Virus record (IMG/VR): IMGVR_UViG_3300020020_000013
Coordinates: 1 to 40,980 of that record
Strand: one strand, 5' to 3'
Source of the DNA: a virus
Length of the DNA: 40,980 bases
Shown here: positions 1 to 40,980 of the stretch, one piece after another
How the letters are laid out: every line of letters begins with the position of its first letter
Position numbering within the stretch: position 1 is the stretch's first letter
Program-made: the position numbers and the translations under genes
Notes under the pieces: model-generated
Told to the model about the DNA's origin: nothing
Databases searched by the model: none
What the model saw: only the letters and a program-made list of their open reading frames with translations

Positions 1-127
1 AGCTAGTGGTTGGAGAGAAATTAAAATATCTATTAACAAAACTCTGTGCCTGCTGTTACTTATATGACCAAATATTTAATTAAACTTAAATGTTGGCGGG
101 GAAACCTCTTCGGATCTCCCTCTCTAT
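1..127. repeat. Left copy of terminal direct repeat (circular junction)
   Basis: Bases 1-127 are identical to bases 40854-40980. The unit genome is therefore 40,853 bp and closes into a circle, or has a terminal redundancy. A 127-base overlap equals a common maximum assembler k-mer, so it is probably an assembly overlap rather than a physical repeat. The junction falls inside the portal gene and its intron, which closing the circle restores. Confidence 0.95.
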
Positions 128-351
128 GTTACCATAGAGATCAGACTGTCGCTTCATCTTTCGACGTCTCCTCACTCAGTCGTTCACGGTGCTTTCGCTT
201 CCGCCTTGTCTTCCCATAAGGAGGTCCAAGTCAATCAGAGGAGATTTATACAGGGCCACAACCTAAAAATTAATTAACCCTGCGTAAAACAATGTATCAA
301 TATTAGATTGATTCCAGCGCTTTTAATTGCTTTACTAACAGTCCCGCTTTA
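53..351 (-). ncRNA. Group I self-splicing intron in the portal gene
   Basis: About 299 nt, noncoding, separating two in-frame portal segments. Helices visible by eye on the - strand: P1 359-352/344-337 with U352.G344 at the 5' splice site; P2 335-326/293-284; a P2 branch 282-278/255-251; P3 CTCCTC 243-238 with GAGGAG 173-168; P7 GACTG 181-177 with CAGTC 148-144; P8 CGTC/GATG 166-155 closed by a GAAA tetraloop; P9 140-133/128-121 closed by a GTAA (GNRA) tetraloop. The order P1-P2-P3-P7-P3'-P8-P7'-P9 and the J8/7 segment AAGCGA are those of group I introns. The 3' splice site must follow a G and keep frame; G53 or G50 both work. There is no ORF inside the intron. Confidence 0.87.
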
Positions 352-459
352 AGACTGTTCTATAGGTTGAAATTTTGAATATAGATTATCTAGCCATTGT
401 CGAACACTTCCAGAACTTGGTTCTAAATCAGAATTCCATGGTGGATAATAAAATGACAA
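352..459 (-). CDS. Portal protein, exon 1 (N-terminal 36 residues)
   Basis: The frame opens at a TTG (459-457) preceded by a strong AAAGGAGGAA ribosome site and encodes 36 residues, beginning MSFYYPPWNS and ending KFQPIEQS. It meets a TAA three bases into the intron. The last eight exon bases (359-352) pair with an internal guide inside the intron (344-337) to form P1, with a U.G pair at the splice site. Joined to exon 2 the frame is continuous and gives about 692 residues, close to the 725 of P22 portal. The upstream HNH gene ends 21 bases before this start. A TTG start is less usual, but no ATG is available and the ribosome site is excellent. Confidence 0.8.
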
Positions 460-479
460 ATTTCCTCCTTTATTAAGGT

Positions 480-1154
480 CTATTCTTTGACTACTTTATA
501 CCCGTAATGATTCAAAAATTCAATGCACCATTCAATTTTATCTTTTACTCTTTGGCCAGGAGGTTGACCTATTGCCCATAATTCAAGATTTTCCAACCTA
601 TTATCGTCACGTATACCATTTTTATGATGCACTCTTTCGTTCTTTAAAAGATTTCTGCCTAAATACTTTTCCATCACAATTACATGTTCATATTTACTTA
701 CATATTTCTTCGTTATTTGATCCTTTTTCCAAAATCTTCGATATCCCTTTATATTTACATAACCCTCTCCCTTAGGTCCTTTAGGAAATACATGATCGAC
801 AGGCAGGCCTAATCTTTCTCTGCGCTTTGCATTATGCCTTTCTGCAACCTTACGCCGAACTTGAGCAAACAGTTCAGGTGTGTTGTTTTTATACCAATGA
901 TATTGACAGGTAGTACATCTTTTATATTTTGCTTTATAAAAGAATTCTTTCTCACAATCTATGCATCTATTTGGAATTTTATCTCTACATTTTACACAGT
1001 ATTTTTTATGACCTAAATTTGACACTTCACTACAAATTGCACATGCGGTTTCTTTTTTCTGATATTTTAATTCATGATATCTTTTGTAATAGCAGCTTTT
1101 ACAAACTTCAGATCTACGTTTGTGAAGCGTTTTGCACTGGACACAAACATTCAT
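480..1154 (-). CDS. Free-standing HNH homing endonuclease with zinc fingers
   Basis: This 224-residue protein carries an HNH nuclease core in its C-terminal half: H157 in EHVIVMEKYLGR, the H176-H177 pair in ERVHHKNG, then N185 and N189 before ENLELW. This is the signature of phage intron-associated HNH enzymes. Residues 4-83 hold five or six CxxC pairs, probably zinc-binding DNA-recognition knuckles. The ATG has an AAGGAG ribosome site. The gene is not inside the intron; it ends 21 bases upstream of the portal start, so intron and endonuclease are separate neighbours. It probably cleaves intronless portal alleles so that repair copies both elements. The family call is firm; the target is inferred. 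Confidence 0.85.
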   Translation of the reverse strand: MNVCVQCKTLHKRRSEVCKSCYYKRYHELKYQKKETACAICSEVSNLGHKKYCVKCRDKIPNRCIDCEKEFFYKAKYKRCTTCQYHWYKNNTPELFAQVRRKVAERHNAKRRERLGLPVDHVFPKGPKGEGYVNIKGYRRFWKKDQITKKYVSKYEHVIVMEKYLGRNLLKNERVHHKNGIRDDNRLENLELWAIGQPPGQRVKDKIEWCIEFLNHYGYKVVKE

Positions 1155-1270
1155 AGCACTCCTTATGAATTATTTCGAAAATGCATCAATTGTAAACTAT
1201 GAACGAATGATTGCAACTTAAATTAAAATATTGCAACTTATCATATTTGATGTCATATTGCCTCATCTTT

Positions 1271-1354
1271 GACATATTCTTGGCATATTTAAGACACATT
1301 GAATGCGCTAAGGATATGTATGAATGGCATATCGGAGACATTATGACGGCACAT
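1271..1354 (+). promoter_or_regulatory. 11-bp-phased GRCAYAT array upstream of parA operon
   Basis: Six copies of a 7-bp motif sit on one 11-bp register: GACATAT 1271, GGCATAT 1282, GACACAT 1293, GGCATAT 1326, GACATTA 1337 and GGCACAT 1348. The array spans the leader and the start of the first gene of the partition operon. It also overlaps a TTGACA hexamer at 1269-1274. Such arrays are typical operators or centromeres for ribbon-helix-helix proteins, and this cassette encodes one. Just upstream, an 11-base direct repeat ATTGCAACTTA occurs at 1209 and 1230. Confidence 0.65.
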
Positions 1355-1597
1355 TATAACGGTAAGAATTTTGATACTATTCAAGAAATGATTGAATATG
1401 CGAACAGACACACATCCACAGCAGTTACCCTTCCCGACCTTGAACTGATGACTAAGCAAATGGCTCAAACGATCTGGATGAACCTATCCATGTACGACAT
1501 TCAATTGACAAATGGTCAAATGAGAACATATCTAGAAAGACACATGATTACTCTCATAAGCGTTTTTATAAATCGCCACACAAAAGAGTCCGTATGA
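1343..1597 (+). CDS. Hypothetical helical protein, first gene of the partition operon
   Basis: Encodes 84 residues with mostly helical character; no family recognised. The start at 1343 is chosen because a GGAGA ribosome site lies six bases upstream; an in-frame ATG at 1316 has poor spacing. Its TGA overlaps the parA ATG (ATGA at 1594), so the two are probably translated together. It may be a regulator or accessory partition factor, but nothing in the sequence proves this. Motif-array copies run into its first codons, which suggests autoregulation of the operon. Confidence 0.6.
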   Translation: MTAHYNGKNFDTIQEMIEYANRHTSTAVTLPDLELMTKQMAQTIWMNLSMYDIQLTNGQMRTYLERHMITLISVFINRHTKESV

Positions 1598-2232
1598 TTT
1601 TAGTTGTTGGAGGAATTAAAGGAGGGAGTGGTAAAACCACCCTTGCTACCAATCTTACAGTACTTCGATCTTTATCTGGCAGAAAGGTTCTACTGGTTGA
1701 TGCAGATGAACAAAGAAGCGCATCTGATTGGGTCGAACATAGAGAAAACCAGAATATTGTTACTCCATGGACAACAGTGCAAATCATTGGAAAAGGCACA
1801 GGATTACAACTTGAAAAGTTAACTGAGCATTATGATGATATAATCGTTGATGCCGGAGGTCGTGACACGCAAACTCAAAGATCGGCATTAACTGTGGCTG
1901 ATATTTTCTTAGCTCCTTTTCAACCCAGAAGTTTAGATGTTTGGACTATTGGCAATGTGACATCCCTTCTTTCAGAAATTAGAATGGTAAACCCTAAGCT
2001 AAAAGCTATGGCTGTTATAAACCGCGCCGATCCTCAAGGTATCGATAACCAAGATTCAGCAGACATAATAAAAGAAAGCGAAGGCATCACTTATGTGGCA
2101 ATTCATATTGGCCAGAGAAAGGCATTCGCAAATGCAGCTGCCGAAGGTTTAGGCGTGACAGAATTGAAAACTCAAGATAAGAAAGCATTAGCTGAGATAA
2201 GGAGTCTCTGTGATGCCATCTTTGAGTCATAG
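1594..2232 (+). CDS. parA: ParA-family partition ATPase
   Basis: This 212-residue protein is a small, type Ib-like ParA. It has the deviant Walker A motif KGGSGKTT at residues 9-16 with the signature lysine, the A' motif VLLVDADEQ near residue 38, and a Walker B-like IIVDAGGRD near residue 84. It lacks the N-terminal helix-turn-helix of P1-type ParA, so it should not bind its own operator. Such ATPases pattern the nucleoid and pull partner-bound plasmid copies apart. The partner is probably the ribbon-helix-helix protein at 2293. ParA in a genome without integrase indicates plasmid-like maintenance. Confidence 0.93.
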   Translation: MILVVGGIKGGSGKTTLATNLTVLRSLSGRKVLLVDADEQRSASDWVEHRENQNIVTPWTTVQIIGKGTGLQLEKLTEHYDDIIVDAGGRDTQTQRSALTVADIFLAPFQPRSLDVWTIGNVTSLLSEIRMVNPKLKAMAVINRADPQGIDNQDSADIIKESEGITYVAIHIGQRKAFANAAAEGLGVTELKTQDKKALAEIRSLCDAIFES

Positions 2233-2273
2233 AGACATATCTATGACTCATTTCAGACATATTTAAGACATAC
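2224..2273 (+). promoter_or_regulatory. Second motif array with inverted repeat between parA and the RHH gene
   Basis: Four motif copies are exactly 11 bp apart: GACATAT 2234, GACTCAT 2245, GACATAT 2256 and GACATAC 2267. They overlap a perfect 10-bp inverted repeat, GAGTCATAGA 2224-2233 with TCTATGACTC 2240-2249, that spans the parA stop codon. The position just before the ribbon-helix-helix gene suggests a centromere or an autoregulatory operator. No T-tract follows the dyad, so it is not a standard terminator. Confidence 0.65.
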
Positions 2274-2292
2274 AACAAACGAAACAAACGAA

Positions 2293-2538
2293 ATGACAGT
2301 ACGGAAAAAAGCTGAAAAGAAAATAGATGAGTCCTCGATCGATGAGATTATATCACGTGGTGGATCAACAACCGGTGATAAAGTTTCCCCTGAAGAAATG
2401 GGCGATTATAAAATGACACTGCGTATCCCTAAGGATATTTATACTGAAATGGAAAAAAACAGGAAGTCAAGAGTAGGGACCGTTTATAGAAATCAATGGA
2501 TTCTAGAAGCAATAGCTGAAAAATTAAGTAAGAATTAG
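2293..2538 (+). CDS. Ribbon-helix-helix DNA-binding protein, likely ParA partner
   Basis: Encodes 81 residues. The first ~37 are charged and probably disordered. The rest, from DYKMTLRIPKDIYTEMEK to the end, looks like an Arc/MetJ-type ribbon-helix-helix: a short beta strand (KMTLRI), then two helices. This is the layout of small centromere-binding partners of type Ib ParA proteins, whose flexible arm touches ParA. The gene follows parA after a 60-base gap filled with 11-bp-phased motifs, its likely binding sites. No strong ribosome site is visible. The fold is inferred from sequence pattern only. Confidence 0.7.
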   Translation: MTVRKKAEKKIDESSIDEIISRGGSTTGDKVSPEEMGDYKMTLRIPKDIYTEMEKNRKSRVGTVYRNQWILEAIAEKLSKN

Positions 2539-2548
2539 GGGACATAAT

Positions 2549-2746
2549 ATGTGGATTGAACACTTAGGGACAATGTATAATTTACATAAATATGTAACTA
2601 TTAAAGCACTTGGTGATACACAAATAGAATTACAAAAGTGCAATGGACAATTTGAATATTTGATTTTTGAAGATAAAGAACATAGAGATGGCGCGTGGGC
2701 AAGACTAGGAGGGCATCTAGTCAGAGCGTCATCACCTAAAAACTGA
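2549..2746 (+). CDS. Hypothetical small protein
   Basis: Encodes 65 residues, starting MWIEHLGTMYNLHKY, with an alternating beta-like pattern (YVTIKAL, IELQKCN, YLIFED). A GGGGAC stretch upstream may serve as ribosome site. It follows the partition genes in the same direction and its 3' end overlaps the convergent terminase end by 15 bases. No family recognised. Confidence 0.55.
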   Translation: MWIEHLGTMYNLHKYVTIKALGDTQIELQKCNGQFEYLIFEDKEHRDGAWARLGGHLVRASSPKN

Positions 2747-4015
2747 ATTGAACCTGTTCTGCATGTAGTCATTCTGCTTTTTGTTATGGGCTTCGTAATC
2801 AAATGTAGCAATCTTATGAGTAAATACAGCGTATCTCATGGCATCGATACTGTGATCGTCTTTCTTTAATGGAGCGTCATCGCCTTTCTCTGATGCCTTG
2901 GGATCCCATACATAGGACTCGATTTCTCGTATCAGATCAGAGCATTCTTCGCATACAAAGAGATTACCCTTTTGCATTTCGGAAGTCATGAAAGTGATCC
3001 CATTAATTACATCATTATCAGCGTCAACTATATGCAGTCCCCTCTTGCGAAGTTCTAACTTGAAGGCTGCTGCACTTGGATCTACATAAACAGCTTTGAC
3101 TCCATATGGCTCTAAGAATTCAGCTACATCATCTGCATATTCACTATTGGTCTTCTGTCTTCCCCTCTTTCTGGAATCCCAAACATATTCCTTTTCTACC
3201 CATCTACACACTCCAGTCTGGGTTGTTCTTCCTGTGTTAATACCTACAAGTACACAAGAGAAATTATTCACTGTTCCGTAGTCAACGCCGGCAACCCAAT
3301 ATTCTGCAGCTCTCGGAGGTCTTGCAACAACATGGATGTCTCTATCAAAGAAATCAAAGATTGCCCCTTCAGCCAAACACCACAGACCTAAATAGTTCCG
3401 CTTATAGAACACGCCGCTAAGGCTGTTCTTAATGCGCTTTCTATAGTCATCTTCAAGATAGGGATTATCGTCTAAATTATAGTGCAAAGCATAGTAGTTG
3501 GGATCTCCCTCTTCTGCCATGTCTATCCATTTCTTAAGCTTATGAGTGGGATGAGAGGGGTTCATACTACCAAAACCCATGCTGTGTGGATTTGATAGTC
3601 TCGTATCGATCATGTCAATAATAGACTCAGGATAAAGTGCCATCTCATCTCCATAAAATAGAGAGAATGTCTTACCCTGAAACTGTCCTATAGCACCTTC
3701 GTCTTTAGCCCCTAGAGTAGTAATGGTTTTGTCTCGAAATTTGAGTTGTCTTTTACCTGCATACCATGTACAAAAGGGTCTGAAAATTGAGAGTTGCTCA
3801 CTCTCTAACAGAAGTCTAATAGCGTTTTGATAAATGGTATCCGAAGTATGTCCAGCCATAAAGATCTGAGAATCAGGACAGTTCTCAACAGCTTGCATAA
3901 ATCTGAAAAGGGTTCCTACCGTCTTACCAGATCTCACAGAACCATGGGCAAGATTCCAGCGCGCTGTGCTATTAATGATAAATTCGAGTTGCTTTGGTGC
4001 TAATGGAAGAGTCAT
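2732..4015 (-). CDS. terL: Terminase large subunit (ATPase and nuclease)
   Basis: This 427-residue protein is the DNA-packaging motor. The ATPase half shows Walker A GSVRSGKT at residues 25-32 and Walker B LFYGDE at about 119-124. The nuclease half shows the RNase H-like acidic residues: D in WVAGVDYGT, D in AVYVDPSAAAF, and the HSIDAMRY segment near the C-terminus. Length and motifs fit the PBSX/Terminase_3 type. Unusually, it is separated from the small terminase by 3 kb of mostly + strand genes, and from the portal by the partition genes and an HNH gene. Confidence 0.93.
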   Translation of the reverse strand: MTLPLAPKQLEFIINSTARWNLAHGSVRSGKTVGTLFRFMQAVENCPDSQIFMAGHTSDTIYQNAIRLLLESEQLSIFRPFCTWYAGKRQLKFRDKTITTLGAKDEGAIGQFQGKTFSLFYGDEMALYPESIIDMIDTRLSNPHSMGFGSMNPSHPTHKLKKWIDMAEEGDPNYYALHYNLDDNPYLEDDYRKRIKNSLSGVFYKRNYLGLWCLAEGAIFDFFDRDIHVVARPPRAAEYWVAGVDYGTVNNFSCVLVGINTGRTTQTGVCRWVEKEYVWDSRKRGRQKTNSEYADDVAEFLEPYGVKAVYVDPSAAAFKLELRKRGLHIVDADNDVINGITFMTSEMQKGNLFVCEECSDLIREIESYVWDPKASEKGDDAPLKKDDHSIDAMRYAVFTHKIATFDYEAHNKKQNDYMQNRFNSVFR

Positions 4016-4080
4016 TAAGAGCTTATATAACTTTATTGGTTTAAATATTCAATGGATGCATTCGACGTTAACGAGGATAT

Positions 4081-4314
4081 ATGATTTTGCACAGGCTTTG
4101 TGTTTTCTTTAGTTTTTTCCTCACTGTCGTTACGTTCCTCCTGATTCTAATCACATTTCCCATCTCATTTCCTTTGATTCTTACTGCTTTATACATAAGA
4201 AAGAAGTTTCGAAAACCTTATGACCCTAGCAAGAAGTTTGACTGTTATGCAGATCAGATGGAGTATAGAATGACCCATGGTGTTGGCAGGTGGTCTGATT
4301 GGGATAAATCATAA
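4081..4314 (+). CDS. Small membrane protein
   Basis: Encodes 77 residues. Residues ~5-40 form one long or two short hydrophobic helices (VFFSFFLTVVTFLLILITF), followed by a basic cytoplasmic-looking stretch KKFRKPYDPSKKF. A GAGGA ribosome site precedes the ATG. It starts 65 bases from the divergent terminase gene and heads the + strand island. Function unknown. Confidence 0.6.
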   Translation: MILHRLCVFFSFFLTVVTFLLILITFPISFPLILTALYIRKKFRKPYDPSKKFDCYADQMEYRMTHGVGRWSDWDKS

Positions 4315-4331
4315 AAAGCTTAGGAATAATC

Positions 4332-4529
4332 ATGTCACATAGTCCCTTAGCTAAATTTGCAATGAGTAACAGCTCACATCAAGCCTATGCATTTCATCAA
4401 GCCAACGAAGCCAACAAAGAAATACAAAAGATCCTTCAAGAAATAGAAGAGAGGAATTCCCGCGTCCAGTCTTTAAAAGATCAGATAATAGCTGCTCTAG
4501 GTGAACAATTGAAGGAAGTAAAAAAATGA
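4332..4529 (+). CDS. Hypothetical coiled-coil protein
   Basis: Encodes 65 residues. The C-terminal half (NEANKEIQKILQEIEERN and on) is a likely coiled coil. The ATG follows TTAGGAAT. Its stop overlaps the next ATG as ATGA, so the two are coupled. Confidence 0.6.
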   Translation: MSHSPLAKFAMSNSSHQAYAFHQANEANKEIQKILQEIEERNSRVQSLKDQIIAALGEQLKEVKK

Positions 4530-4723
4530 GCATTAATCCAGTCCATTATCAGTCTATTTGCTGCTGTTTCTTTTGTAAGAGCGAAGACAATGAGATTAAG
4601 ACACCTAATAAGCCTAAAGATGCTGGGTGTGATCCTGTAGACAGGAAGCCAGAATTAGTAAAGAAACGAAGCTATTATTGGCTGCAGTCATGGGAAAAGA
4701 ATGACAGACAAGACAGGAAGTGA
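4526..4723 (+). CDS. Cys-rich small protein, paralogue A
   Basis: Encodes 65 residues: MSINPVHYQS, then a cysteine run (CCCFFCKS), a variable middle, and a conserved tail KKRSYYWLQSWEKND. A second copy lies at 5211-5420 with the same two conserved ends, so this is a local duplication. The cysteine cluster could bind metal or be lipid-modified, but there is no clear signal peptide. Family unknown. Confidence 0.6.
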   Translation: MSINPVHYQSICCCFFCKSEDNEIKTPNKPKDAGCDPVDRKPELVKKRSYYWLQSWEKNDRQDRK

Positions 4724-4805
4724 GGACTTCACAATGATTAAATACATCCAAACAAAGAAAGCAAAATACTCAAAACTTTTGAAAATCAAACACAATAGGA
4801 AAATT

Positions 4806-5048
4806 ATGTTTTATCGCGTACTCAGATTTGTTTTTTTAGTTCTAACTTGCGGCTTTTATACTATGCATGTAGCAGCCTATGAAATTCCAATCGAACCTAG
4901 AACCCCAGAGAAAATGCAGGAAGAAAGTGATCGAAATAATCCGGGGAATGAATATGAGAGAAAGGCATTAGATCAAATTGACCCGGACAATGCACCTCAT
5001 TCAGAAGAAGATAGAAAGAACTGGGCGTCGCCATTCCGTGATGATTAA
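4806..5048 (+). CDS. Predicted exported small protein
   Basis: From the ATG at 4806 the protein has 80 residues and begins with a clear signal peptide (MFYRVLRFVFLVLTCGFYTM, with likely cleavage after HVAA). The mature part is short, hydrophilic and proline/acid-rich. An AGGAAA site lies just upstream of 4806. Upstream in-frame starts at 4734 and 4701 would add a basic extension and hide the signal peptide, so 4806 is preferred, though not certain. Function unknown. Confidence 0.5.
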   Translation: MFYRVLRFVFLVLTCGFYTMHVAAYEIPIEPRTPEKMQEESDRNNPGNEYERKALDQIDPDNAPHSEEDRKNWASPFRDD

Positions 5049-5074
5049 AGTAGTTAGCTCGAAAGACCTCTAAC

Positions 5075-5132
5075 CGTTATATAATGCAGCCCTTACCGTT
5101 ATATTGTGCAGTGCAGGCGTTATATAATGCAG
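5075..5132 (+). repeat. Three phased 15-bp direct repeats with TATAAT-like cores
   Basis: CGTTATATAATGCAG occurs at 5075-5089 and 5118-5132, and CGTTATATTGTGCAG at 5097-5111. The starts are 22 and 21 bp apart, about two helical turns. Two copies contain a TATAAT core, so this could be an operator array or overlapping -10 elements. It lies in the 162-base gap before paralogue B. Confidence 0.6.
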
Positions 5133-5210
5133 AACTTTCCCTCTGTAAAACCCAGTGAGAGACTAAAATGAATATTACCAAGCAGTAAATTGGGCAGTAA
5201 GAGTGATTTT

Positions 5211-5420
5211 ATGAGCATTAATCCCATACATTACCTTTCATTCTGCTGTTGCTCAACATGTTACTGCGATCCTAATCCTGCCCCTGATCTGCTTGCCGGC
5301 GCCGGCAAGCAGATCAATGCTGGATGCGAAAGTGTAGAAAGAAAGCCATCTCTTGAAAAAAAGAGAAGTTATTATTGGCTACAGACATGGGAAAAGACCG
5401 AGAGGCAGGGGAAGAAATGA
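5211..5420 (+). CDS. Cys-rich small protein, paralogue B
   Basis: Encodes 69 residues from the ATG at 5211, which matches the MSINP start of paralogue A at 4526. It shares MSINPIHY, the CCC cluster, the AGC...ERKP segment and the tail KKRSYYWLQTWEK. The middle differs: residues around PDLLAGAGKQINAG are encoded by a 32-bp perfect GC-rich palindrome absent from copy A. Its stop overlaps the next start (ATGA at 5417). Confidence 0.6.
   Translation: MSINPIHYLSFCCCSTCYCDPNPAPDLLAGAGKQINAGCESVERKPSLEKKRSYYWLQTWEKTERQGKK
5285..5316. repeat. 32-bp perfect spacerless palindrome inside a coding region
   Basis: Arms TGATCTGCTTGCCGGC (5285-5300) and its exact complement (5301-5316) meet without a spacer. 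The segment is far more GC-rich than its surroundings and sits in frame inside paralogue B, where paralogue A has no equivalent. Confidence 0.8.
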
Positions 5421-5665
5421 TGGAATGGATTAGCGTTGAAGATAGATTGCCAAAAGAAGACGAACAGGTTTTGTGCATCGATACCTCTGAAGGTTTTGCT
5501 ATTGGGAAATATACAATTACTTATCAGGAATCTATCGACTGGATAATGGAGCCATATCAACTACATTCTGTAGACAATAGTTTATACAGAGTAACCCACT
5601 GGATGCCGTTGCCACCAAAACCATCTTTGGAAATAGAACATCCTCCTAAGAAATGGTGTTGTTGA
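5417..5665 (+). CDS. DUF551-family protein, copy 1
   Basis: From the ATG coupled to the previous stop at 5417 the protein has 82 residues, MMEWISVEDRLPKEDEQVL to the C-terminus. The WISVEDRLP start and the THWMPLPP segment near residue 66 are the hallmarks of DUF551, a small domain frequent in phages, of unknown role. A second DUF551 gene follows directly. Confidence 0.8.
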   Translation: MMEWISVEDRLPKEDEQVLCIDTSEGFAIGKYTITYQESIDWIMEPYQLHSVDNSLYRVTHWMPLPPKPSLEIEHPPKKWCC

Positions 5666-5841
5666 TGAATTGGATAAGCATCGAAGAGGCACTCCCCTCT
5701 CCCAATCAATACATAGTAATATGGAACAAAGAAATCAAAAAACCTTTGACCTTCTATGTCCATTGGCACTTCGTACACTACACAAACTTTGTAGAGTACT
5801 TCACACATTGGATAGCTTTACCTAAGGAGCCACAAGAATAA
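5665..5841 (+). CDS. DUF551-family protein, copy 2
   Basis: Encodes 58 residues starting MNWISIEEALPSPNQY, coupled to copy 1 by a TGATG overlap. It keeps both DUF551 ends (WISIEEALP and THWIALP) but lacks most of the middle. The tandem arrangement suggests duplication and shrinkage, or hetero-oligomers. Function unknown. Confidence 0.75.
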   Translation: MNWISIEEALPSPNQYIVIWNKEIKKPLTFYVHWHFVHYTNFVEYFTHWIALPKEPQE

Positions 5842-5844
5842 TAT

Positions 5845-6207
5845 TCACTTCTTATAGCATGCATAGCAACAACTTGCTGTAGTACCTATTAAACCTATTA
5901 TCGTTCCAGCGCATGACCAAATTTTGGTTGGAGTATCGCAAAAAATCTCACACTTATGTTGTTGGGCATCGTTTTGAGAAGAATCAAAACAATTGGTAAT
6001 TAAGCAGCTAAAGGTAAGATAGGCTGCACTCCCGATAAAAAGAGTAATGAACAGGCAAGGTATAAGTTTATTTCCCATTGTGGCCTTGATTTTTCCAATT
6101 CCATCCTCCATTACTTTCCTATTGTTCGGAGTATCTGGATAGAATGTGTTGTAACCCCCCTTACCATCAGAAATACGATAAATATCTGCTTGAACTGAAG
6201 CTGCCAT
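5845..6207 (-). CDS. Two-helix membrane protein, Cys-rich C-terminus
   Basis: Encodes 120 residues from an ATG at 6207 with an AAAGGAG ribosome site; a longer ORF to 6258 has no such site. The N-terminal third is soluble (MAASVQADIYRISDGKGGYN). Two hydrophobic segments follow, LIPCLFITLFIGSAAYLTF and TIIGLIGTTASCCYACY, with a Cys-containing loop between. It is the only - strand gene in this + strand island. Function unknown. Confidence 0.6.
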   Translation of the reverse strand: MAASVQADIYRISDGKGGYNTFYPDTPNNRKVMEDGIGKIKATMGNKLIPCLFITLFIGSAAYLTFSCLITNCFDSSQNDAQQHKCEIFCDTPTKIWSCAGTIIGLIGTTASCCYACYKK

Positions 6208-6303
6208 ATGTAATCTCCTTTTTACATTTGAAAATAGTAAGCTAGATCTCACGCACATTGTTTACAAGCTTGAAAAAAATGTTTAGGCGCTGATAATGCA
6301 AGC

Positions 6304-6471
6304 ATGAATGAAGACCACAGCTTAAATCGAACAGAGCTTCTTACATTTATTGGCAACCTTATGGAACGCATCGAAGAAATGCCTCAACAGATGAAGCATA
6401 TTCCTCTAAATCATACAGATATGTTATGTATGCTAGGTATTATGCGCGATATTTTAAGCGCAGTAAAATAG
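6304..6471 (+). CDS. Small hypothetical helical protein
   Basis: Encodes 55 residues beginning MNEDHSLNRTELLTFIG, rich in Met and likely all-helical. It sits 16 bases before the next gene on the same strand. The ribosome site is weak, so the call rests on position and an uninterrupted, amphipathic frame. Confidence 0.45.
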   Translation: MNEDHSLNRTELLTFIGNLMERIEEMPQQMKHIPLNHTDMLCMLGIMRDILSAVK

Positions 6472-6487
6472 CAAATTAGGATGTAAA

Positions 6488-6823
6488 ATGAGATTTATAC
6501 TAGCACTTTTCATGGTATGTTTATGTTCATTAGCTCATGCAGAACTCAAATATGAGCAGACTCTTACATTTTCAAACTTCGTATCATTTGAAGAATGCAA
6601 GAAGGATGTTGGAGCATTTGCGCTTGCTGCTAAAGGAAATCCAGATATTCTTATCCTGAAAGCTGACTATGATAAAGTTGGAGAAGAGCCTTGCATCATG
6701 TACAGTGCTACGATTACATGCTATGTTGCTGAAGTAGATGCTACATTTGAAAAGATCGAAGGGAAGGCATTTCAAATAAGACATAAGCTAGTTATCGATG
6801 AGATTGAGGAACATATCGAATAG
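6488..6823 (+). CDS. Predicted exported protein
   Basis: Encodes 111 residues with a textbook signal peptide (MRFILALFMVCLCSLAHA, cleavage before ELKYEQ). The mature domain of about 93 residues has four cysteines that could form two disulfides. It is probably periplasmic or secreted. No family recognised. It may alter the host envelope while the phage is resident. Confidence 0.65.
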   Translation: MRFILALFMVCLCSLAHAELKYEQTLTFSNFVSFEECKKDVGAFALAAKGNPDILILKADYDKVGEEPCIMYSATITCYVAEVDATFEKIEGKAFQIRHKLVIDEIEEHIE

Positions 6824-6851
6824 TGGAATGGATTAGCATAAAGGAACAGTC

Positions 6852-7196
6852 ATGAAATTGTTAAAGAAATTATTTGGTTATGTGTACCCAGAATGTAAAT
6901 ATGACTCTTTGGATACCTCTGATAAGTCTGCTGATTATATGATATGGCAATTATCACGAAAAACTCTCAGACCTGGAGAAGGAAATCAGGGCGTCTTAAT
7001 AGCGCTTAACGCCTTGGATAATAGAGTTAAGACATTGGAAGCTGAATCTAAAGTAAAGCCTGATACTGAAATGTTATGTACAAAGTGCAAAGAATCTTGG
7101 AGTAAATCCAGTTTCAGCTGGGATGATTTTGTACCCTTGTGTCGCAAATGCTACATTAAGAAAAGCTCCCTCTCTAGAAAAATGCCTCAGGCATGA
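6852..7196 (+). CDS. Hypothetical zinc-ribbon protein
   Basis: Encodes 114 residues. A C-terminal CTKC ... CRKC pair (about residues 76-79 and 97-100) suggests a zinc ribbon. The middle LDNRVKTLEAESK looks coiled-coil. The start follows AAAGGAAC. Its end overlaps the convergent small terminase by 10 bases. Role unknown. Confidence 0.6.
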   Translation: MKLLKKLFGYVYPECKYDSLDTSDKSADYMIWQLSRKTLRPGEGNQGVLIALNALDNRVKTLEAESKVKPDTEMLCTKCKESWSKSSFSWDDFVPLCRKCYIKKSSLSRKMPQA

Positions 7197-7582
7197 GCGT
7201 CTGGTTTCTTATCTGATTGAAGATTGTTCAATTGACTCATGAGAGCTTCGAATGGCTTAGTGAGAGCTTCTGCCACTATTTCTTCAGTGACATTCTCTTT
7301 TTGATTGAGTCTTTGCTTACCTAGCCAGATTAATAATGTGTTATCGCCTTTCTTAGAAAGCCCTAGAGCTTTGTCATATTGTGCTTTTCTTATTAAGGCT
7401 TCGCCAGTTGCTTTCTTTTCAGCGGAATAAGCAGAAAAACAGACTCCGCGTTCTTTGAGAACCCTATCATAAAAAGTGTCTGCATGCATCCCGAAAAATG
7501 CTGCTATTTCAGTTCCGGGACATCCACATGCTAAGAGTTCATCTGCCATTTCCCAATCGATGGGAATCAAATTCCGTGCCAT
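7187..7582 (-). CDS. Terminase small subunit-like DNA-recognition protein
   Basis: Encodes 131 residues. The N-terminal helix-turn-helix (CGCPGTEIAAFFGMHADTFYDRV, about residues 19-41) followed by helices (KKATGEALIRKAQYDKALG, then NTLLIWLGKQRLN) has the pattern of phage small terminases, which bind the packaging site and hand DNA to TerL. It is on the same strand as terL but 3 kb upstream, with an inserted + strand island between. Family match is by pattern, not alignment. Confidence 0.7.
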   Translation of the reverse strand: MARNLIPIDWEMADELLACGCPGTEIAAFFGMHADTFYDRVLKERGVCFSAYSAEKKATGEALIRKAQYDKALGLSKKGDNTLLIWLGKQRLNQKENVTEEIVAEALTKPFEALMSQLNNLQSDKKPDAHA

Positions 7583-7584
7583 AA

Positions 7585-7776
7585 TTATCTAAGGATCATT
7601 GTTGCTTTTATTTTTATATCATCAGGAATTCCTTTAAATTCTTCAATAGCCTCTTTCACACATTTATCTATTACTGGGTCTTGTTCAGACATAGCTATTG
7701 GCTCATAGATAAGGAATTCTCTGGTAAGCTTACGCTTTTCTTCATCTCGTATAGTCACTACTAGTTCGACTGACAT
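7585..7776 (-). CDS. Hypothetical small protein
   Basis: Encodes 63 residues from the ATG at 7776 (MSVELVVTIRDEEKRK), one base after the previous stop, with an AAGG ribosome site. It ends two bases before the small terminase start. Alternating strands then a helix; no family recognised. Confidence 0.6.
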   Translation of the reverse strand: MSVELVVTIRDEEKRKLTREFLIYEPIAMSEQDPVIDKCVKEAIEEFKGIPDDIKIKATMILR

Positions 7777-7777
7777 T

Positions 7778-7939
7778 TTATACCTTTTTGTATTCTTCAA
7801 TTTTACTAATGCAATAGGTGGAGACTGAGTATATGTCCCCGCTTGTCTTGTAGTTAAGCAAGCCTAGTTGCTTTAGAATTCTTTCGGCCTTTTTTATGTG
7901 ACTAAGAGCTGCGGCAACATTGTATGCTTTTGACTGCAT
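7778..7939 (-). CDS. Small hypothetical protein
   Basis: Encodes 53 residues beginning MQSKAYNVAAALSHIKKAE, with a strong AAGGAG ribosome site before the ATG at 7939. It overlaps the upstream gene by 46 bases and ends one base before the next start, so it is well placed in the operon. Helical N-terminus; function unknown. Confidence 0.6.
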   Translation of the reverse strand: MQSKAYNVAAALSHIKKAERILKQLGLLNYKTSGDIYSVSTYCISKIEEYKKV

Positions 7940-8346
7940 GGCTTCTCCTTAATTTCTCTATGTGATTTAATCTCTAAGGCTTTCTTGCGTAGCTTTACGC
8001 TATTGCATTTAGACAGGTAATCTATTGCAGTAATTTCTTGTATGTAGTACTTCTTGCCAAGTCTTTTACCGCATTTATGGAAGAACCATGTGTCATCTTT
8101 AAACATTTTGGCTATTGTGCTTGGATGACAGAGATGAGTGTGATCATAAAATTCCATTAGGGTAATGAAGGGTTCTGTAGATTCGTTGTGTTCTGCAGGT
8201 GGTAATCTCTCATATATTTCAATCAGGGATTTCACTGCTTCTTTTAGAAGGTTGTGAGCTGCTACACCCTTAAGATGAAAGAGCGGATCAAGTGCATGAG
8301 ACTCTTCAAATTTGTTTAGTGATTTTTTTATTGATTCAAGACTCAT
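7894..8346 (-). CDS. Possible HTH-type DNA-binding protein
   Basis: Encodes 150 residues. Residues ~65-115 (EFYDHTHLCHPSTIAKMF through KRLGKKYYIQEITAIDYL) resemble excisionase/MerR-like winged helices: a helix-turn-helix followed by a Gly-Lys wing and a final helix. A similar pattern occurs in the protein at 11628-11939. The first 60 residues are helical. The ribosome site is weak. Function is inferred only from pattern. Confidence 0.55.
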   Translation of the reverse strand: MSLESIKKSLNKFEESHALDPLFHLKGVAAHNLLKEAVKSLIEIYERLPPAEHNESTEPFITLMEFYDHTHLCHPSTIAKMFKDDTWFFHKCGKRLGKKYYIQEITAIDYLSKCNSVKLRKKALEIKSHREIKEKPCSQKHTMLPQLLVT

Positions 8347-8354
8347 TCAAGCTC

Positions 8355-8960
8355 CTAAAATATTTTATTGAATGAAAAAATTAACGATCTATTATTTTCG
8401 CACATGTGGTCTAAAACAGAATCTAATAGCCTAAGCTCAGCACAGCAGTAGTAACAATATGAAACGGGTATGTGAATGCCTGCGATTAATTGATAGGTAT
8501 AGGCAAAGCTTCCGCCGCCTTCATAATCATACCATGCTGAATCTTGTATGACGTTGACGCTCCAGTTGGCATACTGAGCTGTGCAGCCTATTCCGGTGCC
8601 AATGTAGGTTTTAATAACCTTATATGTGGGAAATTCGAATAGAACGTTCCAAATCGCTGTAAGAGATGTAACGTCACCATGAACGGGTAATACAAATTGC
8701 TTTTCTTTTCCATGAATTGTGATCTTGCCCGTTTCATTATAGCGATAGGACATCTCTCCTTCTAAAAAGATGAAGTCATGGATTTGTTTACCGATACCAA
8801 TTCCAACTACTATTCCTGCGCGAGTTTTCATTTTCGCTTCAGGATATATGCTCATCGCAATGGAGTTATAGCCTCCAAATGCTCTAAGTATGTAATCGGT
8901 CTCGTTTGCATTCGCTAAACATGTACAAAAGACCATCAAAGTGATCAGAATTCTTAACAT
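8355..8960 (-). CDS. Outer-membrane beta-barrel protein
   Basis: Encodes 201 residues. A signal peptide (MLRILITLMVFCTCLANA) is followed by about eight amphipathic strands with alternating residues (YILRAFGGYNSIAMSIY, GIVVGIGIGKQIHDFIFLEG, FVLPVHGDVTSLTAIWN and others) and a C-terminal phenylalanine (FSFNKIF), the outer-membrane insertion signature. This resembles OmpA/Lom-like small barrels that resident phages use to change the host surface. An AAGGAAAA ribosome site precedes the ATG. The upstream region carries the third 11-bp-phased motif array, hinting at control by the partition DNA-binding protein. Confidence 0.8.
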   Translation of the reverse strand: MLRILITLMVFCTCLANANETDYILRAFGGYNSIAMSIYPEAKMKTRAGIVVGIGIGKQIHDFIFLEGEMSYRYNETGKITIHGKEKQFVLPVHGDVTSLTAIWNVLFEFPTYKVIKTYIGTGIGCTAQYANWSVNVIQDSAWYDYEGGGSFAYTYQLIAGIHIPVSYCYYCCAELRLLDSVLDHMCENNRSLIFSFNKIF

Positions 8961-9075
8961 TTTTTCCTTCAGTATCCTTTTTTAAATAAGGAGGCTTATG
9001 GTTAATGGGAGTATTATTAAAATTATTAGTATGTGCTTCTTTTCCTGCTGTCCATCCTGACTTTGAAAAATTCAT
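8884..9075 (-). CDS. Possible small protein overlapping the OMP start
   Basis: Encodes 63 residues beginning MNFSKSGWTAGKEAH. Its ATG overlaps the preceding stop (ATGA at 9072-9075), which favours a real gene. It then overlaps the beta-barrel gene by 77 bases. Its N-terminal part lies in otherwise free sequence. It may be a short coupling ORF. Confidence 0.35.
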   Translation of the reverse strand: MNFSKSGWTAGKEAHTNNFNNTPINHKPPYLKKDTEGKNVKNSDHFDGLLYMFSECKRDRLHT

Positions 9076-9314
9076 CGTACGATCTCCATAATGGATGATT
9101 CATGGTCTTTCACAATTTTTCTCTGTCTTGTCATTTCATGAACATATTCTAGCACCAAAACCATAGCCTCCTTGAATCCTTTGTAGTATTCGTTCTGCTC
9201 TAACTCTTCGTTTTTGAGTAGCTGAGCATGAACAAACAATGCTATCTCGGTTTCAGCAATAAATCTTTCTGTCTCTTTGATTATTTCCACTGATTCTTTA
9301 ATCCATTCGTTCAT
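9072..9314 (-). CDS. Hypothetical helical protein
   Basis: Encodes 80 residues, nearly all helix (ESVEIIKETERFIAETEIA and on), probably coiled-coil. It is the first gene downstream of the motif array at 9353-9448. Ribosome site GGGAAAAAAT is modest. Function unknown. Confidence 0.55.
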   Translation of the reverse strand: MNEWIKESVEIIKETERFIAETEIALFVHAQLLKNEELEQNEYYKGFKEAMVLVLEYVHEMTRQRKIVKDHESSIMEIVR

Positions 9315-9352
9315 ATTTTTTCCCTATTTATGTTTGATGCCTTCATATCCTT

Positions 9353-9448
9353 TTATGTCTCAAATATGTCAGATTGACATCTGAAAGACACATTAGATAT
9401 GTCATATAGACTTATCTGATGTGTCTTTGTGACATTACCGTGACATAT
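9353..9448. promoter_or_regulatory. Third, bidirectional 11-bp-phased motif array
   Basis: Forward copies begin at 9376 (GACATCT), 9387 (GACACAT), 9409 (GACTTAT), 9431 (GACATTA) and 9442 (GACATAT), all multiples of 11 bp apart. Reverse copies end at 9359, 9370, 9403 and 9425, also spaced by multiples of 11. The array fills the gap upstream of the - strand operon that ends in the outer-membrane protein. It is the same motif as the arrays next to parA, 7 kb away, and probably binds the same protein. Confidence 0.65.
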
Positions 9449-9457
9449 ATTTAATTT

Positions 9458-9706
9458 CTACGGTTTTGCCACGTCTTTCCAGTTTTTTCTGTTTCTTTTT
9501 TTCTTTTTGGTAAACATCCATTCTTTTTCACAACCCTTGATAACGATCAAATGCGGCGCAATAAAATAAATATTTGTATGTGCTCTCTCAATTCGATGTA
9601 GTATTTTGTTTGCAGCTTCAAAGGTAACATGTAACCTGAAGACCACATTGCTTTCGCTTAAACATCCAAGTGTATTTAAAACTTCGATCAGTCTGTCTAA
9701 TTTCAT
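9458..9706 (-). CDS. Hypothetical small basic protein
   Basis: Encodes 82 residues with a strong GGAGGG ribosome site. Residues ~8-40 could form a winged-helix-like unit (LNTLGCLSESNVVFRLHV then FEAANKILHRIE); the C-terminus is very basic (TKKKKRNRKNWKD). Possible DNA-binding role, not proven. Confidence 0.55.
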   Translation of the reverse strand: MKLDRLIEVLNTLGCLSESNVVFRLHVTFEAANKILHRIERAHTNIYFIAPHLIVIKGCEKEWMFTKKKKRNRKNWKDVAKP

Positions 9707-9782
9707 TCGTTAGCCCTCCTTTAGGGTTGGGCCTGACATCCATATCATAACGTCTGATAATTACTCTTTTGTTTCCTCTTAA

Positions 9783-9908
9783 CTATCTTAAACACATTGA
9801 TATCCAATGATTTACACAGTCCGACCAAAAACTTGGGCTAAATTTGTAATTCGAAATGCCCTCACAGATATGTGTGGATGGGTTGGTTTTATTTTTTATT
9901 TTTTTCAT
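9783..9908 (-). CDS. Possible small protein
   Basis: Encodes 41 residues beginning MKKIKNKTNPSTHICEG, with its ATG overlapping the previous stop as ATGA. No ribosome site of its own and no family. The 9709-9780 stretch after it holds no gene. Confidence 0.33.
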   Translation of the reverse strand: MKKIKNKTNPSTHICEGISNYKFSPSFWSDCVNHWISMCLR

Positions 9909-10030
9909 TTTTTCATCCAATTGACGGCATATGTAACGCCCATTGCAATGCCCAAAGCTCCGCCTGCCAAAAAGGCGATAGCAAAAACTCCAAACATTGA
10001 AAGATAAAATAAATAGTTTACACCTAGCAT
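9905..10030 (-). CDS. Small single-pass membrane protein
   Basis: Encodes 41 residues: a short N-terminus, then a Gly/Ala-rich hydrophobic segment (FGVFAIAFLAGGALGIAMG), ending in NWMKK. GAGGTG lies eight bases before the ATG. Could be a holin-like or toxin-like membrane peptide, but there is no endolysin nearby to support a lysis role. Confidence 0.55.
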   Translation of the reverse strand: MLGVNYLFYLSMFGVFAIAFLAGGALGIAMGVTYAVNWMKK

Positions 10031-10038
10031 TGTTCACC

Positions 10039-10383
10039 TCAAAATGGCAATTCGTTAGTTGATTCAGGAAATGTGTCAAAGTTCATTGGCTCCAATCCTT
10101 CAATTCCATTCCTCTTACAATAATCCTTAACATTGTCACTTAAGCTTTCTAAAAGTTGTCCGTTGTAAATTTGTGTCTCAAACTCGAAGAACTTAAAAAA
10201 GCTTGGCTGTCCATTAATTTCTCTTGAGAAAGAAGGATAGTTGAACCATCTCCTATCTCCGCTTTGGACATGAGCAATCTTTCTAAGTACTAAGACCGTT
10301 GGTTTCATAATTGGAACACGGATATCTACATAACCAATCGTTTTGTTCTTGTTCGCTGTCTCGTAATGAATCACTTCAACCAT
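10039..10383 (-). CDS. Hypothetical phage protein
   Basis: Encodes 114 residues with strong beta content: IGYVDIRVPIMKPTVLVL, then RRWFNYPSFSRE and FFKFFEFETQIYN. The strand-loop-strand with a W-x-N/V-x-P-S segment recalls small SpoVG-like phage proteins found near recombination genes, but that resemblance is weak. Overlaps the previous gene by 8 bases. Confidence 0.6.
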   Translation of the reverse strand: MVEVIHYETANKNKTIGYVDIRVPIMKPTVLVLRKIAHVQSGDRRWFNYPSFSREINGQPSFFKFFEFETQIYNGQLLESLSDNVKDYCKRNGIEGLEPMNFDTFPESTNELPF

Positions 10384-10576
10384 TTTTCTTTCCTAATTTG
10401 ATAAGTTCGTATTTCAGATAGATTTCACATTGACGCTTCACAGTGTCGATAAACTCCATGAGTGCATAAATTTCGCTCGTTGAGTCATCGACACTTTTTT
10501 TCTCTAATATCTTTATGTATTCAAGAAGCACCTTAAATTGGTCCTTCACGGGCTCATAAATGCTTTTTTTGCTCAT
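10376..10576 (-). CDS. Hypothetical helical protein
   Basis: Encodes 66 residues, all helical and amphipathic (VKDQFKVLLEYIKILEKK). It overlaps both neighbours (23 and 8 bases), as is usual in this operon. Family unknown. Confidence 0.55.
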   Translation of the reverse strand: MSKKSIYEPVKDQFKVLLEYIKILEKKSVDDSTSEIYALMEFIDTVKRQCEIYLKYELIKLGKKNG

Positions 10577-10883
10577 TGACTTTTCTTGTTAATTTTTTCG
10601 GCTCTCTCGACAACTTTGTCTCTTTTTTTATCGGCTTTTTGGAGGTCTTTGATTTGGCTAATTTCTTTGGCTGAGTCTTTTTCGACGGTTTTTTTGATTC
10701 GTTTGATTTTTTTGTCCATGATTTTTCCTTGTGTTCTTCTATCGAGTTTTGAAGTTCCATAGCTCCCTGAAGCAGCCTTAGAACGGGTACTACACATTCA
10801 GTAACTATTAGCTCGGCTATAAAATTAAGTTTCTCATTGTCGCCTTCAATAATGACGGCTACATAAGGTTTGTTTTGGCTCAT
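10554..10883 (-). CDS. Lys-rich hypothetical protein
   Basis: Encodes 109 residues. A short hydrophobic-helical N-terminal domain (YVAVIIEGDNEKLNFIAELI) is followed by a Lys/Ser-rich tail of about 55 residues (KKSNESKKPSKKTQPKK and on) that resembles nucleic-acid-binding tails. Its ATG overlaps the previous stop (ATGA). Confidence 0.55.
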   Translation of the reverse strand: MSQNKPYVAVIIEGDNEKLNFIAELIVTECVVPVLRLLQGAMELQNSIEEHKEKSWTKKSNESKKPSKKTQPKKLAKSKTSKKPIKKETKLSREPKKLTRKVNEQKKHL

Positions 10884-11059
10884 GCTTGTTTCCTTTGTTT
10901 TGGTAATTTAGCTGTTTTTTTTCTCGCTTCACTCATTGCGATTGCCTTCGCTTGTTTATCATCCGTAACAACAGGACCCTGTTTCGATCCGCTGTGCAAA
11001 TCACCTTTGTGAAATTCCTGCATCACTTTCGAAATTTTCATCTGCTTTCTGTTTCTCAT
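10880..11059 (-). CDS. DUF6496-like small basic protein
   Basis: Encodes 59 residues from the ATG at 11059, which overlaps the upstream stop as ATGA; the longer ORF start at 11080 is less likely. The core KISKVMQEFHKGDLHSGSK and KQAKAIAMSEARK matches the pattern of a small family common in phages and bacteria (DUF6496). Role unknown. Confidence 0.65.
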   Translation of the reverse strand: MRNRKQMKISKVMQEFHKGDLHSGSKQGPVVTDDKQAKAIAMSEARKKTAKLPKQRKQA

Positions 11060-11286
11060 GCTGTTTGTTCCTGTTTCCAAAAAAATATTGAATCATCGCT
11101 TCTAAGATGTAATCCTTCCCATTTCTGTCCGCTCCACCAACCTGGTATAATTTTTCTTTGTGTTCGCATTGACACAAGGTCGTATGGGTATGGTCTGTAC
11201 AATTTTGCATCTGCCCATCCTTCTTCATTTGTTTTCACGTCTTTCACTCCAAATCCATCTTTACCAACTTCATATGGCGGATCCAT
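11056..11286 (-). CDS. Hypothetical Trp-rich protein
   Basis: Encodes 76 residues from the ATG at 11286 (MDPPYEVGKDGFGVKDV); an in-frame ATG at 11349 would overlap the upstream nuclease gene more. Contains GWADAKLYRPYPYDLVS and IIPGWWSGQKWEGL. Family unknown. Confidence 0.55.
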   Translation of the reverse strand: MDPPYEVGKDGFGVKDVKTNEEGWADAKLYRPYPYDLVSMRTQRKIIPGWWSGQKWEGLHLRSDDSIFFWKQEQTA

Positions 11287-11716
11287 TTTCAGCCATCTTT
11301 TGGAGTATCGGATTCGTTTTCCCATTTTTATTAAACCACTCACTATCAACTACAATTAACTCTTCTTCTGGGTAGTACTTTCTGAATCTTTTGATCTTAG
11401 TGAGACTCTTGCTATCGAAATAACCTTTGACCTCGACCCAATAATGGCTTCCCTCGGTTCTCGTGACCTTAAAATCTGGGAGATAGCTTCTTGTTCCTCT
11501 TTTAATTTGCTCGAACCAAAATGTTTGAGGCTCATGCTCCCATTCTTGGATGATGTTTTGTTCCTTAAGCCATTGGAGGTATTGGGCGTATCTAAGCTCC
11601 CACTTCGATCTAAAGTAGATTCTTCTGTTAGCAACATGAGTCCATCCAATTTGTCGGTGATAACTGCGTGACTTTCGTCGAGGTTTCAGATCGATTGGAC
11701 GATAGCGGATGCTCAC
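11270..11716 (-). CDS. DUF1064 PDDEXK-type nuclease
   Basis: Encodes 148 residues, starting at a GTG with a GGAGGGG ribosome site. The sequence matches DUF1064: RSKWELRYAQYLQWLKEQ, then the catalytic-looking YLPDFKVT (Asp) and HYWVEVKGYFD (E-x-K). This is the PDDEXK nuclease pattern, likely a Holliday-junction resolvase or recombination nuclease. It sits directly downstream of the replication genes and overlaps the preceding gene by 89 bases. Confidence 0.8.
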   Translation of the reverse strand: MSIRYRPIDLKPRRKSRSYHRQIGWTHVANRRIYFRSKWELRYAQYLQWLKEQNIIQEWEHEPQTFWFEQIKRGTRSYLPDFKVTRTEGSHYWVEVKGYFDSKSLTKIKRFRKYYPEEELIVVDSEWFNKNGKTNPILQKMAENGSAI

Positions 11717-11939
11717 CTTCCCCTCCGTTTTTGGATTTATTAAGCCATTCGATTACGCATTCTTTTGGTATGACAATTCTCTTCCCCATTTTGAAAAAAT
11801 CCGGGAATGTATGGGCAAGCATTGCCACCTTGGCGGTTTTATGTGATGTGTATAAACCGACTCTGATTAAGTCGTTTACGCAACATATTTCAGGTAATTT
11901 TTCTGCTATTTTTCTGATATATATTTCACTAGCTGTCAT
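11628..11939 (-). CDS. Excisionase-like HTH protein
   Basis: Encodes 103 residues from the ATG at 11939, overlapping the initiator stop as ATGA; the longer start at 11987 would overlap more. Residues ~15-60 (CCVNDLIRVGLYTSHKTAK to GKRIVIPKECVIEWLNKS) form a helix-turn-helix plus wing of excisionase type. In a genome without integrase it is more likely a regulator or a replication accessory factor than a true excisionase. Confidence 0.65.
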   Translation of the reverse strand: MTASEIYIRKIAEKLPEICCVNDLIRVGLYTSHKTAKVAMLAHTFPDFFKMGKRIVIPKECVIEWLNKSKNGGEGEHPLSSNRSETSTKVTQLSPTNWMDSCC

Positions 11940-12934
11940 ATGAGTCCTTTCACTGATAAATTTCTCTTTTTCAACTGATGTAAACATTTTTCTTTAAAGT
12001 TCTTTTCGCCTATTTTGCAATGCTCTGACGTCATTCCATTATTGAATTCGATGTAGCCTGGACCTGTCATTAAGTCTTTTCTTCTTAGCTTCTTAAATTC
12101 TTCTACAATTTTCTTTGCTAACTTTCTGTCGGTTTCAATTTTCTGTTCTGGCGAATTTTTGTTTTGCATATTCATTTCCGCCCAGATCTTGGGGAAATTC
12201 TTACGGAGTGCAGCTGGACTCAAAATCACATTGGCCCAGCAAAAACCATTGGAGGAAGGTTTGCTCCGAAGGATGTAATCAATTACCTGCTGAATATCTT
12301 CGATGCTGTTGCCATGATCACTGTCTTTGGAAAGAAGCCTTAGTTCATTTGCCCACTTGTCGAGATTGGGAGCTTTGATTTTTGGGTTAGCTTCTTTCAG
12401 CTTTTGAAAAAAAGAAGAGGCAACGCGTCCGAACGCAGGTTCGGACAAAGCCGGCGTAGCTGGCTTATTATCTTTTGTAGGTCTTTCTTTTGATGGTCTT
12501 TCTTTTGTAGGGTCAAATTTTGACCTACCCTGGGTCAATTCTTGACCTACCCCTAGGTCAGATTTTGACCCACCCCCACCCAAATTTTGATCGGGGGTTT
12601 CTGAATATATGATATCCAAGGGTTTATCAATTTTAAGGCCATATGTATTAGCTTCGAAACCATACTCCCCTTTATGCTGAAATTTACATATCAGCCCAGC
12701 TCCTTCAAGTTCTTCAATGGCACTTTGAATAGTATTTTTACTTAGACCAGAGGATTTACAAAGTTGGTTTTTCGAGATTTGGTCCGTTGATTTGTGCCAA
12801 CCGAAGATTTTTCGGCACATGATAAGCAATACTATTCCAGCAGCGGGCTTTAATTTGCCCAGCCAATAGTCAAAAACGACATTTGGAATTTGTGTATAAT
12901 TTGGAGGCTCAATTTGTTTCGCTGATACAGACAT
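11936..12934 (-). CDS. Lambda O-like replication initiator
   Basis: Encodes 332 residues. The N-terminal ~110 residues form a winged helix of the phage RepO/DnaD type (YTQIPNVVFDYWLGKLKPA; STDQISKNQLCKSSGLSK; IQSAIEELEGAGLI). A low-complexity linker (about residues 113-160) follows and is encoded by four 22-bp iterons; the C-terminal ~170 residues probably load the helicase. This is the layout of lambda O, where the origin lies inside the gene. No helicase or helicase loader was recognised nearby, so host DnaB/DnaC may be recruited directly. Ribosome site AAAGGAAAA. Confidence 0.8.
   Translation of the reverse strand: MSVSAKQIEPPNYTQIPNVVFDYWLGKLKPAAGIVLLIMCRKIFGWHKSTDQISKNQLCKSSGLSKNTIQSAIEELEGAGLICKFQHKGEYGFEANTYGLKIDKPLDIIYSETPDQNLGGGGSKSDLGVGQELTQGRSKFDPTKERPSKERPTKDNKPATPALSEPAFGRVASSFFQKLKEANPKIKAPNLDKWANELRLLSKDSDHGNSIEDIQQVIDYILRSKPSSNGFCWANVILSPAALRKNFPKIWAEMNMQNKNSPEQKIETDRKLAKKIVEEFKKLRRKDLMTGPGYIEFNNGMTSEHCKIGEKNFKEKCLHQLKKRNLSVKGLI
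12480..12592. other. Putative replication origin: iterons inside the initiator gene
   Basis: Four copies of a dyad repeat around GGTCAAATTTTGACC lie with TTTTGACC-like cores at 12518, 12540 (TCTTGACC), 12563 and 12585 (TTTTGATC), period 22-23 bp. Copy 1 is a perfect palindrome at 12511-12525. Next to them, GGTCTTTCTTTT is repeated at 12480 and 12495, giving a strand-biased, AT-rich tract like a melting region. Position between the two domains of the initiator mirrors lambda ori. Confidence 0.75.
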
Positions 12935-12963
12935 ATTTTACGTTTTCCTTTAAAATAGAGTCT

Positions 12964-13030
12964 GTTAGGGATTTTTATTCTTAATCGAAAATTAACGTAT
13001 ATTATCAGACGTTAACTTTTTGCCCCTAAC
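12964..13030. promoter_or_regulatory. Nested inverted repeats upstream of the initiator gene
   Basis: TTAACGT 12992-12998 pairs with ACGTTAA 13009-13015, and these are flanked by GTTAGGG 12964-12970 and CCCTAAC 13024-13030. They lie in the leader 30-100 bases before the initiator start and may be operator sites for the Cro/CI-like repressor. Confidence 0.5.
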
Positions 13031-13194
13031 AACCTATTTTTTCATTTGTTTTTATTCGGCTTAATGCCATATTTCCCCACGTCCATGTGATGTCGGTTTT
13101 AAGCGCTTCTTTGTTTACGCTTAGGACTTTATTCATGTGGTCTTTTTGTATCTTTACAGACCGAGAAGTTTCCTCATTCTTGTTAGTTCGTTGT

Positions 13195-13225
13195 ACGCCC
13201 CCGCCATCGGGGGCGTTTTTATTTT
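13195..13225 (+). terminator. Strong rho-independent terminator on the + strand
   Basis: Perfect 9-bp stem ACGCCCCCG (13195-13203) / CGGGGGCGT (13208-13216) with a CCAT loop, then TTTTTATTTT. There is no T-tract in the other direction, so it serves + strand transcription. No + strand gene lies in the 180 bases upstream, which points to a short untranslated RNA running antisense to the initiator leader. Confidence 0.85.
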
Positions 13226-13251
13226 GCGAATCTCTGCTAAAATTTTTGGTA

Positions 13252-13278
13252 TAAATGTGGTAAATGTGGTAAATCTTG
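13252..13278. repeat. Three 9-bp tandem repeats
   Basis: TAAATGTGG at 13252 and 13261 and TAAATCTTG at 13270 are directly adjacent. They lie in the noncoding stretch 12935-13623 and could be a further protein-binding site. Nearby, ATGTGTC occurs twice (around 13295-13315). Confidence 0.5.
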
Positions 13279-13463
13279 TACGAAAGTGGAACATGTGTCA
13301 TAATGTGTCCTTCGGATGCATGACAAAGCATGTGTTCACCAAATGCAAACGGGGGAGGATAGTTAACCTCGTTTGAATCAAATCGGGCCTTTCTAAGGTT
13401 CGGAATCATGAAGGGGTTCTTCCTAACATGGTTTAAAACTACTGGCGGTCTCTTTGACTGCAT

Positions 13464-13572
13464 AAAAAAATCCTAAGCCTTTTGGCTACTAACTTTTGTT
13501 TCTGGCACCTTGGCGGGAGATGGAAACAGAAGTTATAAATTCTAGTGGGGGTCCCCTAAAAAGGACTCCCAC
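13464..13572. other. Structured noncoding segment downstream of the repressor gene
   Basis: Two strong hairpins: AACTTTTGTTTC 13491-13502 with GAAACAGAAGTT 13523-13534 (one G.U), and GTGGGGGTCC 13545-13554 with GGACTCCCAC 13563-13572 (one G.U). On the - strand a weak AGCC/GGCT stem followed by seven T's (around 13464-13486) may end the repressor transcript. No convincing gene was found from 12935 to 13623. Confidence 0.5.
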
Positions 13573-13623
13573 CTATTTATCCGAGCACTCTGATTAATTT
13601 CAATAAATTTGTTGCCCTGTTCA

Positions 13624-13908
13624 TCATTGAGAACCTTTAATCCTTCCATGGAAATCATAGTGATTTTTAGCAGGAAGTATCTGAATGAACTCACTGTCTT
13701 CGTATTTGTCGTGCATTAGATCAGACGCACTTATTAGGCCACCGGTTAGATCGATTGTTTTTTCCCAGCACTTCATAGGTAAAATTGCATAGCCACCTAA
13801 AACCTGATAGAATAAATTTGCCGAAATGTTGATTTTCTTTGCGAACCACATTTTTTGGATGCCGTTCTCTTCTAAAAATGCGTTAAGTTTCTTTGGGACT
13901 AACTTCAT
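13624..13908 (-). CDS. Cro/CI-like repressor (short HTH protein)
   Basis: Encodes 94 residues. The helix-turn-helix covers about residues 17-45 (IQKMWFAKKINISANLFYQVLGGY), XRE/Cro-like. It has no C-terminal protease or dimer domain, so it is a Cro-sized regulator. It is transcribed away from the recombination genes and toward the control region with the inverted repeats, as expected of a phage switch. Which promoters it represses is inferred. Confidence 0.7.
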   Translation of the reverse strand: MKLVPKKLNAFLEENGIQKMWFAKKINISANLFYQVLGGYAILPMKCWEKTIDLTGGLISASDLMHDKYEDSEFIQILPAKNHYDFHGRIKGSQ

Positions 13909-14132
13909 GATTTTTTTATGTTGTGCTAAATGTTATGTTTTTCATATGATGGCCTACAGAAATCGAGATTGTATATCATGGTTTCTAAAAAAGGAAATGA
14001 AAATTAAAATTTGAGAAAAAGTGAGAGGCGGAAACTGATACTTTCCACCCCTCTATCAAACCGCAGAGATTCGACGCTCTAATCATAAGTCGAGTTGATG
14101 AATCTTTGCAAAATAAACCGCAGGAGCTCGAC

Positions 14133-14429
14133 ATGTATTGCTTTAATGATAACCCCCGACCTGATTGTGAAGAGTGCTTAGAAAGCACAAAACTCATTCG
14201 TGACGTCAAATATTGGTTTCAAGCTGTGTTAGATCAGATTTATGATAAAGAAGACTTCAATGCTGAAGAGCTTGAAAGATACCTAGATGAAATGGCTGGA
14301 TGCTTAGATATGAAACTCCCCGCTGCTGTTATTGCTGTGGATCGTGAAAAATCTGAATCTACCTTGCTAGATGAATGGAAAACATTTAATAATAAATTCT
14401 TAACCTCACTTAATACAGTAGGAGCGTAA
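14133..14429 (+). CDS. Hypothetical acidic protein, first gene of the recombination operon
   Basis: Encodes 98 residues from the ATG at 14133, with CAGGAG seven bases upstream; an alternative TTG lies at 14106. Acidic and mostly helical, with two Cys near the N-terminus. It ends three bases before the ERF gene. Role unknown; the position suggests a recombination accessory protein. The 223 bases before it hold a hairpin (about 14020-14055) and no clear gene. Confidence 0.6.
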   Translation: MYCFNDNPRPDCEECLESTKLIRDVKYWFQAVLDQIYDKEDFNAEELERYLDEMAGCLDMKLPAAVIAVDREKSESTLLDEWKTFNNKFLTSLNTVGA

Positions 14430-14431
14430 TC

Positions 14432-15076
14432 ATGTATCAGTCAGAACAAATTAATGAATTAGCTACGGCACTTGCAAAAGCACAAGGTGAAATAGCTCCA
14501 GCTATCAAAGATAAGAACAATCCCTTTTTCAAAAGCTCGTATGCGGATCTTTCGAGTATTTGGAATGCATGCAAGGTTCCATTGAGCAAAAATGGACTTG
14601 CTGTTTTGCAGACCACAGAAACCAAAGAAGGTCAATTGATCTTAATCACTACTCTAGCTCACGCAAGTGGTCAGTGGATTCGATCTTTTTTGCCTGTGTT
14701 ATCTGAAAAACAAAACGCACAAGGCCTGGGATCTGCCCTCACATATATGAGAAGGTATGCTTTATCGGCGATGGTAGGAGTAACATCTGATGAAGATGAT
14801 GATGGTAATGCATGTTCAGCTCCTGAGAGAAAAAGAGAATATCAGCCAGCTAAAGAAGATGCTCCAAAGAAAATCATAAACCGGGATCAAGTGAAGACGA
14901 TCGAAAATCTGATCGGTCAGTGTGATGAAACTTTTGTGCGTAACGTAAGAAACTATTACGCAAAAGAAGGCGTACATGCATGGGAGCAGTTACCTGTCGA
15001 CAAGTATGACGGATTATACAGGAATTTATCTTCAAAAATCCAAAGCCGCAATACTGAAATGGCAGGGGCTGCATAA
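14432..15076 (+). CDS. erf: ERF-family single-strand annealing protein
   Basis: This 214-residue recombinase shows the ERF signature NPFFKSSYADLSSIW at residues ~29-43, then LSKNGLAVLQTT, the strand LITTLAHASGQWI, and GSALTYMRRYALSAMVGV. These proteins anneal complementary single strands and circularise terminally redundant phage DNA, as P22 Erf does. Its TAA overlaps the ATG of the exonuclease (TAATG at 15076); the pair works as a two-component recombination system. Confidence 0.92.
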   Translation: MYQSEQINELATALAKAQGEIAPAIKDKNNPFFKSSYADLSSIWNACKVPLSKNGLAVLQTTETKEGQLILITTLAHASGQWIRSFLPVLSEKQNAQGLGSALTYMRRYALSAMVGVTSDEDDDGNACSAPERKREYQPAKEDAPKKIINRDQVKTIENLIGQCDETFVRNVRNYYAKEGVHAWEQLPVDKYDGLYRNLSSKIQSRNTEMAGAA

Positions 15077-15915
15077 TGGAACAGAACACGCCTGAATGGC
15101 TTGAGATGCGCAAAACACACATTGGGAGTAGTGATGCTCCCATTGTGATGAATGTAAGCCCATTTAAAACACCTTTTAGGCTTTGGCAAGAAAAAATAGG
15201 CATTAGAGAATCTGATGCAGAAACATTTGCCATGAGTGAAGGAAAACGAAAGGAACCATTAGCCCGCAAAGCATTGGAAGAACAATTGGGAATGCCTCTA
15301 TTTCCTTCTATAAAGCTTCACAATGAACGATCATGGCAAATGGCAAGCCTTGATGCTATGAGCTTCGATGAACGCACTATAGCGGAAATTAAATGCCCTG
15401 GACGGGTTGATCAGGAAATGGCTGCATCAGGAATTGTTCCCGATAAATACTTTCCTCAACTTCAGCATCAAATTTCAGTGTGCGATGTTGACTTCGCATA
15501 TTACTTCTCATTTGATGGAGAAAAAGGAGTTGTGATTAAGGTCTTTAGGGATGAGAAATACATTCAAAAGATGATTCAAGAAGAGGAAAGGTTCTTCGAA
15601 TGCATGCAGAACTTCGAATCCCCTGCCATGACAGATCGGGATTATCAGATCCAGACCTCGCATGAATGGGGAATGCTTGCCTTCAGATGGAATGAGATTT
15701 CTAATCAGCTAAGGTCTCTTGAAGAACAAGAGAAAATTGTAAAGAGTCAGCTTATTTCCCTGTGCAATGATCAAAGTTCAATGGGAGCAGGTGTTAAGCT
15801 TGCAAAATGTGTGAGGAAAGGGACCGTCGACTATTCTAAGATTCCAGAAATAGAAGGCTTGAATTTAGAATCATACCGCAAACCATCTTCTGAATACTGG
15901 CGAATTGGAAAGTAA
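15076..15915 (+). CDS. YqaJ-type phage recombination exonuclease
   Basis: This 279-residue protein has the YqaJ/lambda-exonuclease layout: HIGSSDAPIVMNVSPFKTP at the N-terminus, MSEGKRKEPLARK, the active-site pair D in MASLDAMSF and E-x-K in IAEIKCPG, and YFPQLQHQISVC. It should resect double-strand ends 5' to 3', giving ERF its substrate. It is translated from a TAATG overlap with erf. The ~120 bases after it hold no gene. Confidence 0.9.
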   Translation: MEQNTPEWLEMRKTHIGSSDAPIVMNVSPFKTPFRLWQEKIGIRESDAETFAMSEGKRKEPLARKALEEQLGMPLFPSIKLHNERSWQMASLDAMSFDERTIAEIKCPGRVDQEMAASGIVPDKYFPQLQHQISVCDVDFAYYFSFDGEKGVVIKVFRDEKYIQKMIQEEERFFECMQNFESPAMTDRDYQIQTSHEWGMLAFRWNEISNQLRSLEEQEKIVKSQLISLCNDQSSMGAGVKLAKCVRKGTVDYSKIPEIEGLNLESYRKPSSEYWRIGK

Positions 15916-16038
15916 AATCTCAGCAAGGATGCCGAGGAACAAACGAAATGGGAAATTAAGCTAGATCGCTGTCACGTTCTCTTGTATGTCTTTCATATCA
16001 AAGCCTTTTTGATTTGAATCTGGCCACCTTAGAGAAAA

Positions 16039-16932
16039 TTATATTTTGCTTGCGATAGCTTTTTTTATAGATGAAATCTTTCTGGGAATAAGTTGAAGTT
16101 TACTTAAGATCAAACGAGGAGCCAAAGGCCAATATTTTGGATAAAGAAGAAAGATGAATCCTTTGTAATTTATACCTTTAGTAAGCATCTGACATGAGCA
16201 AAAGAATCTGAACTTTCCCTTTTCTACTAGGAAGTAGTCCAGAGCTGTTTTCAATCTTTTTAATTTTTCTCTCAATGGAGGGTTATATTTCGTTTCATGT
16301 TCACGATAAAGTCTACAAATAGTACCTTCCTTGGGAACATAAACAAACCCCTCAGTCCCAGCGATAAAATTTAGAGAGATGATATCACAATACACAGCCA
16401 TCTTTTCTGAATAATATCCCTGTTTAATAAAAGAATCGAGTTTCACAATTGCTGAAGCGGTAGACACATAAGAATTTTTAAGAACCTGTAATGCTCTTTC
16501 TGGATCATAATAGGTTAATTCATTAACATTTTCGATTGCCTTATGAGGTCTATACTCCCCATTTTCATACAAAAAAGTCGTCTCAAGAAAGCACAGAGAA
16601 GCTTTGTGCTTTTCCAGATTGTCAATCGCAGTCTCAAAGAAACATGGTTTTATCCAATCATCAGAACTTGCACAGTAAAGATATTTGCCCGTAGCATGTC
16701 TACAGCCTAGATTGGAAGTCTTTACGACTCCGCAATTTTCCCTATTTCGTATGTATTTTATTCTTTTGTCTTGTAGAGCATATTTTCTAACAATCTGATC
16801 TGTATTATCTTTAGACGCATCATTGATGATGATTAGCTCAAAATCTCGATAAGATTGACTTAATATGGCTTCAATTGCCTGAGAGATAAATTCGGCATCC
16901 ATATATGTAGGCATTATCACAGAAAGTGTCAT
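16039..16932 (-). CDS. Family 2 glycosyltransferase
   Basis: This 297-residue protein is a GT-A fold GT2: LSVIMPTYMDAEFISQAI at the N-terminus, ELIIINDASKDNT (nucleotide site), NRENCGVVKTSNLG, and SSDDW at residues ~89-93 (the DXD metal motif). The C-terminus has a hydrophobic segment (YKGFIFLLYPKYWPLAPRL) that may touch the membrane. Likely transfers a sugar to host surface polysaccharide or to virion proteins. It precedes the fibre genes, typical of surface-modifying phage genes. Confidence 0.87.
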   Translation of the reverse strand: MTLSVIMPTYMDAEFISQAIEAILSQSYRDFELIIINDASKDNTDQIVRKYALQDKRIKYIRNRENCGVVKTSNLGCRHATGKYLYCASSDDWIKPCFFETAIDNLEKHKASLCFLETTFLYENGEYRPHKAIENVNELTYYDPERALQVLKNSYVSTASAIVKLDSFIKQGYYSEKMAVYCDIISLNFIAGTEGFVYVPKEGTICRLYREHETKYNPPLREKLKRLKTALDYFLVEKGKFRFFCSCQMLTKGINYKGFIFLLYPKYWPLAPRLILSKLQLIPRKISSIKKAIASKI

Positions 16933-17037
16933 ATAGCTCTCCTTAAGAGACAGAGAACATTAAAACGTTCAATATTTTGAGACAATGTTTCTTTGGAGAT
17001 TGTTATTTATCCAAAGTCAGAAATGCCACAATTGTAA

Positions 17038-17337
17038 TTATATGAGCGATGCAGCTTCACGTTGTGATCTGTTTTTGTAATCTGGTCTTGCGAATACCAT
17101 CTCAGCAAATTGATCATCATTTGTCGGTAGCATAGCCATACCTGCTTCCTTTAGACGGGGCTCCCATTCTTTGCGTAGTCTTTCCATACATCGACTATAT
17201 TTTTCATCGAGAAGAACCCATTTGAGTCTGCGCTTCATATCCTCATCAAAAATCTCAGAAGGTATATCATTCTTAATGACCTTCTTTTGAGTTTCACTGA
17301 GAGTAAAAATTTCTTGATCGTTTACACTAATTTTCAT
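17038..17337 (-). CDS. Hypothetical phage protein
   Basis: Encodes 99 residues, mostly helical, with MERLRKEWEPRLKEAG in the middle. Its start is ten bases after the spike stop. Small proteins of this kind often follow fibre genes; function unknown. Confidence 0.6.
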   Translation of the reverse strand: MKISVNDQEIFTLSETQKKVIKNDIPSEIFDEDMKRRLKWVLLDEKYSRCMERLRKEWEPRLKEAGMAMLPTNDDQFAEMVFARPDYKNRSQREAASLI

Positions 17338-17347
17338 TTTTTTTTAC

Positions 17348-18943
17348 CTAACATACTAACCAACCTGAAATATAAGTAAGAGCGTTTGTAGCCCCTCCTC
17401 TTACAGAAACTGTTTTAGTTGAATTGCTAACTGTAACCTGTAAAATTGTTGTATCTGCTGCATCCATATCCGTAAGAGCACTAAAGGAAAGATCGAGTAT
17501 ATTTCCACTATCTCTCATTGCAGCAAAATTACTATCAACACAAATATAAATTCGATTTGAAGTTGTGATCCATAATTGTCCCTGTGTATGGCCAGCACCA
17601 AGAACCGCTGTGCCTACGCCGCAACTGAATTGATATCTACCAGTAAAAGGTGCTGTAAATGTTCCAGTAGCGTTATTATAATTGGCATTTTGATCAAAAA
17701 CTTCCGTATTAGGAATGGGCGTATATGTTGTCCCATCTCCTGTCACGTTAGCAGCATCTGCACTTAAAAGCGCCATAAAAGCTGGCTGTAAAGTTGATTG
17801 TGTAATGCCAGTCCTAGATATATAACCTGATTGTGTAGTGGTGTTAATTGATGAATTATTTGGAAACGTAATAAAACCATACGAAATAGTTCCGGCACCA
17901 GTAATTGGATTAGCATTACTGCTGGCTACTCTAGACGAGTTTAATGTAACTGTAGTTCCTGCTCCTATAGATAATGCAGAAGCCGTACCAGAAATAAAAG
18001 TTGTAAAATCAAGATTTACAACAGATGTATTTGCAGTGGTGATACAAGCAGTATTTATAGGAGCTGCATTAATAACACTATGAGATCCATCCCAATTAGC
18101 GGCATTACTCAGTGAAAAAACATTATTAAAACCGCAAAAATTGGTAAAAATATTTCCTGCTGAAACAGTACTTGCAGTAGTACTATTACCTGAATTTAAA
18201 ATAAAACTATCAAAAAATCTTAAAGTTCCGGCAGAGCTGTGAGCAAATAATGCAATACCTGTGGTTGCTATATTTCCATTACATTTGTTAATAAAAATTG
18301 ATGCTGATGCTGAAGATGAGGTAAAGGATATAGCTGTATTATTTAATGCATTGATAAAGCAATTTGTTAGATTAACTATGGAAGCAGCTGATCCTGTAAC
18401 TGCTAAAGCAAAAGAACTATTAGTCTGGAGCCTTATTCCACTGATTGAGACTGTACCTGCAGCTGTAAAAGTACAAGTACCGCTGATAATTACATTTGGT
18501 GTAAGAGCATCACAATCATATGCTGCAAGATTTATACCTGACACAAGAGTTAGATTTTCTGTATAGGTTCCCGGCTGAATGAAAACAGTTTGGTTTCCAC
18601 CTGCTCCCGTTGCAGCGGCAATAGCTGAAGCAATAGTGGTATAATTTGCACCATCAGGAAGGCCGCCAGCGCTTACAATATATCTTGCTGTATGCAGATC
18701 TTGAATTACCGATGGATTCACTACCGCAGTAATATTTGGCGAAGAATATCCAAATGTAATAGATGAATTGGGAGATGTAAGGTTACCTACATTGATATGA
18801 GTATTGCCTGCATTGACAGCTGTAGTTCCTATCCATAACTGACCATCCGTAGCTAACCCATTAGATTCAGAGGGAGCAGTATTTGTAGCAGAAGTGAAGT
18901 CTCCATTCTTGGCAAAGACTACATCATTATTAAAACCAGCCAT
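17348..18943 (-). CDS. Beta-helical tailspike with C1q-like tip
   Basis: Encodes 531 residues from the ATG at 18943, which overlaps the upstream stop (TAATG); a longer ORF to 18979 is not needed. Residues ~95-380 form a pectate-lyase-like right-handed beta-helix (YTTIASAIAAATGAGG, VFIQPGTYTENLTLVSG, many short N/T/S strands). The C-terminal ~140 residues (TGTFTAPFTGRYQFSCG, GQLWITTSNRIYICVD) look like a C1q/TNF-type trimeric jelly-roll, a frequent receptor-binding tip. Confidence 0.75.
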   Translation of the reverse strand: MAGFNNDVVFAKNGDFTSATNTAPSESNGLATDGQLWIGTTAVNAGNTHINVGNLTSPNSSITFGYSSPNITAVVNPSVIQDLHTARYIVSAGGLPDGANYTTIASAIAAATGAGGNQTVFIQPGTYTENLTLVSGINLAAYDCDALTPNVIISGTCTFTAAGTVSISGIRLQTNSSFALAVTGSAASIVNLTNCFINALNNTAISFTSSSASASIFINKCNGNIATTGIALFAHSSAGTLRFFDSFILNSGNSTTASTVSAGNIFTNFCGFNNVFSLSNAANWDGSHSVINAAPINTACITTANTSVVNLDFTTFISGTASALSIGAGTTVTLNSSRVASSNANPITGAGTISYGFITFPNNSSINTTTQSGYISRTGITQSTLQPAFMALLSADAANVTGDGTTYTPIPNTEVFDQNANYNNATGTFTAPFTGRYQFSCGVGTAVLGAGHTQGQLWITTSNRIYICVDSNFAAMRDSGNILDLSFSALTDMDAADTTILQVTVSNSTKTVSVRGGATNALTYISGWLVC

Positions 18944-19494
18944 TAAACACCTGCCGTTGATAAGACTAAAGAAATACAACCTTTCCAGGTAATTACAGCG
19001 CCTAGACTTCCTCTTGCTCGGAAAATGACATTATTTGCAGAAGCTATCAAATCGAAAGAAGCTCCCGCAATTGCTAGGTCCTTATTGACTATTTGATCAA
19101 CTGTATTGATTATAGTAGCAGCTGCTCCATTGGTTCTGAATGTCCCCGTTACGGTTCCACCAATTCCTGAAGCAGTGGCTGCCTTTCCAGCAATAATCCC
19201 CTCAAAAGTATAAGTTCCAGGAGTAGCTCCTAAGGGCAACGTGACTAAATCAGCAGTTGCTACGTCGACGGTAACCCCAGTACCACAAGTTTGAGGTATC
19301 TGAAGACCAAAGAAAACCGTATTGGAAGCAGCATCGCCTCTGGTAATTACACCAGGAGCTAAAGGATCTTCAAAGAGATTGATGTTATTTGCACCATCTG
19401 GTGGCACTGGATTGGTGCCAGTATCCCCTGTCAGATCGGTAAGCGATCCAGGTGGAGGAGGTCCTGATGCTGAGTTCTTATATATTTGACTCAT
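18943..19494 (-). CDS. Fibre-associated virion protein
   Basis: Encodes 183 residues. A Pro-rich N-terminus (SGPPPPGSLTDLTGDTG) is followed by a beta-rich Thr/Ala/Gly domain (YTFEGIIAGKAATASGI ... GTVTGTFRTNGAA). This type of N-terminus is common in phage receptor-binding-complex proteins. It is coupled to the spike gene by TAATG. Confidence 0.6.
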   Translation of the reverse strand: MSQIYKNSASGPPPPGSLTDLTGDTGTNPVPPDGANNINLFEDPLAPGVITRGDAASNTVFFGLQIPQTCGTGVTVDVATADLVTLPLGATPGTYTFEGIIAGKAATASGIGGTVTGTFRTNGAAATIINTVDQIVNKDLAIAGASFDLIASANNVIFRARGSLGAVITWKGCISLVLSTAGV

Positions 19495-19495
19495 T

Positions 19496-19816
19496 TTAAC
19501 CTAAGGCGTAAAGGTAACTGATTGAGAAATCTCCAGAAGCCCCGTTACCATGAAAAGTTGTACCTTTATCAATAGCAAAGTTCGGTGCATTCCCATGATT
19601 CGCTCTTAAATCAAGTAATACTGCTTCCCCTCCTGGAAATGTCCTCCAGGTAGTAGTTCCGCCGTCTACAGATATTTCTACAGCAACGGTACCTTGGTTA
19701 TCAAAAATGATAATGACAGGAACATGCGCAAGAGATCCTATCTGGACAAAACTGCCCGTCATTGTCTCTATGAGCTCTTCACCAAATCCTGCTCTCTGAC
19801 TAAGATTTATCGACAT
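19496..19816 (-). CDS. Small beta-sandwich virion protein
   Basis: Encodes 106 residues with even strand alternation (VPVIIIFDNQGTVAVEISVDG, AVLLDLRANHG, FSISYLYALG). It ends one base before the next gene. Likely a fibre-complex component; no family recognised. Confidence 0.55.
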   Translation of the reverse strand: MSINLSQRAGFGEELIETMTGSFVQIGSLAHVPVIIIFDNQGTVAVEISVDGGTTTWRTFPGGEAVLLDLRANHGNAPNFAIDKGTTFHGNGASGDFSISYLYALG

Positions 19817-19994
19817 TTTCCTGCTCTGGATTATTTTTAGACTGTTTTTCTATATCGTTCAAAAGCTGAACCACATAATTTCTCATCTCGAGTAGAACAT
19901 CGTATACTTCTCCTAAAGGAGCGGACATATCACATGAAAAGCAGTAGGTTTTTTCACCTTTTTTTATTTCAATACATGTTTGATTTCTAATCAC
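19800..19994 (-). CDS. Hypothetical small protein
   Basis: Encodes 64 residues: beta hairpin (TCIEIKKGEKTYCFSCDM) then a long helix (GEVYDVLLEMRNYVVQLL). It overlaps the next gene by 17 bases. It starts 14 bases after the fibre stop; role unknown. Confidence 0.55.
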   Translation of the reverse strand: MIRNQTCIEIKKGEKTYCFSCDMSAPLGEVYDVLLEMRNYVVQLLNDIEKQSKNNPEQENVDKS

Positions 19995-20008
19995 TCTTAA
20001 TCCCTTTA

Positions 20009-22462
20009 TTAGGTTTGTCTTACGATGAAATATGCAAAGCTGCTTACGTCTGCTGTCTGAGTGCTTCCTGGTGTGCCCAGAATCAAACTGGTCACTGTAA
20101 AGCTTGCTCCGGCGCTGATTGTATAGGATAATTCACCAAGTGTCGTAGACAAGTTGGCAGCAGTTCTGGATAAGAAAATCCTGTCAGCTGCAGCTATATT
20201 TGTATTAGATATTACCACAGCGCCTCCAGTCAAGGTGCCTGTACCGATAAAGTCAGTAGCAGCTCCACCGTTCATGCTTATTTTTGTTGCTACTGAAGTT
20301 AGATTAAGATCGCCGGCTACATTTACTCCACCAGACCCAGCTTGAAGAGTGGTTGTAGAGGTTGAGGTAGTAGAACCGATAGTTACTGTTTGGACGGCAG
20401 CCCCGGTACACATTCTTAGGATATTTGCAGAAGTTGCTCCATCACCTGCTATATTGATAGTTTTGATACCACTATTATTAGCCAGGTTGATTGTCTGTGC
20501 TCCAGTACCACCGAATATAGTTGCAGTACCTGTTTGCGCACTACCTCCAATCGACATAGTCCCAGTAGTAGTAGTAGCACCTATTGTATAGGTAGAAGAG
20601 GCTGCACCATCTAATGAGAAATTCCCTGTACCAACAAGCATGCTTAAGGAAGAGGCTCCTGAGATTGTACCAATCGTAGTCACGTTGGCAACTGCCCCCG
20701 TTGATATATTAACAACCTTGGCAGATCCTGCGCCTCCGGCAATATTAACCGTGGTAGCCCCTGTCCCGCTCCCTATTGCCACAATATTGGTTCCAGAAGA
20801 ACTTCCCAGAGTCATTGTGCCCGTTTGAGCAGTCCCCCCAATAGTCATTGTACCAGTAGTTGTTGACGCTCCAATAGCATAGGTAGTAGCTGTAGCACCA
20901 TCTAAGCTGAAATTGCCTGTACCAGTACGTAGAGTAAGTGAGCTGGCTCCTGTTGCACTACCGATGGAAACTAGATTGGCTCCCGCACCAGAAGCGATAG
21001 ACAATGTTTTGCCGCCCGTTGAATTGGCTATCTCAATTGTTTGGGCACCTGTTCCTGGCGCTATTAGCATATTGCCTGTGTGAGCACCTGTTCCCCCGAT
21101 TGAGAAGGTTCCTGTGGTCATCGCTGTACCCATATTGATGGCTCCGGCTGTTTGCACAACCGCCAGAGATAGAGTCGTGGCTCCGGAACCATTGGCAATT
21201 CTCAAGGCATTTGTTCCCGAAGATGAACCAATGGTCATATTTCCGGTTTGAGCAGTTCCCCCAATAGTCATTGTACCAGTAGTTGTTGACGCTCCCACAG
21301 TATATGTAGAGCCCGCGACACCATCGAGAACATAATTACCTGTTCCGACATGCTCTACAAGGGCTGTTGCCCCAGTAGTATTGCCTATCGTGATCGTCTT
21401 GGCAATCGCTGTACCTACATTGATCGCTCCTGTTCCAGAATCGATAGTGACAGCACTAATGCCTGTTTGATTACCGATGACTACGTTTTGGGCAATCGCA
21501 TTAGCTCCGACTGTTACTCCACCTGTACCACCGTTTACGACTACAGCGGTAGCACCTGTTGAATTACCTAGAGTGATTGTCCTTACCCCACCAGTACCTA
21601 CATTAATTGCTTGCGAATCAGCATCATTACCTACATTGATGGCTCCAGCAGATGAATTAAGTTCAAGAACGCCATCAGCATCTAGAAGTAGAGTGTCATC
21701 AGAATTGATGAGGATGTCACCTGTACCTGTAGAAGCTAATGTGATTGAACCTGTACCAGATTGGATTGTAGTTGCAGCAGCACCTGTAGTCGATCCAACG
21801 GTGATCAAATGTGCCGCAGCTGAATTGGCTATTCCAACCGTTCTTGCTACTGTACCGACGGCAAGATTCACTGCATCCCCTGAGTTGTCAGACCCTAGGT
21901 TTAACGCTGTACCCGCTGTAAGAATGGTAGCGCTTCCGCTTAGAGATGCAAGACCACTTGCAGCAAGAGTTGTAAATGCTCCTGCAGCAGGTGTGGTTCC
22001 ACCTGTAGCTGGAGGCGCAGCAAATACAGCAGCAAGATTTGAAGGTGTCACAAAGAGAGCTAAAGCTGGAGTAGAAGCTGTGCCTGCGACGGCTTCTGCA
22101 TCGGTCGCTAATTGACCAATACCTGCAACCACAGTCGAAGAAACAGGAGCTCCTGCGATAGCAACGCTATTTACATAATCGAAAACTTCTTTAACAGGAG
22201 GAACTAATGTAGTAGAAGTACCTGCCGACATTTCGCCTGCAGTTGCTAGCTCTACAATACCCGGTGCTGTAGTGGATGCATAAGCGTTACCACCTGCCTG
22301 CCAACTGTCGCCATTATAAACGTATTGTGTTGGTGGAGAAGTAGACTCATCGAAATATTGTTGTCCTAATTCACCTTTAAAATTAGCTGATGGTGGTCCA
22401 TTTCCCCGTAGTGCTCCTGGAGCAACTTTAACAAAACCACCAAGACCGTAAGCTAAGCTCAT
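20009..22462 (-). CDS. Long repetitive tail fibre
   Basis: Encodes 817 residues from the ATG at 22462 (ribosome site AAGAGGT). The N-terminal ~65 residues (GGFVKVAPGALRGNG to FKGELGQQYFDESTSPP) form a module also present in the protein at 35543-36712, probably the virion attachment domain. About 500 residues of Gly/Thr/Ser/Ala-rich repeats follow, with units such as TTTGTMTIGGTAQTG and TIGSSSGTN, a beta-solenoid shaft. The last ~75 residues (SRTAANLSTTLGELSYTIS to SSFAYFIVRQT) form a compact tip. Shaft units are nearly identical at the DNA level in places. Confidence 0.8.
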   Translation of the reverse strand: MSLAYGLGGFVKVAPGALRGNGPPSANFKGELGQQYFDESTSPPTQYVYNGDSWQAGGNAYASTTAPGIVELATAGEMSAGTSTTLVPPVKEVFDYVNSVAIAGAPVSSTVVAGIGQLATDAEAVAGTASTPALALFVTPSNLAAVFAAPPATGGTTPAAGAFTTLAASGLASLSGSATILTAGTALNLGSDNSGDAVNLAVGTVARTVGIANSAAAHLITVGSTTGAAATTIQSGTGSITLASTGTGDILINSDDTLLLDADGVLELNSSAGAINVGNDADSQAINVGTGGVRTITLGNSTGATAVVVNGGTGGVTVGANAIAQNVVIGNQTGISAVTIDSGTGAINVGTAIAKTITIGNTTGATALVEHVGTGNYVLDGVAGSTYTVGASTTTGTMTIGGTAQTGNMTIGSSSGTNALRIANGSGATTLSLAVVQTAGAINMGTAMTTGTFSIGGTGAHTGNMLIAPGTGAQTIEIANSTGGKTLSIASGAGANLVSIGSATGASSLTLRTGTGNFSLDGATATTYAIGASTTTGTMTIGGTAQTGTMTLGSSSGTNIVAIGSGTGATTVNIAGGAGSAKVVNISTGAVANVTTIGTISGASSLSMLVGTGNFSLDGAASSTYTIGATTTTGTMSIGGSAQTGTATIFGGTGAQTINLANNSGIKTINIAGDGATSANILRMCTGAAVQTVTIGSTTSTSTTTLQAGSGGVNVAGDLNLTSVATKISMNGGAATDFIGTGTLTGGAVVISNTNIAAADRIFLSRTAANLSTTLGELSYTISAGASFTVTSLILGTPGSTQTADVSSFAYFIVRQT
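20822..21296. repeat. Near-identical DNA repeats inside the fibre shaft
   Basis: A segment of about 47 bases starting GTTTGAGCAGT and ending TTGTTGACGCTCC occurs around 20823-20871 and again around 21246-21294 with one visible mismatch. It encodes the same two shaft units and marks recent duplication or recombination between repeat units. Confidence 0.65.
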
Positions 22463-22545
22463 TTTTAACCTCTTGTTATTGAAATTACAATTTGCCTTAA
22501 AAAAACCCATGGATCTATAGTTAAAAATTGAAATTAACCAACATT

Positions 22546-22565
22546 AACTTCGGTTTTCGGAAGTT
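22546..22565. promoter_or_regulatory. Inverted repeat operator before HTH gene
   Basis: AACTTC (22546-22551) and GAAGTT (22560-22565) form a dyad 15 bases before the start of the HTH gene at 22581. Flanking TTAA on both sides extends the symmetry. A self-regulatory operator is plausible. Confidence 0.4.
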
Positions 22566-22580
22566 GTTAAAGATTGTTAT

Positions 22581-22826
22581 ATGGAAAAAATCGAAACTGA
22601 CTTTTTTACTATCAAAGAATTCGCTGGAAAAATAGGTGTTCATCCCAATACAGTGCGAAGAGCTGTTAAATCAGGACGTATTGGGGCTTTTAAGGTAGGA
22701 TCAGGGAAGAAGTCCCCTTACCGGATAGCCAAGACAGAGGTTAACCGTATGGCTCTCTTCGATATGGAGCAAATGATTGAGAGAATCATCGAAAAAAGAA
22801 CACAAAATAATCCCAAAATGCTATAA
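22581..22826 (+). CDS. MerR/excisionase-like HTH protein
   Basis: Encodes 81 residues. DFFTIKEFAGKIGVHPNTVRRAVKSGRIGAFKVG is a standard helix_turn_helix_17 winged helix (residues ~7-40), followed by YRIAKTEVNRMA and a C-terminal helix. It heads a + strand island within - strand virion genes and is preceded by a dyad. Probably a local regulator; without an integrase an excision role is unlikely. Confidence 0.75.
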   Translation: MEKIETDFFTIKEFAGKIGVHPNTVRRAVKSGRIGAFKVGSGKKSPYRIAKTEVNRMALFDMEQMIERIIEKRTQNNPKML

Positions 22827-22859
22827 TCTAGGGAAGTTAGAGAGAAAAAAGAGAAAATC

Positions 22860-23147
22860 ATGACATTATTCGAAATCCTTTCCTTATTTTTGGGCGCAGG
22901 TATCCTTTTAGGAGCTGTCAGGCTTATTTTTATGACTGGAAAAACCTCTGAGAAAATTGACAGGCTTTGCCTTGATCTGGCCGAAATGAAAGTTGAGATG
23001 AAATCCGGATTTGAAAAATGCGAGACTCGATCTATCAAAATTGAAGATAAATTACAGATCTTAGATTCTAAAATTTCTAGAATCGATGGTCAATTAAGCG
23101 GCCCTTCTTATTTTGAACCTAAAGTTCATTCGAATGGTAATAGTTAA
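22860..23147 (+). CDS. Membrane-anchored coiled-coil protein
   Basis: Encodes 95 residues: an N-terminal membrane helix (FEILSLFLGAGILLGAVRLIF), then a long coiled coil (KTSEKIDRLCLDLAEMKVEMK to DSKISRIDGQLS). The shape recalls holin accessory proteins or i-spanins, but no endolysin lies nearby, so a lysis role is only a possibility. Its stop overlaps the next start as TAATG. Confidence 0.6.
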   Translation: MTLFEILSLFLGAGILLGAVRLIFMTGKTSEKIDRLCLDLAEMKVEMKSGFEKCETRSIKIEDKLQILDSKISRIDGQLSGPSYFEPKVHSNGNS

Positions 23148-23305
23148 TGAGAATTAAAATATTTAGAGCCGAAACAACTGTAGATATCGAAAGGGACATG
23201 AATCTTTTTTTGATGGAACGAAAAGATATTCGCGTCACAGATATTCGCGAACTCAAAAGCAATACGAATTGGGTATTTATTATCCTTTATGAGATTAAGG
23301 AATAA
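23147..23305 (+). CDS. Cse60-like small protein
   Basis: Encodes 52 residues beginning MRIKIFRAETTVDIERDMN, ending TNWVFIILYEIKE. The strand-helix-strand pattern matches the small Cse60 (sporulation-named) family that is spread among phages. Coupled by TAATG to the previous gene. Role unknown. Confidence 0.6.
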   Translation: MRIKIFRAETTVDIERDMNLFLMERKDIRVTDIRELKSNTNWVFIILYEIKE

Positions 23306-23315
23306 GGAATAGAAA

Positions 23316-23405
23316 ATGATATCGGCTTTAGCAGGATTTCTTCTTCTATTATTTGTTATAGGTTTTTGGGGTCATGCAAAAGATGCTTGGGAAGAAAACG
23401 ATTAA
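23316..23405 (+). CDS. 29-residue membrane peptide
   Basis: Encodes MISALAGFLLLLFVIGFWG and a short charged tail HAKDAWEEND: a single membrane helix. A TAAGGAAT ribosome site lies upstream, and it follows the previous gene by ten bases. It meets the convergent ejection-type gene end to end. Could be holin-like or regulatory. Confidence 0.45.
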   Translation: MISALAGFLLLLFVIGFWGHAKDAWEEND

Positions 23406-24697
23406 TTCTCTTCTTTAGATAACTCTTTTTCCAACTTACTTAAGTTCTGTTCAATTACTATTGCATCATCTTTTAGTGCTGCATTAACCGTATTCATATA
23501 TAGCTTTCTTAACGTTTTACTTTTCCATACTCTTGCGGCAATTTCTCCGCCCGTTAAAGCAGCTGTTCCTAATACCCCAGTAGTAGCCAGGCCCTCTAAT
23601 GTGTGTGCTGCACTTGCCATATGTCCAAGGAAAAGAGGTAAAACAGCATGATGACCGTATTTTTTTGCAATTCGTCCTATGTTATTTCTAACCTTATGGC
23701 TTTCTGCTATAGCCCCATGAACTTCATTTGCAGGTCGATATAAGGCTTCCCATTCTGGATTTTGTTTGCCATAAAGTTTCAAAGCTTTATCTACTGTTTG
23801 GCTGACCATCTCTAAATTTCTTTTCGCCGATTTAATTCCAGGTTTATTTCCTTCTAGCTGTTTATAGATTCCTGCTCTAGCTTCATTAATTTTAACCTTT
23901 AATCGGTCAAGTGAATCTATAGGGATTTGAGCTCCTTGCATTTCTGATTTTATATCTGCAATTTTCTGAAGAGCAACCTTATCTGAATCAGCTATACCAC
24001 CTTTTCGAAGGTCTGATTCTAAACTATTAATGGCATTTTCTAAACTTGTAGAAGATACTGTAGCTCCCTGGGGAACTTTTGATCTTGCTTCTTCATACAA
24101 TGTATTTCTCAATTTTTCTGCACTTTTTGGATTAATCAATGCTCCTGTAAGAAACGTGCCTAACTTAGCATAGGTTTTTTCTTTTTCTCCTCCTCCAAGT
24201 TTCCCCACAACTTCACTAGCAATATTTCCGCCGGCAGCCAAAAGAGCTGGTTTCAATAACTTAAGTTGTGATCCTGGTAAAGGCAATGCAAGAGCTGTAA
24301 AATCGGATATTAATTCATCCGAACGTGCTTCTATTGCATTTTTAGGTTCGATTTTTTCTCCAAAAAGAAATTTGTTAAATTGTTTAACATCTTCTGATTT
24401 AGGAAATAATTTATATGGAGCGTGTTCTTTGACGAATTCTAATCCTTTTTCAACAGGCTCTTCTAAACCAATTTTCTCTGCTCCTTTTTTAAGAAGCTGT
24501 TCAGGGATCAACATTTCCCCGAATTCTCCAAAAGCCCGTGGAGCCCCTAATACTGTTTCAGCAACTCTCGCTCCTGTACGACCAACCTGTCTTCCGACAT
24601 TGGAAAATAAGGATTCTTGAGGTGATTTTTCTCTAGCTCTTTTTTCAAAAACAGAGCCTTGAGGTACAATAGCTCTTTGTTCGAATACACTAGGCAT
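23402..24697 (-). CDS. Putative DNA-ejection (internal virion) protein
   Basis: Encodes 431 residues. Basic and helical, with an N-terminal repeat (SVFEQRAI, SVFEKRAR), long coiled-coil stretches, and a hydrophobic Ala/Gly-rich segment near the C-terminus (LATTGVLGTAALTGGEIAA). This composition and its position at the end of the tail-hub operon fit the ejection proteins of P22-like phages (gp7/gp16/gp20 class), which form a channel through the envelope. Overlaps the previous gene by eight bases. Confidence 0.55.
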   Translation of the reverse strand: MPSVFEQRAIVPQGSVFEKRAREKSPQESLFSNVGRQVGRTGARVAETVLGAPRAFGEFGEMLIPEQLLKKGAEKIGLEEPVEKGLEFVKEHAPYKLFPKSEDVKQFNKFLFGEKIEPKNAIEARSDELISDFTALALPLPGSQLKLLKPALLAAGGNIASEVVGKLGGGEKEKTYAKLGTFLTGALINPKSAEKLRNTLYEEARSKVPQGATVSSTSLENAINSLESDLRKGGIADSDKVALQKIADIKSEMQGAQIPIDSLDRLKVKINEARAGIYKQLEGNKPGIKSAKRNLEMVSQTVDKALKLYGKQNPEWEALYRPANEVHGAIAESHKVRNNIGRIAKKYGHHAVLPLFLGHMASAAHTLEGLATTGVLGTAALTGGEIAARVWKSKTLRKLYMNTVNAALKDDAIVIEQNLSKLEKELSKEEN

Positions 24698-25928
24698 TAA
24701 ATTTGTACCCTCTTTTTTTAGCTAATTTTTCGGCTTCTCTCCAATTGCCGCCAGCTTCTTCCAAAATCTGATCGATTATCTCTATATCATCAGGATCATT
24801 AGCATTTAGAGGTATTTTCTTTTTATTTTCAGCATTTTGAATGATAGATTTTTGTTCATCTAATACCATATTAAATAAATCTTTCATTCTGGATTTAGAT
24901 CTTTCATTTACTTTTTTTTGAAATTGAAGTGCGCCTCCAAAATCCCCTTCTTCTTCTAATTCTGCAGCTACTTCACCTTTAATAACATCAGCTTGGAGCG
25001 CATTGATTCTTGAGTTTAGCAGTGCTTCTTTCTGTTCATCGGTCAAGTAAAGGCCTGCAACTTTATCTTCTAACAAATCAATTTCTTTCATTCTGGTTTG
25101 ACCTTGAAAAATTGTTCGAAGATCCTTAAATTCATCTATAATGCCGCCTCTGTATTGTACAGATTCACGAGACAGCATCCTTTCCCCCAATCTCAAAGGC
25201 AACGCCTGAGCTATAATTGCATAGGTTGGGTCATCTATATTTCCGCTACGTACAACTTCAAGAAGTTGTTTTTTGTTTTGAATTCCTTGTGTTGCTGCAT
25301 TAGCTTTTTCAGCAATTTCTTTTCTTATCGGCATTGTTTCAGCCCGTAAAGCTGCGGTCTTTTTATCTCCAGCTTGTCCTTTTTTAAATTCAAGATCTTG
25401 CAGTCTTCTAATTTCTTCAATTTTAGCTTTAGCAAAATCTCTATTTCTCGGGTCACGGTCAGCTAAAATTTTCTGCCATTTTTGGATCTCACCCTCATAA
25501 TTTCTTTGTGGTGATCTTGACGGCATATCCAAACCTTCATTTTCTTCCATAGTTGGAGAATCAGAAGATTGATTCTGAGATAATCCTTCAGAACCATTAC
25601 CCCCAAGAATACTTCCAAGACGTTCATCTGATGCGACTTCCCTAAGAGAGTTTAATGTAGCTTTTGTCGCTTGAGCACTTGTAAGACCTGCTGCTTCGTT
25701 AGCTAGTAGCTTTCTTGTAGCAAGTGGAAGCCCTTCTAATGCAGGATCATTCATAATCTGCTCAGCAAACTCTTTTTTTCTCTGCATATCAGCAAGTTTT
25801 GATTTCTGCTGCATAGCATTCTCCATCGCCATGCCAGCATATTGAGATCCACGATCAATACCTTGAGTTAGACCTGCTGATACCCTTTCCCCAAATGTAG
25901 GTTGATTTCTCGGAATAATTTGAACCAT
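24690..25928 (-). CDS. Putative DNA-ejection (internal virion) protein
   Basis: Encodes 412 residues, rich in Gln, Glu and Lys, predominantly helical. The N-terminus FGERVSAGLTQGIDRGSQYAG and MAMENAMQQKSKLADMQRKK is typical of phage injection proteins, followed by a Ser/Asn-rich linker and a large coiled-coil domain. Neighbours and size support an ejection role; the assignment is by pattern. Confidence 0.55.
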   Translation of the reverse strand: MVQIIPRNQPTFGERVSAGLTQGIDRGSQYAGMAMENAMQQKSKLADMQRKKEFAEQIMNDPALEGLPLATRKLLANEAAGLTSAQATKATLNSLREVASDERLGSILGGNGSEGLSQNQSSDSPTMEENEGLDMPSRSPQRNYEGEIQKWQKILADRDPRNRDFAKAKIEEIRRLQDLEFKKGQAGDKKTAALRAETMPIRKEIAEKANAATQGIQNKKQLLEVVRSGNIDDPTYAIIAQALPLRLGERMLSRESVQYRGGIIDEFKDLRTIFQGQTRMKEIDLLEDKVAGLYLTDEQKEALLNSRINALQADVIKGEVAAELEEEGDFGGALQFQKKVNERSKSRMKDLFNMVLDEQKSIIQNAENKKKIPLNANDPDDIEIIDQILEEAGGNWREAEKLAKKRGYKFNA

Positions 25929-25937
25929 AATTATCTC

Positions 25938-26489
25938 CTAAAGTAGACCCAGCATTTTTAACATTCCAAGCGAACCTGATTGACCACCCATATTACCCAA
26001 GCCTTGACCCAGTCCACCCATTAAACTTTCTAGAAAACTAGGCTTCTTCTCTGATAAGAAATTTTCATATGGTTTTTGACTTAGCAGGCTATTTCCGAAT
26101 CCCATTAGATCCCCTATTGCTTGTCTTTGTAGATCTTGCCTACGGGATTGAAGAGATTGAGCAAAGTCGGATGAAGCTTGATTTGAAGTGTTTTGGAAAC
26201 CGCTACTGCGTCTTGCTCCCATACCCATGCCGCTAAATCTAGATGCAAGGTTTCCTTGAAGACCAGAAAACTGTTTTAATGCCGGAGCTTCCATTTGAGC
26301 AAAAGTGGATTCATCCCCACCTGCTAATTTTGAAAGAAAGCTGTCACCACCTACATGAGAAAACATACTCTGAAACAGTTGCATTTGTTCAGGTGTAAAC
26401 TGCTGCATCCTACCAGCTTCATAACCTTTAGGGATTTTATTGCCGGACATGCTTCCTGTAGCTCCACGCGACCCGTACATTGATGACAT
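25938..26489 (-). CDS. Gly/Gln/Met-rich virion protein
   Basis: Encodes 183 residues of low complexity, with many Gly, Ser, Gln and Met (FSGMGMGARRSSGFQN, GGLGQGLGNMGGQSG). Such small proteins accompany ejection genes in podoviruses and may be packaged in the capsid. The ribosome site GAGGTCAC is fair. Confidence 0.55.
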   Translation of the reverse strand: MSSMYGSRGATGSMSGNKIPKGYEAGRMQQFTPEQMQLFQSMFSHVGGDSFLSKLAGGDESTFAQMEAPALKQFSGLQGNLASRFSGMGMGARRSSGFQNTSNQASSDFAQSLQSRRQDLQRQAIGDLMGFGNSLLSQKPYENFLSEKKPSFLESLMGGLGQGLGNMGGQSGSLGMLKMLGLL

Positions 26490-26544
26490 AGTGACCTCTT
26501 TTTCTGTTACAATATCACTCTAAAGTAATTTCTTATAATGGCAA

Positions 26545-27015
26545 TTAGGGAGAACTAAGCCATTCGAGAACAATAATTCCGCTCGTTAAAGCTGGAGCTC
26601 CTGCACCAGTCATAAATACAATGTCTGTTCCAGTAACATAAAAAGAAATTAGACCAGCTACTGCTACATTCGTTCCATAAAGCAAGCCATAAGAGTTGGT
26701 ACCATCAGTGTATGTTCCAAAACATCGTACAAATTGGGTTAAATCATTAACCTCTACTCCATGAGGGATATTGGCTGTAGATGTGAAAGTGTAGACTTGC
26801 CTAAACGCCTGCCTTCTCTTGGTTCCTAAAAGAAACCAGGATTCACCATTGATAGCAGGCTTGTTAGTTGGAAAAATGGAGATGGTGCGGTTATTGACCG
26901 CATTGGCTGTATCGACATAGGCTTTATCTACTTCAACCGTCAGCTCGCTGATTTCAGGCGGAAACTCCCTTGAAGTGCGTAAATAAGCAACCTGATTAAC
27001 AATATTGGTGCTCAT
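26545..27015 (-). CDS. Virion/tail protein
   Basis: Encodes 156 residues, beta-rich. The segment EVDKAYVDTANAVNNRTISIFP followed by FLLGTKRRQAFRQVYTFTS is widespread in phage tail-tip or fibre-linking proteins. Its ATG overlaps the tail-hub stop (ATGA at 27012). Confidence 0.6.
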   Translation of the reverse strand: MSTNIVNQVAYLRTSREFPPEISELTVEVDKAYVDTANAVNNRTISIFPTNKPAINGESWFLLGTKRRQAFRQVYTFTSTANIPHGVEVNDLTQFVRCFGTYTDGTNSYGLLYGTNVAVAGLISFYVTGTDIVFMTGAGAPALTSGIIVLEWLSSP

Positions 27016-29774
27016 GCGAGTACCTGGGATGGATTCACATCTAGAATTATGCCGTGGAGTTCTATCTCAGCAAATTGATTTGATAATGTCACATCTCTCA
27101 TCTGCTCATCATTCATCGTAAATCCAAGTTGTACGGTATCTCCAAGAAGAGATGTATTCATACGATGCCAGGTCTGCTCTTGGAACAAAGCCGTGACCAT
27201 ATTCAGATTAATATTTGCAGGAGTAAGACCCAAATTTGTGCTTTCAGGACAGGTATAGAGAACTGTGCTATAAATTAAGCCATTATTCGTAGAATTTGAA
27301 TCTGGAATAATCGGACCATTATTGTATGGATCGTCAGCGTTCTGACTGAGATAAATTAAGAGAGTGATCTGAGAATCATCTGTTGTTGTGAATAAGTATT
27401 GCTGAGGTCCAAGCCGCGTCTTTCTTCCCATACCCCACGATACCGGAAACTGTTTCGTCTGTACAAAAGGTACGTACATTCTTTTAATCAGTCCACCACC
27501 CAGATAGGTCAAACCTCCTGCAATTGGAGGATTCAGAGTAAAAGTATCATCGGTTAAAACTCTGACTGAGAATATATTGTCATTTACTGCAGCGCCAACA
27601 GTACCTAAAGCTCCGCTTATGATGATATAATCCCCTATGCTAAGACAGTGATCTGGAGATGTGACTACACCACCTGTAATATCCCGAATATAAAGAGAAT
27701 TCCCCTCATCGGTTCCGTCATCTCTAACCATCACAAAACCTTGTTGGTTACCTGCGATAACTTCCGGTTGAAGAAGAGTGGAGGAACCTGCATTCCAAGG
27801 AGCATTCCAAGCAGACCACGTAGGATATACCGTCCCTACTGTTGCCCAGGTAAACCCTGTCTGCTTTCTAAATGCACCATAGGTAGTATACGACTCTCGA
27901 AACACACCCCATGAATCATCCCTATAGTTGTATTGAAGGGTTTGGGTTGGGAATCTATAATCGACCTGATTTACTGGATAAGTAAAATACATCCATTCAT
28001 TGATGAAGTCCCTTTGAGAGCACAGTCTTTCAGGTCCATTCTCTTGCAATCTAAATTGAAAAACTTCATCTGGAATCTGAAGATCAATACGTCTGGCTTC
28101 GGTTTGGCCTGTAATGACAAATCCCCTATCCCCTCTTGTGATAACTCCCCTATCCATGTTGATGGAAGAAAAGGTACTGCTTGAACCAAGCTCTGAGTTA
28201 ATAATATAGAAGTTAAAGGGAACAATATCAAGGCCTGTGTACACAAGCCTTGTTTGTAAATTGGTAAAGCCCACGATCAAGACATCTTCATTAGAGCTGA
28301 CCGTAAGAATTTCTTGGTTAACACCTGCCTCAATAGAGCCACCAAAACCTGTACTGTCTTCAAAATATGCCGGAGGAAGTGATGTTTGGTTTATGGGAAC
28401 TAGAAGAGGATGAAATATAGTAGCAGAGCTATCCACATCTCCCGTAAATGATGCTGTATAGTAGGGCGTACCATTCAAGCTATAAATGATTGTATCTTTG
28501 AGATAGATCTGACTTCCCGCAGTGGATGTCTGCACAACAGGGCCTAAGAAAAGAAGTCTATCCTTAAAAGGAACAATCATTCTTGCGCCCGCAAGGTAAT
28601 ACTGAGCTGCCGGAAGGTCTGCTATAGAGAAGTTGTCTTGAGATAATGGTGGAGCGAAGTTTACCCATCCCAAATCACCGTTTAAAACTGGCGTGGTTGC
28701 ATTTCCGTTAGTGGGATCCCCATCATACCATCGTATACAGTCTTTCATCACATCTGAGCGATTTGTGAGGTATTGTGCAATGCCTCCGGTGCCATTACCC
28801 GCAATTGTTGCATTCGGAAATTCCACAGTCACATTATTTGCATCTATAACTGCAATCACATATCCCGTTTGGAAGTTGATTCCAGTAGTGGTGACCACTT
28901 CATTGATAAATACGAAATCCCCTACTACAAGTCCATGACCAGTAATTTGTAAATCAACAATTGCCGGAGGACCGCCCGCTGTGACTGTTACAGTAATAAT
29001 GGGCTTAAATTGCATTCCAATATTCGCAGTATTGAAGGGAACATTTATCCCATTTGTAGCCCAGAGTGCGCCCTGATAATTGACTGTCCAAAATTGTTGA
29101 TAGTCCTGACCATTCCAAGAAGTAGGAGTCACGGTAGTCTTCTGGATATACCCGGGCATCGTAGATGCATTCACAGGAGGATTTTTGTAAAAACTGACGT
29201 CATAAACATTATATGGAAAAGAAGTGACAATATTGTAAGAGTATTTTGTATCGAATCCAAGAGTGCCAGGAAACTGTGTAGACTCAGAAATAAAGTCCTC
29301 AAGACCCATTACAGGCAGGTCTGGAAAGTAATTGAAACTGACTGCATTGATTAAATCAGCACCACCACCAGCGATCGTAATATCGCCTGTAGCATAATTG
29401 ATCGTCCCAGTACCTCCAGGAACACCTATCAAAATCCCTAGCGAATTATCTGTATAGGTATTTCCTGCTGTAGCATCTGTAAGGATAACACTTCCTGGAA
29501 CGATATTTCCATTCGTCTGCAAACCAAATGCTGTCAGGATATTTCCTGCTCCTGCAACCAAATTAAAGGATGTTATTGATCCATAGGAGGCATCTGCTGA
29601 ATTGAAAAACCTTTTGAGCCTATTTAGAAGTGAAGTTCCCCGTTTTCTCTTTACTCTTCCACGCCATTGATAGGCATTCAAAAGGACAGGAAATGAGTCA
29701 TTGTCGATGTTGAAAGGAGTAACATCGTTTCTTAGACCATGATTCATGGGACCAATGACTATTTTTTCGCCCAT
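27012..29774 (-). CDS. Large tail hub, P22 gp10-like (DNA-stabilising) protein
   Basis: Encodes 920 residues. The N-terminus (GLRNDVTPFNIDNDSFPVLL, QWRGRVKRKRGT) is characteristic of phage tail-hub proteins that plug the portal. It has a beta-rich body with a propeller-like pattern and an embedded FCCH-like module (TGHGLVVGDFVFINEVV ... YVIAVIDANNVTV). In P22, gp10 closes the channel and holds packaged DNA. The assignment rests on size, position and N-terminal pattern. Confidence 0.65.
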   Translation of the reverse strand: MGEKIVIGPMNHGLRNDVTPFNIDNDSFPVLLNAYQWRGRVKRKRGTSLLNRLKRFFNSADASYGSITSFNLVAGAGNILTAFGLQTNGNIVPGSVILTDATAGNTYTDNSLGILIGVPGGTGTINYATGDITIAGGGADLINAVSFNYFPDLPVMGLEDFISESTQFPGTLGFDTKYSYNIVTSFPYNVYDVSFYKNPPVNASTMPGYIQKTTVTPTSWNGQDYQQFWTVNYQGALWATNGINVPFNTANIGMQFKPIITVTVTAGGPPAIVDLQITGHGLVVGDFVFINEVVTTTGINFQTGYVIAVIDANNVTVEFPNATIAGNGTGGIAQYLTNRSDVMKDCIRWYDGDPTNGNATTPVLNGDLGWVNFAPPLSQDNFSIADLPAAQYYLAGARMIVPFKDRLLFLGPVVQTSTAGSQIYLKDTIIYSLNGTPYYTASFTGDVDSSATIFHPLLVPINQTSLPPAYFEDSTGFGGSIEAGVNQEILTVSSNEDVLIVGFTNLQTRLVYTGLDIVPFNFYIINSELGSSSTFSSINMDRGVITRGDRGFVITGQTEARRIDLQIPDEVFQFRLQENGPERLCSQRDFINEWMYFTYPVNQVDYRFPTQTLQYNYRDDSWGVFRESYTTYGAFRKQTGFTWATVGTVYPTWSAWNAPWNAGSSTLLQPEVIAGNQQGFVMVRDDGTDEGNSLYIRDITGGVVTSPDHCLSIGDYIIISGALGTVGAAVNDNIFSVRVLTDDTFTLNPPIAGGLTYLGGGLIKRMYVPFVQTKQFPVSWGMGRKTRLGPQQYLFTTTDDSQITLLIYLSQNADDPYNNGPIIPDSNSTNNGLIYSTVLYTCPESTNLGLTPANINLNMVTALFQEQTWHRMNTSLLGDTVQLGFTMNDEQMRDVTLSNQFAEIELHGIILDVNPSQVLA

Positions 29775-29780
29775 TTCTCC

Positions 29781-30365
29781 TCAGATCTGTAATACTTCAA
29801 ATGAAAAATTCGTAGGATTTAAAAAGTTCGTTCCGTCTAGTCTAAGAAATACTAATTGGAAAGCTCCAACCCCAGTAATATTGTATCCCGATTGTGTTCC
29901 ATTAGCTGAAGAAGTAATTAAAGATGAAACCTTAATTGCAAATTGATTGGAATTCACAGCATTTGCTGTCAAAACTACATTATATCTACCTGTTCCTGCA
30001 GGAGTAATGGAAGCAACATTTAAAGACTGGGATCCAATAATATTTCCTCCAGAATCTGCAAAACCCCACGCCTTTATAGGGCTTGCTTGGAAAATGCCAT
30101 TTTCATTTCTGAAAAACATTTGGGCTTTTGTTGAAGCAGTACCTGCGCTTGTGTAGAGCACTGATTGAGGATCTGTTTGAGCACCAGGAGCGGCTACATT
30201 ATTAAATGTAACTTGCTTATGAGTTCCACCATTAGCTGTATTAAAACTGATATGATCAACAGCAATAATATCTTCAATCGCTTGTGTATTCAGAAGCATG
30301 TCAGGCTGATCTACAGAAGGATTATTATTAGTTGCTGGAATGTTGGGATTATATGTAAAAGTCAT
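29781..30365 (-). CDS. Virion structural protein
   Basis: Encodes 194 residues. The start (TFTYNPNIPATNNNPSVDQ, MLLNTQAIEDIIAVDHISF) matches a common phage structural protein located beside tail-hub genes; the rest is a beta-rich domain (YNVVLTANAVNSNQFAIKV). It follows the adaptor gene by two bases. Confidence 0.65.
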   Translation of the reverse strand: MTFTYNPNIPATNNNPSVDQPDMLLNTQAIEDIIAVDHISFNTANGGTHKQVTFNNVAAPGAQTDPQSVLYTSAGTASTKAQMFFRNENGIFQASPIKAWGFADSGGNIIGSQSLNVASITPAGTGRYNVVLTANAVNSNQFAIKVSSLITSSANGTQSGYNITGVGAFQLVFLRLDGTNFLNPTNFSFEVLQI

Positions 30366-30367
30366 GC

Positions 30368-31567
30368 CTAAGTACCTCCGCCAAATCCGTTAGCTGCCCC
30401 ACCATTTTGGGCAAACCCTTGGCTGTAGATTGTTTCTGTTCTTGTTGCTGTCCATTGACGTTGGCTTCTCTTCCAAACAAGCAGCTCTTGTTCTCTAAAG
30501 AGCGGCTCATAGAACTGGAACTGCTCTATATCGCCAGTATCAGAAAGAATTTTTCTAGCAGCGCCTCTAGCAATGTATTCCGCCATGTATCCAAAAGGAA
30601 TGGCTGCCGCTGTGTTTAAGAAGGCTGCTGGTGACAGATATGCATCAATTTCTACCAAATACTGCTGATCTGGAGGGCTTCTTAAAGTAAGTGTATTATT
30701 ATAGAATAGAACGCCTCGTGGAAGCCCTGTCTGAAAGAAAAACACTTGAGCTGTGATGTTATTTCCAGCTGGAATTACCACCGGGAAATTAACGTTAACT
30801 TCACCAGTAATATAGTTGATAGTATTGTCAAAGGTATCATAGTCACCCGTAAGCCTTAAGTTTCCAAGCGGAGCCTTTCCAGGCTGCATGAGAAGCCCAT
30901 AATTTTGATTATTACTCAAAAACCATCCGCTATCTGCAACTACTACATTGGAATTATTAGCTCCAAGTGCAGTGAGGTAAACTGCCGAATCAACACTAGT
31001 AACCGGAACAGACGCAATCGAAGCTCCCGCTGTTGCATCTGTAGCAAGCGGAGGATCTACATTATTCCCAGTAGCAATAATTCCTGTGATATCCACATGA
31101 CCACGTAAAACCCCATCTAAAGGAGGATTTGGAGGTGTTGATCCAGGCAAAATTGGGATTTGAATAGTATAAGGTCCTGAAGTTCCATCACCAGTAGCTA
31201 TCACACCCAAATTCTGAACAACATTCGGATAGATATTAAAGAACTGATTCTTCTGTGTGAATAGAGGCACCTGGATGCCATTTATATAAGCCGGACCTGT
31301 AAAACCCTGATAAACAGGAAACATGCCTATAGTTTGGTTTCCAGGCTGTGTTTGCACGCTATAAAGCGGCATGTTGTACTTATCGATAGCAGGCGTTGTT
31401 TGAAACTGATATTTTGTTTTAAGATCAAAAAGCTGAATGCGCGCATCAAGATCAACTATATAAAATCTATTTATATAATCTATGATTAAGTTGTCAGAAA
31501 TAACAGCATTACTTGGACTTTTAATTATTCTTCTAACATAAGTAATTATGTCGCTCAAAAGCATCAT
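30368..31567 (-). CDS. Head-tail adaptor-like protein
   Basis: Encodes 399 residues from the ATG at 31567, which overlaps the HNH stop as ATGA; the longer ORF to 31603 is not needed. The helical N-terminus (LSDIITYVRRIIKSPSNAV, LIIDYINRFYIVDLDARIQ) then beta domains suggest a P22 gp4-type adaptor with an added domain. It lies between capsid and tail-hub genes, as expected. Ends with QNGGAANGFGGGT. Confidence 0.6.
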   Translation of the reverse strand: MMLLSDIITYVRRIIKSPSNAVISDNLIIDYINRFYIVDLDARIQLFDLKTKYQFQTTPAIDKYNMPLYSVQTQPGNQTIGMFPVYQGFTGPAYINGIQVPLFTQKNQFFNIYPNVVQNLGVIATGDGTSGPYTIQIPILPGSTPPNPPLDGVLRGHVDITGIIATGNNVDPPLATDATAGASIASVPVTSVDSAVYLTALGANNSNVVVADSGWFLSNNQNYGLLMQPGKAPLGNLRLTGDYDTFDNTINYITGEVNVNFPVVIPAGNNITAQVFFFQTGLPRGVLFYNNTLTLRSPPDQQYLVEIDAYLSPAAFLNTAAAIPFGYMAEYIARGAARKILSDTGDIEQFQFYEPLFREQELLVWKRSQRQWTATRTETIYSQGFAQNGGAANGFGGGT

Positions 31568-32073
31568 AGTAATACTGTCCTTGGTGATTTTCTCATATGG
31601 CAAACTTTACATAACCAGATCACCGAAAGAGGCTTAGTATAATCATTATGGTGACCATCTGGTTTACACTTGTTGCCACATTCTGAACAAAAATCAGGTC
31701 TTGAAATTTTACCTATATCTATAGCTCTTTTTAACATAACATTCGCTCTACGTTTCTCTTTGTTATTCTGATACCATTTTCTTCCATATTCATTTAATTT
31801 TTCTCTATTTCGATCTCGCCAATTTTTATGTTTTAACCTATTTCTTTCGAATCGATTATCATCATTTTTTCTGCGTAAAGCTTCTCTTATAGATATACTT
31901 TCTAAATTTTTTATTCTATATTCATTTTGATTATTTAATTTTCGTTGTCTATTTGTTAAATAATAATTTTTTACACATTTTTTACACTGACGATCTAATC
32001 CATCAGGTTGTCGTATTTTTTTATAAAACTCAGTTAACTCTTTTGTTTCTTTGCATGTACAACACTTTTTCAT
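31564..32073 (-). CDS. HNH endonuclease with zinc motifs (second copy type)
   Basis: Encodes 169 residues. An N-terminal CCTCKETKELTEFYK ... CKKC zinc motif and a C-terminal treble clef (FCSECGNKC, then GHHNDYTKPLSV and WLCKVCH) form an HNH nuclease resembling endonuclease-VII-like phage enzymes. It is not closely similar to the HNH at 480-1154. It sits inside the structural operon between two virion genes and is coupled to the next gene by ATGA, as free-standing homing endonucleases often are. Confidence 0.8.
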   Translation of the reverse strand: MKKCCTCKETKELTEFYKKIRQPDGLDRQCKKCVKNYYLTNRQRKLNNQNEYRIKNLESISIREALRRKNDDNRFERNRLKHKNWRDRNREKLNEYGRKWYQNNKEKRRANVMLKRAIDIGKISRPDFCSECGNKCKPDGHHNDYTKPLSVIWLCKVCHMRKSPRTVLL

Positions 32074-32120
32074 ACATCTCCTTAATAAGGAGCATATTGT
32101 AAAGCGCTAAAGTAAATTCA

Positions 32121-32699
32121 TCAAGCTGCAACACCAGCTCCCATAAAGATTGATTTACCTGAATTCACAGGCGTAGCCGTCAATCTTGGAACAGCGGTAT
32201 CGACTACCATACGTCCAAAATACTGAGTGTGCCCTTCACTGCCTGTAATTGTATTCTCATCCATACGGAGTCTGTGGTAATTACATTTTTTAATCTGTTC
32301 AGCCACGTATCTAGGAGCCCAAATAGGTTTATTTGTAGGAATTTCCCAGAATTCAGCACCAACTCCACCGAAAGGATGCGTCCACATTTCTATGGTCTCG
32401 CCGATAATCTCTTTATGTTCTGCAATGAATTGGACATATTCTTTAGCGTAATTCCATGCTGATCTAAAATTTTCATTAAATTTCTGACGGTCGCTTAAAG
32501 TTTTCTTAGGTTTTAGCCAAAGTTTTTGAGAATTCTCGATTTCTTTCTGAGATAGCTTTGTTTGAGCCTCAACTTCTTGTTTTGGGGCAGCATTCATTCT
32601 ATCTTGAGTCATTTCTTTGACTTGTGTATCAAACTCATCAAATTGCTTTTGCATTTTATCGAGTTCGGATTCTTTAACTTTTGGTTTCTTAACTGTCAT
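32121..32699 (-). CDS. Hypothetical structural protein
   Basis: Encodes 192 residues: an N-terminal coiled coil (ESELDKMQKQFDEFDTQVKEM), a basic middle, and a C-terminal globular part with GGVGAEFWEIPTNKPIW. It lies between two virion genes and probably belongs to the particle or its assembly. Family unknown. Confidence 0.55.
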   Translation of the reverse strand: MTVKKPKVKESELDKMQKQFDEFDTQVKEMTQDRMNAAPKQEVEAQTKLSQKEIENSQKLWLKPKKTLSDRQKFNENFRSAWNYAKEYVQFIAEHKEIIGETIEMWTHPFGGVGAEFWEIPTNKPIWAPRYVAEQIKKCNYHRLRMDENTITGSEGHTQYFGRMVVDTAVPRLTATPVNSGKSIFMGAGVAA

Positions 32700-32705
32700 A
32701 ATCTC

Positions 32706-33119
32706 CTAATTAGGTGAAATATTAATAAAGCTTCCCTGAATGTATGTTGTATTATTAGTACGGCCCATATTTATTGGTCCGGAATTGATATCTCCTATTG
32801 CTAGGATTTGAGCTTTTGTCCTGGCTGAGGCATTGATAAATGCATCCATGCCTTGAGAATCGATGCCTATAGTCACTTGTGTGGTTGATGGAATTGCTAT
32901 CACATATCCTTGTCTTTCATTTAGGCTTCGTGTACCGAACTGAGGAGGAATAATTAGCCTGACTAACTGTCCTAGGGCATAATTCATGTTCTCAGTTGTC
33001 GTAACCGTGGTTGTTTCTCCAAGAGTTATTGCTGAGATCACAAACCTACTTGGCTGATAAAAATCTGCCTGTATTGGAACGTTTGCATAAGCCGGTATCG
33101 GATATGAGATCATTGTCAT
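32706..33119 (-). CDS. Small virion protein sharing a domain with the 33167-34315 protein
   Basis: Encodes 137 residues. NYALGQLVRLIIPPQ, then GYVIAIPSTTQVTIGID and ILAIGDINSG, parallel FVVGQEVAIRMPQ, GYVIAVTDYNTVVVNIN and IVAVGDVNTG in the upstream-neighbour protein. It is therefore a small paralogue of one module, perhaps a decoration or capsid-to-tail linking protein. Confidence 0.6.
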   Translation of the reverse strand: MTMISYPIPAYANVPIQADFYQPSRFVISAITLGETTTVTTTENMNYALGQLVRLIIPPQFGTRSLNERQGYVIAIPSTTQVTIGIDSQGMDAFINASARTKAQILAIGDINSGPINMGRTNNTTYIQGSFINISPN

Positions 33120-33126
33120 AAATTTA

Positions 33127-33155
33127 ATGGAGGGGACATTTTAAGCCCCCTCCAT
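33127..33155 (-). terminator. Hairpin between virion genes (possible terminator)
   Basis: ATGGAGGGG (33127-33135) pairs perfectly with CCCCTCCAT (33147-33155), loop of 11. On the - strand it is followed by TAAATTTA, a weak T-tract, so it could reduce read-through after the highly expressed capsid and decoration genes or protect the mRNA 3' end. Confidence 0.55.
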
Positions 33156-33166
33156 CCCTTTGTTAT

Positions 33167-34315
33167 CTATTGTGGAATAGACAGATCGTGAAGGTAAGCC
33201 CTCCAATAGATCACATCTTCTGCAGCCCCAACGAGGATAGCAGAAGCATCACCTTCAGCAGCACCTGCGCCAATGATGAAACCTTGAGATGTGTTATTGA
33301 AGTAAGCACCTTGGATCGCAGGTCCGTTAATTGTATTAACGGTTGTGTTTCCAATTGGCCGTGTAAATGGAGGTGGATAAAGAGCTGATCCGCTCGATAT
33401 CTGAACTCCACCTGTATTCACATCACCTACAGCTACAATCTGTGGATAAGAAAGTCCGGAGACGTTCGCCACAGGGATGTTGCTATTGTAAGCTGTGTAG
33501 CCAGTAGAATTGATATTCACTACAACAGTGTTATAGTCCGTTACTGCAATCACATAACCATACTGAGGCGAACCTGGAGTAAGGCTATTTGGTAACGAAT
33601 TGTATCTTGAATCACCCCAAGCAGTCGGAGAAACTCCCTGAACTTGTGGCATTCTGATTGCAACTTCTTGACCAACAACAAAGTTGTGAGCAGAAGTTGT
33701 ATCGATTGTTGTAGTAGAACCTGTAGTAATAGCGCTAATAATATTAACACCAGGAGCATACAGATATGGATACAATACTTTTTTCACAGTAGGACCGCCA
33801 GTAGCGCCGCCTGTGATTGCTGTATAAGCAGTTTGGTTAGTATTCCATGGAATAGAGAAGCTATTCGCATCGATTACTGTGACGGTAAAAGGAATACCGT
33901 CAATCTGAGGCATACCAGTTGTAGCAGATTCATAGAGATTTTGGAAAATCACTACATCACCACTAGCGTAACCGTGACCAGTCACCGTTACAATCGCTGG
34001 ATTTGCTTTTGTAATACCACCAACTACCTGAGTTGCTCCATATTGAAGCATTTGGCCAGCTGTGAATGTGCTGATACCTAAAGTATCAACCGTATCTGTG
34101 GTTAACTGGTTTGCCGCTTGGAAGCGATCAATTACAGCTACACCCTGACCCATTAAAGCATCCCAATGTGCATTGGGAACGCCATTGTCTGCTCCAGAAG
34201 CTGAAGCAGTATAGTTAATAAATTCCACATAATCAGGAACAAACGGCAGATTAACAATCTGCGCTGCGCCTGTTGATACGAATCTACCTTTTGCCATTCT
34301 TGAATATTCAGTCAT
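33167..34315 (-). CDS. Virion decoration-like protein with FCCH-type domains
   Basis: Encodes 382 residues. The first ~60 residues (GRFVSTGAAQIVNLPFVPD) are typical of a capsid-associated protein. Two internal modules (VTVTGHGYASGDVVIFQNL ... FTVTVIDANSFSI; HNFVVGQEVAIRMPQ ... YVIAVTDYNTVVV) resemble FCCH/SH3-like units. It starts one base after the capsid gene and probably decorates the head. Confidence 0.65.
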   Translation of the reverse strand: MTEYSRMAKGRFVSTGAAQIVNLPFVPDYVEFINYTASASGADNGVPNAHWDALMGQGVAVIDRFQAANQLTTDTVDTLGISTFTAGQMLQYGATQVVGGITKANPAIVTVTGHGYASGDVVIFQNLYESATTGMPQIDGIPFTVTVIDANSFSIPWNTNQTAYTAITGGATGGPTVKKVLYPYLYAPGVNIISAITTGSTTTIDTTSAHNFVVGQEVAIRMPQVQGVSPTAWGDSRYNSLPNSLTPGSPQYGYVIAVTDYNTVVVNINSTGYTAYNSNIPVANVSGLSYPQIVAVGDVNTGGVQISSGSALYPPPFTRPIGNTTVNTINGPAIQGAYFNNTSQGFIIGAGAAEGDASAILVGAAEDVIYWRAYLHDLSIPQ

Positions 34316-34316
34316 G

Positions 34317-35288
34317 TTATACCCCCAAACTCGAAGAACGAGTACTTAAAAGGTTACGAATGGCTGTATCTTGAGTGATCGCTTGAGCTTGAGCGAATTT
34401 AACCGCTAAAGTCGCGTTTTGTGCGAGCATTCCAGAATAGTAAGGATCACGGTAAATCAGGTTCATGCTATAGCCGTCCTGATTAATATGTGTAATCGCT
34501 TGCTTACCGAGAACGGTATTGTAATAAACGTCGCTTCCTAAATCGGATGCTCCGCGAGCAACAGGAGCTTCTGAGCTAGTCAGAATTCTGATGTTGAACA
34601 CGTTACCATATTCAGAAGGAAGAGCTGATGCATTAGTAGGATAATTCCATTGAGAAAGGAATCCAGAGCCTTGTAATCCATCAAAGTCAGCCTGAAGTTC
34701 TGTAGAAGAAAGCATAAAATAGCTACTTCTTACAGGACCTGTCCCGAAACGGTCCATACCCTCGATTCCGCTCATAAATTTATAAGCGTTATTTGTGTCA
34801 AGAGTTGCAGCCACGAGAGAAAAGTCGGTGATACCCAAATTCGTTGGATTGTCTCCATTTGAGCCTCCACCTGCATTAATTTGGCTAGCAGCAGATACAA
34901 TGTAGTCTCTAAGGATTAGATCCTCAGCTTGTCTCATTGCAACTGCAAGACGTTCAGAAACCCAAGCAAGGACTCCTTCTTGGTCTTGTAGAATTACTTG
35001 TTCGTTGATAATGCAACCAGTACCAAAGAAAGCCATTTGTGCATCAATGATGTCACGTTGTGGCACTTGAGCTGGAGGATCAATACCAGAGTTACCCAAC
35101 TGTATGGTGGGCGGTGTAAGCGCTCTTGGGCGCATAAAACGGCATGTAGTCCCGCCATTTGCAGGCATAGAGACTTTATCACAGACCGTAATGTAGTTCA
35201 TTGTGGGAGTAGGCACATAGAGCATCGCAGGCGCAAGCGACTGCAAAATCATCGGGCCCAAATTCCCAGTATTCGTAATACCAGACAC
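34317..35288 (-). CDS. Major capsid protein (N4 gp56-like HK97 fold)
   Basis: Encodes 323 residues, starting at a GTG with an AAGGGG ribosome site. DAQMAFFGTGCIINEQVIL, then VLAWVSERLAVAMRQAEDLILRDYI, has the strand-spine helix pattern of N4 gp56-like HK97-fold capsids, and the C-terminus is a typical P-domain (MNLIYRDPYYSGMLAQNATLA). It follows the scaffold and an intervening fibre gene. A 254-base structured leader precedes it. Confidence 0.75.
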   Translation of the reverse strand: MSGITNTGNLGPMILQSLAPAMLYVPTPTMNYITVCDKVSMPANGGTTCRFMRPRALTPPTIQLGNSGIDPPAQVPQRDIIDAQMAFFGTGCIINEQVILQDQEGVLAWVSERLAVAMRQAEDLILRDYIVSAASQINAGGGSNGDNPTNLGITDFSLVAATLDTNNAYKFMSGIEGMDRFGTGPVRSSYFMLSSTELQADFDGLQGSGFLSQWNYPTNASALPSEYGNVFNIRILTSSEAPVARGASDLGSDVYYNTVLGKQAITHINQDGYSMNLIYRDPYYSGMLAQNATLAVKFAQAQAITQDTAIRNLLSTRSSSLGV

Positions 35289-35542
35289 GACAACCCCTTA
35301 GGTTGAAATGTTTAAGCACAAAGCAGCTTAAATCCAGCTAACCGGAAATTCCGGATAGCTCGAATCCATTCACTTGCTTTATACATTACGATATGATGAT
35401 CGGTTGACGAGCCTACTTACATCTGTTCTCGATCATATCTGGTTTGGGTTGCGAAGCCCTTACGCGACCGTCCTTTACGCAGGACTAGCGAGAAGCTTCA
35501 ACATATCAAAATATTTAATATGTAAAAAGTGGCATTTGTTCT
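35289..35542 (-). other. Structured 254-base leader of the capsid gene
   Basis: No ORF of note. On the - strand it holds several strong hairpins: ACATAT/ATATGT near 35500-35522, GTCC/GGAC near 35473-35489, GGGCTTCGCAACCC with a GNRA-type loop near 35448-35462, an imperfect ATATGAT...ATCATAT stem near 35390-35440, AGCTA-CCGGAA/TTCCGG-TAGCT near 35334-35358, and TTTAAGC/GCTTAAA near 35308-35330. It may be a regulatory RNA, a processing leader or a small phage RNA. No tRNA fold was found. Confidence 0.55.
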
Positions 35543-36712
35543 TTAAGGCGCGATGTTTGTGAAGTATGGAATATAGGCAGTTGTTCCATTTACAATGGTC
35601 CTGATAAATCCTGCATTATCTCCAGGATTGGCTGTTGTGGACTTCACAGATAATGTACCTGAACTCAGTGATGTGTTGATATCTGGAGTTAGTGTAGTTC
35701 CTGATAATGTTAGAGTTCCGGCAAAGCTTGTATTGCCTATGAATGAGAGGCCTGAATAAGTAAGCGTGCCGGCACCAGCTCCAGTAATTGCAGGGTTATT
35801 TGTAGATTTTATAACCACATTTGAAAGAGAAACAGTTCCAGAGGAACTCATTGTGATAGCTGGAGATGCCCCAGTAACAAAACTGTCATTATAGAATGCA
35901 GCAGTCGAATTTCCATTGAAGGTGAAGGTGCCAAAATACTGGTTATTGGTTGAAACTATGTTGGCTCCAGAAGCACAATCAACCGGACAATTGATTGTCA
36001 TTCCAGGACCGAAAAAAGTAGGACCACTAATTATCATTGGATTAGCGCTACCATTTCCAACGCCTGCAGCAAAAATTGCCACAGTTGCAGCCCCGATATT
36101 ATTTATAAAGCCATCATTGGTTCCAAAAGGCCCTATATTAAAAGCAGCAATCGAACCTGGGGATTGCCAATTAGGGAGGTTAAAGGTGTATCCGTTTGTG
36201 ACATTTACACTGCAATCTTCCATGATAATTGCCGTGGTTCCAGCAGCATTAGAGCTGAAGATGTGCGTAGCTGATTGGAATGTAAGTCTGTCAATATTCA
36301 AAGTGCCGGAAGTTGGTGGCGTGTGGATACCGACAATTGTAACACTTTGCTCTGATGGTCCAGAGATTTGTATATCCGAATAAAACGTAAGATTTTCAGT
36401 GTAGGTTCCTGGTTGGACCCATACCATTCCGCCGCCATCTGCATTAGCAGCATCCAGAGCGGATTGAATAGTCTGATACCCTGCTTGACCCGATGGTCCT
36501 ACGACATACGGAGTAACAGGGAATCCTTCATTAAATGCTGTAGATACCCAAGAGGATCCATTATAAATGGACAAATCAGGAGGGGTGACAGATGTATCAA
36601 AGTACATCTGCCCTAATTTCCCTTTGAACATGGAAGGTGGAGGATTAGGTTCCGAAAGCGCAGCTGGTGCAACTGCGGAATAACCACCTACAGCATAAAC
36701 ATCATTTGGCAT
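35543..36712 (-). CDS. Beta-helical fibre/spike sharing the N-terminal module
   Basis: Encodes 389 residues. The N-terminal ~60 residues (GGYSAVAPAALSEPN to FKGKLGQMYFDTSVTPP) match the long fibre at 20009-22462. Residues ~75-330 form a pectate-lyase-like beta-helix (YQTIQSALDAANADGG, VWVQPGTYTENLTFYSD). It lies between scaffold and capsid genes, far from the other fibres, which is unusual. Confidence 0.72.
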   Translation of the reverse strand: MPNDVYAVGGYSAVAPAALSEPNPPPSMFKGKLGQMYFDTSVTPPDLSIYNGSSWVSTAFNEGFPVTPYVVGPSGQAGYQTIQSALDAANADGGGMVWVQPGTYTENLTFYSDIQISGPSEQSVTIVGIHTPPTSGTLNIDRLTFQSATHIFSSNAAGTTAIIMEDCSVNVTNGYTFNLPNWQSPGSIAAFNIGPFGTNDGFINNIGAATVAIFAAGVGNGSANPMIISGPTFFGPGMTINCPVDCASGANIVSTNNQYFGTFTFNGNSTAAFYNDSFVTGASPAITMSSSGTVSLSNVVIKSTNNPAITGAGAGTLTYSGLSFIGNTSFAGTLTLSGTTLTPDINTSLSSGTLSVKSTTANPGDNAGFIRTIVNGTTAYIPYFTNIAP

Positions 36713-36714
36713 GA

Positions 36715-37383
36715 TTAAATCCTTAGCCTATTTTGTAGTTCTTTCATTTTGTCGAAGGCATTTTTCTGTCCAACAGGACTAAAATCGCCTGCGCCTGCAT
36801 AGGGAGCTGCAGCAACACCCGATGGTTGGTAATATGGACTTCTTCTATTGGCATCCACCTTCTCTTGAATTGATGGTTCTTTTCTTTCAGGCATATGAAG
36901 CCCAAAAGCTTTAACATTCTTATAAACAAGCTTTTGCCTTTCGAAGTTATTTGGCATCTCTAAGATAGTTTCGGCAAGTTCTGGATCCTTTTGAGCCAAT
37001 TTTTCTGCGTGCTGAAGAACATCATAAAAATCAGGATTGTTCTTTAGCCAATTCTGCTTTCTTTCTTCACCAAGTGCAGTTTGTACAGCTCTTTGAATTT
37101 CAGATTGCGTCTCTTGCTTGATTTGCTGACCGAATTTAGCCTGCTCTTTCTTTAATCTTTTTCGATCAATGTAAGGCTCATCATCCTGTTCTTCATCATC
37201 GTCTGATCTTGACGACCTTCTTTTAAGCTCCTCTAACTCGGATGCTAATTGTTCTTTTTCTTGTACGATTCTTTCCTTTTCTGCCTTTTCTTCTTGCAGT
37301 CTTTTTTCTATTTGTCTGAAGTTAAATTCTTTATCGTTAGCTTTCGCTTCTGGTGCAACACTACTTTGGACTTCAACTGTCAT
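36715..37383 (-). CDS. Scaffolding protein
   Basis: Encodes 222 residues, highly charged: a long N-terminal coiled coil (RQIEKRLQEEKAEKERIVQ), an acidic stretch SDDDEEQDDEP, helices, and a Pro/Ala-rich tail before QKNAFDKMKELQNRLRI. This composition is typical of phage internal scaffolds that guide capsid assembly and then leave. It lies between portal and capsid, the canonical place. Confidence 0.75.
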   Translation of the reverse strand: MTVEVQSSVAPEAKANDKEFNFRQIEKRLQEEKAEKERIVQEKEQLASELEELKRRSSRSDDDEEQDDEPYIDRKRLKKEQAKFGQQIKQETQSEIQRAVQTALGEERKQNWLKNNPDFYDVLQHAEKLAQKDPELAETILEMPNNFERQKLVYKNVKAFGLHMPERKEPSIQEKVDANRRSPYYQPSGVAAAPYAGAGDFSPVGQKNAFDKMKELQNRLRI

Positions 37384-37454
37384 ACTAAAATACCTTTGGT
37401 TGGTTTACATGAATTAAACTAAAAATTATGATACAAATCAAGTGAGGTTACTTA

Positions 37455-37955
37455 ATGAAAATTAGTCGATTAGAAACGCACGATAGACTTGAGCATTTCA
37501 TAAAAGATCAGTCTCAAAACATCTGGCTTGGCGCCGATGAATGTCTTAAAAAAAATCCCGATTCTTTGAAATTACAAGAAAAATCTCCCTACATATACAT
37601 TTTCGCTCATCCAAGAACTGCTGACGATGGCGTATCTAAACGCCTGCTGTGGCAACCAAGACTTACTAAACCCAAAGCTCAAACCAATTCCTATCTCTTT
37701 AGAGCTGAATCTCACACCGATAACATTGAGATTTGCTGGTTACTTCCGCCTAGAGAAATGTGGGATCAATACAAGGAGGGCAAAGTTTGCGAATCTAATT
37801 GGGCGCAATGGAGCATCTATCAATTTCAATACAAAAGAGAAGAACTTGAAAAACCATTTCCTGATGATTTATCTGAACAACAGGTGAAAAATATTTGGTT
37901 GGAAATTCTTACTGTTAAGCCAAAGAACGAGGCGGCTTCTTTAGTTTTGACTTAG
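37455..37955 (+). CDS. Hypothetical protein on the opposite strand
   Basis: Encodes 166 residues: MKISRLETHDRLEHFIKDQ, IYIFAHPRTADDGVSKR, then ESHTDNIEICWLLPPREMW. It is the only + strand gene among the head genes, with its own start and a modest GTGAGG ribosome site, and overlaps the next gene by 41 bases at the 3' ends. Globular alpha/beta; no family recognised. Likely an independently expressed accessory gene. Confidence 0.65.
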   Translation: MKISRLETHDRLEHFIKDQSQNIWLGADECLKKNPDSLKLQEKSPYIYIFAHPRTADDGVSKRLLWQPRLTKPKAQTNSYLFRAESHTDNIEICWLLPPREMWDQYKEGKVCESNWAQWSIYQFQYKREELEKPFPDDLSEQQVKNIWLEILTVKPKNEAASLVLT

Positions 37956-38088
37956 AAACTACCTGCATACCTAAACCATCTCTCATTTTTCCGATAGGGG
38001 CTTTAACGCCTGTGCCATAATAATCTCCCATTCCTTTAGGAGATTTTGGAGTATGCGCTATTTTACGATTAGTCTTTTTTGCATTCAT
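37915..38088 (-). CDS. Small basic virion-operon protein
   Basis: Encodes 57 residues from the ATG at 38088; a TTG at 38127 could add 13 residues. Its KGMGDYYGTGVKAPIGKMRD segment resembles SHYGIGHKQPVGHEGN in the protein at 38176-38439, so the two share a YGxGxKxPxG motif. Such short basic proteins occur between portal and scaffold in podoviruses. Role unknown. Confidence 0.55.
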   Translation of the reverse strand: MNAKKTNRKIAHTPKSPKGMGDYYGTGVKAPIGKMRDGLGMQVVSKSKLKKPPRSLA

Positions 38089-38179
38089 GAAGAAATGAGC
38101 ACCATATGACTTTTTCAAAGAAACCAATCTTCTCTTTGCATTTCTTGCACCTAAAGAGAACAGACCAGTTGATCTTCAT
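38069..38179 (-). CDS. Tiny zinc-knuckle protein
   Basis: Encodes 36 residues, MKINWSVLFRCKKCKEKIG and on, with CxxC at residues 11-14 and CSFLHEC at 27-33: four possible zinc ligands. Its ATG overlaps the preceding stop (ATGA at 38176-38179) and its end overlaps the next gene by 20 bases. Short but well framed. Confidence 0.5.
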   Translation of the reverse strand: MKINWSVLFRCKKCKEKIGFFEKVIWCSFLHECKKD

Positions 38180-38439
38180 TCGATGTATTCCTGATCAAGC
38201 ATTTTAGGTGGAGCATAAGCTACATCCATAGTTTTCACTCTGCCAAAAGGAAGAGTTGGAGCTGTTTGCTTTGGATTTCCTTCATGTCCAACAGGCTGCT
38301 TATGACCAATACCATAATGAGATCCCGCATCTACATAGCAACTGGTTCTTTCATCATAAGGAGGACATCTAAAGTCCCAAGGTGATTTTTTAGTTTTGCC
38401 TTGTTTACGGGCAATTGGATCATTGAAACCTGTTTTCAT
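38176..38439 (-). CDS. Hypothetical small virion-operon protein
   Basis: Encodes 87 residues: MKTGFNDPIARKQGKTKKSP, a Cys-containing middle, and the YGIGHKQPVG motif shared with the next gene. An AAGAGGT ribosome site lies immediately after a terminator hairpin. Role unknown. Confidence 0.6.
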   Translation of the reverse strand: MKTGFNDPIARKQGKTKKSPWDFRCPPYDERTSCYVDAGSHYGIGHKQPVGHEGNPKQTAPTLPFGRVKTMDVAYAPPKMLDQEYIE

Positions 38440-38448
38440 ACTACCTCT

Positions 38449-38481
38449 TAAAAATGAGCGTAGGGTTAGGGCCCTACGCTC
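38449..38481 (-). terminator. Rho-independent terminator before the 38439 gene
   Basis: Perfect 10-bp stem GAGCGTAGGG (38456-38465) / CCCTACGCTC (38472-38481), six-base loop, followed on the - strand by ATTTTTAAG. The T-tract touches the next gene's ribosome site, so it would separate the 38852 transcript from downstream head genes unless read through. Confidence 0.7.
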
Positions 38482-38630
38482 CGGAAAAACAAATGAAAAA
38501 ATACCCCCATGAATCTAACCGTTCATGGTTAACGGCTGGGCCTGCCGTTTAAGCAGACTTCAAAAGCTAAGGAGAACCATTGAAGTCTGCATGCAAGGGC
38601 TGCCTACATCCGGAGACATAGGTAGTTTGC
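38482..38630 (-). other. Structured noncoding segment
   Basis: Holds an 11-bp perfect stem GCAGACTTCAA (about 38550-38560) with TTGAAGTCTGC (about 38580-38590), and alternative hairpins on the - strand: CCGTT/AACGG or, overlapping it, CCATGAA/TTCATGG followed by GGGTATTTTTTC. The second could be a terminator and the first an antiterminator. No ORF or tRNA. Confidence 0.5.
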
Positions 38631-38852
38631 TTAATATCTATAACCTGGCTGTTTCATTGGCTTAGATTTCAGCTGCTTTACGCTTTCAACTTGAGTAGCC
38701 TTAATAGCTTCAGTTGTATCTTCGTATTTCATGACTGAACCCGCACCTTCAGCAGAAGATTCGTTCTTTACTTTTGCGCCCATTGCAAATACAGACCCAT
38801 TAGAGCCTTTGCCGATCCAACTTGAATGGTCATTAATTTTTCTGCCTGCCAT
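38631..38852 (-). CDS. Hypothetical small virion-operon protein
   Basis: Encodes 73 residues from the ATG at 38852 with a GGGGGGAG ribosome site; the longer ORF to 38903 starts inside the promoter. Begins MAGRKINDHSSWIGKGSNG; a similar start is common in small proteins beside phage portals. Role unknown. Confidence 0.6.
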   Translation of the reverse strand: MAGRKINDHSSWIGKGSNGSVFAMGAKVKNESSAEGAGSVMKYEDTTEAIKATQVESVKQLKSKPMKQPGYRY

Positions 38853-38894
38853 AACTCCCCCCGAGGAATATGTATAAATTATCGAATTAGCTAC

Positions 38895-38922
38895 ATTATA
38901 CAATTTTTGATTTGATTCTCAA
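38895..38922 (-). promoter_or_regulatory. Promoter for head genes
   Basis: On the - strand TTGAGA (38922-38917), a 16-base spacer and TATAAT (38900-38895), near-consensus sigma-70. It lies between the portal stop and the 38852 gene, so the genes after portal have a start of their own. Confidence 0.6.
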
Positions 38923-38934
38923 GGGCACTTTTCT

Positions 38935-40905
38935 CTATGCTACGCCGCTTTCATTTTGAAGAGGTCCTCGTTGCATTGATCCAAGAATTTGCTCCACAAA
39001 TTTCTTTGTAGCTTCATCATGCTCCACATCCGCGCGAGCATTTTTCTCAACTTCTTCTTCATCATATTTAATTGATTCCAATTGATTTGACTTTAGGAAA
39101 GTCTCTACTTCTCCGAACTTTTGGATTGTTTCTAAAAGCTGAGTAAGAGCTGCCATTTTTTCTTTTGTTGCCAAAGCATGGTTCTTTGAAATCATACTCA
39201 TACGCTCTTCGAATAGACCAACATTACTTTCAGACCTTGAGTCTCTTTCTCTTGCTTGAGAAAGTTGATTATGGATTCTTGCCATCATCTCTTTCATTTG
39301 CATTTCTTCAAGTGTATGTTGCAGATTCTGTGCTTCAGATTGAACTGCTGCAGCCTGCTGTTCTTGTTGCTGCAAGAACTCAATAATTTCTCCCTTGCCA
39401 GTGATATTTAGCTTAGGAATGATCATAGATGGGGGGAATACCTCACGACCAAACGTCTGATTGATATCCATCATCTGCTGAGCTTGAAGATTCTGCTGCA
39501 GAGGTGTTAGGTCTGCCTCTTCTACAACCGTGTTGTATTTGCAGAAAACTTTAGAGTAGAAATATGGTGACGGCTCTTCACCTATAAGCATTTGTACTTT
39601 AGGCGCTTCCCAATTATTGAGAACAATTTCCATAAGTCTTTCGCCTAGAAGCTTGAGCGAATAATCCCACTGATCAAAATATTTCTGGAATACCATCAGA
39701 TTGGCAGCTGACTTTAGCATCATGGTAAGAGAGGAAATCTGCTTATCTTGTTGACCAGACCAGTTTTCCATATTAATGCCAGACGTTTGCTGGATTAAAT
39801 CAGCCATTTGCTGAGCAAGTTCTAGATCAGACTGAGGAACTGCACTTGGAATAATCTTTTCAACATCTGATAGTTCGTAACCTTCATTGATAATGACGTC
39901 ATAACCCTGGCCCGATTTCTTCAGGTTATCTTCATTTGCGACAGCTCCTGATTTTCTTTTCCATCCGGCATTGATTGTAGCTGCTGCTATGTCATTGTTG
40001 GTTATTATCTTATAGTTAAACAAAAACTGAGGATCGCGCATTGTACGTACAAGAGACCTAACGCGAAGATCATGGTAATTAATATGAGGCTCATAATTCC
40101 AAAAGACAGGAATAAACGGACAACCGTCAAAGCCCAGTGGATTGTCTCCTTGAAACATGAGCTGATCGTTAAGTACAACGGCAAGCTTCCAGCAAGGAAC
40201 TTCAACTGTAACCTCTTCCATGTCTGGAATATTGTATAAAAGGGCTTCCATCTGGGAATCCCCACCAGCAAAATCGAAGAACTGATTCCTTGATTTACTA
40301 TAAAGACGTTTTTTGCTTTTTTTCCATTTATACCAAACATAAGAGAGCACCATTAAGTCATTACGCGCCATGTTATAATTCTCAGGGAGAAAGTAAAAAC
40401 TTCCATATCTCTGAGGTGTTCCAGCCATGGGTGTAATGATATCTTTTTTATCTGGAAATCTGTCTTCTGCTTCTTTTTTACTTATATATTCCTGACACCA
40501 GACAAATTGAGCATCAGACATATCAGGATTTCTGAAATAGGGATCTACTAGGAAAGAATTATATTCCCAAACCTTAAGCTTTAAATCCCCCTGGGCTTGG
40601 TCATCTCCAGTAAAATCCAAGTAAGGCTGCAACAAAACCATGCCAGAAACAGCAGCAAGCTCGCATGCCTTAGAAAATTGCTCATGAACACCTTCTTTGT
40701 TAGCAACATGCATCATTAACTTAGTGTATTGATCCGTTGTCTGTGGATCTGCGCCTTCAGATGATTCGTACATGATCGCTTTACGATGCTGACGCTGATA
40801 ACCCGTAATCATATTCACGGGCTGCTGAATCAAATTGAAGTAATACTGTTGATAGCTAGTGGTTGGAGAGAAATTAAAATATCTATTAACAAAACTCTGT
40901 GCCTG
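38935..40905 (-). CDS. Portal protein, exon 2 (P22-like head-tail portal)
   Basis: The portal forms the dodecameric ring at the capsid vertex through which DNA enters and leaves, and it docks the terminase. Exon 2 encodes about 656 residues, starting QAQSFVNRYFNF if the splice follows G53 (40905 is base 52 on the circle). The early segment IQQPVNMITGYQRQHRK and the later Gln-rich coiled-coil tail are typical of P22-type portals. Taken alone the ORF would start at a TTG at 40833, but sequence upstream of that codon is clearly conserved-looking portal, so that start is rejected. The gene lies immediately upstream of small virion genes and the scaffold, as in P22-like head operons. Confidence 0.85.
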   Translation of the reverse strand, partial: QAQSFVNRYFNFSPTTSYQQYYFNLIQQPVNMITGYQRQHRKAIMYESSEGADPQTTDQYTKLMMHVANKEGVHEQFSKACELAAVSGMVLLQPYLDFTGDDQAQGDLKLKVWEYNSFLVDPYFRNPDMSDAQFVWCQEYISKKEAEDRFPDKKDIITPMAGTPQRYGSFYFLPENYNMARNDLMVLSYVWYKWKKSKKRLYSKSRNQFFDFAGGDSQMEALLYNIPDMEEVTVEVPCWKLAVVLNDQLMFQGDNPLGFDGCPFIPVFWNYEPHINYHDLRVRSLVRTMRDPQFLFNYKIITNNDIAAATINAGWKRKSGAVANEDNLKKSGQGYDVIINEGYELSDVEKIIPSAVPQSDLELAQQMADLIQQTSGINMENWSGQQDKQISSLTMMLKSAANLMVFQKYFDQWDYSLKLLGERLMEIVLNNWEAPKVQMLIGEEPSPYFYSKVFCKYNTVVEEADLTPLQQNLQAQQMMDINQTFGREVFPPSMIIPKLNITGKGEIIEFLQQQEQQAAAVQSEAQNLQHTLEEMQMKEMMARIHNQLSQARERDSRSESNVGLFEERMSMISKNHALATKEKMAALTQLLETIQKFGEVETFLKSNQLESIKYDEEEVEKNARADVEHDEATKKFVEQILGSMQRGPLQNESGVA

Positions 40906-40980
40906 CTGTTACTTATATGACCAAATATTTAATTAAACTTAAATGTTGGCGGGGAAACCTCTTCGGATCTCCCTCTCTAT
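40854..40980. repeat. Right copy of terminal direct repeat (circular junction)
   Basis: Exact copy of bases 1-127. It lets the portal reading frame be followed in this window up to base 40905, which is the same base as 52. Confidence 0.95.

Follow-up and report, generated by a model that had tools for sequence, protein, structure and literature searches.

A probable coreless satellite intron beside a group I intron in an HNH-associated cassette of a phage portal gene

Introduction

Phage group I introns (PMC3984707), including those of Bastillevirinae (PMC11878797) and Cluster J (PMC3706429), combine a P3-P8 core with a P1 helix carrying a U.G pair, a P10 pairing and a terminal G, and in Cluster J a capsid gene, i.e. 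a structural gene, serves as host (PMC3706429). In collaborative homing a free-standing HNH endonuclease gene lies next to an ORF-less intron, and replacement of the cassette leaves the flanking exon changed (PMC3984707, PMC2988022). An engineered Tetrahymena group I ribozyme, the spliceozyme, excises coreless introns of 64-100 nt in vitro and in E. coli, with a single core recognizing both splice sites (PMC4094466). The T4 mobA-gene 60 cassette places an HNH gene beside a short stop-bearing insertion in an essential gene, seemingly as one moving cassette. Group III introns of euglenid chloroplasts, which are organellar and derived from group II introns, are short and degenerate and are thought to depend on catalytic parts supplied elsewhere.

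Here we analyse the portal gene of a virus (IMG/VR record IMGVR_UViG_3300020020_000013, positions 1 to 40,980; this whole stretch of 40,980 nucleotides is termed the window). Its intron B shares the core, the U.G pair, P10, the terminal G and a structural host gene with the known phage introns and is ORF-less, but it is unmatched by the Rfam group I model RF00028 and would serve a second intron upstream, insert A, which is devoid of any P3-P9. As in the spliceozyme, one core is proposed to act on both sites of a short coreless intron; there, however, the ribozyme is engineered, works in trans and carries the guides, whereas here the guide (IGS) lies within the natural insert and the neighbouring core is located in cis (PMC4094466). 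The T4 gap is skipped by the ribosome, while insert A pairs as group I splice sites do and comes with a partner core. Compared with collaborative homing, the cassette holds two introns, one of them coreless, and cutting by its HNH enzyme is putative. In its proposed reliance on outside catalytic parts insert A can be likened to group III introns. The open-access papers searched contained no natural group I intron lacking a core or ribozyme, nor any group I analogue of group III introns. The nearest precedents are the engineered spliceozymes and the T4 mobA/gene 60 cassette. The latter is known, as are group I introns and collaborative homing; a satellite intron that uses the ribozyme of its neighbour seems to be a novel variant.

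Results

Two insertions split the portal gene

The window is a circular phage contig whose ends share 127 identical bases (40854-40980 repeat 1-127). It encodes a P22-type portal (PF16510, profile match with E=3.9e-54), and the same arrangement is present in an independent contig (L001) with 99.99% identity over 7177 bases. A search of the phage collection with the portal protein at 1e-5 gave no matches. The host search against bacterial and archaeal genomes returned bins of Bacteroidetes, Nitrospiraceae, Pseudomonadota, Patescibacteria and Peregrinibacteria, and scanning for a spliced or empty site identified L507, a relative without introns.

To define the exons we used 80 IMG/VR portal homologues and a splice-aware aligner of proteins to DNA that was given no preference for particular splice sites. 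For the window the aligner reports an insertion of 32 nt that separates EQS from RWN, and one of 228 nt within a Gly-Ser junction. Both insertions are defined by the homologues, independent of any splice-site assumption, and their excision yields a 705-residue portal that matches the intronless portal exactly. The features of the locus are collected in Table 1.

Table 1. Positions of portal exons, insertions, RNA helices and neighbouring elements in the window and in related contigs
Feature	Position	Strand	Detail or basis
HNH endonuclease gene, free-standing	480..1154	-	directly upstream of portal; PF13392 2.3e-9, phrog_20891 3.8e-18
Replaced cassette (HNH, exon 1, A, exon 2, B)	42..1249	-	versus phage L004, about 1.2 kb
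Ribosome site AAGGAGG	just 5' of exon 1 TTG	-	sequence
Portal exon 1	352..459	-	36 codons, TTG start, ends ...PIEQS; sequence and homologue alignment
Insert A, 32-nt coreless mini-intron	320..351	-	TAAAGCGGGACTGTTAGTAAAGCAATTAAAAG; protein-to-DNA alignment and boundary test
Portal exon 2, 43 nt	277..319	-	RWNQSNIDTLFYAG plus base 1 of Ser codon; conserved in all intronless homologues
Intron B, group I, full core, 228 nt	49..276	-	alignment and core covariation
Portal exon 3, first part	1..48	-	begins CACAGAG; continues at 40853 round the circle
Portal exon 3, rest	38935..40853	-	sequence, profile match, end overlap
P1 of insert A	337..359	-	exon AACAGUCU (359-352) pairs with GGACUGUU (344-337); U352.G344 at splice site
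P10 of insert A	316..348	-	AGCG (348-345) pairs with exon-2 start CGCU (319-316), 4 bp
P1 of intron B	250..283	-	exon GCAGGGU (283-277) pairs with GCCCUGU (256-250); U.G at splice site
P10 of intron B	261-257 with 48-44	-	UUGUG with CACAG; direct reading of sequence
Catalytic core of intron B	144..244	-	covariation, 55 unique family members
Core helix P3	244-238/173-167	-	
Core helix P4	230-227/208-205	-	
Core helix P7	181-177/148-144	-	
Core helix P8	166-155	-	GAAA loop
953-nt coreless intron	L346 10662-11615; L048 from about 10725		MCP codon 104
Hairpin insertions	L007 2909-3110; L019 2973-3180; L041 2249-2450; L060 4791-5000; L072 2897-3100		

On the minus strand the portal starts with a TTG at 459, crosses position 1 and continues round the circle as far as 38935, which bears out the course given in the preliminary description. 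Its claim that a group I intron splits the gene, so that the full portal requires splicing, is supported, and the elements it listed (P1 with U352.G344, P3, P7, P8 with GAAA, P9 with GTAA, and an in-frame stop directly 3' of exon 1) are all present. What it took for one intron of about 299 nt, however, is two insertions flanking a 43-nt coding exon. The stretch assigned to P2 is this conserved exon, the P1 belongs to insert A while intron B has its own, and the 3' splice site, placed after G53 or G50, lies after base 49, which gives a joined Ser codon (T from exon 2, CA from exon 3) and the sequence AGSQSFVNR as in the relatives. With exon 1 ending in EQS and the next segment starting with QAQSF, the portal proposed there must lack RWNQSNIDTLFYAG, which is encoded at 319-277 within the supposed intron; alignment to the intronless homologues, which read ...KFQPIEQSRWNQSNIDTLFYAGSQTFVNRYF..., accordingly finds exon 2 missing from that join. 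Nor is a portal host gene the unusual feature it was held to be: related phages commonly have introns of the intron B family in their portal, coat and capsid genes, and the real oddity is the second, coreless insert of 32 nt.

Exon 2 differs from 69 distinct intronless homologues by 539 synonymous and 35 non-synonymous codon changes, demonstrating that it is translated. This agrees with the comparison to phrog_156, where the portal with exon 2 scores 165.7 bits over profile positions 10-634, compared to 159.4 bits and the shorter reach of 57-634 for the join without it.

Insert A carries splice-site pairings but no core

Insert A opens with an in-frame stop and ends in G, and its splice boundaries fall between UCU and UAA (5') and between AAAAG and CGC (3'). 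The P1 helix comprises 8 bp and covaries in L338 (AACAGGCU with GGUCUGUU), and a P10 of the observed 4 bp is reached by only 1.5% of the site-swapped null. Insert A thus combines a P1 with U.G, a P10 and a terminal G. No catalytic core was found in it, its 32 nt being P1 and linker only, and we therefore call it a coreless satellite rather than a group I intron proper. An equivalent of GUAACAG, conserved near the 3' ends of full introns, is absent from it and partial in the insert of L338, which retains AAAGUAAC, resembling the 3' end of full introns. Insert A is kept with its pairings in five divergent phages.

Intron B has a complete group I core

Intron B shows the U.G at the 5' splice site in P1, the P10 and the terminal G; it is ORF-less and ends in ...CAGG. 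Its core belongs to a family with the common sequence CTGATTGACTYGGA. Among 55 unique members P3 is paired in 382 of 385 cells (shuffled maximum 304), P7 in all 275, and P8 in 204 of 220 (shuffled maximum 148). All three helices show many compensatory changes and pair beyond every shuffle, in agreement with a P3/P7 pseudoknotted core that includes P4, P6 and P8. The preliminary description had proposed a search with RF00028, which gives no match in the window even at E up to 10; this outcome is uninformative and reflects a limit of the model, since RF00028 also misses clear members of the family where tested (L024, L047, L059). Judged by its sequence features, intron B counts among the ordinary group I introns without an ORF.

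The core family has weak matches among annotated phages, for instance in the terminase region of the Bacillus phages AR9 and PBS1. Many introns of the same core family are also seen in the coat gene of the L083 family and the MCP gene of the L050 family, and some members carry opposite-strand ORFs in their loops (L347, L128, L344).

Short coreless insertions recur in structural genes

Related and unrelated metagenomic phages contain 28 distinct insertions of this kind (hereafter minis), 29-66 nt long, at seven sites in three structural genes: portal codons 7, 31 and 35, codon 39 of the P22-type coat gene, and MCP codons 88, 92 and 104. Insertions of 28 nt in L179 and 103 nt in L127 were excluded, as boundaries with a preceding U and a terminal G failed for them. 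All 28 unique minis allow such boundaries with the protein unchanged. A P1 of at least 6 contiguous bp is formed by 22 of 28, compared to 10% of site-swapped inserts, and a P10 of at least 4 bp by 21 of 28, compared to 1.5%. The six coat minis fall under the contiguous-pair count due to a single U.U mismatch in P1; apart from this mismatch the helix covaries. A few minis have a short P10 or none, namely those of L128, of L047 at codon 31 and some of the coat gene.

Covariation of P1 or P10 between relatives is found at several sites. In P1, CCUCCGU with GCGGAGG is replaced by CCUCCAU with GUGGAGG, GCUGUGGU with GCCUCAGU by GCAGUGGU with GCCUCUGC, and CUGCAU with GUGCAG by CUGCGU with GCGCAG. 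In P10, AAUCA with UGAUU corresponds to AAUUA with UAAUU, and GUACU with AGUAU to GUAUU with AAUAC. At portal codon 7, coat codon 39 and MCP codon 92 the insertion splits a codon, which can be restored only by splicing.

Minis are followed by a core-bearing intron

A core-bearing intron lies directly downstream of the mini in 28 of 28 cases, and never only upstream or elsewhere. Where measured by alignment, 27-171 nt of exon separate the two (43 nt for insert A and intron B); in L014, L049 and L067 the downstream core was assigned by its core motif. Among the portals, a full intron is present in 9 of 9 mini carriers compared to 3 of 77 others (Fisher p about 1e-10); an alternative count of 10 carriers arises because L001 duplicates the window. 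No second core motif was found in the window.

At MCP codon 104, L346 and L048 carry a coreless insertion of 953 nt with a P1 of 8 bp and a P10 of 5 bp, the IGS and P10 lying at the far end and a LAGLIDADG ORF (292 aa) inside the P1 loop. A full intron follows 38 nt downstream. As minis of 33 and 46 nt occupy the same codon in L146 and L067, the minis may be deletion derivatives of mobile coreless introns.

Five portals have a different type of insertion at the codon of insert A (L007, L019, L041, L060, L072). These are 47-54 nt long, form a near-perfect hairpin of about 17 bp after a CGG codon, contain stops and mostly return at CGN TGG. No group I core was found in the five contigs; HNH genes lie upstream in L007, L041 and L072. 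None of the five (0/5) passes the U and G boundary test, and they serve as an internal negative control for the minis. We consider them candidate T4-like translational bypass elements.

The insertions are associated with an HNH gene

An HNH gene or its remnant adjoins the 5' side of the portal in 12 of 17 insertion-bearing compared to 1 of 69 intronless loci. Phage L004 is otherwise 92-97% identical to the window around the cassette, which has been replaced as a block between flanks of 96-97% identity. Exon 3 differs from L004 at 8 of its first 60 bases and at none of the next 300, a pattern that looks like co-conversion during homing. An adjoining endonuclease gene and a block swap between near-identical genomes agree with an HNH homing cassette and with collaborative homing. 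That insert A and the hairpin insertions occupy the same portal codon suggests, but does not show, that the HNH enzyme cuts there.

In L025 a full HNH homologue (59% identical) is located at 4200-4850 upstream of an insertion-free portal, whose site reads EQARWNNSN compared to the usual SRWNQSN and is possibly a resistant target. A second putative endonuclease (phrog_2340) is encoded in the structural region of the window at 31564-32073, with no intron seen adjoining it. A ParA-like gene set on the opposite strand (1211-2538), between terminase and the HNH/portal region, is shared with L004.

Discussion

We propose, with a probability of roughly 0.78, that in insert A we see a satellite group I intron devoid of a core and excised by the ribozyme of intron B, the pair residing in an HNH cassette. 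Insert A would supply substrate parts only, i.e. the P1 guide that marks the 5' site by its U.G pair, the P10 that aligns the 3' exon, and the terminal G. Acting within the transcript that it shares with insert A or, once excised, as a free RNA in trans, the core of intron B would bind the P1 of insert A and catalyse attack by guanosine at the 5' boundary followed by ligation at the 3' boundary; by also removing itself, intron B would complete the portal mRNA. Both introns and the HNH gene upstream of them may move together as a homing cassette, with insertions at the likely target codon of the nuclease shielding the carrier. The order of steps, the HNH target and the mobility are part of this proposal, and that the core of intron B rather than another factor cuts insert A is what we infer from position and co-occurrence. 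The chemistry is plausible, as the spliceozyme removes coreless introns (PMC4094466). A difficulty for a one-core model is that two unlike P1 helices would compete for the single core, and that intron B must not leave before insert A unless it also acts in trans. The missing GUAACAG equivalent in insert A and the short or absent P10 of a few minis likewise count against the proposal.

The P1, P10 and G evidence fits equally well if insert A is excised by group I chemistry entirely in trans, by free intron B or by another intron or factor of phage or host, and spliceozymes do act in trans (PMC4094466). We regard this as unlikely, given that a core is found just downstream within the same gene for every mini and that the window has no second core motif. 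Still less probable is that insert A stays in the mRNA and is hopped over by ribosomes as in T4 gene 60, with the P1 hairpin and early stop as signals. Insert A was initially read as such a bypass, and the lengths of 29-66 nt, the immediate stop, the starting hairpin and the HNH neighbour do resemble T4 mobA/gene 60. Yet insert A has no matching take-off and landing codons (UCU compared to AAG before CGC), hopping cannot restore the split codons, the U.G, P10 and terminal G are unnecessary for it and nevertheless covary, the 953-nt version is too long, and an obligatory downstream group I core is not predicted. Because of the split codons at three of the seven sites, and because the covarying P1 and P10 are pairings used in splicing, we rejected bypass for the minis. 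This rejection does not extend to the hairpin insertions found at the portal codon of insert A, which do resemble bypass hairpins.

A model in which one group I intron of 299 nt spans 351 to about 53 and includes exon 2 can draw on a real P1 at 352/344 and on documented exon skipping between tandem group I introns (PMC10136302). We consider it very improbable, as it loses 13-14 residues strictly conserved across homologues and conflicts with the codon differences in exon 2 and the portal profile score. Moreover, with the correct 3' site, skipping exon 2 shifts the reading frame and leads to a stop, and intron B has its own P1, P10 and a constant partner architecture. It is similarly hard to credit that both insertions are decaying and that translation of the portal restarts at TTG 40833 or the gene is dead. 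An ORF finder indeed gives a 632-aa ORF from this TTG, but exons 1 and 2 are in frame and under purifying selection, insert A and its pairings are retained in five divergent phages, and the portal is essential in tailed phages.

Beyond this locus, phages probably carry widespread mobile coreless group I introns of about 30-950 nt. As satellites of group I introns, these would contain just the P1/P10 guide, in some cases with a LAGLIDADG gene inside the P1 loop, and would depend on the ribozyme that the following intron of their gene provides. If intron B does excise insert A, one natural group I ribozyme would remove two introns, the second being a guide-bearing substrate only. Substrate would thereby be parted from catalyst, a step often invoked for the origin of the spliceosome and modelled so far with engineered ribozymes, and group III introns would have a group I counterpart. 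Homing elements would also gain a new route into essential genes with as little as 29 nt. The signature of a U before the insertion, an internal IGS and a terminal G upstream of a core is simple and would let gene callers place the exons correctly where phage structural genes are split.

In the MCP gene of Faustovirus, seven of 12 introns have been called spliceosome-like on AA/TG boundaries, beside five group I introns (PMC6247863). These boundaries resemble those of the coreless minis, which follow a U, begin with AA and end in UG, and re-examination might be warranted.
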